Below are positions 1-38,885 of a stretch of 38,885 bases of DNA, piece after piece; within the stretch, counting starts at the first letter, position 1; each line of letters opens with the position of its first letter. The position numbers and the translations under genes were made by a program. Below the pieces are notes generated by a model, which searched no databases, was not told the origin of the DNA, and saw only the letters and a program-made list of their open reading frames with translations. This DNA is from Acidimicrobiia bacterium (GTDB taxonomy: Bacteria > Actinomycetota > Acidimicrobiia > Acidimicrobiales > MedAcidi-G1), in assembly GCA_012959995.1 (NCBI GenBank), contig DUCC01000014.1, positions 65,439 through 104,323 of the forward strand, in the 5' to 3' direction.

Positions 1-102
1 GAACAACCACATCATCTCTGTGCTTGGTGAACACCATAAGAGCGCTGTGTTAGTGCTTTGTTAGAGAACCAGAGAAATAACCTCCGCCCAGAAACCGCAA
101 AA

Positions 103-122
103 CCCCGGGGAAAACCCCGGGG
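103..122 (-). terminator. Intrinsic-type terminator of the GSII gene
   Basis: Two copies of the 8-base palindrome CCCCGGGG (103-110 and 115-122) are separated by four A residues on the plus strand. On the minus strand this gives an 8-bp GC stem with a TTTT loop followed by TTTTG, about 20 bases beyond the stop codon of the glutamine synthetase gene. The stem is strong but the T-run is short. Confidence 0.7.
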
Positions 123-142
123 CCTCGCAAGAAACAAACGGA

Positions 143-1156
143 CTAAGCCAAAGCTTCACAACACGTGTTGGTGATCAACCGGTTGACCACGTAAGGGTCC
201 ATGTTGGCGTTGGGGCGACGATCCTCGATGTAACCCTTTTGATCCAAATGGACTTGCCAAGGAATACGCACCGAAGCGCCGCGATCAGAAACCCCGTAGC
301 TGTACTCATCAAAGCGTTGCGTCTCGTGATAGCCAGTAAGGCGTTCTTCGGAACCCGTGCCGTAACCAGCCAAATGCTCAGCAATTTTACCTTCCGCCCC
401 CAATGCTTCACAAGCCGTAATTATCGGTTCGTAACCCTCACGCATCGCTTTAGTAGAAAAGTTGGTGTGCGCACCGGCGCCGTTCCAGTCGCCACGAACT
501 GGTTTGGCATCTACCGAAGCATCCACACCGAAATCTTCGGCAATGCGGTACAACAAGTAGCGAGCAACCCAAATTTCATCAGCGGCGCGCACCGTGTCGA
601 GTGGACCAATTTGGAATTCCCATTGGCCCAACATGACCTCGGCGTTGGTGCCCGAAATGGTTAAACCAGCGTTCATGCAGGCCGTGGTGTGTGCTTCAAC
701 AATGTCGCGTCCAGCAATTTCAATAGAACCCACGCCACAGTAATAAGGACCCTGCGGTGCGGGGTAACCCTCAACAGGCCAACCCAAAGGGCGACCCTCT
801 TGGAAAAAGGTGTACTCCTGTTCGATACCGAAAATCGGTTCTTGATCGCCGTACTTCTCGTAAGCAGCAACACAAGCAGCCCGCGTGTTGGTGGGGTGCG
901 GCGTCATGTTGCCATCAGGCAAACACACATCGCAAAGCACCAAAACATCGTTACCGCCTCGAATGGGATCCGGACAAACAAACACCGGACGCAGCACGCA
1001 GTCCGAATTGTCGCCCGGCGCCTGATTGGTGCTGGAACCATCAAAGCCCCAAATAGAGAACTCAGTCGTGCCGTCGGGAACAATCTTTGTTTTCGATCGC
1101 ACGTAAGGAAGCGGCTTAGTGCCGTCAATCCAAATATATTCAGCCCGCATTGCCAT
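143..1156 (-). CDS. glnII: Glutamine synthetase, type II (eukaryote-like GSII)
   Basis: ATP-dependent synthesis of glutamine from glutamate and ammonia in the cytoplasm. At 337 residues it has the short GSII length rather than the ~470 of GSI. Visible family motifs are AEYIWIDG at the N-terminus, WGFDGSST, the metal-binding GIEQEYTFF, GQWEFQIGP, GDWNGAGAHTNFST and EDRRPNANMDPY near the C-terminus. I chose ATG 1156 because a GGAAGAG ribosome binding site lies 9 bases upstream and known GSII proteins start just before AEYIWIDG; ATG codons at 1174 and 1165 sit upstream of or against that site. It is divergent from a GSI-like gene and a GlnR-like regulator, which suggests nitrogen control. A GC-rich hairpin follows the stop. 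Confidence 0.95.
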   Translation of the reverse strand: MAMRAEYIWIDGTKPLPYVRSKTKIVPDGTTEFSIWGFDGSSTNQAPGDNSDCVLRPVFVCPDPIRGGNDVLVLCDVCLPDGNMTPHPTNTRAACVAAYEKYGDQEPIFGIEQEYTFFQEGRPLGWPVEGYPAPQGPYYCGVGSIEIAGRDIVEAHTTACMNAGLTISGTNAEVMLGQWEFQIGPLDTVRAADEIWVARYLLYRIAEDFGVDASVDAKPVRGDWNGAGAHTNFSTKAMREGYEPIITACEALGAEGKIAEHLAGYGTGSEERLTGYHETQRFDEYSYGVSDRGASVRIPWQVHLDQKGYIEDRRPNANMDPYVVNRLITNTCCEALA

Positions 1157-1355
1157 ATAAATCATCTCTTCCATTTAGTGTTAATAGAAACTTACTCGTT
1201 CCCGCCAAAAGACGGGTGAATCACCCAACAGATTATGCCAAGCAGCCATCATCATGGCTTGTCGGAGTTTCCTTTTTGTTGCACAATTGTGAACAGAAGA
1301 TGAACGATTTGAAATCAATTGGCGCGAACCGATATTTTTCCTCCATGCTGGAGGA
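1157..1355. promoter_or_regulatory. Divergent intergenic control region between two glutamine synthetases
   Basis: This 199-bp gap holds starts for both directions. On the plus strand TTGAAA (1309-1314) and TATTTT (1333-1338) are 18 bases apart and could drive the GSI-like gene. There is an exact 13-base palindrome GGGTGAATCACCC (1214-1226), an overlapping imperfect repeat CCCGCC/GACGGG (1201-1216), and a 6-bp hairpin AGCCAT-CATC-ATGGCT around 1240-1257. GlnR is known to bind upstream of glutamine synthetase genes in Actinomycetota, so operator function is plausible, but I could not match a clean GlnR box. Confidence 0.45.
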
Positions 1356-2714
1356 GTGGAAACCGAAAAACCTTCTCGACGCAGCCAACAACAGGACTAC
1401 GTATTACGCACCGTAGAAGAGCGCGGGGTACGTTTAATCCGACTTTGGTTTACCGATGTGCTGGGCCAACACAAGTCAGTGGCTATCTCCCCCGCCGAGT
1501 TAGAAGCCATATTCGACGAAGGCCTCCAATTTGACGGATCGGCCATTGACGGGTTTAGCCGCATACAAGAAAGCGACGTGCTCGCTCGCCCCGACGCCTC
1601 AACCTTTGAACTCTTGCCTTGGTCCAACGAAAACGAACCCTCCGGCACCGTTTTTTGCGACATCACTAACCTTGACGGCACCCCCTTTGCCGGCGACCCT
1701 CGACAGGTGCTACGCCGCAACGTAGAAAAAGCCCGAGCCGCTGGCTTCGAAATGTTTTGCGCCCCCGAAGTTGAGTTCTTTTACTTCGCCAACAACGACC
1801 CCTCCGCCCCGCCACAACCCCTCGACCAGGCTTCCTACTTTGACCTCACCACGGCCGACGTTTCTTCAGACCTCCGCAAACGCACCTTGCATATGCTCGA
1901 AGCGCTCTCCATCCCCGTGGAATATTCATTCCACGAAGACAGCCCCAGCCAACACGAAATAGACCTGCAATACACCGATGCCATGAACATGGCCGACTCC
2001 ATCATGACCCTCCGGTTGGCCGTAAAAAAAATTGCTATGGAAAGTGGGGTCTATGCCACGTTCATGCCCAAGCCTCTCAATGGTGTTCAGGGCTCGGGCA
2101 TGCATACTCATCTTTCGCTGTTCCGAAATGACGTAAACGCTTTTCACGACCCCGACGCCGCAGACGGGCTTTCACCCACCGCACATAGTTTCATCGCCGG
2201 CCTTTTACACCACGCCCGAGAAATATCGGCCGTAACCAACCAACTCATAAACTCATATAAACGCATTAACGAAGGCCACGAAGCCCCCCGCTACGTCTCA
2301 TGGGCCCGCAACAACCGGTCGGCATTAATTCGTGTACCCATCACCAAACCAGGCAAACCCGATTCTGCCCGAGTGGAATACCGGGCCCTTGACCCGGCAT
2401 GCAACCCCTACCTGGCTTTCTCAGTTCTCCTAGCCGCCGGCCTTCGAGGCATCGAACAAAACTTGTCCCTGCCCGAAGAAGCAACCGCCAACTTGTACAA
2501 CCTGACCCGCAACGAACAACGAGACCTCGGGGTTAACCGGCTACCCGCCAGCCTGCATGAAGCCCTCGATGAAATGGAAGATTCTACTTTGATGCGTGAA
2601 GCTTTAGGGGACCACATTTTTGAATGGTTCCTGCGCAACAAACGCGCCGAATGGGACCACTACCAACAGCAAGTGACCCCCTTTGAATTGGAGCGGTACC
2701 TCCCGTCTTGGTAG
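1356..2714 (+). CDS. Glutamine synthetase, type I family (GlnA2-like)
   Basis: A 452-residue member of the GSI superfamily. Visible motifs are FDGSAIDGF, the metal-binding EVEFF, SPSQHEIDL, the ATP/ammonia region GSGMHTHLSLF, NRSALIRVP and EYRALDPACNPYLAFS. The length is that of the short, insertion-free GSI-alpha form, like mycobacterial GlnA2. A tyrosine occurs in the sequence NLYNLT, near the place of the adenylylation tyrosine of GSI-beta enzymes, but modification cannot be judged from this. GTG 1356 is the only in-frame start that keeps the N-terminus; a GGAGG lies directly against it (1350-1354), which is unusually close. It is followed after 12 bases by a GlnR-like gene, implying one operon. 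Substrate could be glutamate or, as for some GlnA paralogues, another gamma-glutamyl acceptor. Confidence 0.9.
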   Translation: METEKPSRRSQQQDYVLRTVEERGVRLIRLWFTDVLGQHKSVAISPAELEAIFDEGLQFDGSAIDGFSRIQESDVLARPDASTFELLPWSNENEPSGTVFCDITNLDGTPFAGDPRQVLRRNVEKARAAGFEMFCAPEVEFFYFANNDPSAPPQPLDQASYFDLTTADVSSDLRKRTLHMLEALSIPVEYSFHEDSPSQHEIDLQYTDAMNMADSIMTLRLAVKKIAMESGVYATFMPKPLNGVQGSGMHTHLSLFRNDVNAFHDPDAADGLSPTAHSFIAGLLHHAREISAVTNQLINSYKRINEGHEAPRYVSWARNNRSALIRVPITKPGKPDSARVEYRALDPACNPYLAFSVLLAAGLRGIEQNLSLPEEATANLYNLTRNEQRDLGVNRLPASLHEALDEMEDSTLMREALGDHIFEWFLRNKRAEWDHYQQQVTPFELERYLPSW

Positions 2715-2726
2715 CGGGCTGCTCTC

Positions 2727-3407
2727 ATGGAACCACTCCTCGTTTTCGGCAACCCGCCGCCGCCTGAACTGACCCAAGCTCTCGACATGGGCTCGTGGGC
2801 TTGGAAGCCGGTGGCCAACTACGAACAGGCCTTAACCGCCGAACCCAACGAAGGCTGGGCCGGGGCAATAATTGCCGCCGACACCGACCTGTCGGCCGCC
2901 TTAAGTTTTTGCCGGAACCTACGCCAAGGCGACAACCCGCTAAAACCTGTGTTGTTCCTGGTTAAGGCAACCCAACTCGGCGACCTCGCTTGGCGCGACG
3001 AACTCTTTGACGATTTTATTTTAACCCCGCTGCGGCCCGAAGAACTCCAAGCCCGCCTACAACACCTTTTTTGGCGCACTGGCCGAGGCACCCGCCCCGA
3101 ACTCATTGAGTACGGCCCCCTTACCCTCAACACCGAAACCTACCAAGCAGCCCTAGACGGACGGCCGCTTGACCTGACCTACATGGAATACGAACTCTTG
3201 AAGTTCTTAACCTCGCGCCCCGGCAAAGTCTTTACCCGCGAAACGCTACTCAGCGAAGTATGGGGCTACGACTACTTTGGTGGTGCCCGCACCGTCGACG
3301 TGCACGTACGTCGTCTGCGAGCGAAACTCAGCGAAGAACACGCCAACTTGATTCAAACAGTGCGCAGCGTGGGTTACCGGTTTGGGCAATCCCGCTGGGG
3401 GCTTTAA
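2727..3407 (+). CDS. glnR: GlnR-like orphan response regulator (OmpR-type winged helix)
   Basis: A 226-residue two-domain regulator. Residues ~1-110 resemble a receiver fold but start with LLVFGNPPP, so the acidic pair usual at the end of strand 1 is missing; this is typical of GlnR, which is not a classical phospho-switch. Residues ~118-222 form an OmpR/PhoB winged helix, with LTYMEYELLKFL, PGKVFTRETLLSEVWGYDY, ARTVDVHVRRLRAKL and TVRSVGYRF, very close in pattern to actinobacterial GlnR. GlnR globally controls nitrogen genes including glutamine synthetases. Position 12 bases after a glutamine synthetase gene supports the assignment. No cognate kinase gene is adjacent. Confidence 0.85.
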   Translation: MEPLLVFGNPPPPELTQALDMGSWAWKPVANYEQALTAEPNEGWAGAIIAADTDLSAALSFCRNLRQGDNPLKPVLFLVKATQLGDLAWRDELFDDFILTPLRPEELQARLQHLFWRTGRGTRPELIEYGPLTLNTETYQAALDGRPLDLTYMEYELLKFLTSRPGKVFTRETLLSEVWGYDYFGGARTVDVHVRRLRAKLSEEHANLIQTVRSVGYRFGQSRWGL

Positions 3408-3596
3408 CTAACCCTCGGTCGGGCCCTGGTAAGGGTTGGCTTCACTAACCGCAAGTAGCTCTGACCCCTCGTGGTCGGCATCTACGGTATTTTTTAACTT
3501 ACCGCCGATAACTGCCGCCCCTAAAGCGCCACTCATCAATACCCCCACGGGGATAACCACCACTAACAACACGATCATAATTATTGCGCCAATCAT
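3408..3596 (-). CDS. Small single-pass membrane protein
   Basis: A 62-residue protein with a hydrophobic segment at about residues 2-31, rich in Ile, Val, Leu and Gly, followed by a short polar tail with DADHEGSELL. This layout matches a small protein of unknown role that is common in Actinomycetota. It ends exactly one base after the convergent GlnR-like stop codon and follows ridA on the same strand by 44 bases, so it may be the last gene of that run. No clear ribosome binding site is visible. Function is unknown. Confidence 0.65.
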   Translation of the reverse strand: MIGAIIMIVLLVVVIPVGVLMSGALGAAVIGGKLKNTVDADHEGSELLAVSEANPYQGPTEG

Positions 3597-3640
3597 GGTT
3601 GCAGTCTGCCACGAAAAAGACCATGAAGCGAACCTCGGGG

Positions 3641-3988
3641 CTAACCCAAGTAAGCCTGCGCTTCAATCTCTACTTGCGCACCCAACGGCAAGGCAGCAAC
3701 CGCCACAGCAGAACGAGCCGGGCGATGGTCGCCAAAAGCCGCACAGTACAAATCGTTCATGACGGCGTAGTCGGCCATATCCACCAAAAATACGGTGGTT
3801 TTGACCACATCGGCCATGGTGGCTCCGGCCGTGGCCAGTACCTGTTCAAGGTTTTCTAAAGCCTGGTTTAGCTGAGCAGTCATGCCGCCTTCAACCAAAG
3901 CACCATCCGCAATACCTATTTGGCCGCTGGTGATCAATAAATCACCGGCACGCATAATCGGGGTATAAGGGCCAACAGGTTTCGACAT
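3641..3988 (-). CDS. ridA: RidA family enamine/imine deaminase
   Basis: A 115-residue RidA (YjgF/YER057c/UK114) protein. RidA hydrolyses reactive 2-aminoacrylate and related enamines released by PLP enzymes, protecting other enzymes. The sequence shows the family course: GPYTPIMRAG, LLITSGQIG, the central region around MADVVKTTVFLVDM, and near the C-terminus the conserved arginine and glutamate in RSAVAVAALPLGAQVEIEA. ATG 3988 is preceded by a good GGAG site. It starts 8 bases after the stop of the 2Fe-2S/XDH-like fusion, so the two are probably co-transcribed. RidA homologues often accompany purine or nitrogen catabolic enzymes. Confidence 0.9.
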   Translation of the reverse strand: MSKPVGPYTPIMRAGDLLITSGQIGIADGALVEGGMTAQLNQALENLEQVLATAGATMADVVKTTVFLVDMADYAVMNDLYCAAFGDHRPARSAVAVAALPLGAQVEIEAQAYLG

Positions 3989-3996
3989 TAATGCTC

Positions 3997-5535
3997 CTAG
4001 TTAGGTAATCCGGTAGGCCACCGAGAAGGGGTGCCCAAATGCAACCATACCGCCGCCGCTACCGCAGCGAACACTGCATCGGACCCATTTACTGGTGGAC
4101 CAGTATCTGGTTCGATAGTTACCGAAACGTGAGGCATTTCAGTGGCCCGCACCACACCAAAAGACCGCACCGTGAGGTCATGTACTTGACCCTCGGCATC
4201 TACGCTTAACGATTCAGAAGTCACCCAACTCCACGCCATGTGGGCGGCCCCTATGCAATAGGAACGCAAAACAACCGCATCTAACGGGTCACCGCAGCGC
4301 ACGGTTAACGAAATTTCTTCTGCGGAAACCGTGGCCGAAGCTACCGCACCGTTGGGGGCAACCACCGGAGACAACGACCCGGTTGCCGCAGCCAAAAGGG
4401 CTACCGCTTCGGCCCATCCAGCAGCGCGGAGATCCGCTGAGGTTGGTGGCCCTTTAAGGTCTACCTCTTCTACTTGCAGGCCGGGAGCAATCGCATTTAT
4501 GGCCTCGGTGATGCCAGGAGTGCGAGCCACCCGCACTCTTCCTTGCCCATCGGCGTTGAGGCCAGCAGCCAACGGGGGGCGCTTGCTGCCCATGCGAACT
4601 GCGTCTTCTCGGCTGAGTTGCACCAACACCGGGCGGCCATGGAGGTCCGCTAATTGGCGAGCGGCTTGCCGTACGGGGGAATCCAACTTGGCCCCGAATG
4701 CGCCGCCATTAGTTACCGGCGACGACGGCTCACCACCTGGCGCACACCATGAAGCATCGGTTTCTAAATAGGCCGGGTCCACCCAAGAGGTCTGCAAGGT
4801 GGCCGCCCAGTCCCCCGGAGGAACCGCTAAAGGAGGTTGGGACTCCACGGTGGTGCGGCGCCCTTGTATCTGGCCTGCTTGACGTCGGGCTTCGGTTAAC
4901 GACTCAGCCACCAGCCAGCCACCTTGGCCATCAGGGACCGCCACTAAACAATCATCGGGGGCCGTATCGGCAGAAAAACCGCCTTGACCAGCGGCCACCT
5001 CGGGCCCCACCGCTTGTGGCGTTCCGCCCTCTAGGGAAGCGCGTTGGGTGGCCAAGCCAGGGTCGCTCACCGGGTGGTCTTGACCAAAAGCCACCCAAGA
5101 TTCAGTAATGGTCTGCCAACCCGTGCAACGACAAAGGTGGGCGTGAAGCGAACGCGCCACCCGGTCGGGGTCCGTTTCGTCACGGGACTGCAGGTCGGCA
5201 AAACGCATAATGATACCCGGGGTACAAAACCCGCACTGTGTGCCGCCGGTAGCGCACAGAGCCTCGGTCCAACCTTGACGAGTTTCTTCTGGCAGTCCCG
5301 TCAGGGTGGTGATCTCTCGGCCGACCACTCGCCGGGCCGGGGTTACGCAAGCCACCCGGGCTTGGCCATCAACGAGCACCGTACAGCACCCGCATTGGCC
5401 TTGAGGACTGCACCCATCTTTTACGGTGGTGTTTCCGCAGTGATCACGCAGCACCTCCAACAGGGTCAACCCAATGTCTGGCACCTCAACGCTTGAACCA
5501 TCAATACGTAGCGAAAGCAAAGGGGGTGCATTCAT
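3997..5535 (-). CDS. 2Fe-2S protein fused to a shortened xanthine-dehydrogenase-like domain
   Basis: A 512-residue protein in two parts. Residues 1-~145 are the iron-sulfur subunit of the xanthine dehydrogenase/CO dehydrogenase family, with plant-type 2Fe-2S cysteines C42, C48, C51 and C63 and a second cluster set C101, C104, C135 and C137. Residues ~190-510 resemble pieces of the molybdenum subunit: GGAFGAKLDSPVRQAARQLA, GRPVLVQLSREDAVRMGSKRPP, and a C-terminal stretch like the family end (RATEMPHVSVTIEPDTGPPVNGSDA). A normal Mo subunit is about 750 residues; this is about 320 and the usual GxGE catalytic glutamate motif near the end is not seen. The FAD subunit is absent here. It could be a degenerate electron-transfer or assembly protein rather than a hydroxylase. 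Start ATG 5535 preferred over TTG 5541. Confidence 0.75.
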   Translation of the reverse strand: MNAPPLLSLRIDGSSVEVPDIGLTLLEVLRDHCGNTTVKDGCSPQGQCGCCTVLVDGQARVACVTPARRVVGREITTLTGLPEETRQGWTEALCATGGTQCGFCTPGIIMRFADLQSRDETDPDRVARSLHAHLCRCTGWQTITESWVAFGQDHPVSDPGLATQRASLEGGTPQAVGPEVAAGQGGFSADTAPDDCLVAVPDGQGGWLVAESLTEARRQAGQIQGRRTTVESQPPLAVPPGDWAATLQTSWVDPAYLETDASWCAPGGEPSSPVTNGGAFGAKLDSPVRQAARQLADLHGRPVLVQLSREDAVRMGSKRPPLAAGLNADGQGRVRVARTPGITEAINAIAPGLQVEEVDLKGPPTSADLRAAGWAEAVALLAAATGSLSPVVAPNGAVASATVSAEEISLTVRCGDPLDAVVLRSYCIGAAHMAWSWVTSESLSVDAEGQVHDLTVRSFGVVRATEMPHVSVTIEPDTGPPVNGSDAVFAAVAAAVWLHLGTPSRWPTGLPN

Positions 5536-5551
5536 AAACAAGAGTGTGCCG

Positions 5552-5582
5552 TTGTCAACGCAACAAATCCCCCCATTACACT
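5552..5582 (+). promoter_or_regulatory. Promoter of the Tat lipoprotein gene
   Basis: TTGTCA (5552-5557) and TACACT (5577-5582) are 19 bases apart, and GTG 5589 follows 6 bases after the -10 box, so the transcript would begin at or next to the start codon. Confidence 0.5.
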
Positions 5583-5588
5583 CGCATC

Positions 5589-6494
5589 GTGTATCTTCGC
5601 TCTTCGCTTACCCGCCGTCGCATGCTCTTAGGGCTCGCCGGGGTCACCGGAACCGCCGTGCTGGCAAGTTGCGGAAGTACCTCAACGCTTCCCCTAGCCA
5701 GCACCACCACCTTGGCAAAAGAGCCCACCGGTTACGGGTTAGGCGCTCGGTTCCCTGACGGATACAACTCATCAACAATAATGGCCATTGGGAGCCCTCA
5801 GCGCGCCCCTTACGTGTTGCAAGGAAGCGACGGATGGCCAATTACTGAAAACGTTCCTGACAGCATTGAGTTGATCATCGAACACGAGGGGGCAACATTG
5901 GGACCCCTCACCATTAACCGGCACGGCGAACCAGGCTCCACCCCTTATTACCCTCTCATTTTTACTCCACCGACCGTCGGGGTTTACACGGTCACTTTGA
6001 ACGGATCAACAGCCACCCATCTCTTTAAAGTAAAAGAACCCGGAGACCTGCCAATGCTTCTTGTGGGGGAACAACTCCCACCCATTGAGACACCCACCAT
6101 GATCAACCCGCAAGGCATCGAACCCGTGTGTAGCCGTTTCGAAGAGCCCTGCCCTTTTCATCAACTCTCGGTCACCGAAGCCTTAAAGCAATCTCGGCCA
6201 ATCGCAGTTTTAGTATCTACTCCCGGCTTTTGCCAAAGCGATGTTTGCGGCCCAGCAGTGGAAGTACTCATCGCCGCTATCGCTTTGCAAGAACACGACT
6301 GGTCGGTAATTCACGCCGAAGTTTATGTAGGGCCAAACAACAATGACTTTACTACCGCACCAGTAATCGATGCTTTAGGTTTGCCTTTTGAGCCCAGCCT
6401 TTATGTGGCCAATGCGCAAGGCACCATCACCGAAGTTGTTCATTTAACTATGGACCAACGTGAGGTAACCGCCGCTTTGGCTACCGCTGTCTAA
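5589..6494 (+). CDS. Tat-type lipoprotein with thioredoxin-like motif
   Basis: A 301-residue exported protein. The N-terminus has twin arginines (TRRRMLLGLAG) then a hydrophobic stretch ending in the lipobox VLASC, so it is likely folded, exported by Tat and lipid-anchored outside the membrane. Residues ~45-150 look like an immunoglobulin-like or cupredoxin-like beta domain (GVYTVTLNGS). Residues ~185-300 carry STPGFCQSDVCGPAVEVL, a pattern of actinobacterial thioredoxin/TlpA-like proteins with two cysteines four residues apart, followed by a thioredoxin-like FEPSLYVANAQG strand. GTG 5589 is chosen over GTG 5544 because it gives a normal signal peptide and fits a -10 box. A role in extracytoplasmic thiol redox is inference. 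Confidence 0.75.
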   Translation: MYLRSSLTRRRMLLGLAGVTGTAVLASCGSTSTLPLASTTTLAKEPTGYGLGARFPDGYNSSTIMAIGSPQRAPYVLQGSDGWPITENVPDSIELIIEHEGATLGPLTINRHGEPGSTPYYPLIFTPPTVGVYTVTLNGSTATHLFKVKEPGDLPMLLVGEQLPPIETPTMINPQGIEPVCSRFEEPCPFHQLSVTEALKQSRPIAVLVSTPGFCQSDVCGPAVEVLIAAIALQEHDWSVIHAEVYVGPNNNDFTTAPVIDALGLPFEPSLYVANAQGTITEVVHLTMDQREVTAALATAV

Positions 6495-6495
6495 C

Positions 6496-6810
6496 CTAGT
6501 TTTTTCCGCAACCGCAACTATGAGAAGCATCCGGGTTGTTGATAGAAAACCCTGATTGTTCAAGACCCTCTTGATAATCCAAAACCGCTCCTACCAAAAG
6601 TTCGGCGCTGGCTGGGTCAACGACTACTCGCACCGTCCCGTAGGCCTCTTCAAGGTCGTCGGTTGCTTGGTCGGTGTCGAAAAACATTTCGTAACTGGGT
6701 CCTGAACAACCGCCCGGTTTGGCAGCTACCCGCAGGGCCAAGCCTTCTTCGTCTTCGGTGGCCAACAACTCGCCCACTTTGGTTGTTGCACTTTCGGTCA
6801 AAGTAATCAT
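6496..6810 (-). CDS. erpA: A-type iron-sulfur carrier (IscA/ErpA/HesB family)
   Basis: A 104-residue Fe-S cluster carrier that hands assembled clusters to target apoproteins. The three ligand cysteines of the family are present: C35 in GGCSG and C99 and C101 in the C-terminal SCGCGKN. The fold pattern (ALRVAAKPGGCSGPSYEM, VVVDPASAELLVGAVLDY) is typical, as is the length. ATG 6810 is preceded by GAGGAGG with 7-base spacing. It faces the Mrp ATPase gene head to head across 120 bp, so two Fe-S trafficking proteins share a divergent control region. It converges with the lipoprotein gene with no gap for a separate terminator. ErpA versus other A-type names cannot be settled from sequence alone. 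Confidence 0.9.
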   Translation of the reverse strand: MITLTESATTKVGELLATEDEEGLALRVAAKPGGCSGPSYEMFFDTDQATDDLEEAYGTVRVVVDPASAELLVGAVLDYQEGLEQSGFSINNPDASHSCGCGKN

Positions 6811-6834
6811 CGGTCGGCCTCCTCAGGCGATCCT

Positions 6835-6866
6835 CTGGAGCCAAATTCTCCAGTAGCCAAAGTGTA
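6835..6866 (-). promoter_or_regulatory. erpA promoter -10 and leader hairpin/operator
   Basis: On the minus strand a TACACT box (6861-6866) is followed at the expected start of transcription by an inverted repeat with arms CTGGAG and CTCCAG (6848-6853 and 6835-6840) around a 7-base loop. It could be a regulator site or a 5' leader hairpin ahead of the Fe-S carrier gene. Confidence 0.4.
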
Positions 6867-6895
6867 GCCACTTAAAAGGATTTATCCAGCACATC

Positions 6896-6924
6896 TTGTT
6901 CACGCTCGCTTTGCGTTCTAGGCT
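6896..6924 (+). promoter_or_regulatory. Promoter of the Mrp gene
   Basis: TTGTTC (6896-6901), a 17-base spacer, and TAGGCT (6919-6924) form a good sigma70-type promoter. GTG 6931 begins only 6 bases later, so the mRNA is predicted to be leaderless. Confidence 0.6.
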
Positions 6925-6930
6925 TCACCG

Positions 6931-8094
6931 GTGGCCACTCTTCCAACTCCTGAAGAAATCATGGGTTTGCTTCGTGGGGTAATCGACCCCGAGTTAGGGA
7001 GCGACATCGTTGACCTCGGCATGGCTCGCCAAGTCACCGTGTCGCCGCAAGGTGAAGTCAACATCACCATCGCCCTCACCACTTCTGGCTGCCCGTTGCG
7101 TTCCCAAATTCAGCGCGACGCTCGAGCCCGAGTGATTGACCTTCCGGGAGTAACCCGGGTGCGTTTTACTTGGGCCGAACTGAACGCCGAAGAAAAAGCT
7201 GCCGCCATGGCCAAAGCCCGCTGGAACGTCGCCCAAGATGCCCCAGACACCGAAATACCCATTACCTGCCGGGTCCTTATGGTGGCCTCCGGAAAAGGCG
7301 GGGTAGGAAAATCTTCGGTCACCGTCAACTTGGCTGCCTCGTTAGCCCACCGAGGCTTCACCGTGGGGGTTATGGACGCCGACATTTGGGGCTACTCGGT
7401 GCCCCGCATGCTGGGTGCCGAAGGCCGCCTCGAAGCCAACGCCGAAAAAGGCCAAATCACCCCGCAAGAACTGCCCTGTGGTGACGGGCGCATAAAAATT
7501 GTTTCTATGGGGTTCTTAGTAGACAACGAAGAAACCGCTCTCATGTGGCGAGGCCTCATGTTGAATCGGGCCGTCCAACACTTTTGCCAAGACGTCACCT
7601 GGGGCGCACTTGACTACCTGCTTATTGACATGCCGCCCGGCACCGGAGACGTACAAATGGGTTTAGCTAAAATGCTGCCCCGAGCCGAAATGATCGTGGT
7701 GACCACCCCGGCCTTAGCGGCCCAAAAAGTAGCGGTACGAGTGGCCAACATGGGGCGAGCCAACTACCTGCGAGTGGTCGGAGTTATAGAAAACATGAGC
7801 GCTTACATAACCGACGATGGGCGACACCATGCACTGTTTGGCGTGGGCGGCGGCTCGGCGTTAGCAGAAGACATTGGGGCGCCACTTTTAGGCAGCATCC
7901 CCTTAGATGCCTCTGTGGCCTCCGGTGGCGACACCGGCCAACCGGTGGCCTTAGGTGCCGGACCGGCCGCTGAGGCCTACCAAGCCATCGTGGAACTTTT
8001 GGTTACTGAGGCAGCACCGCCGCTCGACATGGCAGGGTGTAGCGCCCGGCTGCTCGATGCCGCCAGCGCAGCGTTAGATGAAGCCGGGCTTTAA
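6931..8094 (+). CDS. mrp: Mrp/NBP35 family Fe-S carrier ATPase
   Basis: A 387-residue P-loop protein of the Mrp/ApbC/NBP35 group, which binds and transfers iron-sulfur clusters using ATP. Residues ~5-85 are a MIP18/DUF59 domain (GVIDPELGSDIVDLGM, TTSGCPL). The deviant Walker A GKGGVGKSS lies at 121-129, followed by GVMDADIWGYSVPRML and the Walker B-like DYLLIDMPPGTGDVQ. The ENMSAY segment is present, but the CxxC pair found after it in many Mrp proteins is replaced by ITDDGRHHALFG, a variation also known in actinobacterial homologues. GTG 6931 fits the promoter at 6896-6924. Stop overlaps the convergent fxsA stop by 3 bases. Divergent erpA supports a shared Fe-S role. Confidence 0.92.
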   Translation: MATLPTPEEIMGLLRGVIDPELGSDIVDLGMARQVTVSPQGEVNITIALTTSGCPLRSQIQRDARARVIDLPGVTRVRFTWAELNAEEKAAAMAKARWNVAQDAPDTEIPITCRVLMVASGKGGVGKSSVTVNLAASLAHRGFTVGVMDADIWGYSVPRMLGAEGRLEANAEKGQITPQELPCGDGRIKIVSMGFLVDNEETALMWRGLMLNRAVQHFCQDVTWGALDYLLIDMPPGTGDVQMGLAKMLPRAEMIVVTTPALAAQKVAVRVANMGRANYLRVVGVIENMSAYITDDGRHHALFGVGGGSALAEDIGAPLLGSIPLDASVASGGDTGQPVALGAGPAAEAYQAIVELLVTEAAPPLDMAGCSARLLDAASAALDEAGL

Positions 8095-8561
8095 CCTTTG
8101 GTTTCAGGGTTTTTGATTTCTCGCACTTCCAGCGGTTCATCATGGCGCTCGGAATACACCCACTGCACGCCTCCGGTTGTCTCACCCATAGACCCTCCTG
8201 CTCGACGCAGCAAACGCCGGCTCAAGATGGCCCGATAAAAAAACCGGGTGGGTGGAAACAACATGGTGAACCCCAAAGCATCGGTAAAAAACCCGGGGGT
8301 CAACATGAGCGCCCCACCGAACAACACCAAAAGGCCATCAACCAATTGGCGGCCCGGAAGGTTGCCTTCGGCCAATTCTTTTTGAGCCCGCCGCAGCACC
8401 CCGAGCCCTTCACGGCGCACCAACCATGCCCCCACGATGCTGACCAAAGCCAACAAGAAAATAGTGTTACCTAAACCCGCTGAATCAGCTACTTGTAGCA
8501 GCACCCAGAGCTCAACAAAGGGGATGGCCAAAAACAAAATAATGAGTAACGAAAACAACAT
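8091..8561 (-). CDS. fxsA: FxsA family membrane protein
   Basis: A 156-residue integral membrane protein of the FxsA family, known from E. coli for suppressing phage T7 exclusion by the F plasmid when overexpressed; its normal job is unclear. Visible are an N-terminal hydrophobic segment (residues 2-~22), a second at ~30-45, the family motif GAWLVRREGLGVLRRAQ, and the conserved LVDGLLVLFGGALMLTPGFFTDALGF. The tail is polar. ATG 8561 is chosen because the family begins at this hydrophobic segment and a TACTAT box ends 6 bases before it; the reading frame stays open further upstream but that part is not membrane-like and overlaps selA. Confidence 0.85.
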   Translation of the reverse strand: MLFSLLIILFLAIPFVELWVLLQVADSAGLGNTIFLLALVSIVGAWLVRREGLGVLRRAQKELAEGNLPGRQLVDGLLVLFGGALMLTPGFFTDALGFTMLFPPTRFFYRAILSRRLLRRAGGSMGETTGGVQWVYSERHDEPLEVREIKNPETKG

Positions 8562-8624
8562 GTAGCCATAGTAGAGCCCCCCGAAGGGCAGACCTTGTCG
8601 GTTTCGTCGTATCCTCAAGGTTTC

Positions 8625-9893
8625 ATGACAGAAGAACACCCACCCTCTGTTGATCGGGTTGCCCGATCGTTGGCCGATACCGGCCTGCCGCACCCGTTGT
8701 TGGTGGAAGCCGCCCGAACAGCCATCGCAGAAACTACCCCCGCCCAAGTTGTCGAAAGAGCCCGTCAGTTGGCCGAAATAACGGCCCGAAGTTTGCTCAC
8801 CGGGGTCATCAACGCCACCGGGGTGCTCTTGCACACCAACATGGGGCGCGCTCCCTGGGGCACCGCCACCGACCTCACCCGCTACACCAACCTTGAACTA
8901 AACCTCGAAGACGGCCAACGAGGTTCTCGCCAAGACCGAGCCCCCCGATTGCTGGCCCAATCTTGCGGAGCCGAAGCCGCCATGGTGGTCAACAACTGTG
9001 CCTCAGCCGTGTTGTTGGTCTTAGCCGCTTTGGCCGAAAACCAGCCGGTAGCGGTGTCACGCGGCGAGTTAGTAGAAATCGGTGGCGGCTTTCGCATTCC
9101 CGAAGTCATGGCCCAATCTGGGGCGCAACTAATAGAGGTCGGCACCACCAACCGCACCCGGCTCAGCGACTTTTCTCAAGCCGTCACGAAACAAAAAGCA
9201 GTGCTGGCGCTGAGCGTGCATCAATCCAACTATCGCATCGAAGGCTTCACCGAAGCAGTCAGCGTGGCCGAACTGGCCACCCTCGGGGTGCCGGTAATCG
9301 CCGACATAGGTTCCGGCCTTTTAGACGCCGCCTGCCCGTGGCTGGCCGATGGTCCACCTGCTTGGGTAGCCAACGAACCAGCGGCCCGCCAAACTCTGGC
9401 CGCCGGTGCCGATTTGGTGACCTTCTCGGGTGACAAACTTTTAGGCGGCCCCCAAGCAGGAGTGATTGCTGGCCGAGCCGACCTGGTAGCCGCTTGTGCC
9501 GCCCACCCGCTCGCTCGTGCCCTGCGCCCGGGGACGCTTATTTTGTCGGCTCTCGAAGACCTGGCTTTGGCTTACTTAGGACGAAACGGCGACGATATTC
9601 CTTTTTGGCGTATGGCCGCACTGTCAACGGAGTCGCTAATGGCCCGAGCCCAGTCCATAAACCCTGACTGGGCCACAAAAACCTCTGCAATGCCCGGAGG
9701 CGGCACCCTGCCCGGGGTAGAAATTCCTTCAGCCGGTCTAGTGCTTCCCGGTGATTTAAGCACCGCCTTACGAGGCAACCAGCCCCCCATTATGGGTCGG
9801 GTGGTAGACCAAACCACGGTGCTTGACCTGCGTACCGTGCACCCCGATGATGATCAGGTGCTGGCCACCGCCCTCACTAACCTGGTGGGCTAA
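8625..9893 (+). CDS. selA: L-seryl-tRNA(Sec) selenium transferase
   Basis: A 422-residue PLP enzyme that converts seryl-tRNA(Sec) to selenocysteyl-tRNA(Sec) using selenophosphate, the bacterial route of selenocysteine synthesis. Family signs are VINATGVLLHTNMGRAP, NLELNLEDGQRGSR, NNCASAVLLVLAAL, GGGFRIPEVMAQSGAQLIEVGTTN, and the PLP-lysine segment SGDKLLGGPQAG with K271. It is slightly shorter than the E. coli protein (463), mostly at the N-terminus. ATG 8625 follows an AAGG site; TTG 8595 upstream is less likely. The stop overlaps the selB start (TAATG), so the two are translationally coupled. selD and tRNA-Sec are not visible in the window. Confidence 0.95.
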   Translation: MTEEHPPSVDRVARSLADTGLPHPLLVEAARTAIAETTPAQVVERARQLAEITARSLLTGVINATGVLLHTNMGRAPWGTATDLTRYTNLELNLEDGQRGSRQDRAPRLLAQSCGAEAAMVVNNCASAVLLVLAALAENQPVAVSRGELVEIGGGFRIPEVMAQSGAQLIEVGTTNRTRLSDFSQAVTKQKAVLALSVHQSNYRIEGFTEAVSVAELATLGVPVIADIGSGLLDAACPWLADGPPAWVANEPAARQTLAAGADLVTFSGDKLLGGPQAGVIAGRADLVAACAAHPLARALRPGTLILSALEDLALAYLGRNGDDIPFWRMAALSTESLMARAQSINPDWATKTSAMPGGGTLPGVEIPSAGLVLPGDLSTALRGNQPPIMGRVVDQTTVLDLRTVHPDDDQVLATALTNLVG

Positions 9894-11623
9894 TGCACGT
9901 TGTCGCCACCGCCGGTCACGTAGACCATGGCAAGTCAACTTTAGTTAAAGCGCTCACCGGCACCGACCCCGATCGGTTTGCCGAAGAAAAATCACGCGGT
10001 TTAACCATTGATTTGGGTTTTGCTTCAACCGAATTACCGTCGGGCGCCATCCTGTCGCTAGTTGATGTGCCCGGCCATGTGCGGTTTATTAAAAACATGT
10101 TGGCTGGGGTAGGTGCCGTAGAAGCTTGTCTCTTTGTGGTGGCAGCCACCGAAGGGTGGAAACCACAGTCCGAAGAGCATTTACGCATTCTCCAACTCTT
10201 AGGGCTCAACCATGGGGTGATCGCCCTTACTAAAGTTGGGCTCTGCGACCCTGATTTAGTGGAGCTGGCGCAACTCGAAATAGAAGACCAAGTAGTGGGC
10301 ACTTTTTTAGAAGGCGCCCCGGTTATCGCCGTTGATGCGCTCACCGGGGTGGGGGTAGATGACCTTCGCCACGCCTTAGACGCTCTGTTGCTGGCCACCC
10401 CAGCAGTGGCCGACCAAAACCGGCCCCGTCTGTGGGTTGACCGAGCTTTTGCCGCTAAAGGGGCCGGCACCGTAGTAACCGGCACCTTGACCGGTGGCAC
10501 CCTGCAAGCCGACGACCACCTCGTTTTGTTGCCCCAAGAAAGCGAGGTGCGGGTCAGGTCTCTACAAAGTCATCATGCTGAACATGCCTCCATAGGCCCC
10601 GGCAGTCGTTGTGCAGTGAACTTGGTGGGGGTAAGCCATGATGAAGTAAAGCGCGGCGACGTGTTGGTGCGCCAAAACCAATGGTGGACCACCACGGTGT
10701 TCGATGCTTCACTGCAGGTGCTTGCTGCCTTAAGCCATCCGGTGTCTCGGCGAGGGGCCTTTGTGGCTTATCTGGGGGCTGGCGAACACCCGGTACGCAT
10801 GCGTATTTTGGGCCCCGATGGGCTAACCCCCGGGCAAATGGGTTCCGTGCGTATCTTTTTACCCGAAGCCTTGCCTTTGCTTCCCGGTGACCGATTTATT
10901 TTGCGAGAAAGCGGACGCTCCGAAACCATCGGAGGCGGTCAGGTGCTTGACGTTGACCCTCAAGAAAAAGCTTCTACCGCTCAACCCGACCAATCTGTTG
11001 ACCGGGTGATCAAACAACGCCGTTGGGTGAGCGTAGAAGAGTTGGAAAAACTTACCGGTGTACGCCGACCGGCCGACGTTGACCACTGGGTTGTTGATCC
11101 GGTGGCCTTACACGAAACTCTGGAACGAGTACGGAGCGCTCTGGAACAAGCCGGGCCATTAGGGCTAGAACTCTCGTCGCTTAGTGAGTACGACCGGGCC
11201 GCGGCCGGGTTGTTAGACGAAGTAACCCAAGAAGCCGGCCGGTTGGTGCCCGCTGATGCTGTTGACCCGTTAGCCGATCACCCCTTTGTGGCCTTGCTGG
11301 CCGCGGCCCCTTTTGTCCCTCCAGCCCCTGACCAGGTAGACCGAGGAGAGTTGCGAGAGTTAGTGCGTCGCGGCGATGTGGTGGAACAAGACGGCGTATT
11401 TTTTGCCGCCACAGCCATCGACCAAGCGGCACAACTGGCAGCCGCGTTGCTCCAACAACACCCAGAGGGTTTCACCGTGTCGGCTTTTCGTGAGGCAGCC
11501 GGAAACACTCGTAAACATGCTTTGCCGCTACTTGCTTGCCTGGACGGGACCGGAAAAACCCGGCGGCGAGGCGACGTTCGTATCGCCGGGCCTCGCTTAC
11601 CAGAAGTTAAAACTAAGCGCTAA
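9893..11623 (+). CDS. selB: Selenocysteine-specific elongation factor
   Basis: A 576-residue GTPase that brings selenocysteyl-tRNA to UGA codons marked by a SECIS RNA element. The G domain has GHVDHGKSTL (residues 8-17), the switch region SRGLTIDLGF typical of SelB, DVPGHVRF and a TKVG base-recognition motif. EF-Tu-like beta domains follow (~170-340). The C-terminal half is built of winged-helix repeats, ending with a family-typical NTRKHALPLLACLDGTGKTRRRGDVRIAGPR. It is coupled to selA by a one-base overlap and its end overlaps the convergent whiB by 11 bases. Presence of selA-selB predicts at least one UGA-encoded selenoprotein elsewhere in the genome. Confidence 0.95.
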   Translation: MHVVATAGHVDHGKSTLVKALTGTDPDRFAEEKSRGLTIDLGFASTELPSGAILSLVDVPGHVRFIKNMLAGVGAVEACLFVVAATEGWKPQSEEHLRILQLLGLNHGVIALTKVGLCDPDLVELAQLEIEDQVVGTFLEGAPVIAVDALTGVGVDDLRHALDALLLATPAVADQNRPRLWVDRAFAAKGAGTVVTGTLTGGTLQADDHLVLLPQESEVRVRSLQSHHAEHASIGPGSRCAVNLVGVSHDEVKRGDVLVRQNQWWTTTVFDASLQVLAALSHPVSRRGAFVAYLGAGEHPVRMRILGPDGLTPGQMGSVRIFLPEALPLLPGDRFILRESGRSETIGGGQVLDVDPQEKASTAQPDQSVDRVIKQRRWVSVEELEKLTGVRRPADVDHWVVDPVALHETLERVRSALEQAGPLGLELSSLSEYDRAAAGLLDEVTQEAGRLVPADAVDPLADHPFVALLAAAPFVPPAPDQVDRGELRELVRRGDVVEQDGVFFAATAIDQAAQLAAALLQQHPEGFTVSAFREAAGNTRKHALPLLACLDGTGKTRRRGDVRIAGPRLPEVKTKR

Positions 11624-11873
11624 GCCCCATCATTATTCGGCGTTCGGGGCCACTGGTGCCACCCCAAATACCGTGTACTTCACGAACGCTTAAGGCGTAA
11701 TCTAAGCATTGGCCGAGCACCACACAGTGGGCACAAATATTTTTGGCCCTTACTTCACGGTCACGTTTCTCCTGGCGTCGTTCCCCTTTAATAGGCGGAA
11801 AAAACTGGTCAGATTTTGGCCCGCGGCAACCCGCATTGTCTTGCCAACTGCCTGATTCATAGTGCGTCACCAT
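11613..11873 (-). CDS. WhiB family Fe-S transcriptional regulator
   Basis: An 86-residue WhiB-like protein, a family confined largely to Actinomycetota, that binds a redox-sensitive [4Fe-4S] cluster and regulates transcription with the housekeeping sigma factor. The four cluster cysteines are C16, C47, C50 and C56 (C-x30-C-x2-C-x5-C), and the G-[IV]-W-G-G turn is present as GIWGGTSGPERR with basic residues after it. ATG 11873 has an AAAGGA site; a longer upstream reading is unlikely. TTGATT and TAGTTT with a 17-base spacer lie just upstream. Which WhiB subclass it belongs to cannot be said. Confidence 0.93.
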   Translation of the reverse strand: MVTHYESGSWQDNAGCRGPKSDQFFPPIKGERRQEKRDREVRAKNICAHCVVLGQCLDYALSVREVHGIWGGTSGPERRIMMGLSA

Positions 11874-11899
11874 GGGAAGTTCCTTTCGCCAGAAAGAAA

Positions 11900-11928
11900 A
11901 AACTAGAGCACCCACCACCAATAATCAA
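11900..11928 (-). promoter_or_regulatory. whiB promoter
   Basis: Read on the minus strand, TTGATT (11923-11928) and TAGTTT (11900-11905) are separated by exactly 17 bases. The leader before ATG 11873 would be about 20 bases and carries a ribosome binding site. Confidence 0.6.
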
Positions 11929-11957
11929 GAAAAATACAAGAAAGTCACTTTTTGCGA

Positions 11958-13292
11958 TTACTGAGTATTTTTTGACCGCTCACGGTGATCTCGAGCACCG
12001 CCTTCTTCAGGCTCAACCTCTAACCAAAGCCCTTCGATGCCGACAACCCGAATAGGGGCACCCACCGGGATAGGGGTCGCTCGGTTGGTGCGCGCTCGCC
12101 ACACTGCATCACGCACCGTCACCGTCCCGTTAGGGCCCAATGCCTCAACGGCTTCGCCCATTTCGCCAATCATCCACTCTCGACCAATGGTGGGCGTAGA
12201 AAAACGGGTGCGCACCATGGCCGGCATGCCCGCTGCCATACCGGTAGCCGCACCCACGATGCCAAACAGCAAGGTGATCCACGAAATCGGTGTGCCGTCA
12301 AAAAGAAACAACGAACCCAAAACTAAAGCAACCGTGCCAATGACCGTCCAGGCCCGCGGCACCCCGGTTTGAATATCAATGGCGTAACCCAAAAAGGCCA
12401 CCGCCAAAAGCGCTACTCCCCACCAACGGGTAGGCAACACACCGAGGCCGTAGGTGCTTAAAAGAAAACAACTAGCCCCTAAAACGCCAGCCACCCCAAC
12501 GCCGGCCGTGAACAACTCAAAAACCAGCAACCCCATACCGATGAGCAACAACAAGTAAGCCACAGCCGGGCTCGCCACCGTGTGGAAAAACTCACTCACC
12601 ACATCAAGTTTATGAAAACGAGTGTGGGTCACTGGCTCCAAAGTGGGCGGGCTCACCGTCTCATCGGTAATCACCTCAAAACCATCTATGCCCACCAACT
12701 GGGCCAAAAGCACCGGCGACTGACGGGCAATACCCCGCTCGGCTGCTTCGTCGTAACCCACGGTGTCGGTAACCAAATCGGTATCCAGCGGCAACCCAAA
12801 GGGCGTTTCTGCCCATCCTTCAGGCAATATTGAAGGGCCCAAAGCGCCCAAACGCGCCCCGGGGGCAATGCCTACATCATCGGCTAAACCAGCCAGTTGT
12901 GCCATGGGGCCCGTTGCTCGACTTCCCGAAGGCCCGACCCAAAAAGAAATGGGCACCTTGGCTTCAGAAATGCGGACCACCAACTCGTAAAGATCGGCGT
13001 TACTAACCACCGAACCGGTGCTGTTTACTTGAAAAATAACCGCTAAAACTTTTGTCGGATCCACATTGGCCAAGGTGTCAGCCATCATGTTGACCATTAC
13101 TGGGTCGATTAAACCGCTGAGCTCAACCACATCAACCACCATGGGTTGATCGTTAGTTAAATCATTAAACGGTACCTGTTCATGTGCTTCGGTGCCTTCG
13201 TGTTCGCTATGGGCCAGTGCCGGACCAACTAAAATCCAAGTACCGGCTATAGCCAGTAACGAAACAATAAAAAGACGTAAAGAACGAGTCAC
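11958..13292 (-). CDS. NfeD-like membrane protein with ClpP-type domain, probable loss of catalytic serine
   Basis: A 444-residue NfeD/stomatin-operon-partner protein. Residues 1-27 form a signal peptide. Residues ~50-215 are a ClpP/SppA-like domain (VVDVVELSGLIDP, VPISFWVGPSGSR). At the place of the usual catalytic serine in the G-x-R-A-A-S-A-G pattern the sequence is GSRATGPMAQLAG, so G128 seems to stand where serine is expected. About four or five membrane segments lie at ~255-375, followed by a C-terminal OB-like NfeD domain (GEMGEAVEALGPNGTVTVRDAVWRA). GTG 13292 has a GAGG site. No stomatin/flotillin gene is adjacent. Probably a membrane-organising protein rather than an active protease; that is inference. 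Confidence 0.82.
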   Translation of the reverse strand: MTRSLRLFIVSLLAIAGTWILVGPALAHSEHEGTEAHEQVPFNDLTNDQPMVVDVVELSGLIDPVMVNMMADTLANVDPTKVLAVIFQVNSTGSVVSNADLYELVVRISEAKVPISFWVGPSGSRATGPMAQLAGLADDVGIAPGARLGALGPSILPEGWAETPFGLPLDTDLVTDTVGYDEAAERGIARQSPVLLAQLVGIDGFEVITDETVSPPTLEPVTHTRFHKLDVVSEFFHTVASPAVAYLLLLIGMGLLVFELFTAGVGVAGVLGASCFLLSTYGLGVLPTRWWGVALLAVAFLGYAIDIQTGVPRAWTVIGTVALVLGSLFLFDGTPISWITLLFGIVGAATGMAAGMPAMVRTRFSTPTIGREWMIGEMGEAVEALGPNGTVTVRDAVWRARTNRATPIPVGAPIRVVGIEGLWLEVEPEEGGARDHRERSKNTQ

Positions 13293-13356
13293 AAAAACCT
13301 CAAGAGTGCGGCGAGTTAGTACCTACCAGCGTACGGCGATAAACAATGAGCCCGGC

Positions 13357-13704
13357 TTATTGGCCGGCAGAATCGGTGAGAGCTACCACCGCTTCTTCAA
13401 CGGTTTCACACACCGGCACAATGCGGTCAAAGCCGGTGGTGTGCAGAAGACGGGTTAAGGCCTCTCGGTTGCAAGCCACGGCCACATCACCGTCATTGTC
13501 GCGAGCTCGGCGAATGCCGCCGATGAGCGCTCCCAGGCCGGCTGAATCCATAAACGGGACATCGGAGAGTTCAATCAAAATAAAGCGGTGCTCCGCTAGC
13601 TCGGTGAGAGCCTCGCGGAATTGCGCCACGGTGTAAGCATCAAGTTCGCCTACTGGGCGACACGAAACGTAACCATCATGGTGTTCAACATTAATTTCAA
13701 GCAC
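13357..13704 (-). CDS. STAS domain anti-anti-sigma factor-like protein
   Basis: A 115-residue single STAS domain as in SpoIIAA/RsbV, which bind anti-sigma kinases and are switched by serine phosphorylation. The phosphorylation motif DSAGLGAL is present with S54, after the core strand FILIELSDVPFM. GTG 13704 has GGAGG at 5-base spacing. No anti-sigma factor or sigma factor gene is adjacent; a receiver-domain protein is divergently encoded next to it, which fits a partner-switching pathway, but the link is inference. Confidence 0.85.
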   Translation of the reverse strand: MLEINVEHHDGYVSCRPVGELDAYTVAQFREALTELAEHRFILIELSDVPFMDSAGLGALIGGIRRARDNDGDVAVACNREALTRLLHTTGFDRIVPVCETVEEAVVALTDSAGQ

Positions 13705-13815
13705 CGGGGCCTCCTACTCTTAGACGCTGTTGCTAAGAAGATCGTAGACCCTTAACGACCAATGCGCACCGCGCGAAGCAACTGCGTCCATTTTCGCCCG
13801 CTACCCTCTTTTTCT

Positions 13816-14193
13816 ATGGGCGTTCAAAATGTACTTTTATTGGCCACCGAAGCCGACCACATTCACCGCGAAGTTGATGCCGCGGTCGGGGGAACGTACC
13901 GAGTGTTACGAGTACGAGCCGGAGCCGACGTGCGTGCGGCGGTCATTGAACACGACCCAGCGGTCGTAGTGCTCGACCTACAAATCGGCAACATGGGCGG
14001 CATGGCCACTTGTTTGGATCTTCGCCTTGAAGGCCGAGCCGGACGCATCCCCACACAGCGGGTGGTCTTATTGTTGGACCGAGACGCTGACGTGTTTTTA
14101 GCTAAGCAAGCCGAAGCAGACCAATGGCAGGTCAAGCCCATCGACCCCCTGGCTTTACGTCGCTTGCTGACCGTCGAACCGGTGGCTTCCTAA
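13816..14193 (+). CDS. Stand-alone receiver-domain protein
   Basis: A 125-residue protein consisting only of a CheY-like receiver fold. After strand 1 (NVLLLATEADHIHREV) there is no DD pair, but the strand 3 aspartate is seen in AVVVLDLQIGNMGG and the conserved lysine near the end in WQVKPIDPLALRRLL. It has no output domain. ATG 13816 is chosen since it begins at the fold and lies 8 bases after a TACCCT box; the longer reading from 13762 adds an unlikely N-terminus. Divergent to the STAS gene. Possibly part of a stress-signalling module, not shown. Confidence 0.75.
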   Translation: MGVQNVLLLATEADHIHREVDAAVGGTYRVLRVRAGADVRAAVIEHDPAVVVLDLQIGNMGGMATCLDLRLEGRAGRIPTQRVVLLLDRDADVFLAKQAEADQWQVKPIDPLALRRLLTVEPVAS

Positions 14194-14300
14194 CTCACCA
14201 ACCCGGGTCGCAAGGCGCCTCATCGGGACGAAGAGGGGTGGGGTCAAATCCCGCTTAACTGACCAGTAGGTGTCTTGCGCTGGTTTTTTTGCGCAGCCTT

Positions 14301-14322
14301 TATCCAGTATTACGGATATAGT
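14301..14322 (+). promoter_or_regulatory. Promoter and inverted repeat upstream of the threonine operon
   Basis: TATAGT (14317-14322) precedes ATG 14330 by 7 bases, so a leaderless transcript is predicted. Overlapping its upstream side is the inverted repeat TATCC-AGTATTAC-GGATA (14301-14318), well placed for repression by the XRE regulator encoded next. No good -35 box is seen. Confidence 0.5.
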
Positions 14323-14329
14323 CTCCGGT

Positions 14330-14899
14330 ATGTCGGAAGCACCAATCCCTGGCCCTCTCCTCCGGCAACGCCGTAAAGAACTCAAATGGACCCTTGACGA
14401 CCTCGCCGCCCACAGTGGTGTTTCACGCTCCATGGTGAGCCAAATAGAACGCAGCGAAACAAACCCCACCTTCGCCACCCTCTGGAACCTCACCCAAGCC
14501 TTAAATATTGACTTCAGCGACCTCACCACCCCAACCGCTGAACCGCCAAAAAACTCCATCGAAACAACCTCCGCCGACCGCACTCCACTTATACAAGCCG
14601 ACGAAAATCGTGTCTCCTTGCGCATCTTGAGCCCCCCTGACCTGAGCGGAAAAACCGAATGGTACGAACTCACCTTTCAACCCAACGGGCACCTCGCCTC
14701 AACCCCCCACAGCACCGGCACCATTGAGCACCTCACCGTCTTAAGCGGCCAACTCACCATCGAAGCCGGGGAGGCCACCCAATACCTTGACCAAGGAACA
14801 ACCGGTCGGTACCCCGCTGACCTCAACCACCACATTCGGAATTTAGGAAAAACAACCGCCACCGCCCTCTTAGTAGTGCTGGCCGGAGGAACACCATGA
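14330..14899 (+). CDS. XRE-family regulator with C-terminal cupin domain
   Basis: A 189-residue regulator. Residues ~10-65 are an XRE helix-turn-helix: LLRQRRKELKWTLDDLAAHSGVSRSMVSQIERSET contains helices 2 and 3 and the serine-rich recognition turn. Residues ~110-187 are a small cupin domain (GTIEHLTVLSGQLTIEAG) that probably senses a small metabolite. This architecture is common for local regulators of amino-acid catabolism. Its stop codon overlaps the kbl start (ATGA), and kbl in turn overlaps tdh, so it is the first gene of a coupled threonine-degradation operon and likely autoregulates through the inverted repeat at 14301-14318. The effector is unknown; threonine or glycine is a reasonable guess. 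Confidence 0.88.
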   Translation: MSEAPIPGPLLRQRRKELKWTLDDLAAHSGVSRSMVSQIERSETNPTFATLWNLTQALNIDFSDLTTPTAEPPKNSIETTSADRTPLIQADENRVSLRILSPPDLSGKTEWYELTFQPNGHLASTPHSTGTIEHLTVLSGQLTIEAGEATQYLDQGTTGRYPADLNHHIRNLGKTTATALLVVLAGGTP

Positions 14900-16104
14900 G
14901 TCGTACCAACTTTTACCAACGCATTGACCAAGAACTAGTCGATATCCGCCAAGAAGGCCTCTGGAAAACCGAACGCCCCATTACCTCGCCGCAAGGCGGA
15001 ACCGTTTCAGTTGCCCACGCCGGGCCGGTACTCAACCTCTGTGCTAACAACTACCTCGGGTTGGCCAGCCACCCCGACATTGAACAGGCCGCCGTTGAAG
15101 CCATAGCCAAATACGGGTTCGGCATGGCTTCGGTGCGTTTCATCTGCGGCACCTTGGACCTTCACCGAGAAGTTGAACACGACCTCGCCAACTATCTCGG
15201 GACCGAAGACACCATCTTGTTTGGCTCCTGTTTTGACGCCAACGGAGCCCTCTTTGAAGCCCTGCTAGGCCCCGACGATGCCATCATCTCCGACTCCCTC
15301 AATCACGCCTCAATAATTGACGGCATCCGCCTCAGCAAAGCCCGTCGCTACCGCTTTAATACTCGCGACCTCAACCATCTCGAAGAGCAACTCCAAAACG
15401 CAAAAACAGAAGGGACCGGCCAAACACTCATCGTCACCGACGGCGTTTTTTCAATGGATGGATACCTCGCCGACCTGGCCGGCATCTGCCAACTCGCTGA
15501 CCAATACCAGGCCCTCGTCATGGTTGACGACTGCCACGCCACCGGCCTCCTCGGCCCCGACGGACGCGGCACCCCTGCTCTGGCCGGGGTAGTAGACCGC
15601 ATAGACATTGTCAGCAGCACCCTCGGCAAAGCCCTAGGAGGCGGCATGGGCGGGTTTATCGCCGCCCGAAAAAACGTCACCGACCTCTTGCGCCAACGAG
15701 CCCGGCCCTACCTGTTTTCAAATGCTCTAGCCCCCGCGCTGCTCGGCGGCGCCCAAGCAGCGCTCACTCTGGTGCGCAACGGAGACCCACTGCGTCAACA
15801 ACTCCACGCCAATGCTCAACAGTTTCGTACCGCCATGACCAAAGCCGGTTTTACCCTCAGCGGGCAGGGCCACCCCATAATCCCCGTCATGATCGGTGAA
15901 GCTGCCCAAGCAGCAGCACTAGCCAACCACCTCTTCGAGCAAGGGGTTTACGTCACGGCATTTTCTTACCCAGTAGTCCCCCACGGAACGGCCCGCATAC
16001 GCACCCAGATGAACTCCGCTCATAGCAGCGCCGACATTGACCAAGTGGTCTCGGCTTTCGTCGATGCCGCTCAGCACCTCAAAATTTTGGCTCCTCCCGC
16101 ATGA
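14896..16104 (+). CDS. kbl: Glycine C-acetyltransferase (2-amino-3-ketobutyrate CoA ligase)
   Basis: A 402-residue alpha-oxoamine synthase family PLP enzyme that splits 2-amino-3-ketobutyrate with CoA into glycine and acetyl-CoA. Typical segments are [88 protein letters not shown] and the PLP-lysine [13 protein letters not shown] with K245. Length fits the E. coli enzyme (398). The Kbl assignment over other family members rests on its 4-base overlap with tdh, whose product is the Kbl substrate. Confidence 0.95.
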
Positions 16105-17126
16105 AAGCTTTAGTAAAACTTCACTCCGAACCCGGGCTCTGGCTTCAAGAAGTGCCTAAACCTCAGCCAGAACCCCACGAGGTTTTAATAAAAGTCAACC
16201 TGGCCGCCATTTGCGGCACCGACCTCCATATTTTTCAATGGGACAACTGGGCGCAAGAAAACATTGACCCACCGGTCACCGTAGGCCACGAATTTGTGGG
16301 CACGATTGTAGAAACCGGCAACCAGGTAACGGGCCTCGCCATAGGCACCCGAGTAGTCGGCGAAGGACACATCGTGTGCGGAACCTGCCGCAACTGCCGG
16401 GCCGGCCGCAACCACTTCTGCCGGGCCACCCAAGGAGTTGGCATACACCGCAACGGGGGCTTCGCAGAATACGTGACTATTCCCGCCACCAACGCCTACC
16501 CCATACCCGACAGCATCTCCGACGAAACCGCCGCCATCTTGGACCCCCTTGGCAACGCAGTACACACCGCTCTCTCCTTTGACTTAGTAGGAGAAGACGT
16601 GCTCATCACCGGCGCCGGACCCATCGGCCAAATGGCCGCCGCAATATGTCGCCACGCCGGAGCCCGCCACATTGTCATCACCGACCTTCAAGACCGGCGC
16701 CTCCAAACCGCTCAACAAATGGGAGCTACCCGCACCGTCAACCCCACAAAAGAATCGCTGAGCGACGTCATGAGTGAACTCAACATGGCCGAAGGCTTTG
16801 ACATCGCTCTCGAAATGTCGGGCAGCCCGGCCGCCCTTGCTGACCTCATCAAACACACGGTGCATGGTGGACAAGTTGGCCTGCTGGGGCTCTTTAGCCA
16901 ATCAGCCACCATGGATCTCAACCAAATCATCTTCAAGGGCCTCACCATAAAGGGCATCTACGGGCGAGAAATGTTTGACACTTGGTACAAAGCAGTAGCC
17001 ATGCTCAACTCAGGTCTTGATGTATCCCCAGTCATCAGCCACCGTTTTGCCCTCACCGATTACCAAGAGGCTTTCGCCACCTTGCAATCAGGGGAAGCCA
17101 GCAAAATCATTTTAGAAATCGGGTAA
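16101..17126 (+). CDS. tdh: L-threonine 3-dehydrogenase
   Basis: A 341-residue zinc alcohol dehydrogenase family enzyme oxidising L-threonine to 2-amino-3-ketobutyrate with NAD. Catalytic zinc residues are visible as C38 in [15 protein letters not shown] and H63-E64 in VGHEFVG; the DLHIF..D.WA segment is diagnostic for TDH. The structural zinc cysteines appear in [15 protein letters not shown]. The Rossmann motif is [10 protein letters not shown]. Length equals that of E. coli TDH. Translationally coupled to kbl by ATGA. Its 3' end overlaps the convergent sulfatase gene by 15 bases. Confidence 0.96.
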
Positions 17127-18590
17127 CTCGCCCTCGGGGTCCCTCAAGGTAATCATGCCTTTAGGAGTAGCCAGTCGATTCACCAGTTCGCTAAAAATAG
17201 GGGATGGGCGCCAAGCGGCCAAAGAAGCTTCCGCTTTACTCAACTCCAGGTGTTCAAGCAAAGGGCGCTGTTCGCCAGGGTCGACGGTCAAGTCAAAAAA
17301 TAGGTTGGGATACCCGCTAAAAGACACCAACTTTTGGCTGCGGGTGCGCTCCACCATCAGATGGCAGTCCTCCAACGGCAAGCCCAGGGTGCGAGCAAAC
17401 ACCCGAAAATCAAACTCCCAATGAACAGCGGTCCGCCAACCTTCAGCCCGACCTTTTTCTAAAAACGGGCGCAAGGAATGCCCCTGACACTGCTCAGGGA
17501 TAGGCAAGCCGGCGAGATCCAACAAGGTAGGCATCACATCAACGTTTTCGGTGAACTCCTCGACCACCAAGCCGGCTTGAGCATTTACCCCGGGCAAACG
17601 CAACAACAACGGGATATGAAAAGCCTGATCATGAAAACCCAACTTAGAAAACAACCCGTGATCACCCATCAACTCACCATGATCAGAAGTAATGGCCACC
17701 ACCGTGTGGTCCTCCACCGGTTGCAGAGCAGCCAACAAGCGGCCCATTTGATGATCAACCTCCGCCACCATGCCGTAATAAGTGGCCTGCACCTGGCGTC
17801 GCTCAAAATCATCCTCAACGGCCAAACCAAAATGCCAAGCAGACAACTCTTGAAGAAACGGGTGACTGTCATCACCCACCGGAATCACTTCAGGAACCTC
17901 CGCTGGATCATGCAAATCGTTATAAGGGGCCGGAACCGTCCACGGAGGATGCGGGCGCAAAATAGAAACATGGACGAACCAAGGCTCAGGTAAATCAGAC
18001 AAATGCTCAATAACCCGATCCACCACAAAAGCGGTTTCCGTTTCTTCCGCTTCAAAAACCGTGGGCGGCCAACTCGGCCCACGGCCCTCCGGCAAAAGCT
18101 CATCAATGGGATGCAAAAAACGCTCCCGGTCAGCAATGTCGTAGCCCTGCTGCTCTAACCAGAGGTACCAGTCGGCGCGATCATCATGTAAACCCAAAGC
18201 CACGGTAAAACCCGGGAGGTCTCCCTCGTAGTTTGACAAAAGCGGGTCGCCTTCAGGGACCGTGCGTGGATCAACCGTAGTATCGGTGTAACCAAACAGT
18301 TGTGGGTCGTAACCCCCCGCCCGAGCCTCTAAGGCCAAGTTAGTAAGACCAGCGTCCAACGGGGTGCCGTTAAAAACCACTCGATTGGTATGCAAATAAG
18401 TCCCCGTAAGGAGCGAAGCACGGCTCGGCCCACACGGGGTGGCTTGGGCATAATGAGCACCAAAATGAACCCCTTGAGCGGCAAAAGCATCCAAATGAGG
18501 AGTTTGCACCATGGGGTGACCAGCCGAACTTAAACAATCGCCTCGCCATTGATCTAGGGTCACCAAAAGAATGTTCGGTCGCTTAGCCAT
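17112..18590 (-). CDS. Type I sulfatase / phosphonate monoester hydrolase-like enzyme
   Basis: A 492-residue member of the alkaline phosphatase-like superfamily. Near the N-terminus is [11 protein letters not shown], the metal site, and [14 protein letters not shown] contains the C-x-P-S-R formylglycine motif with C53, so it needs a formylglycine-generating enzyme. Later metal ligands are in [22 protein letters not shown]. No signal peptide, so probably cytoplasmic. The CGPSR motif and DQWR metal site also fit phosphonate monoester hydrolases and choline-sulfatase relatives, so the substrate is open. It follows the doubled DUF1330-like gene by 23 bases on the same strand. Confidence 0.88.
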
Positions 18591-18613
18591 CTGCTTATTT
18601 TGACACAGTCCGC

Positions 18614-19432
18614 TTACCGGTGAACTGATTCAAATATCTGGTCAAAACGAGGCCGCAAAATCATGGTGTAAGTATCGGCAATAGCGGTCTCTCGGTGCTC
18701 TTTTTGAGCCACCAGTCGGTCAGGGTCAAACACCACCTCCATAAACGCTTTTTTGCTAGGAAAAGCATTAAAGCGAGCCTGATGCCAAGGCCGGCCGTCG
18801 CCCACCACCGTGCCTTCCACCCCAAACCAGCCAGAAATATTCAGGCCTTGCTCCGTAGCCACCGGGGATGCTCCATTCTGATATTTGACCATCTCATCAT
18901 CGGCTTGACCATCATGAAAACGAATCACATGCAACACCACTACCGAAGGGTCTTCTTCGGTCGGCGGGTTAGGTGCATCACTCCAGTTCGGGGTCACTAT
19001 TGAACCTTGCCTCAGCGTGGGGTCATCAATGGGTTGAAGCCCCAAGACGATGGTTTTTTCCATACCGGCTTCTTTGTGCACATGCTTTTCTTTAAAATCT
19101 GGCCGGTCCTGCATCTCAATAAAAGCCCGACGAGTGGGGTAACGAACAAGCGCTACCCGGTCCCATGTTGTTTCGTCACCCAAAAGTTGGGTCTCTACAT
19201 CAGCAAAAAAGACCACCTCGGCGCCCACCCCGGCCAACGCTTCAAAAGGAGAATAAAGATTGTCGGCTTTTTCTCCACTTATCTCTGTTTGGCGCCCATC
19301 GGCATATTCGGCCACCGGACGATACTTCATCAAGTTGAGCATCCACACCGGGCCATCTTCTGGACTGGGCGTAGTAGCCAATCGACGGGTGTAGTTGCTG
19401 TCGACTTGTCCGTAACTTGGATTTTCTGCCAT
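18614..19432 (-). CDS. Protein with two DUF1330-like ferredoxin-fold domains
   Basis: A 272-residue protein made of two halves of similar plan. The first (residues ~25-135) has VWMLNLMKYRPVAEYADG, then WDRVALVRYPTRRAFIEM; the second (~165-265) has VVVLHVIRFHDG and HQARFNAFPSKKAFMEVVFDPD. Both follow the DUF1330/dimeric alpha-beta barrel pattern: a first strand, a long helix, and a strand plus F-P-[ST]-x-[RK]-A-F motif. Function is unknown; related single-domain proteins dimerise, so this may be an internal dimer. ATG 19432 lies 6 bases after a TAGGGT box. The sulfatase follows it in the same transcription unit. Confidence 0.75.
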   Translation of the reverse strand: MAENPSYGQVDSNYTRRLATTPSPEDGPVWMLNLMKYRPVAEYADGRQTEISGEKADNLYSPFEALAGVGAEVVFFADVETQLLGDETTWDRVALVRYPTRRAFIEMQDRPDFKEKHVHKEAGMEKTIVLGLQPIDDPTLRQGSIVTPNWSDAPNPPTEEDPSVVVLHVIRFHDGQADDEMVKYQNGASPVATEQGLNISGWFGVEGTVVGDGRPWHQARFNAFPSKKAFMEVVFDPDRLVAQKEHRETAIADTYTMILRPRFDQIFESVHR

Positions 19433-19438
19433 AGGCCA

Positions 19439-19470
19439 ACCCTAGACAATCACTTCACGGCCACTAGAGT
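19439..19470. promoter_or_regulatory. Back-to-back leaderless promoters
   Basis: TAGGGT on the minus strand (19439-19444) ends 6 bases before ATG 19432, and TAGAGT on the plus strand (19465-19470) ends 7 bases before ATG 19478. TAGACA at 19443-19448 can serve as the plus-strand -35 with a 16-base spacer, so the two promoters overlap within about 32 bp. Confidence 0.5.
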
Positions 19471-19477
19471 CCGGCCG

Positions 19478-20377
19478 ATGAAACGCTTTTCTCTTCCTCG
19501 GTCGGGTCGCAACCTCGGATTATTAATGGCCGGAACCGGCATGTTTTTAGTTTCTACCGACTCACTGCTGGTACGGGTAGCGCAACCCTCAAGTGGTTGG
19601 ACCATTTCATTCATGGGCGGCGTGTGGTCAACCCCGATTATCGCTTTCATTGCCCGAAAAAAATATGGCAATCAACTAGTAAACGAAATCCGCAAACACG
19701 GGCGTTTGCTCGTGGTTACTGGCCTCTTAAGCGCCCTAAGCACCACCGCTTTCGTGATGGCCGTCACCCTGACCGCCGCAGCCAACGTGGTGGCTATCAT
19801 CGCCGCCGCACCCATTTTGGCTGCCGTCATTGCCCGCCTCGCCATTAACGAACACGCCAGCGCTCGTACCTGGCGATCAATTGGCCTCACCACAGTGGGC
19901 ATCGTGGTCATCGTCGGCGGAGCCATGGCTAAAGGAGGGGTCGGCGGGGATCTGCTGGCCCTGGTAGCTATTACCGGTTTCGCCGTGAACCTCACCATCT
20001 GGCGCCGCCACCCCAACCTCCCGCGTATTTTGGTAGTACTGGCAGCAGCAGTTTCTACCGCCCTCATCACGGCCATCCCCGCTCAGCCATTTTCCATGGA
20101 CGTTGAGACGCTATGGGCCACCTTAATCATGGGTGCTTTTTTTGGTCCGCTGGCCCGATTTTTGTTGGCCAGCGCCACCCAACATGCACCGGCCGCGGAA
20201 GTCAGCCTCTTTACCCCAGTCGAAACCGTCTGCGCTACCGCATGGGTATGGATTTTCTTCGATGAACCGCCAACCACCACCACGGTGCTCGGTGCATTGG
20301 TTGTTATCGCGGCCGTCACCTACGGCATCACCGGCCCCGCCGCCGAAATGGCGCCCGAACCAAACCCCCACCCCTAA
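19478..20377 (+). CDS. DMT superfamily (EamA-type) transporter
   Basis: A 299-residue integral membrane protein with about ten hydrophobic segments in two halves, the layout of drug/metabolite transporters with two EamA domains. Visible are the early SWTPIIAF-like region (GGVWSTPIIAFIARKK), the half-end pattern AANVVAIIAAAPILAAVIARLAINE and its second-half counterpart PAAEVSLFTPVETVCATAWVWIFFDEPP. These two paralogous ends mark the internal duplication. Substrate cannot be predicted. ATG 19478 is chosen because it starts the transporter and follows a -10 box by 7 bases; the open frame upstream runs antisense through the neighbouring gene. A tandem repeat begins 5 bases after its stop. Confidence 0.88.
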   Translation: MKRFSLPRSGRNLGLLMAGTGMFLVSTDSLLVRVAQPSSGWTISFMGGVWSTPIIAFIARKKYGNQLVNEIRKHGRLLVVTGLLSALSTTAFVMAVTLTAAANVVAIIAAAPILAAVIARLAINEHASARTWRSIGLTTVGIVVIVGGAMAKGGVGGDLLALVAITGFAVNLTIWRRHPNLPRILVVLAAAVSTALITAIPAQPFSMDVETLWATLIMGAFFGPLARFLLASATQHAPAAEVSLFTPVETVCATAWVWIFFDEPPTTTTVLGALVVIAAVTYGITGPAAEMAPEPNPHP

Positions 20378-20381
20378 ACCC

Positions 20382-20471
20382 AACTTCAGAAATCCAAACT
20401 TCAGAAATCCAAACTTCAGAAATCCAAACTTCAGAAATCCAAACTTCAGAAATCCAAACTTCAGAAATCAA
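20382..20471. repeat. Tandem repeat, 15-bp unit, about 6 copies
   Basis: The unit AACTTCAGAAATCCA is repeated without interruption from 20382, with five perfect copies and a sixth (20457-20471) changed in the last two bases region. It sits directly after the transporter stop codon and ends at the start of a 33-bp palindrome. The unit length is a multiple of three, so frames stay open through it, but nothing suggests it is translated. Confidence 0.95.
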
Positions 20472-20501
20472 GACACGTGGGGTCAGACCCCACGTGTCTT
20501 G
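20469..20501. terminator. 33-bp palindrome, probable bidirectional terminator or REP-like element
   Basis: Arms of 16 bases (CAAGACACGTGGGGTC and its complement) flank a single A at 20485, giving a nearly perfect palindrome whose core is GGGGTCAGACCCC. It separates the converging transporter gene and the minus-strand 100-residue gene, so a bidirectional terminator is the simplest reading. There is no long T-run on either side. A core of this kind also occurs in interspersed repeats of other bacteria, from memory. Confidence 0.65.
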
Positions 20502-20535
20502 GTTTCGTTAGAGCTTTGATCAAATACGGGGAGGG

Positions 20536-20838
20536 TTAAACAGTGCCGCGAGACAAATGGCGGGTGAGAGCGTCTCGAGCAGACGACCCTGGAGCCTGTT
20601 CCAAAAGACGAGCCACCGTTTCGCGGCGACCCATAACCGACAACAAGTCGGTAGCTAAAGTGTCGGCCAAACAAAGCAAGTCAAGGCGTGACCCCTCGGT
20701 AAGCGGATCAGCGATCAAACCATCAACCACCGGGCCGCAAGCCAACTCGGCTCGCACCAACTTCAATGCAGCATCTTCAAGTTCATCTAAAGCATCTAAA
20801 GCCCGCAACACATTGGTGGCCTGATCGTCGCTTAACAC
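20536..20838 (-). CDS. Hypothetical 100-residue helical protein
   Basis: I do not recognise this family. The 100 residues are rich in Ala, Leu and Asp, with predicted helices at about 3-30 (DQATNVLRALDALDELEDAALK), 50-70 (LDLLCLADTLATDLLSVM) and 72-95, and no membrane segment or metal motif. GTG 20838 starts it; there is no clear ribosome binding site. It faces a MazG-like gene head to head across 71 bp and converges on the palindrome at 20469. Coding is supported by the clean frame and by lack of any better gene in the interval. Confidence 0.5.
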   Translation of the reverse strand: MLSDDQATNVLRALDALDELEDAALKLVRAELACGPVVDGLIADPLTEGSRLDLLCLADTLATDLLSVMGRRETVARLLEQAPGSSARDALTRHLSRGTV

Positions 20839-20909
20839 CTACAAAGTTTGGACCATCAGCGCCCTTTAAACAGGGATACTTCCCGACTTATGCGCTACGG
20901 TCGCTTCTT

Positions 20910-21161
20910 GTGGAACTCCAACAATTACAAGACCTCATGGAAAACCTTTACGGCGAAGCCGACAGAGATCGCGGCTTAGCCCCCACGGTGGCCTGGCTAT
21001 GTGAAGAAGTCGGCGAATTGGCCCAAGCAGTGCGCAAAGGAACCCCCGAACAACAACTCCACGAACTGGGCGACGTGTTGGCCTGGGTCGCCAGTTTGGC
21101 CAACCAACTTGACCTCTCCTTAGAAGAAGCCCTCCAACGCTACGTCACCAACCCCCCATAA
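20910..21161 (+). CDS. MazG-like nucleotide pyrophosphohydrolase
   Basis: An 83-residue single MazG domain. The metal-binding pattern is visible as TVAWLCEEVGELAQAVRKG (E-E-x-x-E) and ELGDVLAWVASLAN (E-x-x-D), with a helix between. Such all-alpha enzymes hydrolyse NTPs to NMP and pyrophosphate, often acting as house-cleaning of damaged nucleotides. GTG 20910 is chosen because it begins the domain and lies 8 bases after TACGGT; upstream open frame overlaps the divergent gene. The specific nucleotide is unknown. Confidence 0.82.
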   Translation: MELQQLQDLMENLYGEADRDRGLAPTVAWLCEEVGELAQAVRKGTPEQQLHELGDVLAWVASLANQLDLSLEEALQRYVTNPP

Positions 21162-21162
21162 A

Positions 21163-21210
21163 CCCAAAAAGGCCGTTACATGAGGACTGTCCCCAGGTAA
21201 CGGACTTTTG
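21163..21210. terminator. Bidirectional terminator between mazG-like gene and asd
   Basis: CCGTTAC (21173-21179) pairs with GTAACGG (21197-21203); inside lies a smaller GGAC-T-GTCC palindrome (21184-21192). A run of A (CCCAAAAAGG) precedes and CTTTTGG follows, which extends the stem and gives a U-tract in both directions between the converging genes. Confidence 0.75.
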
Positions 21211-21212
21211 GA

Positions 21213-22283
<1,071 letters not shown>

Positions 22284-22306
22284 TCACCGAAAACATTATT
22301 TCGTTA

Positions 22307-23662
22307 CTACTCAATAACCAGCCCAGCAACCGCCGCCAACAAAGGCTGCGCTCCACAACTCTCCTCGGTCCACTCAACCAAAGTGGCTGCCGACGCCGAC
22401 AAAGTAACGAGATCCGTTTCCGCAAAATCAAAAAGAGCAGCCGCGAGCCAACCCTCCACTTCCACCAAATCGGCTTCCTGGGCTTGGCCGCTGTTTACCG
22501 TTTGCACAAGATGCGTATAAAGAGCCGCCACCTGTTGAGCGGCCACCTCAAGTTCTTCAGGCACCTCAGCCGCTACCCACTGCAACAATTTTTCCGTAGC
22601 CACCACCGACGCTGCCAACAACGCACCGCTAACTTCCTCATTTTCTAAACCAACCGCGCTAATCGCTGAAGACGCAGTTAGCGACTCTTGGCGTAGACCC
22701 GTACAAAACCATAAAGGAACGTCAGGCAGTGGGGCTTGAGAGGCCTCCACCAGCGGGGCAGATTCAAGTAACTCGTCAAAAACAGAAAACACCACCTTGA
22801 CCGTTTTGCCACAATCAGCCAACAAATACTCCTGCAGCTCCGTACTCGACTGTTGTAAAGATTCACGCTGCGCAGAGACGCTTAAACCAAAATCGCTTAG
22901 CCCCGTTAAAACAGCCAAATCAGCAGCATTGTTTTGGGCCGCCTGAGCAAAAAGAACCGCCCCTCTTTGGCTGCTTTCTGCCAGAACCTGTGCACCCCCC
23001 GACCAAGGGTCATCCAAAGCCGGGGCCAAAAGTAAAAACCCGCGAGCCGCGGCAAAGAGTTGCCCCGACAACAAAAGTGCCCCTTCGTTTTCTGCACCCT
23101 GCAACGTTTCTAACGTCACCTCAGTAGCCGCCTGGGTCACCGCTTGGCACACCGAAGAAAGCTCCCCACCTATCTCAGCCAACAAGTCCTCTACCAGAGT
23201 GCAGCGCACCAAATTAGTGAGCAAAGAATCATCCAACTGCCCCACCGAGACCTCTCCGTCGCCCGAAGAAACCAAACCCGCTACCAACAACGTTTCTAAC
23301 GAAGCAGGCTCGATTCCTTCTAAGAAACACTGCGGCTCGACCTCAAGATCTGCAGCCCCGGCCAGAAAAACCGTAGGCACCAAAGCACAGGTACTTAATG
23401 CATCCACCACCAGCGAAGCCTGCGCCGGAGTCGGCCCATCTTGGCCTAAACGAATAACTGTTTCTGGTGTTTCTGAAACCAACAAAGCATCCGCCAAACA
23501 CCCCAACTCGTCGAACGAGAGGCTGCCCACTATTGGAGTACTGTCCGAAAGATCGCCAGCAAACTGATCACGTAACGCCTCAGGGTTTAGCTCCGGGTCG
23601 GAACTTCCACAAGCGCCCGCCACCAAGGCCAACGAAACAACAACAGTAAAAAAGCGGCGCAT
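22307..23662 (-). CDS. Cysteine-containing lipoprotein of unknown function
   Basis: A 451-residue exported lipoprotein: a short basic N-terminus, hydrophobic stretch and lipobox LVAGAC within the first 20 residues. The mature protein is acidic and almost entirely helical, with cysteines in pairs about 35-45 residues apart (for example GCLADALL...LSTCALV and PQCFLEGI...LVRCTLV), suggesting repeated disulfide-closed helical hairpins. I recognise no enzyme family. It lies between asd and lysC with its own predicted promoter (TACGCT ending 6 bases before ATG), so the sandwich may be incidental rather than functional. Confidence 0.75.
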   Translation of the reverse strand: MRRFFTVVVSLALVAGACGSSDPELNPEALRDQFAGDLSDSTPIVGSLSFDELGCLADALLVSETPETVIRLGQDGPTPAQASLVVDALSTCALVPTVFLAGAADLEVEPQCFLEGIEPASLETLLVAGLVSSGDGEVSVGQLDDSLLTNLVRCTLVEDLLAEIGGELSSVCQAVTQAATEVTLETLQGAENEGALLLSGQLFAAARGFLLLAPALDDPWSGGAQVLAESSQRGAVLFAQAAQNNAADLAVLTGLSDFGLSVSAQRESLQQSSTELQEYLLADCGKTVKVVFSVFDELLESAPLVEASQAPLPDVPLWFCTGLRQESLTASSAISAVGLENEEVSGALLAASVVATEKLLQWVAAEVPEELEVAAQQVAALYTHLVQTVNSGQAQEADLVEVEGWLAAALFDFAETDLVTLSASAATLVEWTEESCGAQPLLAAVAGLVIE

Positions 23663-23706
23663 AAGAGAAGCGTAGAGCCCAAACGGTCTTCCGTCCGGGC
23701 AGGGAA

Positions 23707-24924
23707 CTAAACGACTGACAAGCCGAACGCTTCATGGAGAGCACGAACCGCATCCTCAACCCGCGCTTGTTCAACCACGCAACTCACCCGAATAGCCGAA
23801 GTGGAAATCATGGCAATATTGATTTCCTCGGCCGCCAGAACCTCAAACATGGTGGCCGCCACCCCAGGGTTAGACCGCATACCGGCACCCACCACGCTCA
23901 CCCGAGCAATAGCGGAATCCACCAAAATCTCCGAAGCGCCTAACTCGGTAACCAACGCCGCAGCGATTTCTTGAGTCTTTGCTAAATCTTCATGAGGGAC
24001 AGTAAAGGAAATATCGGTTACCCCCTGGGCCGACACGTTTTGCACGATCATGTCCACGTTTACTTCAAGATCGGACAAAGACCGAAACACTCGGGCCGCT
24101 ACCCCGGGGTGGTCGGGCAAACCGGCCAAAGTCATTTTTGCTTCCGACATGTCATGGGTGACTGCCGAAACGATTGCTTGTTCCATTTCTGGTTCCTCCT
24201 CAGTTACCCACGTTCCCTCTTGCCAAGTGAACGCAGATCGCACGTGTAATCGCACCCCATGGGTACGAGCATATTCAACCGACCGCATCGCAGGTTTTGG
24301 ACAACCCGTTGCCGTCATTTCTAATAATTCGTCAAATGATACTGTTGGCATCTTACGAGCCGTAGAAACAACACGAGGGTCGGTGGTAAACACTCCGGTC
24401 ACATCGGTATAAATCTCGCAGGCCTCGGCACCCAAAGCGTGGGCCAAAGCCACTGCCGTGGTATCTGACCCGCCACGCCCTAAAAACGTTACATCGTTAT
24501 CGGTCGAGACCCCTTGTGACCCACCGACCACCGCTACCCGGCCGTCATCTAATGCATCTTGAATTCGGTCAGGGCGAACCTCTAAAATTTTAGCATTGGT
24601 ATGGGTGGTGTCGGTCAAAAACCCGGCCTGGCTTCCGGTAAATGAATCGGCCGGTACACCCAGATCATGCAAAGCCATGCACATTAACGCCGTGGCTTTA
24701 CGTTCACCAGCAGTAATCAACATGTCCATTTCACGGCCCGGATGGGTAGAAGACACATCTTTGGCCAGTCGCAACAGGTCGTCGGTTTCTCTCCCCATGG
24801 CCGAAACCACCATGACCACTTGGTTTCCTCGCCGTACCGTGCGCGCCACATGGTCGGCTACCGCTCGAATACGGTCGGCGTCGCCAACGGAAGTACCGCC
24901 AAATTTTTGGACCAAAAGAGCCAT
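23707..24924 (-). CDS. lysC: Aspartate kinase
   Basis: A 405-residue aspartokinase phosphorylating aspartate, the first step to lysine, threonine and methionine. N-terminal motif VQKFGGTSVGDADRI, then TAGERKATALMC, FLGRGGSDTTAVALAHALGAEACEIYTDV, and two C-terminal ACT domains (~265-400) that normally bind feedback inhibitors, with VSVVGAGMRSNPGVAATMFEVLAAEEINIAMISTS-type sequence. Length and order match actinobacterial LysC. A TAACGT box ends 6 bases before ATG 24924, so the mRNA may be leaderless. An inverted repeat lies further upstream (24956-24977). Confidence 0.96.
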   Translation of the reverse strand: MALLVQKFGGTSVGDADRIRAVADHVARTVRRGNQVVMVVSAMGRETDDLLRLAKDVSSTHPGREMDMLITAGERKATALMCMALHDLGVPADSFTGSQAGFLTDTTHTNAKILEVRPDRIQDALDDGRVAVVGGSQGVSTDNDVTFLGRGGSDTTAVALAHALGAEACEIYTDVTGVFTTDPRVVSTARKMPTVSFDELLEMTATGCPKPAMRSVEYARTHGVRLHVRSAFTWQEGTWVTEEEPEMEQAIVSAVTHDMSEAKMTLAGLPDHPGVAARVFRSLSDLEVNVDMIVQNVSAQGVTDISFTVPHEDLAKTQEIAAALVTELGASEILVDSAIARVSVVGAGMRSNPGVAATMFEVLAAEEINIAMISTSAIRVSCVVEQARVEDAVRALHEAFGLSVV

Positions 24925-24955
24925 TCCCCCACGTTACCGTTTCGCAGCAAGGAGA

Positions 24956-24977
24956 CCGGCACGAATTTTGATGCCGG
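24956..24977. promoter_or_regulatory. Inverted repeat between lysC and the cyclophilin gene
   Basis: Arms CCGGCA (24956-24961) and TGCCGG (24972-24977) flank a 10-base AT-rich centre. The repeat overlaps the -35 region of the lysC promoter and precedes the cyclophilin start by about 30 bases, so it is a candidate operator or hairpin. Confidence 0.35.
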
Positions 24978-25009
24978 ACCTTCCTTAGAGGTTGTTAAGG
25001 TGCCAACTC

Positions 25010-25813
25010 ATGGCCAAAAAGAAACACGTTCCTTCAATCTCTCCTCCACCGAATCGGCACTCTTCAACCATTCGCATCACCGGTGCTTTGCTTGCTGCCA
25101 TCATGATCGGCGGGCTTATTGCCGCCATTGTGGCCAACAGTGGCGGAAGTACTAGCAGCCTTATTCCACAAACCACACTGGCCGCCAGCAGTTGCCCCGC
25201 CGAAGACGGCAGCGACGCTCCCCTCATGAGTTTTAGTGCACGCCCCACCTGGTGTTTAGCCAGTGGCTTCGACTACACCGCAGTATTTGATACCACCGAG
25301 GGGGAAATCCGGGTCGCCTTAGACATCGACCGCACCCCAGAAACAGTAAATAACTTTGCTGTGTTGACCCGCTACGGCTACTACGACAACACTTCGTTAT
25401 TTCGCTTTGACCCTTCCATCGCCATCATCCAAGGTGGCTCGCCCCACACCAATGATTGGACCGACCCCGGCCCCGGTTACACCATCCCCGACGAAGGTGG
25501 CATGTTCACCTCGATGAGCGACGGGTCTTTACTCGGACCCTTCACCTACCAACCTGGGCAATTAGTTATGGCTCGCTCCGGAGGCCCTAACGCTTCAAGC
25601 GCCCAATTCTTTTTCACGACCGGCCCAGAGGTTTCTCTTTTAGACAACCCAGGGACCTACCTCGTGTTTGGCCAAGCCGACGAAGCAGGCCTGGCGGTTC
25701 TCCAAGCCATGATGGACCTTTACGTGGTTGACGAAACCTCACCCTATGGTGGCGGACCAAGCCGGTCGGTAGACATCAACTCGGTAACCATTGTCGCCAC
25801 CACCGGCGACTGA
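25010..25813 (+). CDS. Membrane-anchored or secreted cyclophilin peptidyl-prolyl isomerase
   Basis: A 267-residue protein with a basic N-terminus, one transmembrane/signal segment at about 22-44 (ITGALLAAIMIGGLIAAIVA), a Ser/Thr linker, and a cyclophilin domain from ~85 to the end. Family pattern: ALDIDRTPETVNNFAVLTRYGYYDNTSLFRF, IIQGGSP, GQLVMARSGGPNASSAQFFFTTG and YLVFGQADEAG. It should catalyse proline isomerisation outside the cytoplasm. ATG 25010 has an AAGG site 9 bases upstream. The active-site arginine of classical cyclophilins falls in LFRF. The next gene aat starts 10 bases after its stop. Confidence 0.9.
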   Translation: MAKKKHVPSISPPPNRHSSTIRITGALLAAIMIGGLIAAIVANSGGSTSSLIPQTTLAASSCPAEDGSDAPLMSFSARPTWCLASGFDYTAVFDTTEGEIRVALDIDRTPETVNNFAVLTRYGYYDNTSLFRFDPSIAIIQGGSPHTNDWTDPGPGYTIPDEGGMFTSMSDGSLLGPFTYQPGQLVMARSGGPNASSAQFFFTTGPEVSLLDNPGTYLVFGQADEAGLAVLQAMMDLYVVDETSPYGGGPSRSVDINSVTIVATTGD

Positions 25814-25823
25814 TCAAGGTTCA

Positions 25824-26492
25824 ATGCCTACCGAACCGGAGCCCAACACGTGGTTGTTTCCTCCGGCCGATACTGCTGACGAACACGGAATGGTGGCCCT
25901 AGGGGCCGACGTTACCCCTGGTACTTTGCTGGCGGCTTATCGCAGTGGATTATTCCCTATGCCCATTGAACCCGGCGGTTTAATGGGTTGGTGGTCACCA
26001 AACCCACGAGGTGTTTTACGCCCCGGGCAAATAAAAATAAGTCGTTCACTCCGGCGCTCTGCCCAACACTTTGAAATCCGCGTAAACACGGCCTTCACCG
26101 AAGTCATGGGTGCTTGTGCTGACCCGTCTCGACCGCAAGGTTGGATCGATGAACAAATCATGGCCGCTTACCTTGCCTTGCATCGGTTGGGTTGGGCCCA
26201 CAGCATTGAGGCCTGGGACGAACAAGGCTTAGCGGGTGGCCTTTATGGCATCACCGTTGGCGGCTTGTTTGCCGGCGAATCAATGTTCCATCGGCGGCCC
26301 GATGCTTCCAAAGTGGCGCTTATGGGTTTAGTTGAACTCATGTCCCCTCAACCAGAGTGGTTGATTGATGTGCAATGGCTCACTGACCATTTAGCTACTT
26401 TGGGTTGCACCGAAATGGCCCGTGACGACTATTTAGCTGTCTTGCCCATGCTGGTTTCTGGCCCTGGGCTTCTTTGGCCAGAAGGGGTTTAA
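25824..26492 (+). CDS. aat: Leucyl/phenylalanyl-tRNA-protein transferase
   Basis: A 222-residue enzyme that adds Leu or Phe from tRNA to proteins with basic N-termini, making them N-end rule substrates for ClpS/ClpAP or ClpCP. Motifs: WLFPPADTADEHGMVALGADVTPGTLLAAYRSGLFPMP, WWSPNPRGVL, SLRRSAQHFEIRVNTAF, GWIDEQIMAAYLALHRLGWAHSIEAW, GGLYGITVGGLFAGESMFH. ATG 25824 follows AAGG; an in-frame GTG at 25791 overlaps the previous gene and is less likely. The stop overlaps the convergent epsilon-subunit gene by 4 bases. Confidence 0.95.
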   Translation: MPTEPEPNTWLFPPADTADEHGMVALGADVTPGTLLAAYRSGLFPMPIEPGGLMGWWSPNPRGVLRPGQIKISRSLRRSAQHFEIRVNTAFTEVMGACADPSRPQGWIDEQIMAAYLALHRLGWAHSIEAWDEQGLAGGLYGITVGGLFAGESMFHRRPDASKVALMGLVELMSPQPEWLIDVQWLTDHLATLGCTEMARDDYLAVLPMLVSGPGLLWPEGV

Positions 26493-26674
26493 ATCTGGTT
26501 GGGGGTCTTTGTTTCTACCCACCAACGACCAGAAAAACGCCACGGAGAAGCGGCTTCGGGTATGGTCGGTGGTTTTTCTTCAGGCCAGAGTTCTTGGTAA
26601 GCCATAACAATGGCCGTGAGTTCCTCGGGTTCTGCGCCAGGAACTGAAACATGCAGTGGAGGATCAACGGCCAT
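26489..26674 (-). CDS. Acyl-CoA carboxylase epsilon subunit
   Basis: A 61-residue protein matching the small epsilon subunit of actinobacterial acyl-CoA carboxylases: a beta-alpha start (LHVSVPGAEPEELTAIVMAYQEL) and the conserved tail with SPWRFSGRWWVET. The subunit stabilises the carboxyltransferase and raises activity. It follows the beta subunit by 3 bases on the same strand, as usual for this pair. Confidence 0.85.
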   Translation of the reverse strand: MAVDPPLHVSVPGAEPEELTAIVMAYQELWPEEKPPTIPEAASPWRFSGRWWVETKTPNQI

Positions 26675-26677
26675 GGT

Positions 26678-28234
26678 TTAAAGCGGCACGTTGCCGTGTT
26701 TACGTTGAGGGGTTTCTACTCGCTTAGTGGCCAAAATTTCTAGGCCAGCGATAAGCCGAAGGCGTGTGGCGGCCGGGTCAATAACTTCGTCAATAAAACC
26801 ATGTTCGGCAGCCACATAGGGGCTAGCGAATTTTTCGGTGTACTCGTCAACCAACTCGACTCGTCGTGCTTGTGGGTCTTCGGCCGCTTCTATCTCACGG
26901 CGGTGAATAATTTCTACCGCCCCTTGAGGCCCCATTACGGCCAGTTCAGCCGTTGGCCAAGCCAGCGAAAGGTCGCAGCCCACCGATTTTGAATCCATCA
27001 CTACGTAAGCCCCACCGTACGCTTTACGGGTGATGACCTGAATGCGGGGCACGGTGGCTTCGCAATAGGCGTAAAGAAGTTTGGCTCCGTGGCGAATAAT
27101 GCCGCCGTATTCTTGATCCACCCCGGGCAAAAAGCCGGGCACGTCTACAAAAGTAACCAACGGCAAGTTGAAGGCATCGCAAGTACGCACAAAGCGTGCT
27201 GCTTTTTCGGCGGCTTGGATGTCGAGCACCCCAGCCAACACCATGGGTTGGTTGCCGACAATACCCACGCTGCGGCCATCCAGACGGGCAAAACCGCACA
27301 CAATATTGCCGCCCCATGCGGCATGATATTCCATAAAATCGCCGTCGTCTATCACCGCAGCGATGACCGCTTTCATGTCGTAGGGCTGGTTTGGGGTGTC
27401 GGGCATGATGTCTGACAGTTCAGGGCATAACCGTTCAGGGTCATCTTTGGAGGTCTGTAGGGGGGTGAGTTCGAGGTTGTTGGCGGGCAGGTAAGCCAAC
27501 AAAGTTTTCACTTCATCGAGTACTTCTTCTTCGCTTTCGGCCACAAAGGTTGCTACCCCAGATTTGGTGGAGTGGCTTTGCGCTCCGCCGAGTTCTTCTA
27601 AGGTGATTTCTTCGCCGGTTACTGTTTTTACGACATCAGGGCCGGTAATGAACATGTGTGATTTTTCACGAACCATGAAGATGAAGTCGGTCATAGCGGG
27701 GCTGTAGACGGCTCCGCCAGCGCATGGGCCAAGCACCACGCTGATTTGAGGAATAACCCCCGAAGATTGGACGTTGCGCCAAAAAATGCCGCCGTACCCG
27801 TCGAGGCTGACCACACCTTCTTGGATGCGTGCCCCGGCGCCATCGTTGAGCCCGATCATGGGGGCGCCTACTGATTGGGCGAGGTCCATTACTTTGTGAA
27901 GTTTTTGCGCAAAGACTTCGCCCAATGCTCCACCAAATACTGTGAAATCTTGAGAGAAAAGAAAAACTTTGCGTCCGTCTATGGTACCCCAACCGGTGAC
28001 CACCCCATCGGTGTAGGGGCGTTCTTCGAGGCCGCTATCTAAAGCCCGGTGGCGTACCAGCATGTCGAGTTCGTTAAACGACCCAGGATCAAGCAGGTAG
28101 TCAATACGTTCACGGGCCAGCATTTTGCCTTTGTCGTGTTGACGCTGGACCGCTCGTTCTGACCCGGCGTGCAAAGCTTCATCTTTGCGTCGCTCGAGGT
28201 CTTCGAGGCGTTCGTTCATGGTGTGTTCAGTCAT
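26678..28234 (-). CDS. pccB: Propionyl/acyl-CoA carboxylase beta (carboxyltransferase) subunit
   Basis: A 518-residue biotin-dependent carboxyltransferase transferring CO2 from carboxybiotin to an acyl-CoA. Typical: RQHDKGKMLARERIDYLLDPGSFNELD, FSQDFTVFGGALGEVFAQKL, GAPMIGLNDGAGARIQEGV, VLGPCAGGAVYSPAMTDF, GITGPDVVK-like FITGPDVVKTVTG, and DVPGFLPGVDQEYGGIIRHGAKLLYAY. An adjacent epsilon subunit and nearby methylmalonyl-CoA epimerase favour propionyl-CoA as substrate, though actinobacterial enzymes can be broad. The biotinylated alpha subunit is not in the window. ATG 28234 chosen; an in-frame start at 28243 adds three residues. Confidence 0.93.
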   Translation of the reverse strand: MTEHTMNERLEDLERRKDEALHAGSERAVQRQHDKGKMLARERIDYLLDPGSFNELDMLVRHRALDSGLEERPYTDGVVTGWGTIDGRKVFLFSQDFTVFGGALGEVFAQKLHKVMDLAQSVGAPMIGLNDGAGARIQEGVVSLDGYGGIFWRNVQSSGVIPQISVVLGPCAGGAVYSPAMTDFIFMVREKSHMFITGPDVVKTVTGEEITLEELGGAQSHSTKSGVATFVAESEEEVLDEVKTLLAYLPANNLELTPLQTSKDDPERLCPELSDIMPDTPNQPYDMKAVIAAVIDDGDFMEYHAAWGGNIVCGFARLDGRSVGIVGNQPMVLAGVLDIQAAEKAARFVRTCDAFNLPLVTFVDVPGFLPGVDQEYGGIIRHGAKLLYAYCEATVPRIQVITRKAYGGAYVVMDSKSVGCDLSLAWPTAELAVMGPQGAVEIIHRREIEAAEDPQARRVELVDEYTEKFASPYVAAEHGFIDEVIDPAATRLRLIAGLEILATKRVETPQRKHGNVPL

Positions 28235-28262
28235 TGGAACCACAGGTTAGCGAAACCACGGG

Positions 28263-29144
28263 CTAACCCCGGCGCTTAGCCAAAGCAAACGCTCGTTGAG
28301 CGATGCGGGGGGCATCAAGATGAGCACAAATTTGTTCAAAATGTTTTTGTGGGCCAACCCAGCAAAGTTGATCCACGTTGTCCATTACCGGGGCGCTGAG
28401 GTCGAGGGTGGCCAGGTGGCGGTAAAGAAATACTTCTTCTTGTTGGTCGGCCAAAGTGGCGGCCAGTTTGGCGGCGCTGCGCACGGCGACTGCCCAATTT
28501 TCATGATGAGCAGGAATGTTTTCGAGGTGCCGGTAGTGGGCCAACAGGGTTGACGAAGATTTTGCTCCCCACCCAGCCAGCCCAGGAATACCATCGGCGG
28601 TGTCGCCTACTAAAGCAAGGTAGTCGGGGATGGATTCTGGGCTGATCCCAAATTTTTCTTGCACCCCTGCTTGGTCGTAAATAATTTCTCGTCGGCGATC
28701 AAACTGCACAATATTTTTTTCGTCGTTTACTACCTGGGCCAGGTCTTTGTCGGGGGTGCAAATCAATACTTGGTTTACCCGAGGGTCGGTGGCTGCTTTA
28801 ACTGCGGCGGCCCCCATGGCGTCGTCCGCTTCGTGGTTGACCATAGAAAACACGGTGAACCCCGCTGCTTCTAACGCCGCATCAAGCAAAGGAAACTGCG
28901 AAAAAAGTTCCGGCGGAGTCCCTTCACCTGTTTTATACCCCTCAAAAAGCTGATTCCGGAAAGATTCCACTACCTGGTCGGTTGCTACCCCCACGTGGGT
29001 AGCGCCTTGGTCTAAAAGGTTCATCATGGAGCCCAACACCCCTCTTGCTGCAGCCACTTCGACCCCTTCACCGGTCACGTGAGAGGGCAAAGCAAAGTGG
29101 TGGCGAAAAAGCTCGTACGTTCCGTCAACGAGGTGAACGTCCAT
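28263..29144 (-). CDS. Stand-alone 5'-3' exonuclease (Pol I N-terminal type)
   Basis: A 293-residue FEN/ExoIX-like nuclease. Metal site residues appear in VHLVDGTYELFRHHFA, HEADDAMGAAA and LICTPDKDLAQVV, and the helix-hairpin-helix region in ALVGDTADGIPGLAGWGAKSSSTLL. It acts on 5' flaps or RNA primers and is separate from any polymerase domain. Its start overlaps the last base of the epimerase gene, so the two are coupled. Placement inside a propionate-metabolism run looks incidental but is compactly co-transcribed. Confidence 0.9.
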   Translation of the reverse strand: MDVHLVDGTYELFRHHFALPSHVTGEGVEVAAARGVLGSMMNLLDQGATHVGVATDQVVESFRNQLFEGYKTGEGTPPELFSQFPLLDAALEAAGFTVFSMVNHEADDAMGAAAVKAATDPRVNQVLICTPDKDLAQVVNDEKNIVQFDRRREIIYDQAGVQEKFGISPESIPDYLALVGDTADGIPGLAGWGAKSSSTLLAHYRHLENIPAHHENWAVAVRSAAKLAATLADQQEEVFLYRHLATLDLSAPVMDNVDQLCWVGPQKHFEQICAHLDAPRIAQRAFALAKRRG

Positions 29145-29557
29145 CAGTCTTGCGCTTTTTCTTGCACCAGTTCGATGAGGGTGCCAAAAGAACCTTTGGG
29201 ATGCACAAAGGCCACGGTGGTGCCACGAGAACCAGGGCGAGGGATCTGGTCAATGGCTCGGCCGCCGGCCGCTACCACCGCCTCAAGAGCAGCGGCACAA
29301 TCATCAACGCGGTAACCGATGTGGTGCATACCTTCGCCGTGGCGTTCCAAAAAGGTTGAAATCGGTGAATCGGGGCGGGTGCCGGTGGTCAGTTGAAGAT
29401 ACGACTCGCCGACCTGGAGCAGGGCTTCTTCTACGCCGTCTCGCTCTACGGTTTCTCGATGGGCTACTTCTGCCCCAAAAGCGGTGCGGTAATAGTCAAT
29501 AGCTTTTTCAAGGTCGTGAACAGCGATGGCCACATGATCAATTTGGGTTAACAGCAT
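29144..29557 (-). CDS. mce: Methylmalonyl-CoA epimerase
   Basis: A 137-residue vicinal-oxygen-chelate enzyme interconverting (R)- and (S)-methylmalonyl-CoA. Pattern: IDHVAIAVHDLEKAIDYYRTAFGAEVAHRE, VGESYLQLTTGTRPDSPISTFLERHGEGMHHIGYRV, and the C-terminal FVHPKGSFGTLIELVQ. Metal ligands are the histidines of DHVAIAV and HHIGYRV and the glutamate of LIELVQ. A GGAG site lies upstream of ATG 29557. Together with the carboxylase genes it forms the propionyl-CoA to methylmalonyl-CoA route; the mutase is not here. Confidence 0.93.
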   Translation of the reverse strand: MLLTQIDHVAIAVHDLEKAIDYYRTAFGAEVAHRETVERDGVEEALLQVGESYLQLTTGTRPDSPISTFLERHGEGMHHIGYRVDDCAAALEAVVAAGGRAIDQIPRPGSRGTTVAFVHPKGSFGTLIELVQEKAQD

Positions 29558-29713
29558 CGAATTATTTCTCCAATCTGAGGCTTTTGTTACGAAAGTTTAA
29601 TTCTGGCTATTTTGGCATGATTTTGCAAAGAGCTCAAAACGATGCCCCCTACCTGCAGTTTTATCATTTTAAGCCTTGAAAATAAAGGGTAAAAAAATAA
29701 TTTGGCCCCTGAC
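29558..29713. other. AT-rich intergenic stretch
   Basis: Part of the longest non-coding gap (286 bp). It is much richer in A and T than its surroundings and must hold the minus-strand promoter for the epimerase operon; a weak TTGCAA...AGAATT pair can be read on the minus strand. No reading frame or repeat of note. Confidence 0.5.
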
Positions 29714-29742
29714 TTGTCATGAAGCTGTCAAAGTTGTAATGT
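29714..29742 (+). promoter_or_regulatory. Strong-looking promoter, plus strand
   Basis: TTGTCA (29714-29719), a 17-base spacer and TAATGT (29737-29742) match the sigma70 consensus well, yet no plus-strand gene follows. It would start a transcript at about 29749. Confidence 0.55.
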
Positions 29743-29748
29743 AATTGC

Positions 29749-29835
29749 AACATGTTGGGTCCCCCTCCTCCCAACTCAGAGAGCGCCTTCGACACCGACC
29801 CAGCAGCGGTTCTCGAAGGCGCTTTCTCTCGTCTT
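29749..29835 (+). ncRNA. Candidate small RNA with two hairpins
   Basis: Downstream of the promoter at 29714-29742 come a hairpin GTTGGG/CCCAAC (29754-29759 with 29770-29775) and then an 11-bp stem AGCGCCTTCGA/TCGAAGGCGCT (29782-29792 with 29813-29823) whose loop can pair further (ACCG/CGGT). A pyrimidine-rich tail TTCTCTCGTCTT follows, so the second hairpin could be the terminator. The predicted RNA is about 87 bases. Alternative: the long stem acts in the other direction after recR. A plus-strand frame begins at ATG 29752 but runs antisense through recR and looks non-coding. Confidence 0.4.
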
Positions 29836-29843
29836 GACATGGG

Positions 29844-30446
29844 TCAAGCCCCGCCGAGGCGTTGGCGGCCCTCTAAGGCCCGTCCCAAAGTAAGTTCGTC
29901 GGCGTATTCCAAGTCGCCGCCCACCGGCAACCCGCTGGCCACTTTGGTAACCAGCACCCCAAGGGGTTCAAGCAATCGGGCCAAATACATCGCGGTGGCT
30001 TCGCCTTCGATATTGGGGTTGGTAGCCAAAATCACTTCGGTGACTTCTTCAGGGTCTAAGCGAGCCAAAAGTTCTGAAATGTGCAACTGGTCGGGGCCCA
30101 CCCCTTCAATGGGGCTAATGGCTCCCCCCAGTACGTGATACCGACCCCGAAACTCACCGGTTCGTTCTACAGCCACAATGTCGCGTGCGTCTTCGACCAC
30201 GCAAATTATTCCGGCCTCTCGGCGACTATCGGCGCATACTGTGCACAGTTCATTTTCAGAAATGTTAAAACAGCGAAGGCAAAAACGAACTTTTCTTTTC
30301 ATTTCGGTAAGGGCGGTGGTTAAACGCTCAACGTCTTCGACGGGTAACTTCATGAGATGAAAGGCCAAGCGTTGCGCCGATTTTGGGCCAACGCCCGGTA
30401 AACGCCCGAGTTCGTCAATTGCGTCTTGAACTGCGTCGGCGTACAT
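29844..30446 (-). CDS. recR: Recombination protein RecR
   Basis: A 200-residue RecR, which with RecF and RecO loads RecA at single-strand gaps. Visible are the N-terminal helix-hairpin-helix ([19 protein letters not shown]), the zinc finger [16 protein letters not shown], the Toprim domain ([28 protein letters not shown]) and the C-terminal [25 protein letters not shown]. Length is standard. It starts 7 bases after dnaX on the same strand, the classic dnaX-recR arrangement (the intervening ybaB-type gene of many genomes is absent here). Confidence 0.97.
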
Positions 30447-30453
30447 CGGTCAA

Positions 30454-32190
30454 TTACTCGCCGTCAACGACTTCAGCACCAGGAAAAGCCTGGGTGACTC
30501 GGTCTACCGCAGAGCCTTCATCGGGAGAAGCATCGGTTAACTCCGTGAGGTCGGTGGCAGCATCTTCGTCATCTTTTACTTTTTGCGTTTGTACTTCTTT
30601 TTCTGGCGACGGAGGGGGCGGTGACGCTGCCGCTTTTACTACCAAACGAACTTTAATTTCCGTAGAAAAATGGTGAGATAATGCGGCTTCTGCTTCGGGG
30701 ATCAACTCTTCGCAGCGCGCTCGGTGCGGTTCGTTTGGTAACCCCATGACCACGGTGTTTCCCTCGCACTCCACAAGCTGCACCGCCGACAAGCGCGCCC
30801 GTGCTCTTTTAGATAACCCACTCAAAAGGGTGGTTTGCCAGACTTCAACCAGCGAGGAGAGGTCAGGCATTTCTCCTCCGGTAGGAGCGCTCGGCGCAGA
30901 CACCTCTGCAGGTTTTTCTGGTTCCGCAGCGGCAACTTTTTTAGGTTCAGGAGTCGACTCTGGTGTTTTTTGTGGCTTTGCTGCGCCACCCGCTCGTTGG
31001 GCCAATATTTCTCGAGCACGTGCTCCGGGGCCTTTTGGTGATGGGGCAAGGGCGGCCGTTGTGGCGGCCGCTCCCCCAGCCGCTAACGCCGCTTCAAGTT
31101 GCGCCACCCGCTTGGTAAGCGCATCAACCGCTCCTTTGTCGGTAGCGGTGATTTCTGCGCTGCGGGTCAAACGCACCAAAGCTACTTCTAAATCGACTCG
31201 AGGGTCAGGGGCTCGCCGCATGTCTATAAGGGCCACACCGATGGTTTCTAAAGCTCGGGTAATGCTGGCTGGGGTTACCTGGTTTACAAAGGTTTCCGCC
31301 CGGACACGATCTGCATCGGCGAGTTGTTCGCTGGGCACCCCCATAGCCACCAAAAAGGCGTCACGTAAAGCAGCCAAAAGTGACTCACCCAAAACCCGAG
31401 GTTCACGGCCCTGAGAAATACCGGACCCCAAAGCACCAAGGGCTTTCGCCGTGTCGTTTTGAGCCAAGGCGGCTAAGAGTTCTTCTACCGTGGTGTCATC
31501 GCTGGCCATGCCGCCCGCCACCACACGGTCGAGGGCCGACAACGTATCGCGGGCCGACCCACGCCCCGACCGCACCGCATGGGCCATGCCTTCAGCGGTT
31601 ACGTCAAGGCCAGCATCGGCCGCTACATCAGCGACCAACGATTCAAGATCTTCTACCGGCAACAACTTGAGTTCAAGGTGCTGCGATCGGCTACGAACGG
31701 TTTCGACCACTTTGTGCGGTTCGGTGGTGGCCAACACGAAGACCACATGCTCGGGGGGCTCCTCGAGGGTTTTTAGCAAAGCATTCTCGGCTCCCGAAGT
31801 GAGCATGTGTACCTCGTCAAGCAAATACACCTTGGTGCGTCCCGGCGTACCTAAAGCAACTTTGGATAACAAGTCACGCATATCGTCGACCTTGTTGTTG
31901 GAGGCCGCATCAAGCTCGTGCAAGTCAAACGAGGTGCCGGCTTCCATGGCCACACAGGAGTCGCAGGCACAGCATGGTTCCCCTTCTTGAGGGTCGGTGC
32001 AGTTCAACACTTTGGCCAAAATGCGTGCCGCCGTGGTTTTACCGGTGCCACGGGGCCCGCTGAGCAAGTAGGCGTGCTGCACCCGGTTGTTCTCTACCGC
32101 ATTGCGTAAAGCCGCCACCACGTGTTCTTGACCGCGTATTTCAGAAAAACGACGAGGCCGGTAACGGCGATAAAGGGAGGCGTACTGCAT
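30454..32190 (-). CDS. dnaX: DNA polymerase III gamma/tau subunit
   Basis: A 578-residue clamp-loader ATPase. N-terminal RRYRPRRFSEIRGQEHV, Walker A GPRGTGKTTAARILAK, zinc module (C-x-C-CACDSC), DEVHMLTSGAENALLKTLEEPPEHV and sensor region VRSRSQHLELK. The middle (~355-440) is a low-complexity Ala/Pro/Lys linker, then a tau-like C-terminal domain (~445-530). An acidic tail ends the protein. A TAGGGT box lies 8 bases before ATG 32190. tRNA-Ser, SRP RNA and tadA upstream are the conserved actinobacterial neighbourhood. Confidence 0.96.
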   Translation of the reverse strand: MQYASLYRRYRPRRFSEIRGQEHVVAALRNAVENNRVQHAYLLSGPRGTGKTTAARILAKVLNCTDPQEGEPCCACDSCVAMEAGTSFDLHELDAASNNKVDDMRDLLSKVALGTPGRTKVYLLDEVHMLTSGAENALLKTLEEPPEHVVFVLATTEPHKVVETVRSRSQHLELKLLPVEDLESLVADVAADAGLDVTAEGMAHAVRSGRGSARDTLSALDRVVAGGMASDDTTVEELLAALAQNDTAKALGALGSGISQGREPRVLGESLLAALRDAFLVAMGVPSEQLADADRVRAETFVNQVTPASITRALETIGVALIDMRRAPDPRVDLEVALVRLTRSAEITATDKGAVDALTKRVAQLEAALAAGGAAATTAALAPSPKGPGARAREILAQRAGGAAKPQKTPESTPEPKKVAAAEPEKPAEVSAPSAPTGGEMPDLSSLVEVWQTTLLSGLSKRARARLSAVQLVECEGNTVVMGLPNEPHRARCEELIPEAEAALSHHFSTEIKVRLVVKAAASPPPPSPEKEVQTQKVKDDEDAATDLTELTDASPDEGSAVDRVTQAFPGAEVVDGE

Positions 32191-32255
32191 ACCTGATCAC
32201 CCTACCCTTTTGGGGTGACCGGCATTGGCTTCACAACCGGAACCCCAAAGGGTTT

Positions 32256-32345
32256 TGGCGGATGGGGTGGGATTCGAACCCACGGTGACCGCAAGGCCAC
32301 ACACGCTTTCCAAGCGTGCCGATTCGGCCGCTCTCGCACCCATCC
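32256..32345 (-). tRNA. tRNA-Ser (anticodon GGA), CCA encoded
   Basis: On the minus strand the acceptor GGATGGG pairs with CCCATCC, the anticodon stem CACGC/GCGTG holds the loop TTGGAAA, a long class II variable arm follows, and the T arm is GTGGGTTCGAATCCCAC. Discriminator G and an encoded CCA end at 32256. It reads UCC and UCU codons. Confidence 0.97.
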
Positions 32346-32410
32346 AAGTTTCACCCGTAGGCGAGACCGAACGCTAAGGGTATCGTTACCGGACACCCGT
32401 TTTGTGGTGT

Positions 32411-32512
32411 GGCGGTCGGGTCCTGTGCGACCAGAGCCCGTGAATCGAGTCAGGGCCGGAAGGCAGCAGCTCTCAGCGGAACCTCTGGGGTGCCGCAGAT
32501 CACCTGGCCGCC
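32411..32512 (+). ncRNA. ffs: SRP RNA, small bacterial (4.5S) type
   Basis: The signature helix 8 loop sequence GTCAGGGCCGGAAGGCAGCAGC occurs at about 32449-32470, and the ends GGCGGTCGGGT and ACCTGGCCGCC pair to close a single long hairpin of about 102 bases. The RNA binds Ffh to form the signal recognition particle. A terminator follows within 10 bases. It lies between tRNA-Ser and tadA. Confidence 0.96.
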
Positions 32513-32520
32513 ACTCCCCA

Positions 32521-32540
32521 GAACGGGTGTCGTTCTTTTT
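32521..32540 (+). terminator. Intrinsic terminator of SRP RNA gene
   Basis: GAACG and CGTTC pair around GGTGT and are followed by TTTTT. It ends the SRP RNA transcript just before the tadA promoter. Confidence 0.85.
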
Positions 32541-32545
32541 GGGCC

Positions 32546-32551
32546 TAACCT
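32546..32551 (+). promoter_or_regulatory. tadA -10 box
   Basis: TAACCT ends 7 bases before GTG 32559, consistent with leaderless transcription of tadA independently of the terminated SRP RNA. Confidence 0.45.
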
Positions 32552-32558
32552 GCGCAAG

Positions 32559-33011
32559 GTGAACGACCATCAGTTAATGACCGCCGCCCTTGAACAAGCC
32601 CAAAAAGCTTTGGCGGCCGGCGAGGTTCCTATTGGCGCGGTGGTGGCCGTTGACGGTGAAATTATTGGTACCGGCCATAACGAACGGCAAGCCAGCAACG
32701 ACCCCACTGCTCACGCCGAGGTGCTGGCTCTTCGCCAAGCCGCCCAACATCAAGGGGATTGGCGTTTAGCGGACGCCATCTTGGTGGTTACTTTGGAGCC
32801 CTGCCCTATGTGTGCCGGGGCGGCCTGGGCATCACGCATAGGTCGAGTGGTCTTTGGGGCCGCCAACATGGAGGCCGGATCTTTAGGTTCGCTGCTTCAT
32901 GTGGGGGCCGACCCGCGGCTAAATCACGAATTTCCGGTAACCGGCGGGGTGCAAGCCGAAGCCTGTACTGCGCTGCTGGATACTTTCTTTAATCAACTAC
33001 GCCAGCCTTAA
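32559..33011 (+). CDS. tadA: tRNA-specific adenosine deaminase
   Basis: A 150-residue cytidine-deaminase-fold enzyme converting A34 to inosine in tRNA-Arg(ACG). Zinc residues are H52-A-E54 in PTAHAEVLAL and C82/C85 in EPCPMCAGAAW; E54 is the proton shuttle. Further TadA signs are GEVPIGAVVAVDGE, NERQASNDPTAH and VVFGAANMEAGSLGSLL. GTG 32559 is chosen from the -10 box; ATG 32577 is an alternative six residues in. It sits between SRP RNA and a second tRNA-Ser. Confidence 0.94.
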   Translation: MNDHQLMTAALEQAQKALAAGEVPIGAVVAVDGEIIGTGHNERQASNDPTAHAEVLALRQAAQHQGDWRLADAILVVTLEPCPMCAGAAWASRIGRVVFGAANMEAGSLGSLLHVGADPRLNHEFPVTGGVQAEACTALLDTFFNQLRQP

Positions 33012-33051
33012 CCGTTGGGCACTGCGCCCAACGTGGCTAGCCTCGCTGGTG

Positions 33052-33141
33052 GAAGGTTGCCAGAGCGGACGAATGGGGCAGTCTCGAAAACTGTTGTGGC
33101 CTTAGGGTCACCATGGGTTCAAATCCCATACCTTCCGCCAG
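33052..33141 (+). tRNA. tRNA-Ser (anticodon CGA), CCA encoded
   Basis: Acceptor GGAAGGT pairs with ACCTTCC; anticodon loop CTCGAAA gives CGA between GCAGT and ACTGT; a long variable arm and the T arm ATGGGTTCAAATCCCAT follow; discriminator G and CCA end at 33141. It reads UCG. Confidence 0.96.
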
Positions 33142-33150
33142 GGTTATCGA

Positions 33151-33180
33151 ACGGTCTCGGGGTAAAAGCCGAGGCCGTTT
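33151..33180. terminator. Hairpin terminator between tRNA-Ser and the Mo oxidoreductase gene
   Basis: AACGGTCTCGG (33151-33161) and CCGAGGCCGTT (33170-33180) form an 11-bp stem with one GU pair around an 8-base loop. It lies between converging transcription units and may serve both; T-runs are short. Confidence 0.65.
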
Positions 33181-33184
33181 GGCG

Positions 33185-36007
33185 TTAACCCTCTGAACGG
33201 TACGCCGTGGCTTGTGGTTTAACTGGGCGAGCAAACCAAAGGGGTCGCCTCAACCCGTCGGGGCCCGGCCCGGGACGAGTTTTGGCCATCCATTCTTCGT
33301 AGATGGCGTGTGATGCGTCGGTATCGACCACCACATCACCATATTCGTCGCCTGGTTGAGCGGGCCCAACGGTGACTCGTTGCAGCCAACAATGCATGCC
33401 ACTAACAGGGTCAGGTTGCACCGGGAAGGTCAAATTTTGATGTACCCCGGTATCGGACCACCAGATGCGGCCAGTGTCGGGTTCGTTGCTGTCATAAGGC
33501 TCGTTGCCGTGTTGGCGCCGTAAACGCCACCGGCCGTCATCATCTTGGTCGATGCTGGCTTTTCCTGCTCCCCAAGAACGGGCTTTGTCTTCGTCGAGGC
33601 GCCAACGCCCCATGTGGTGGCTGGCGGCAACTACGCCCGGGCGAATGCCTTCGGTACGCCATGCGCTAATAACAAAGTGGCCGATGCGAGTGGTGATACG
33701 CACCAAACCGTTTTCTTCGATGCTGAGCTTTTCGGCATCGCTGGGGTGTAGCCACAACGGGTGGCGGTGGCTGATTTCGTTGAGCCATTGCGAGTTGCCG
33801 CTGCGCGTGTGAATAAGCGTAGGGATACGAAAGGTGGGCACCAATATGCGTTCCCCGGCGGTGAAGTCCAGGTCTTGCCAGTGCACTTGGCTTTTAATAA
33901 AGGTCGGGGTGGAATATTCTGGCCAGCCCCAGTCCCGCATGGTTTCCGAAAAGAACTCCAGTTTTTTCGATGGAGTGGGAAAACCAAATTTAGCTTCTCC
34001 TTCAATGTCTACCGCCGGCGAACCATCGCCGATAAAGGGCATGTGGCCTTGAATGTCTTCGAGGTTTTCGTAGGACCCAGCGGTGCCGGGTTTACGCCAT
34101 ACTCCTGCGTCATCTTTTTCGGCGCCCGCTAAATCTGCGTCAGCGACCGCCCGCTCGTACACCTTGTATTGGTCTCCGTCGAGGGCGAAAGCCCCTTTGG
34201 TGCGCATGTACTCCAAAGCGGTCATGCCTTCGGCTTCGGCTGCTTCGGGTAAACCCGGCACCGATTTTTCGAACAACATGGTGTAGTACTCGTCCATGGT
34301 TAATGGTTGGCCCGGGTTGTCGGGGCTTTCGAACTGTTGGCGAATACCTAACGAACCATCAGGATCAATGCGCCAAGACAGGTCAATCCAAAATTCTTGT
34401 TCTTCCCACACTTCACCCGGGTTGGTTTCGTGGGTGCGTTCAACTTTTTGGCCTTCCAGCTCGGCGTGACGGCGCATAACGGGTTGGCGAAACCCAATCC
34501 ACCGGCCGTTGTGCGTTTCGAAACTCGAGACATCATGGCGTTCGGATGCGATACCCATGGGCAGCACGTAGTCGGCGAACCAAGCCGATTCGTTCCAGGT
34601 AGGGGTGAGGGCAATATGGCAGCCGACTTTTTCTGGGTCAGAAAGCACTTCAAGCCAAGTAAACCCATCGGGGTTGGTCCAAATAGGGTTATAGACCCGA
34701 GAGAAATACGTGTCGATGTAGCCGCGGCCGCTCTTTAAAAAGTGAGGCAACAAGATAGACATTTCGTGGTGAGCCAAGGGGTACTCGGCCGGCCAGGTCA
34801 GATCGTTCCATTCGCCTTGGGGCTCGGGGTGAATGGGGGTTACGGGTATGAACTTGTTCCAACCGTTGGCGTTGGTTCCGCCTTCGGTGCCCACGCTGCC
34901 TGTCAAAACATTAAGGAACTGTAAGCAGCGTGATACTTGCCAACCGCCTTCGTTGCCGGCTGAAGCGGCCCGCCAGGTGTGCGAGGCGAAACCTCCTAAG
35001 CCTTCACCGATCACCCGAGCCACCTCACGGAGTTGGTCTTCGTCAATGCCGCACATTTCGGCGGCCGCTGCGGGGGTGTACTCGGCGTAAAGCTCTAAAA
35101 GCGCTGGGCCGACGTTGCTGAACACCGGTTCAAGATCAGGACGCGCTGCAGTCAGAAAGGTTTCCCAGTTGACCCAACGCTCAAAAAACTCTTGGTCCCA
35201 GGTGTTGTTTTCTATAAGCATCCGGGCAATAGCGAGCAGCAAGAATGCTTCGGTGCCTGGCCAGGCCGAGAACCAGTGGTCGGCGTGGGAGGCGGTGTTA
35301 GACAACCGAGGGTCAATACAGATAATGGTGGCCCCGGCTTCTTTGCCTTCCATGATGCGTTGGGCGTGGGGGTTGAAGTAGTGGCCTGCTTCAAGGTGGG
35401 AGGAAATAAGAAAGATCACCTTGGCGTTAGCGAAATCGGCAGATGGCCGGTCGAAGCCCATCCATGTGGCGTAGCCCACTCGGGCCCCGCTCGAACAAAT
35501 ATTGGTGTGGCTGTTATGGCCGTCAATGCCCCACGAGTGTAAGACCCGTTCCATGTAACTGTCGTCGCCCATGCGCCCCACGTGGTACATGACCTCGTGT
35601 TTGCGTTCTTCCCGAAAAGCCTTGCCAATGCGTTCGCCTATTTCGTCTAGGGCTTGGTCCCAGGTGATCTGTTCCCAGAGGCCCTCACCTCGTGCCCCGA
35701 CCCGTTTCATGGGGTGCAAAATGCGTTCAGGGTCTTCGACCTGGTTAATGGTGGCTGGGCCTTTGGCGCAGTTACGCCCCCTGCTAGCCGGGTGTACTGG
35801 GTTGCCTTCGAATTTGGCGATCTTGCCGGAGTCTTTATCTACCCATGCCAAAAGGCCACAGGTTGCTTCGCAATTGAAACAAGTGGTGGGTACTAAACGA
35901 AACTTTCGTTTAACTTTTTCTGGCCACGACTTAGCATCGAGAGCTTCGAAGTCGTCCCATTGTTCTTCGGGTGGGTAACTCTGCAGTATGGGGGTTTCCT
36001 CTGTCAT
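33185..36007 (-). CDS. Molybdopterin oxidoreductase, catalytic subunit (DMSO reductase superfamily)
   Basis: A 940-residue Mo/W-bis-MGD enzyme. The N-terminal [4Fe-4S] motif is TTCFNCEATCG...GRNCAKG (C-x2-C-x3-C, then C before AKG); central segments include HTNICSSGARVGYATWMG, where a cysteine is the likely metal ligand, IDPRLSNTASHADHW, and a C-terminal cofactor domain from ~690 with HPSDAEKLSIEENGLVRI. There is no Tat signal: the protein begins MTEETPILQSYPPEEQ, so the active site should face the cytoplasm. It follows the fused Fe-S/NrfD subunit by 13 bases, with a GAGGAAG site. Substrate is not identifiable; it resembles polysulfide/thiosulfate and formate dehydrogenase-like groups. No in-frame TGA, so it is not a selenoprotein. 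Confidence 0.88.
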   Translation of the reverse strand: MTEETPILQSYPPEEQWDDFEALDAKSWPEKVKRKFRLVPTTCFNCEATCGLLAWVDKDSGKIAKFEGNPVHPASRGRNCAKGPATINQVEDPERILHPMKRVGARGEGLWEQITWDQALDEIGERIGKAFREERKHEVMYHVGRMGDDSYMERVLHSWGIDGHNSHTNICSSGARVGYATWMGFDRPSADFANAKVIFLISSHLEAGHYFNPHAQRIMEGKEAGATIICIDPRLSNTASHADHWFSAWPGTEAFLLLAIARMLIENNTWDQEFFERWVNWETFLTAARPDLEPVFSNVGPALLELYAEYTPAAAAEMCGIDEDQLREVARVIGEGLGGFASHTWRAASAGNEGGWQVSRCLQFLNVLTGSVGTEGGTNANGWNKFIPVTPIHPEPQGEWNDLTWPAEYPLAHHEMSILLPHFLKSGRGYIDTYFSRVYNPIWTNPDGFTWLEVLSDPEKVGCHIALTPTWNESAWFADYVLPMGIASERHDVSSFETHNGRWIGFRQPVMRRHAELEGQKVERTHETNPGEVWEEQEFWIDLSWRIDPDGSLGIRQQFESPDNPGQPLTMDEYYTMLFEKSVPGLPEAAEAEGMTALEYMRTKGAFALDGDQYKVYERAVADADLAGAEKDDAGVWRKPGTAGSYENLEDIQGHMPFIGDGSPAVDIEGEAKFGFPTPSKKLEFFSETMRDWGWPEYSTPTFIKSQVHWQDLDFTAGERILVPTFRIPTLIHTRSGNSQWLNEISHRHPLWLHPSDAEKLSIEENGLVRITTRIGHFVISAWRTEGIRPGVVAASHHMGRWRLDEDKARSWGAGKASIDQDDDGRWRLRRQHGNEPYDSNEPDTGRIWWSDTGVHQNLTFPVQPDPVSGMHCWLQRVTVGPAQPGDEYGDVVVDTDASHAIYEEWMAKTRPGPGPDGLRRPLWFARPVKPQATAYRSEG

Positions 36008-36020
36008 GACCTATTCTTCC

Positions 36021-37562
36021 TCACGATAGGGGAACCGATTGCCCGGCTCGAACATAAGCGTTTTCGTAAGCTAGTAAGCCGCCAAGGGCAGAAACGCCAG
36101 CCAAAGCAGCGGGGATAGTGCCGTTGTCGCCCAGCAATAGCGCCACCAAAAGTAGTGCAAACGGGGCGGCTATTCCGGCGAAAACCCAGATTTTAAACAG
36201 CCTTTGTTGACCACCTTGGATGAGGTCGGCTATTGCCATGGTGACATGTCGGCTGTGTTTGCCGCGTGTCTCAACGGCCACCAAGAGAGCGTTGGCGACC
36301 AGACCAGCCAAGAACACCCACTGCAGGATTGCCGCTTCGGGTACATCCATAACTAAAGCCATCAGCGTGTAGGCGGCTCCCCCGCCTACCACGGTTTGCC
36401 ACAACAAGATAGGCAACAAGATGGGTTCTTGCCAAAGGTCGCGGCCTTCGCATTGGCCAAACAGGTAAGCGGTGTAGCCGGCGGTGGCTAAAGCCAGCAG
36501 CACGGTGGGGGCTACCAGCCAAGGAAGCGCACTCCCCGTGTCGGTGAGACCAACGACCCACCATGCAGCGGTAAGGGCAGCGAACCCACCCAAAATGTAA
36601 GCCCCCTTAACCAGCCAAGATTCCCAGTTGCCGCGGGTAATGAGATAGTAGAAACGCCCGGGTTGTTTAAGGTCAGCAACCAGTAAGACTCCGGTCAAGG
36701 CCAGCAAGGCGCCGGCCAACATGGGGGGAACTACCCCGACTACTGCTTGGCTGTCGCCGTGACCCAGCACGGTCAGCAAGGCGGCCATCATCATGGTTCC
36801 GGCAGCTACTGCTTTGGTGACGAGGTAGCCCGCTACTTTGTTTCCCCAAGTGAGCGAGTGGGCGGTGGTGTAAGTGGTGCGGGCCATTTCTTGGCCATCG
36901 TCTCGTTGCGGAGCGGCCCCTAAAGCCACCGGAGTGGCGGTGGGGTGCGCCGGGGTGGTATCAGCCCAAATCATTCCGTCGTTGGCAATAAAGGAGGCCA
37001 ACGGGTCAAGGGAAGCCGGGTTGGCGTTTTTGTAAATTACCCGCGGGTTGGTGTTTTGTTCAGGGGATCGCACCAGGCCTTCGCCGGAAGCATGCAGTTG
37101 CGCGAGTTCTGAGTTGGGGTCGTCAAGGTCGCCTACTCGGATGGCTTGGGTGGGGCACACCACCACGCAGGCTGGTTCTAAACCTTCGGTTACCCGGTGG
37201 TTGCAGAAGTTGCATTTGTGGGCCGTCATGGTTTCGGGGTGGATGTAAAGCGCATCGTAGGGGCAAGCATTCATGCACGATTTACAGCCGATGCAGTTGT
37301 CATCGTCAAAGTCGACCACGCCGTTGTCGGCTCGAAAGAGCGCATTGGTAGGGCAAATAGACATACACGGGGCGTCTTCGCAGTGGTTGCACCGCATGAC
37401 CGAAAAATGCCGGTCAGTTTGCGGGTGGCTGCCGGTTTCAACATATTTCAGCCAGGTGCGGTTTACTCCCAGAGGTACTTCGTGTTCGCTTTTACACACC
37501 ACAGTGCAGGCATGGCAACCAATGCAACTGCCAGAGTCAAGAACAAAACCGAGTCGTGTCAT
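36021..37562 (-). CDS. Fused four-cluster ferredoxin and NrfD-type membrane subunit
   Basis: A 513-residue fusion of the electron-transfer (B) and membrane (C) subunits of complex iron-sulfur molybdoenzymes. Residues ~8-170 carry four [4Fe-4S] motifs: CIGCHACTVVC, CNHCEDAPCMSIC, CIGCKSCMNAC and CNFC...CVVVC, the PsrB/DmsB order. From ~245 on there are about eight membrane segments with the NrfD/PsrC pattern DLKQPGRFYYLI, FGQCEGRDLWQEP and a quinone-site-like region, so electrons pass between quinone and the Mo subunit. ATG 37562 is chosen since the family starts there. It lies 8 bases after tetR. No signal peptide precedes the ferredoxin part, placing it on the cytoplasmic side. Confidence 0.87.
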   Translation of the reverse strand: MTRLGFVLDSGSCIGCHACTVVCKSEHEVPLGVNRTWLKYVETGSHPQTDRHFSVMRCNHCEDAPCMSICPTNALFRADNGVVDFDDDNCIGCKSCMNACPYDALYIHPETMTAHKCNFCNHRVTEGLEPACVVVCPTQAIRVGDLDDPNSELAQLHASGEGLVRSPEQNTNPRVIYKNANPASLDPLASFIANDGMIWADTTPAHPTATPVALGAAPQRDDGQEMARTTYTTAHSLTWGNKVAGYLVTKAVAAGTMMMAALLTVLGHGDSQAVVGVVPPMLAGALLALTGVLLVADLKQPGRFYYLITRGNWESWLVKGAYILGGFAALTAAWWVVGLTDTGSALPWLVAPTVLLALATAGYTAYLFGQCEGRDLWQEPILLPILLWQTVVGGGAAYTLMALVMDVPEAAILQWVFLAGLVANALLVAVETRGKHSRHVTMAIADLIQGGQQRLFKIWVFAGIAAPFALLLVALLLGDNGTIPAALAGVSALGGLLAYENAYVRAGQSVPLS

Positions 37563-37570
37563 AAGAAATC

Positions 37571-38161
37571 TTAAACACTCACTGGTTGCTGCGGGGAGGT
37601 TTCGAGTCGTGAAATACCGGCGCACAAGAGATCTAAAAGATGGTCAAAACTGTCATCAAGGTTTTGGGGGTGGGGGTGGCCGTCACCGGATTCCAAGTGG
37701 GAGAATCCATGAAAAGCACTGCGTAGCGACCGGGCCGCATGAACACGCTGATCGTCGCCGAGTTTGTAAGCCACTAAAGCTTGGCTTAATACTTTGACCA
37801 CTCGTTCAACAGCCTCTTCGAGTTCGGGGTCGTTGGCACAGGGGTAGCGATCGGTGGCCGCATAAAGCCCTGGGTGGTCTTTTACCATTTGCCGCCAGGC
37901 AGCACCCATGGCCCGCACGGCGTCATCGCCGGCTAAGCCCACTGCGGCGTCAGTTAACCGGTGGGCCAATATTTCTCGGGCTCGTAGTCCGAGAGCTCGA
38001 AGTAACCCGTCGAACCCGTCGACGTGGCGGTAAAGCGCTGGTTGCCTTACCCCGAGTTGTGTGGCTACCCGGGTCAGGGTGACTGAATCAAGCCCTTCTT
38101 GGTCGGCCAAAGTGGCCGCTTGGTCAATGACTTGTTTGCTATCTAAGGTCCGCCTGCTCAT
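37571..38161 (-). CDS. TetR family transcriptional regulator
   Basis: A 196-residue regulator. The N-terminal helix-turn-helix is seen in VIDQAATLADQEGLDSVTLTRVATQLGVRQPALYRHVDG (residues ~10-50), the usual TetR form; the C-terminal ligand domain (~75-190) has WRQMVKDHPGLYAA and RSLRSAFHGFSHLE, as in the WHG-type TetR group. ATG 38161 has an AAGGTGA site. It is the first gene of a run with the Mo enzyme subunits and likely controls them. Repeated GTTA/TAAC elements lie directly upstream. Confidence 0.9.
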   Translation of the reverse strand: MSRRTLDSKQVIDQAATLADQEGLDSVTLTRVATQLGVRQPALYRHVDGFDGLLRALGLRAREILAHRLTDAAVGLAGDDAVRAMGAAWRQMVKDHPGLYAATDRYPCANDPELEEAVERVVKVLSQALVAYKLGDDQRVHAARSLRSAFHGFSHLESGDGHPHPQNLDDSFDHLLDLLCAGISRLETSPQQPVSV

Positions 38162-38175
38162 AGCTTCACCTTAGC

Positions 38176-38200
38176 GTTAGAAGCAATAACTTTCCAGTTA
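38176..38200. promoter_or_regulatory. Candidate TetR operator
   Basis: GTTA (38176-38179), TAAC (38187-38190) and GTTA (38197-38200) form two overlapping inverted repeats, spaced 7 and 6 bases, just upstream of tetR. Position and symmetry suit autoregulation. Confidence 0.45.
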
Positions 38201-38212
38201 GAGGGCGCGCTC

Positions 38213-38885
38213 TTACCAAACAACAAGGAACGCTCCCCCGGCCACCAACGCCGCTCCCCACCAGGCCCGCCGACCCAAAGCTTCGCCAGCTAAGAAAACA
38301 CCCAACAAAATAGAAACCTGACGTAAACCTGCGACCTGCCCAGCTTGGGCTCGTTGGAAAGCCAACAAAATCAAACCGTAGGCTCCGCCTTGGCCGACCC
38401 CGATCAACAACCCTGGAGCAAAAGCCTTACGCAAACGAACTACCGATGGCCGACGCAAAACCAAAACCACCAAAGCGCTCGCCACCATGATGACCGACAA
38501 ATACCCCAAGGGGTGGGTGCGGTCCACCGCTTCGGCATCCAATAGCGAATACCCCACGGTGGCTAAACCACTTACCAAAGCCATGGCTACCGCACGACGT
38601 TCAGCCAAACGCCACCCCACACCAGCGAGCAACAACAAGCCCACCACTAACACCAACAAACCAGCCGCCGTAAACGCCGATGGTGTTTCGCCAAGAAACA
38701 TCCACCCGCCGGCCCCCACTAACAAAGGAGCGGTACCTCGAGAAATAGGGTAAGCCACCCCCAAACTGCCTTCGTTGTACGCCGAGCCCAACATCCATTG
38801 ATAGATAGATTGTGCAACTATCGAAGCCAGAACAAACCACCACACTCCGCTAGGCGGGTTGGTGACGGCCACCGGCAAAAGAACC
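38213..38885 (-). CDS. DMT (EamA) transporter, 5' end beyond the window
   Basis: At least 224 codons of a membrane protein; the frame remains open to the last base, so the start lies outside. About seven hydrophobic segments are visible, with the first half end (GVAYPISRGTAPLLVGAGGWMFLGETPS) and the second (QVAGLRQVSILLGVFLAGEALGRRAWWGAALVAGG) showing the EamA duplication. Substrate unknown. It lies 51 bases upstream of tetR on the same strand. Confidence 0.85.
   Translation of the reverse strand, partial: VLLPVAVTNPPSGVWWFVLASIVAQSIYQWMLGSAYNEGSLGVAYPISRGTAPLLVGAGGWMFLGETPSAFTAAGLLVLVVGLLLLAGVGWRLAERRAVAMALVSGLATVGYSLLDAEAVDRTHPLGYLSVIMVASALVVLVLRRPSVVRLRKAFAPGLLIGVGQGGAYGLILLAFQRAQAGQVAGLRQVSILLGVFLAGEALGRRAWWGAALVAGGAFLVVW

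Follow-up and report, generated by a model that had tools for sequence, protein, structure and literature searches.

A short iron–sulfur protein with a reduced molybdenum-subunit-like lobe, conserved in Acidimicrobiia, that may work without molybdenum

The window, that is, the whole stretch of 38,885 nucleotides that was analyzed, carries a gene for a 512-residue protein in which a two-cluster iron–sulfur module is fused to a lobe resembling a shortened molybdenum (Mo) subunit. The gene, its parts and its nearest neighbors are as follows.

3997–5535, minus strand: gene of the short Fe-S/pseudo-Mo fusion; 512 residues, ATG at 5535, stop codon at 3997–3999
5095–5535, minus strand: two-cluster [2Fe-2S] module, residues 1–147, from a Fer2_2 match, PDB matches and eight invariant cysteines
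4000–5061, minus strand: shortened Mo-subunit-like lobe, residues 159–512, from alignments and the structure overlay
4687–4707, minus strand: GGAFGAK, residues 277–283, the only cofactor-site motif retained; pattern in 74 of 77 sequences
4573–4611, minus strand: REDAVRMGSKRPP, residues 309–321, counterpart of SR.E....KR.P; KRPP in 77 of 77 sequences, and R309, K318 and R319 in 81 of 81
4075–4089, minus strand: NGSDA, residues 483–487, standing where the catalytic GxGE would be; 55 of 77 sequences read GSDA where GVGE aligns
3641–3988, minus strand: RidA-type imine deaminase (PF01042, E = 5e-36), 8 bases downstream of the short gene
5544–6494, opposite orientation: divergent gene between the carrier and the short gene, with the stretch PGFCQSDVCGP and no Pfam match
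6496–6810, minus strand: A-type Fe-S carrier (IscA/ErpA-like; PF01521, E = 2e-14), upstream of the short gene

An in-frame TTG at 5541, upstream of the ATG, is an alternative start. The 8-base distance to RidA had been given by an earlier sequence-only reading and was confirmed. Farther out in the window lie genes for an Mrp-type Fe-S ATPase, SelA, SelB, a GlnR-like regulator and two glutamine synthetases. A Pfam scan of the neighbors from 143 to 11623 found neither an FAD subunit nor a Moco gene, again as the earlier reading had stated. However, the missing FAD gene carries little weight, because the closest full-length relatives, an 864-residue protein of the same genome and the Desulfovibrio aldehyde oxidoreductase MOP, are themselves Fe-S/Mo fusions; the latter has two [2Fe-2S] clusters and no FAD part.

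The same neighbors recur in related loci. RidA lies within 120 nt downstream of the short gene in 51 of the 77 loci with room for it, and 67 of the 77 have it at some position in the locus; in locus L062 a GlnE gene separates the two. Of the 67 loci long enough to show it, 65 have the A-type carrier no more than 2.5 kb upstream, and 57 of 60 have Mrp at a distance of up to 4.5 kb. The divergent gene is present in 31 of 60 loci (related genes in 42 of 80), and its position here suggests that the carrier is probably not co-transcribed with the short gene in the window.

The Fe-S module is complete. Residues 77–145 match Pfam Fer2_2 (E = 3e-15), the nearest solved chain is 1rm6_C (E = 1e-24), and the eight cluster cysteines (C42, C48, C51, C63, C101, C104, C135 and C137, with an additional C50) are retained in all 81 sequences compared and in all 11 sequences of the carrier-genome comparison, which bears out the eight-cysteine module first proposed. 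The chain 1rm6_C is the gamma subunit of 4-hydroxybenzoyl-CoA reductase, a stand-alone Fe-S subunit with a similar two-cluster module. However, that type is a separate small subunit of a Mo enzyme, whereas in the short protein the module and a Mo-like lobe form one chain, and the gene persists even in genomes that showed no MoaA or MoeA.

The lobe is more divergent. A remnant of the Mo subunit is indeed present, although it spans about 350 residues (159–512) and not the roughly 320 first estimated. MoCoBD_1 matches residues 277–324 with 21.5 bits, below the Pfam cut-off of 27, and MoCoBD_2 matches residues 410–468 with 14.9 bits, also below its cut-off. Pfam and NCBIfam scans found no domain of another family in the lobe, and no XdhC-type domain appeared among the Pfam matches of the protein at E up to 1. 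The segments GGAFGAK, REDAVRMGSKRPP and GPPVNGSDA all occur as the sequence-only reading had spelled them; the second, however, is not the family signature it was named as, and corresponds instead to SR.E....KR.P in the full-length paralogue.

This paralogue, the 864-residue Fe-S/Mo fusion, is together with TIGR03311 (selenium-dependent xanthine dehydrogenase) the closest full-length relative that we found. It scores 798 bits against TIGR03311 and the short protein 127 bits, both under the cut-off of 830. The two proteins share the same domain order, their Fe-S modules are 51% identical, and CGCC of the first cluster motif is found in 18 of 21 short forms and 16 of 16 long forms compared. Alignment with hhalign covered residues 4–380 (33% identity, probability 100%) and aligned the C-terminal stretch only separately, at 0.2% probability, so that homology of the C-terminal part rests on MAFFT and on structure. 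MAFFT aligns the proteins through to the C-terminus, and the short form lacks nine internal blocks and the C-terminal tail of the long one, 318 residues in total and 303 of them internal when blocks of fewer than 8 residues are left out of the count.

We then compared six motifs, GQG, SR.T, AFRGFG, GGQG, GGAFG.K and GVGE, which we take to line the cofactor, the first four presumably as molybdopterin-binding segments. Only GGAFG.K, which in the parent enzymes we assume to sit at the Mo ligands, is kept in the short protein. The GQG segment is gone in 76 of 77 aligned sequences, the remaining one showing a single stray letter, and the SR.T segment (SRGT) is gone in all 77; GGQG is truncated and AFRGFG changed. 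The glutamate of GxGE is catalytic, and at the aligned GVGE position the sequences not reading GSDA have CSDA (4), ASDA (4), VSDA (3) or VGDA (2), the remaining nine of the 77 not being itemized. Plain-pattern counts (G.GE in 16 of 77, GQG in 17 of 77, SR.[TS]-like in 1 of 77) also pick up occurrences in other parts of the proteins, and we prefer the aligned counts. In a tree of the Fe-S part (40 rows, L167 left out), the short and 864-residue forms group together against three other Fe-S subunits with support of 95/92; that the short form arose only once is weakly supported (53/78).

An AlphaFold model of the 512-residue protein, made with 67 aligned members, has a pLDDT of 93.5 and a pTM of 0.93. 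VIA-align superposed it on the Mo aldehyde oxidoreductase MOP of Desulfovibrio gigas (1sij) with Z = 23.7 and an rmsd of 2.9 over 478 of 512 residues at 20% identity, and rat xanthine oxidoreductase reached the same score. Foldseek also ranked 1sij first (TM-score 0.71 by query, rmsd 9.4). An overlay on an enzyme of the xanthine dehydrogenase type had been suggested as a check, and the model covers the 1sij fold over its whole length; the prediction thus shows the lobe as a Mo lobe in compact form. MOP has the same domain order and overall fold, but it is 907 residues long compared with 512, and the short protein has lost or altered both the catalytic glutamate and the cofactor segments compared.

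The short form is widespread. By score, it was assigned in 51 of 61 relatives, with the source genome counted in (E below 1e-50, some matches being fragments), and the gene is present in all 20 genomes of the source genome's own family that are rated at least 90% complete. In a sample of the class, 95 of 296 genomes match at E of 1e-60 or better, other orders among them; this number takes in a few fragments (G118 and G134 have only fragments, at contig starts), and its weak rows are uncertain, as a full-length fusion can reach about 1e-61 (second match of G253). In a sample of the phylum, 18 of 396 genomes match, every one of them in the class Acidimicrobiia, the whole-genome-level search having covered Actinomycetota. 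A search of loci returned at least 582 relatives, among which there may be full-length fusions that meet the same search pattern. We retained 80 loci, which align with the short form almost end to end, two being shortened (L102 and L113); in 76 of the 80 no stop codon interrupts the match, and the median length is 513 residues. Same-length homologues with a conserved architecture, which the earlier reading had proposed to look for, are therefore common. Its two conditions for withdrawal did not materialize: the orthologues are short as well and are not full-length Mo subunits, and we found no frameshift joining two genes. Among 1227 matching plasmid records, none matched across more than 80% of the protein. 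No paper describing the short protein was recognized among the matches listed, judged by title or the opening of the abstract.

The lobe is under constraint as well. The mean fraction of the commonest residue is 0.72 in the Mo-like lobe and 0.73 in the Fe-S part, and this near-equality suggests that the lobe has a function. Nine charged residues of the lobe (E258, K283, R309, K318, R319, E376, H432, E441 and R457) are invariant in the 81 sequences and in all 11 carrier-genome sequences. Compared with the nearest relative, which is 95% identical, the Fe-S part has an NG86 dN/dS of 0.015 and the lobe one of 0.126; with three farther relatives, most values were at or close to saturation.

Next, we analyzed Mo-related genes in 52 carriers (of the 95 in the class sample, mostly the more complete ones) and in 28 genomes where we did not find the short gene, namely 27 with no match at E of 1e-60 in the class and phylum samples and G056 among the 61 relatives. 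We found MoaC in 49 of 52 carriers and in 26 of the 28 other genomes. Nine carriers have no MoCoBD_2 match and five have only weak ones (E from 1e-6 to 8e-4), up to two of which may pass the cut-off. For MoCoBD_1, nine of these 14 carriers have no match and five have weak matches that lie within the short gene itself. By both domains, another Mo large subunit was thus not found in 14 of 52 carriers. A full Mo subunit occurs in 38 of 52 carriers compared with 18 of 28 non-carriers, that is, there is no clear correlation between Mo hydroxylases and the short gene in these genomes.

Six of the 14 carriers (G113, G158, G162, G173, G276 and G289) go further, in that neither MoeA (18 genomes tested) nor MoaA (12 tested) was found in them; in G162 and G173, MoaC was not found either. 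These absences rest on draft genomes rated 94–97% complete, which come from two families (five from f23 and one from f36). All six keep the eight Fe-S cysteines, and in all of them the carrier, the short gene and RidA follow in succession on one strand. In these drafts, the short gene thus occurs without detected MoaA and MoeA of the Moco pathway. In a further genome, G087 (L169), MoaA, MoaC and MoeA were not found, yet full Mo subunits are present; sequence may be missing there, and we did not count it with the six.

The old cofactor site varies in these six carriers. M433, in the GAAHMA stretch, is methionine in 80 of 81 sequences and also in G042, G047, G062 and G087, but each of the six carriers has another residue there, glutamine in five and alanine in G113. 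NAGAFG stands in place of NGGAFG in four of the six, and NGSDA is altered in five; G276 retains both NGSDA and NGGAFG. The change of M433 could mean that the protein has a Moco-linked job elsewhere that was lost or altered where Moco was lost. Shared descent could also explain it, since five of the six genomes belong to one family. The finding somewhat weakens a Mo-free reading and strengthens the rival in which the protein binds Moco.

Taken together, we consider it probable, at roughly two chances in three, that the gene encodes a conserved, Mo-free two-cluster redox protein whose repurposed lobe descends from a fused Fe-S/Mo hydroxylase, a judgment drawn from sequence comparison and a predicted model. 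The cysteines and the predicted fold point to two [2Fe-2S] clusters as in the parent, and the loss of cofactor segments, together with retention of the gene where MoaA and MoeA were not found, argues that molybdenum is not needed. In this scenario, a fused hydroxylase would have lost about 300 residues inside its Mo lobe to give the short protein. Both clusters would be loaded, perhaps with help from the nearby A-type carrier, and would relay or sense electrons the way those of the parent enzyme do. The shrunken lobe would then serve as a docking surface, or it may bind a different ligand through the nine invariant charged residues. The most likely role on this reasoning is that of an electron carrier or redox sensor. 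Hydroxylase activity seems unlikely, as the sequence-only reading had supposed, given that the catalytic GxGE has mostly become GSDA and that cofactor segments are lost. The electron-transfer or scaffold function that the same reading put forward is plausible. However, the presence of MoaC in nearly all carriers and of a full Mo subunit in most of them counts against a Mo-free protein, as does the near-invariance of GGAFG.K.

A more specific picture, which we offer only tentatively, is that of a hollowed-out Mo hydroxylase whose pocket holds another ligand and whose clusters act as a redox relay or sensor near the A-type carrier, RidA and glutamine synthetase genes. It is also possible, though somewhat less so, that the lobe is a new enzyme or sensor in its own right, with the Mo pocket rebuilt for another cofactor or metabolite and the clusters serving as electron path or switch. 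This would fit a lobe conserved almost as strongly as the Fe-S part, with nine charged residues that stay invariant even in genomes without detected MoaA and MoeA. However, the lobe shows no domain of another family, and several positions of the old site differ between lineages.

We find it doubtful that the protein is still a molybdoenzyme, or a Moco binder with a reduced site, at least in lineages that make Moco. The retention of GGAFG.K, the frequency of MoaC in carriers and the pattern at M433 all speak for this possibility. On the other hand, two cofactor segments are missing, the glutamine segment is truncated and the catalytic glutamate is replaced, and six carriers without detected MoaA or MoeA retain the gene.

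It appears very improbable that the protein assists the full-length Mo hydroxylases of its cell, be it as a helper, a decoy or a maturation subunit. The short protein is homologous to the 864-residue fusion of the same genome, and mixed dimers are conceivable; but 14 of 52 carriers have no other detected Mo large subunit, full Mo subunits are about equally common with and without the gene, and in the window the short gene does not lie beside a Mo subunit gene. The cofactor-handling role once suggested is not supported, given the six carriers without MoaA, MoeA or another Mo subunit and the lack of an XdhC-type domain in the Pfam matches, and we regard a Moco chaperone as unlikely; the carriers without these genes weaken both proposals. 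Finally, although the protein is far shorter than a full fusion, a decayed gene or an assembly or frameshift artifact can be dismissed, as the length and motifs recur in 80 loci and many families, the gene is under purifying selection and the predicted fold is confident.

Members of the xanthine oxidase family are usually treated as molybdenum-bound. On our best reading, the short protein would be a new variant on the xanthine oxidase fold. If the Mo-free reading is true, this would be a family member without the cofactor that is retained across much of a bacterial class under strong selection, and it would provide a test case for what the remaining enzyme machinery does without molybdenum. 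Surveys that count Mo hydroxylases from gene content may also overestimate them in these bacteria, owing to the short form.

We also considered a special link between the short gene and RidA, which was not borne out: the carrier–RidA pair persists where the short gene was not found. Among the 28 genomes of that kind, the carrier passes the threshold in 26, RidA in 24, and the two together in 23. They are same-strand neighbors no more than 3.5 kb apart in 21 of the 23 (within 250 bases in 13) and stand apart in G061 and G068, so the carrier–RidA link is independent of the short gene. The two genes (6496–6810 and 3641–3988 in the window; loci L170–L221) form an unexplained Fe-S/RidA gene pair.

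Several other observations concern the same genomes. ARAGORN found no tRNA-Sec within the window, only two tRNA-Ser genes; selA and selB lie side by side at 8595–11623, and the genome may make selenoproteins. Three records titled Thermoanaerobacterales or Acidobacteria (L074, L088 and L100) carry the short gene with part of its neighborhood, and these are perhaps mislabeled bins. The 864-residue fusion (L039, G000:C2:142044-144572) lies near further Mo hydroxylase matches (C2:146862-149521) and is perhaps a selenium-dependent or related hydroxylase.
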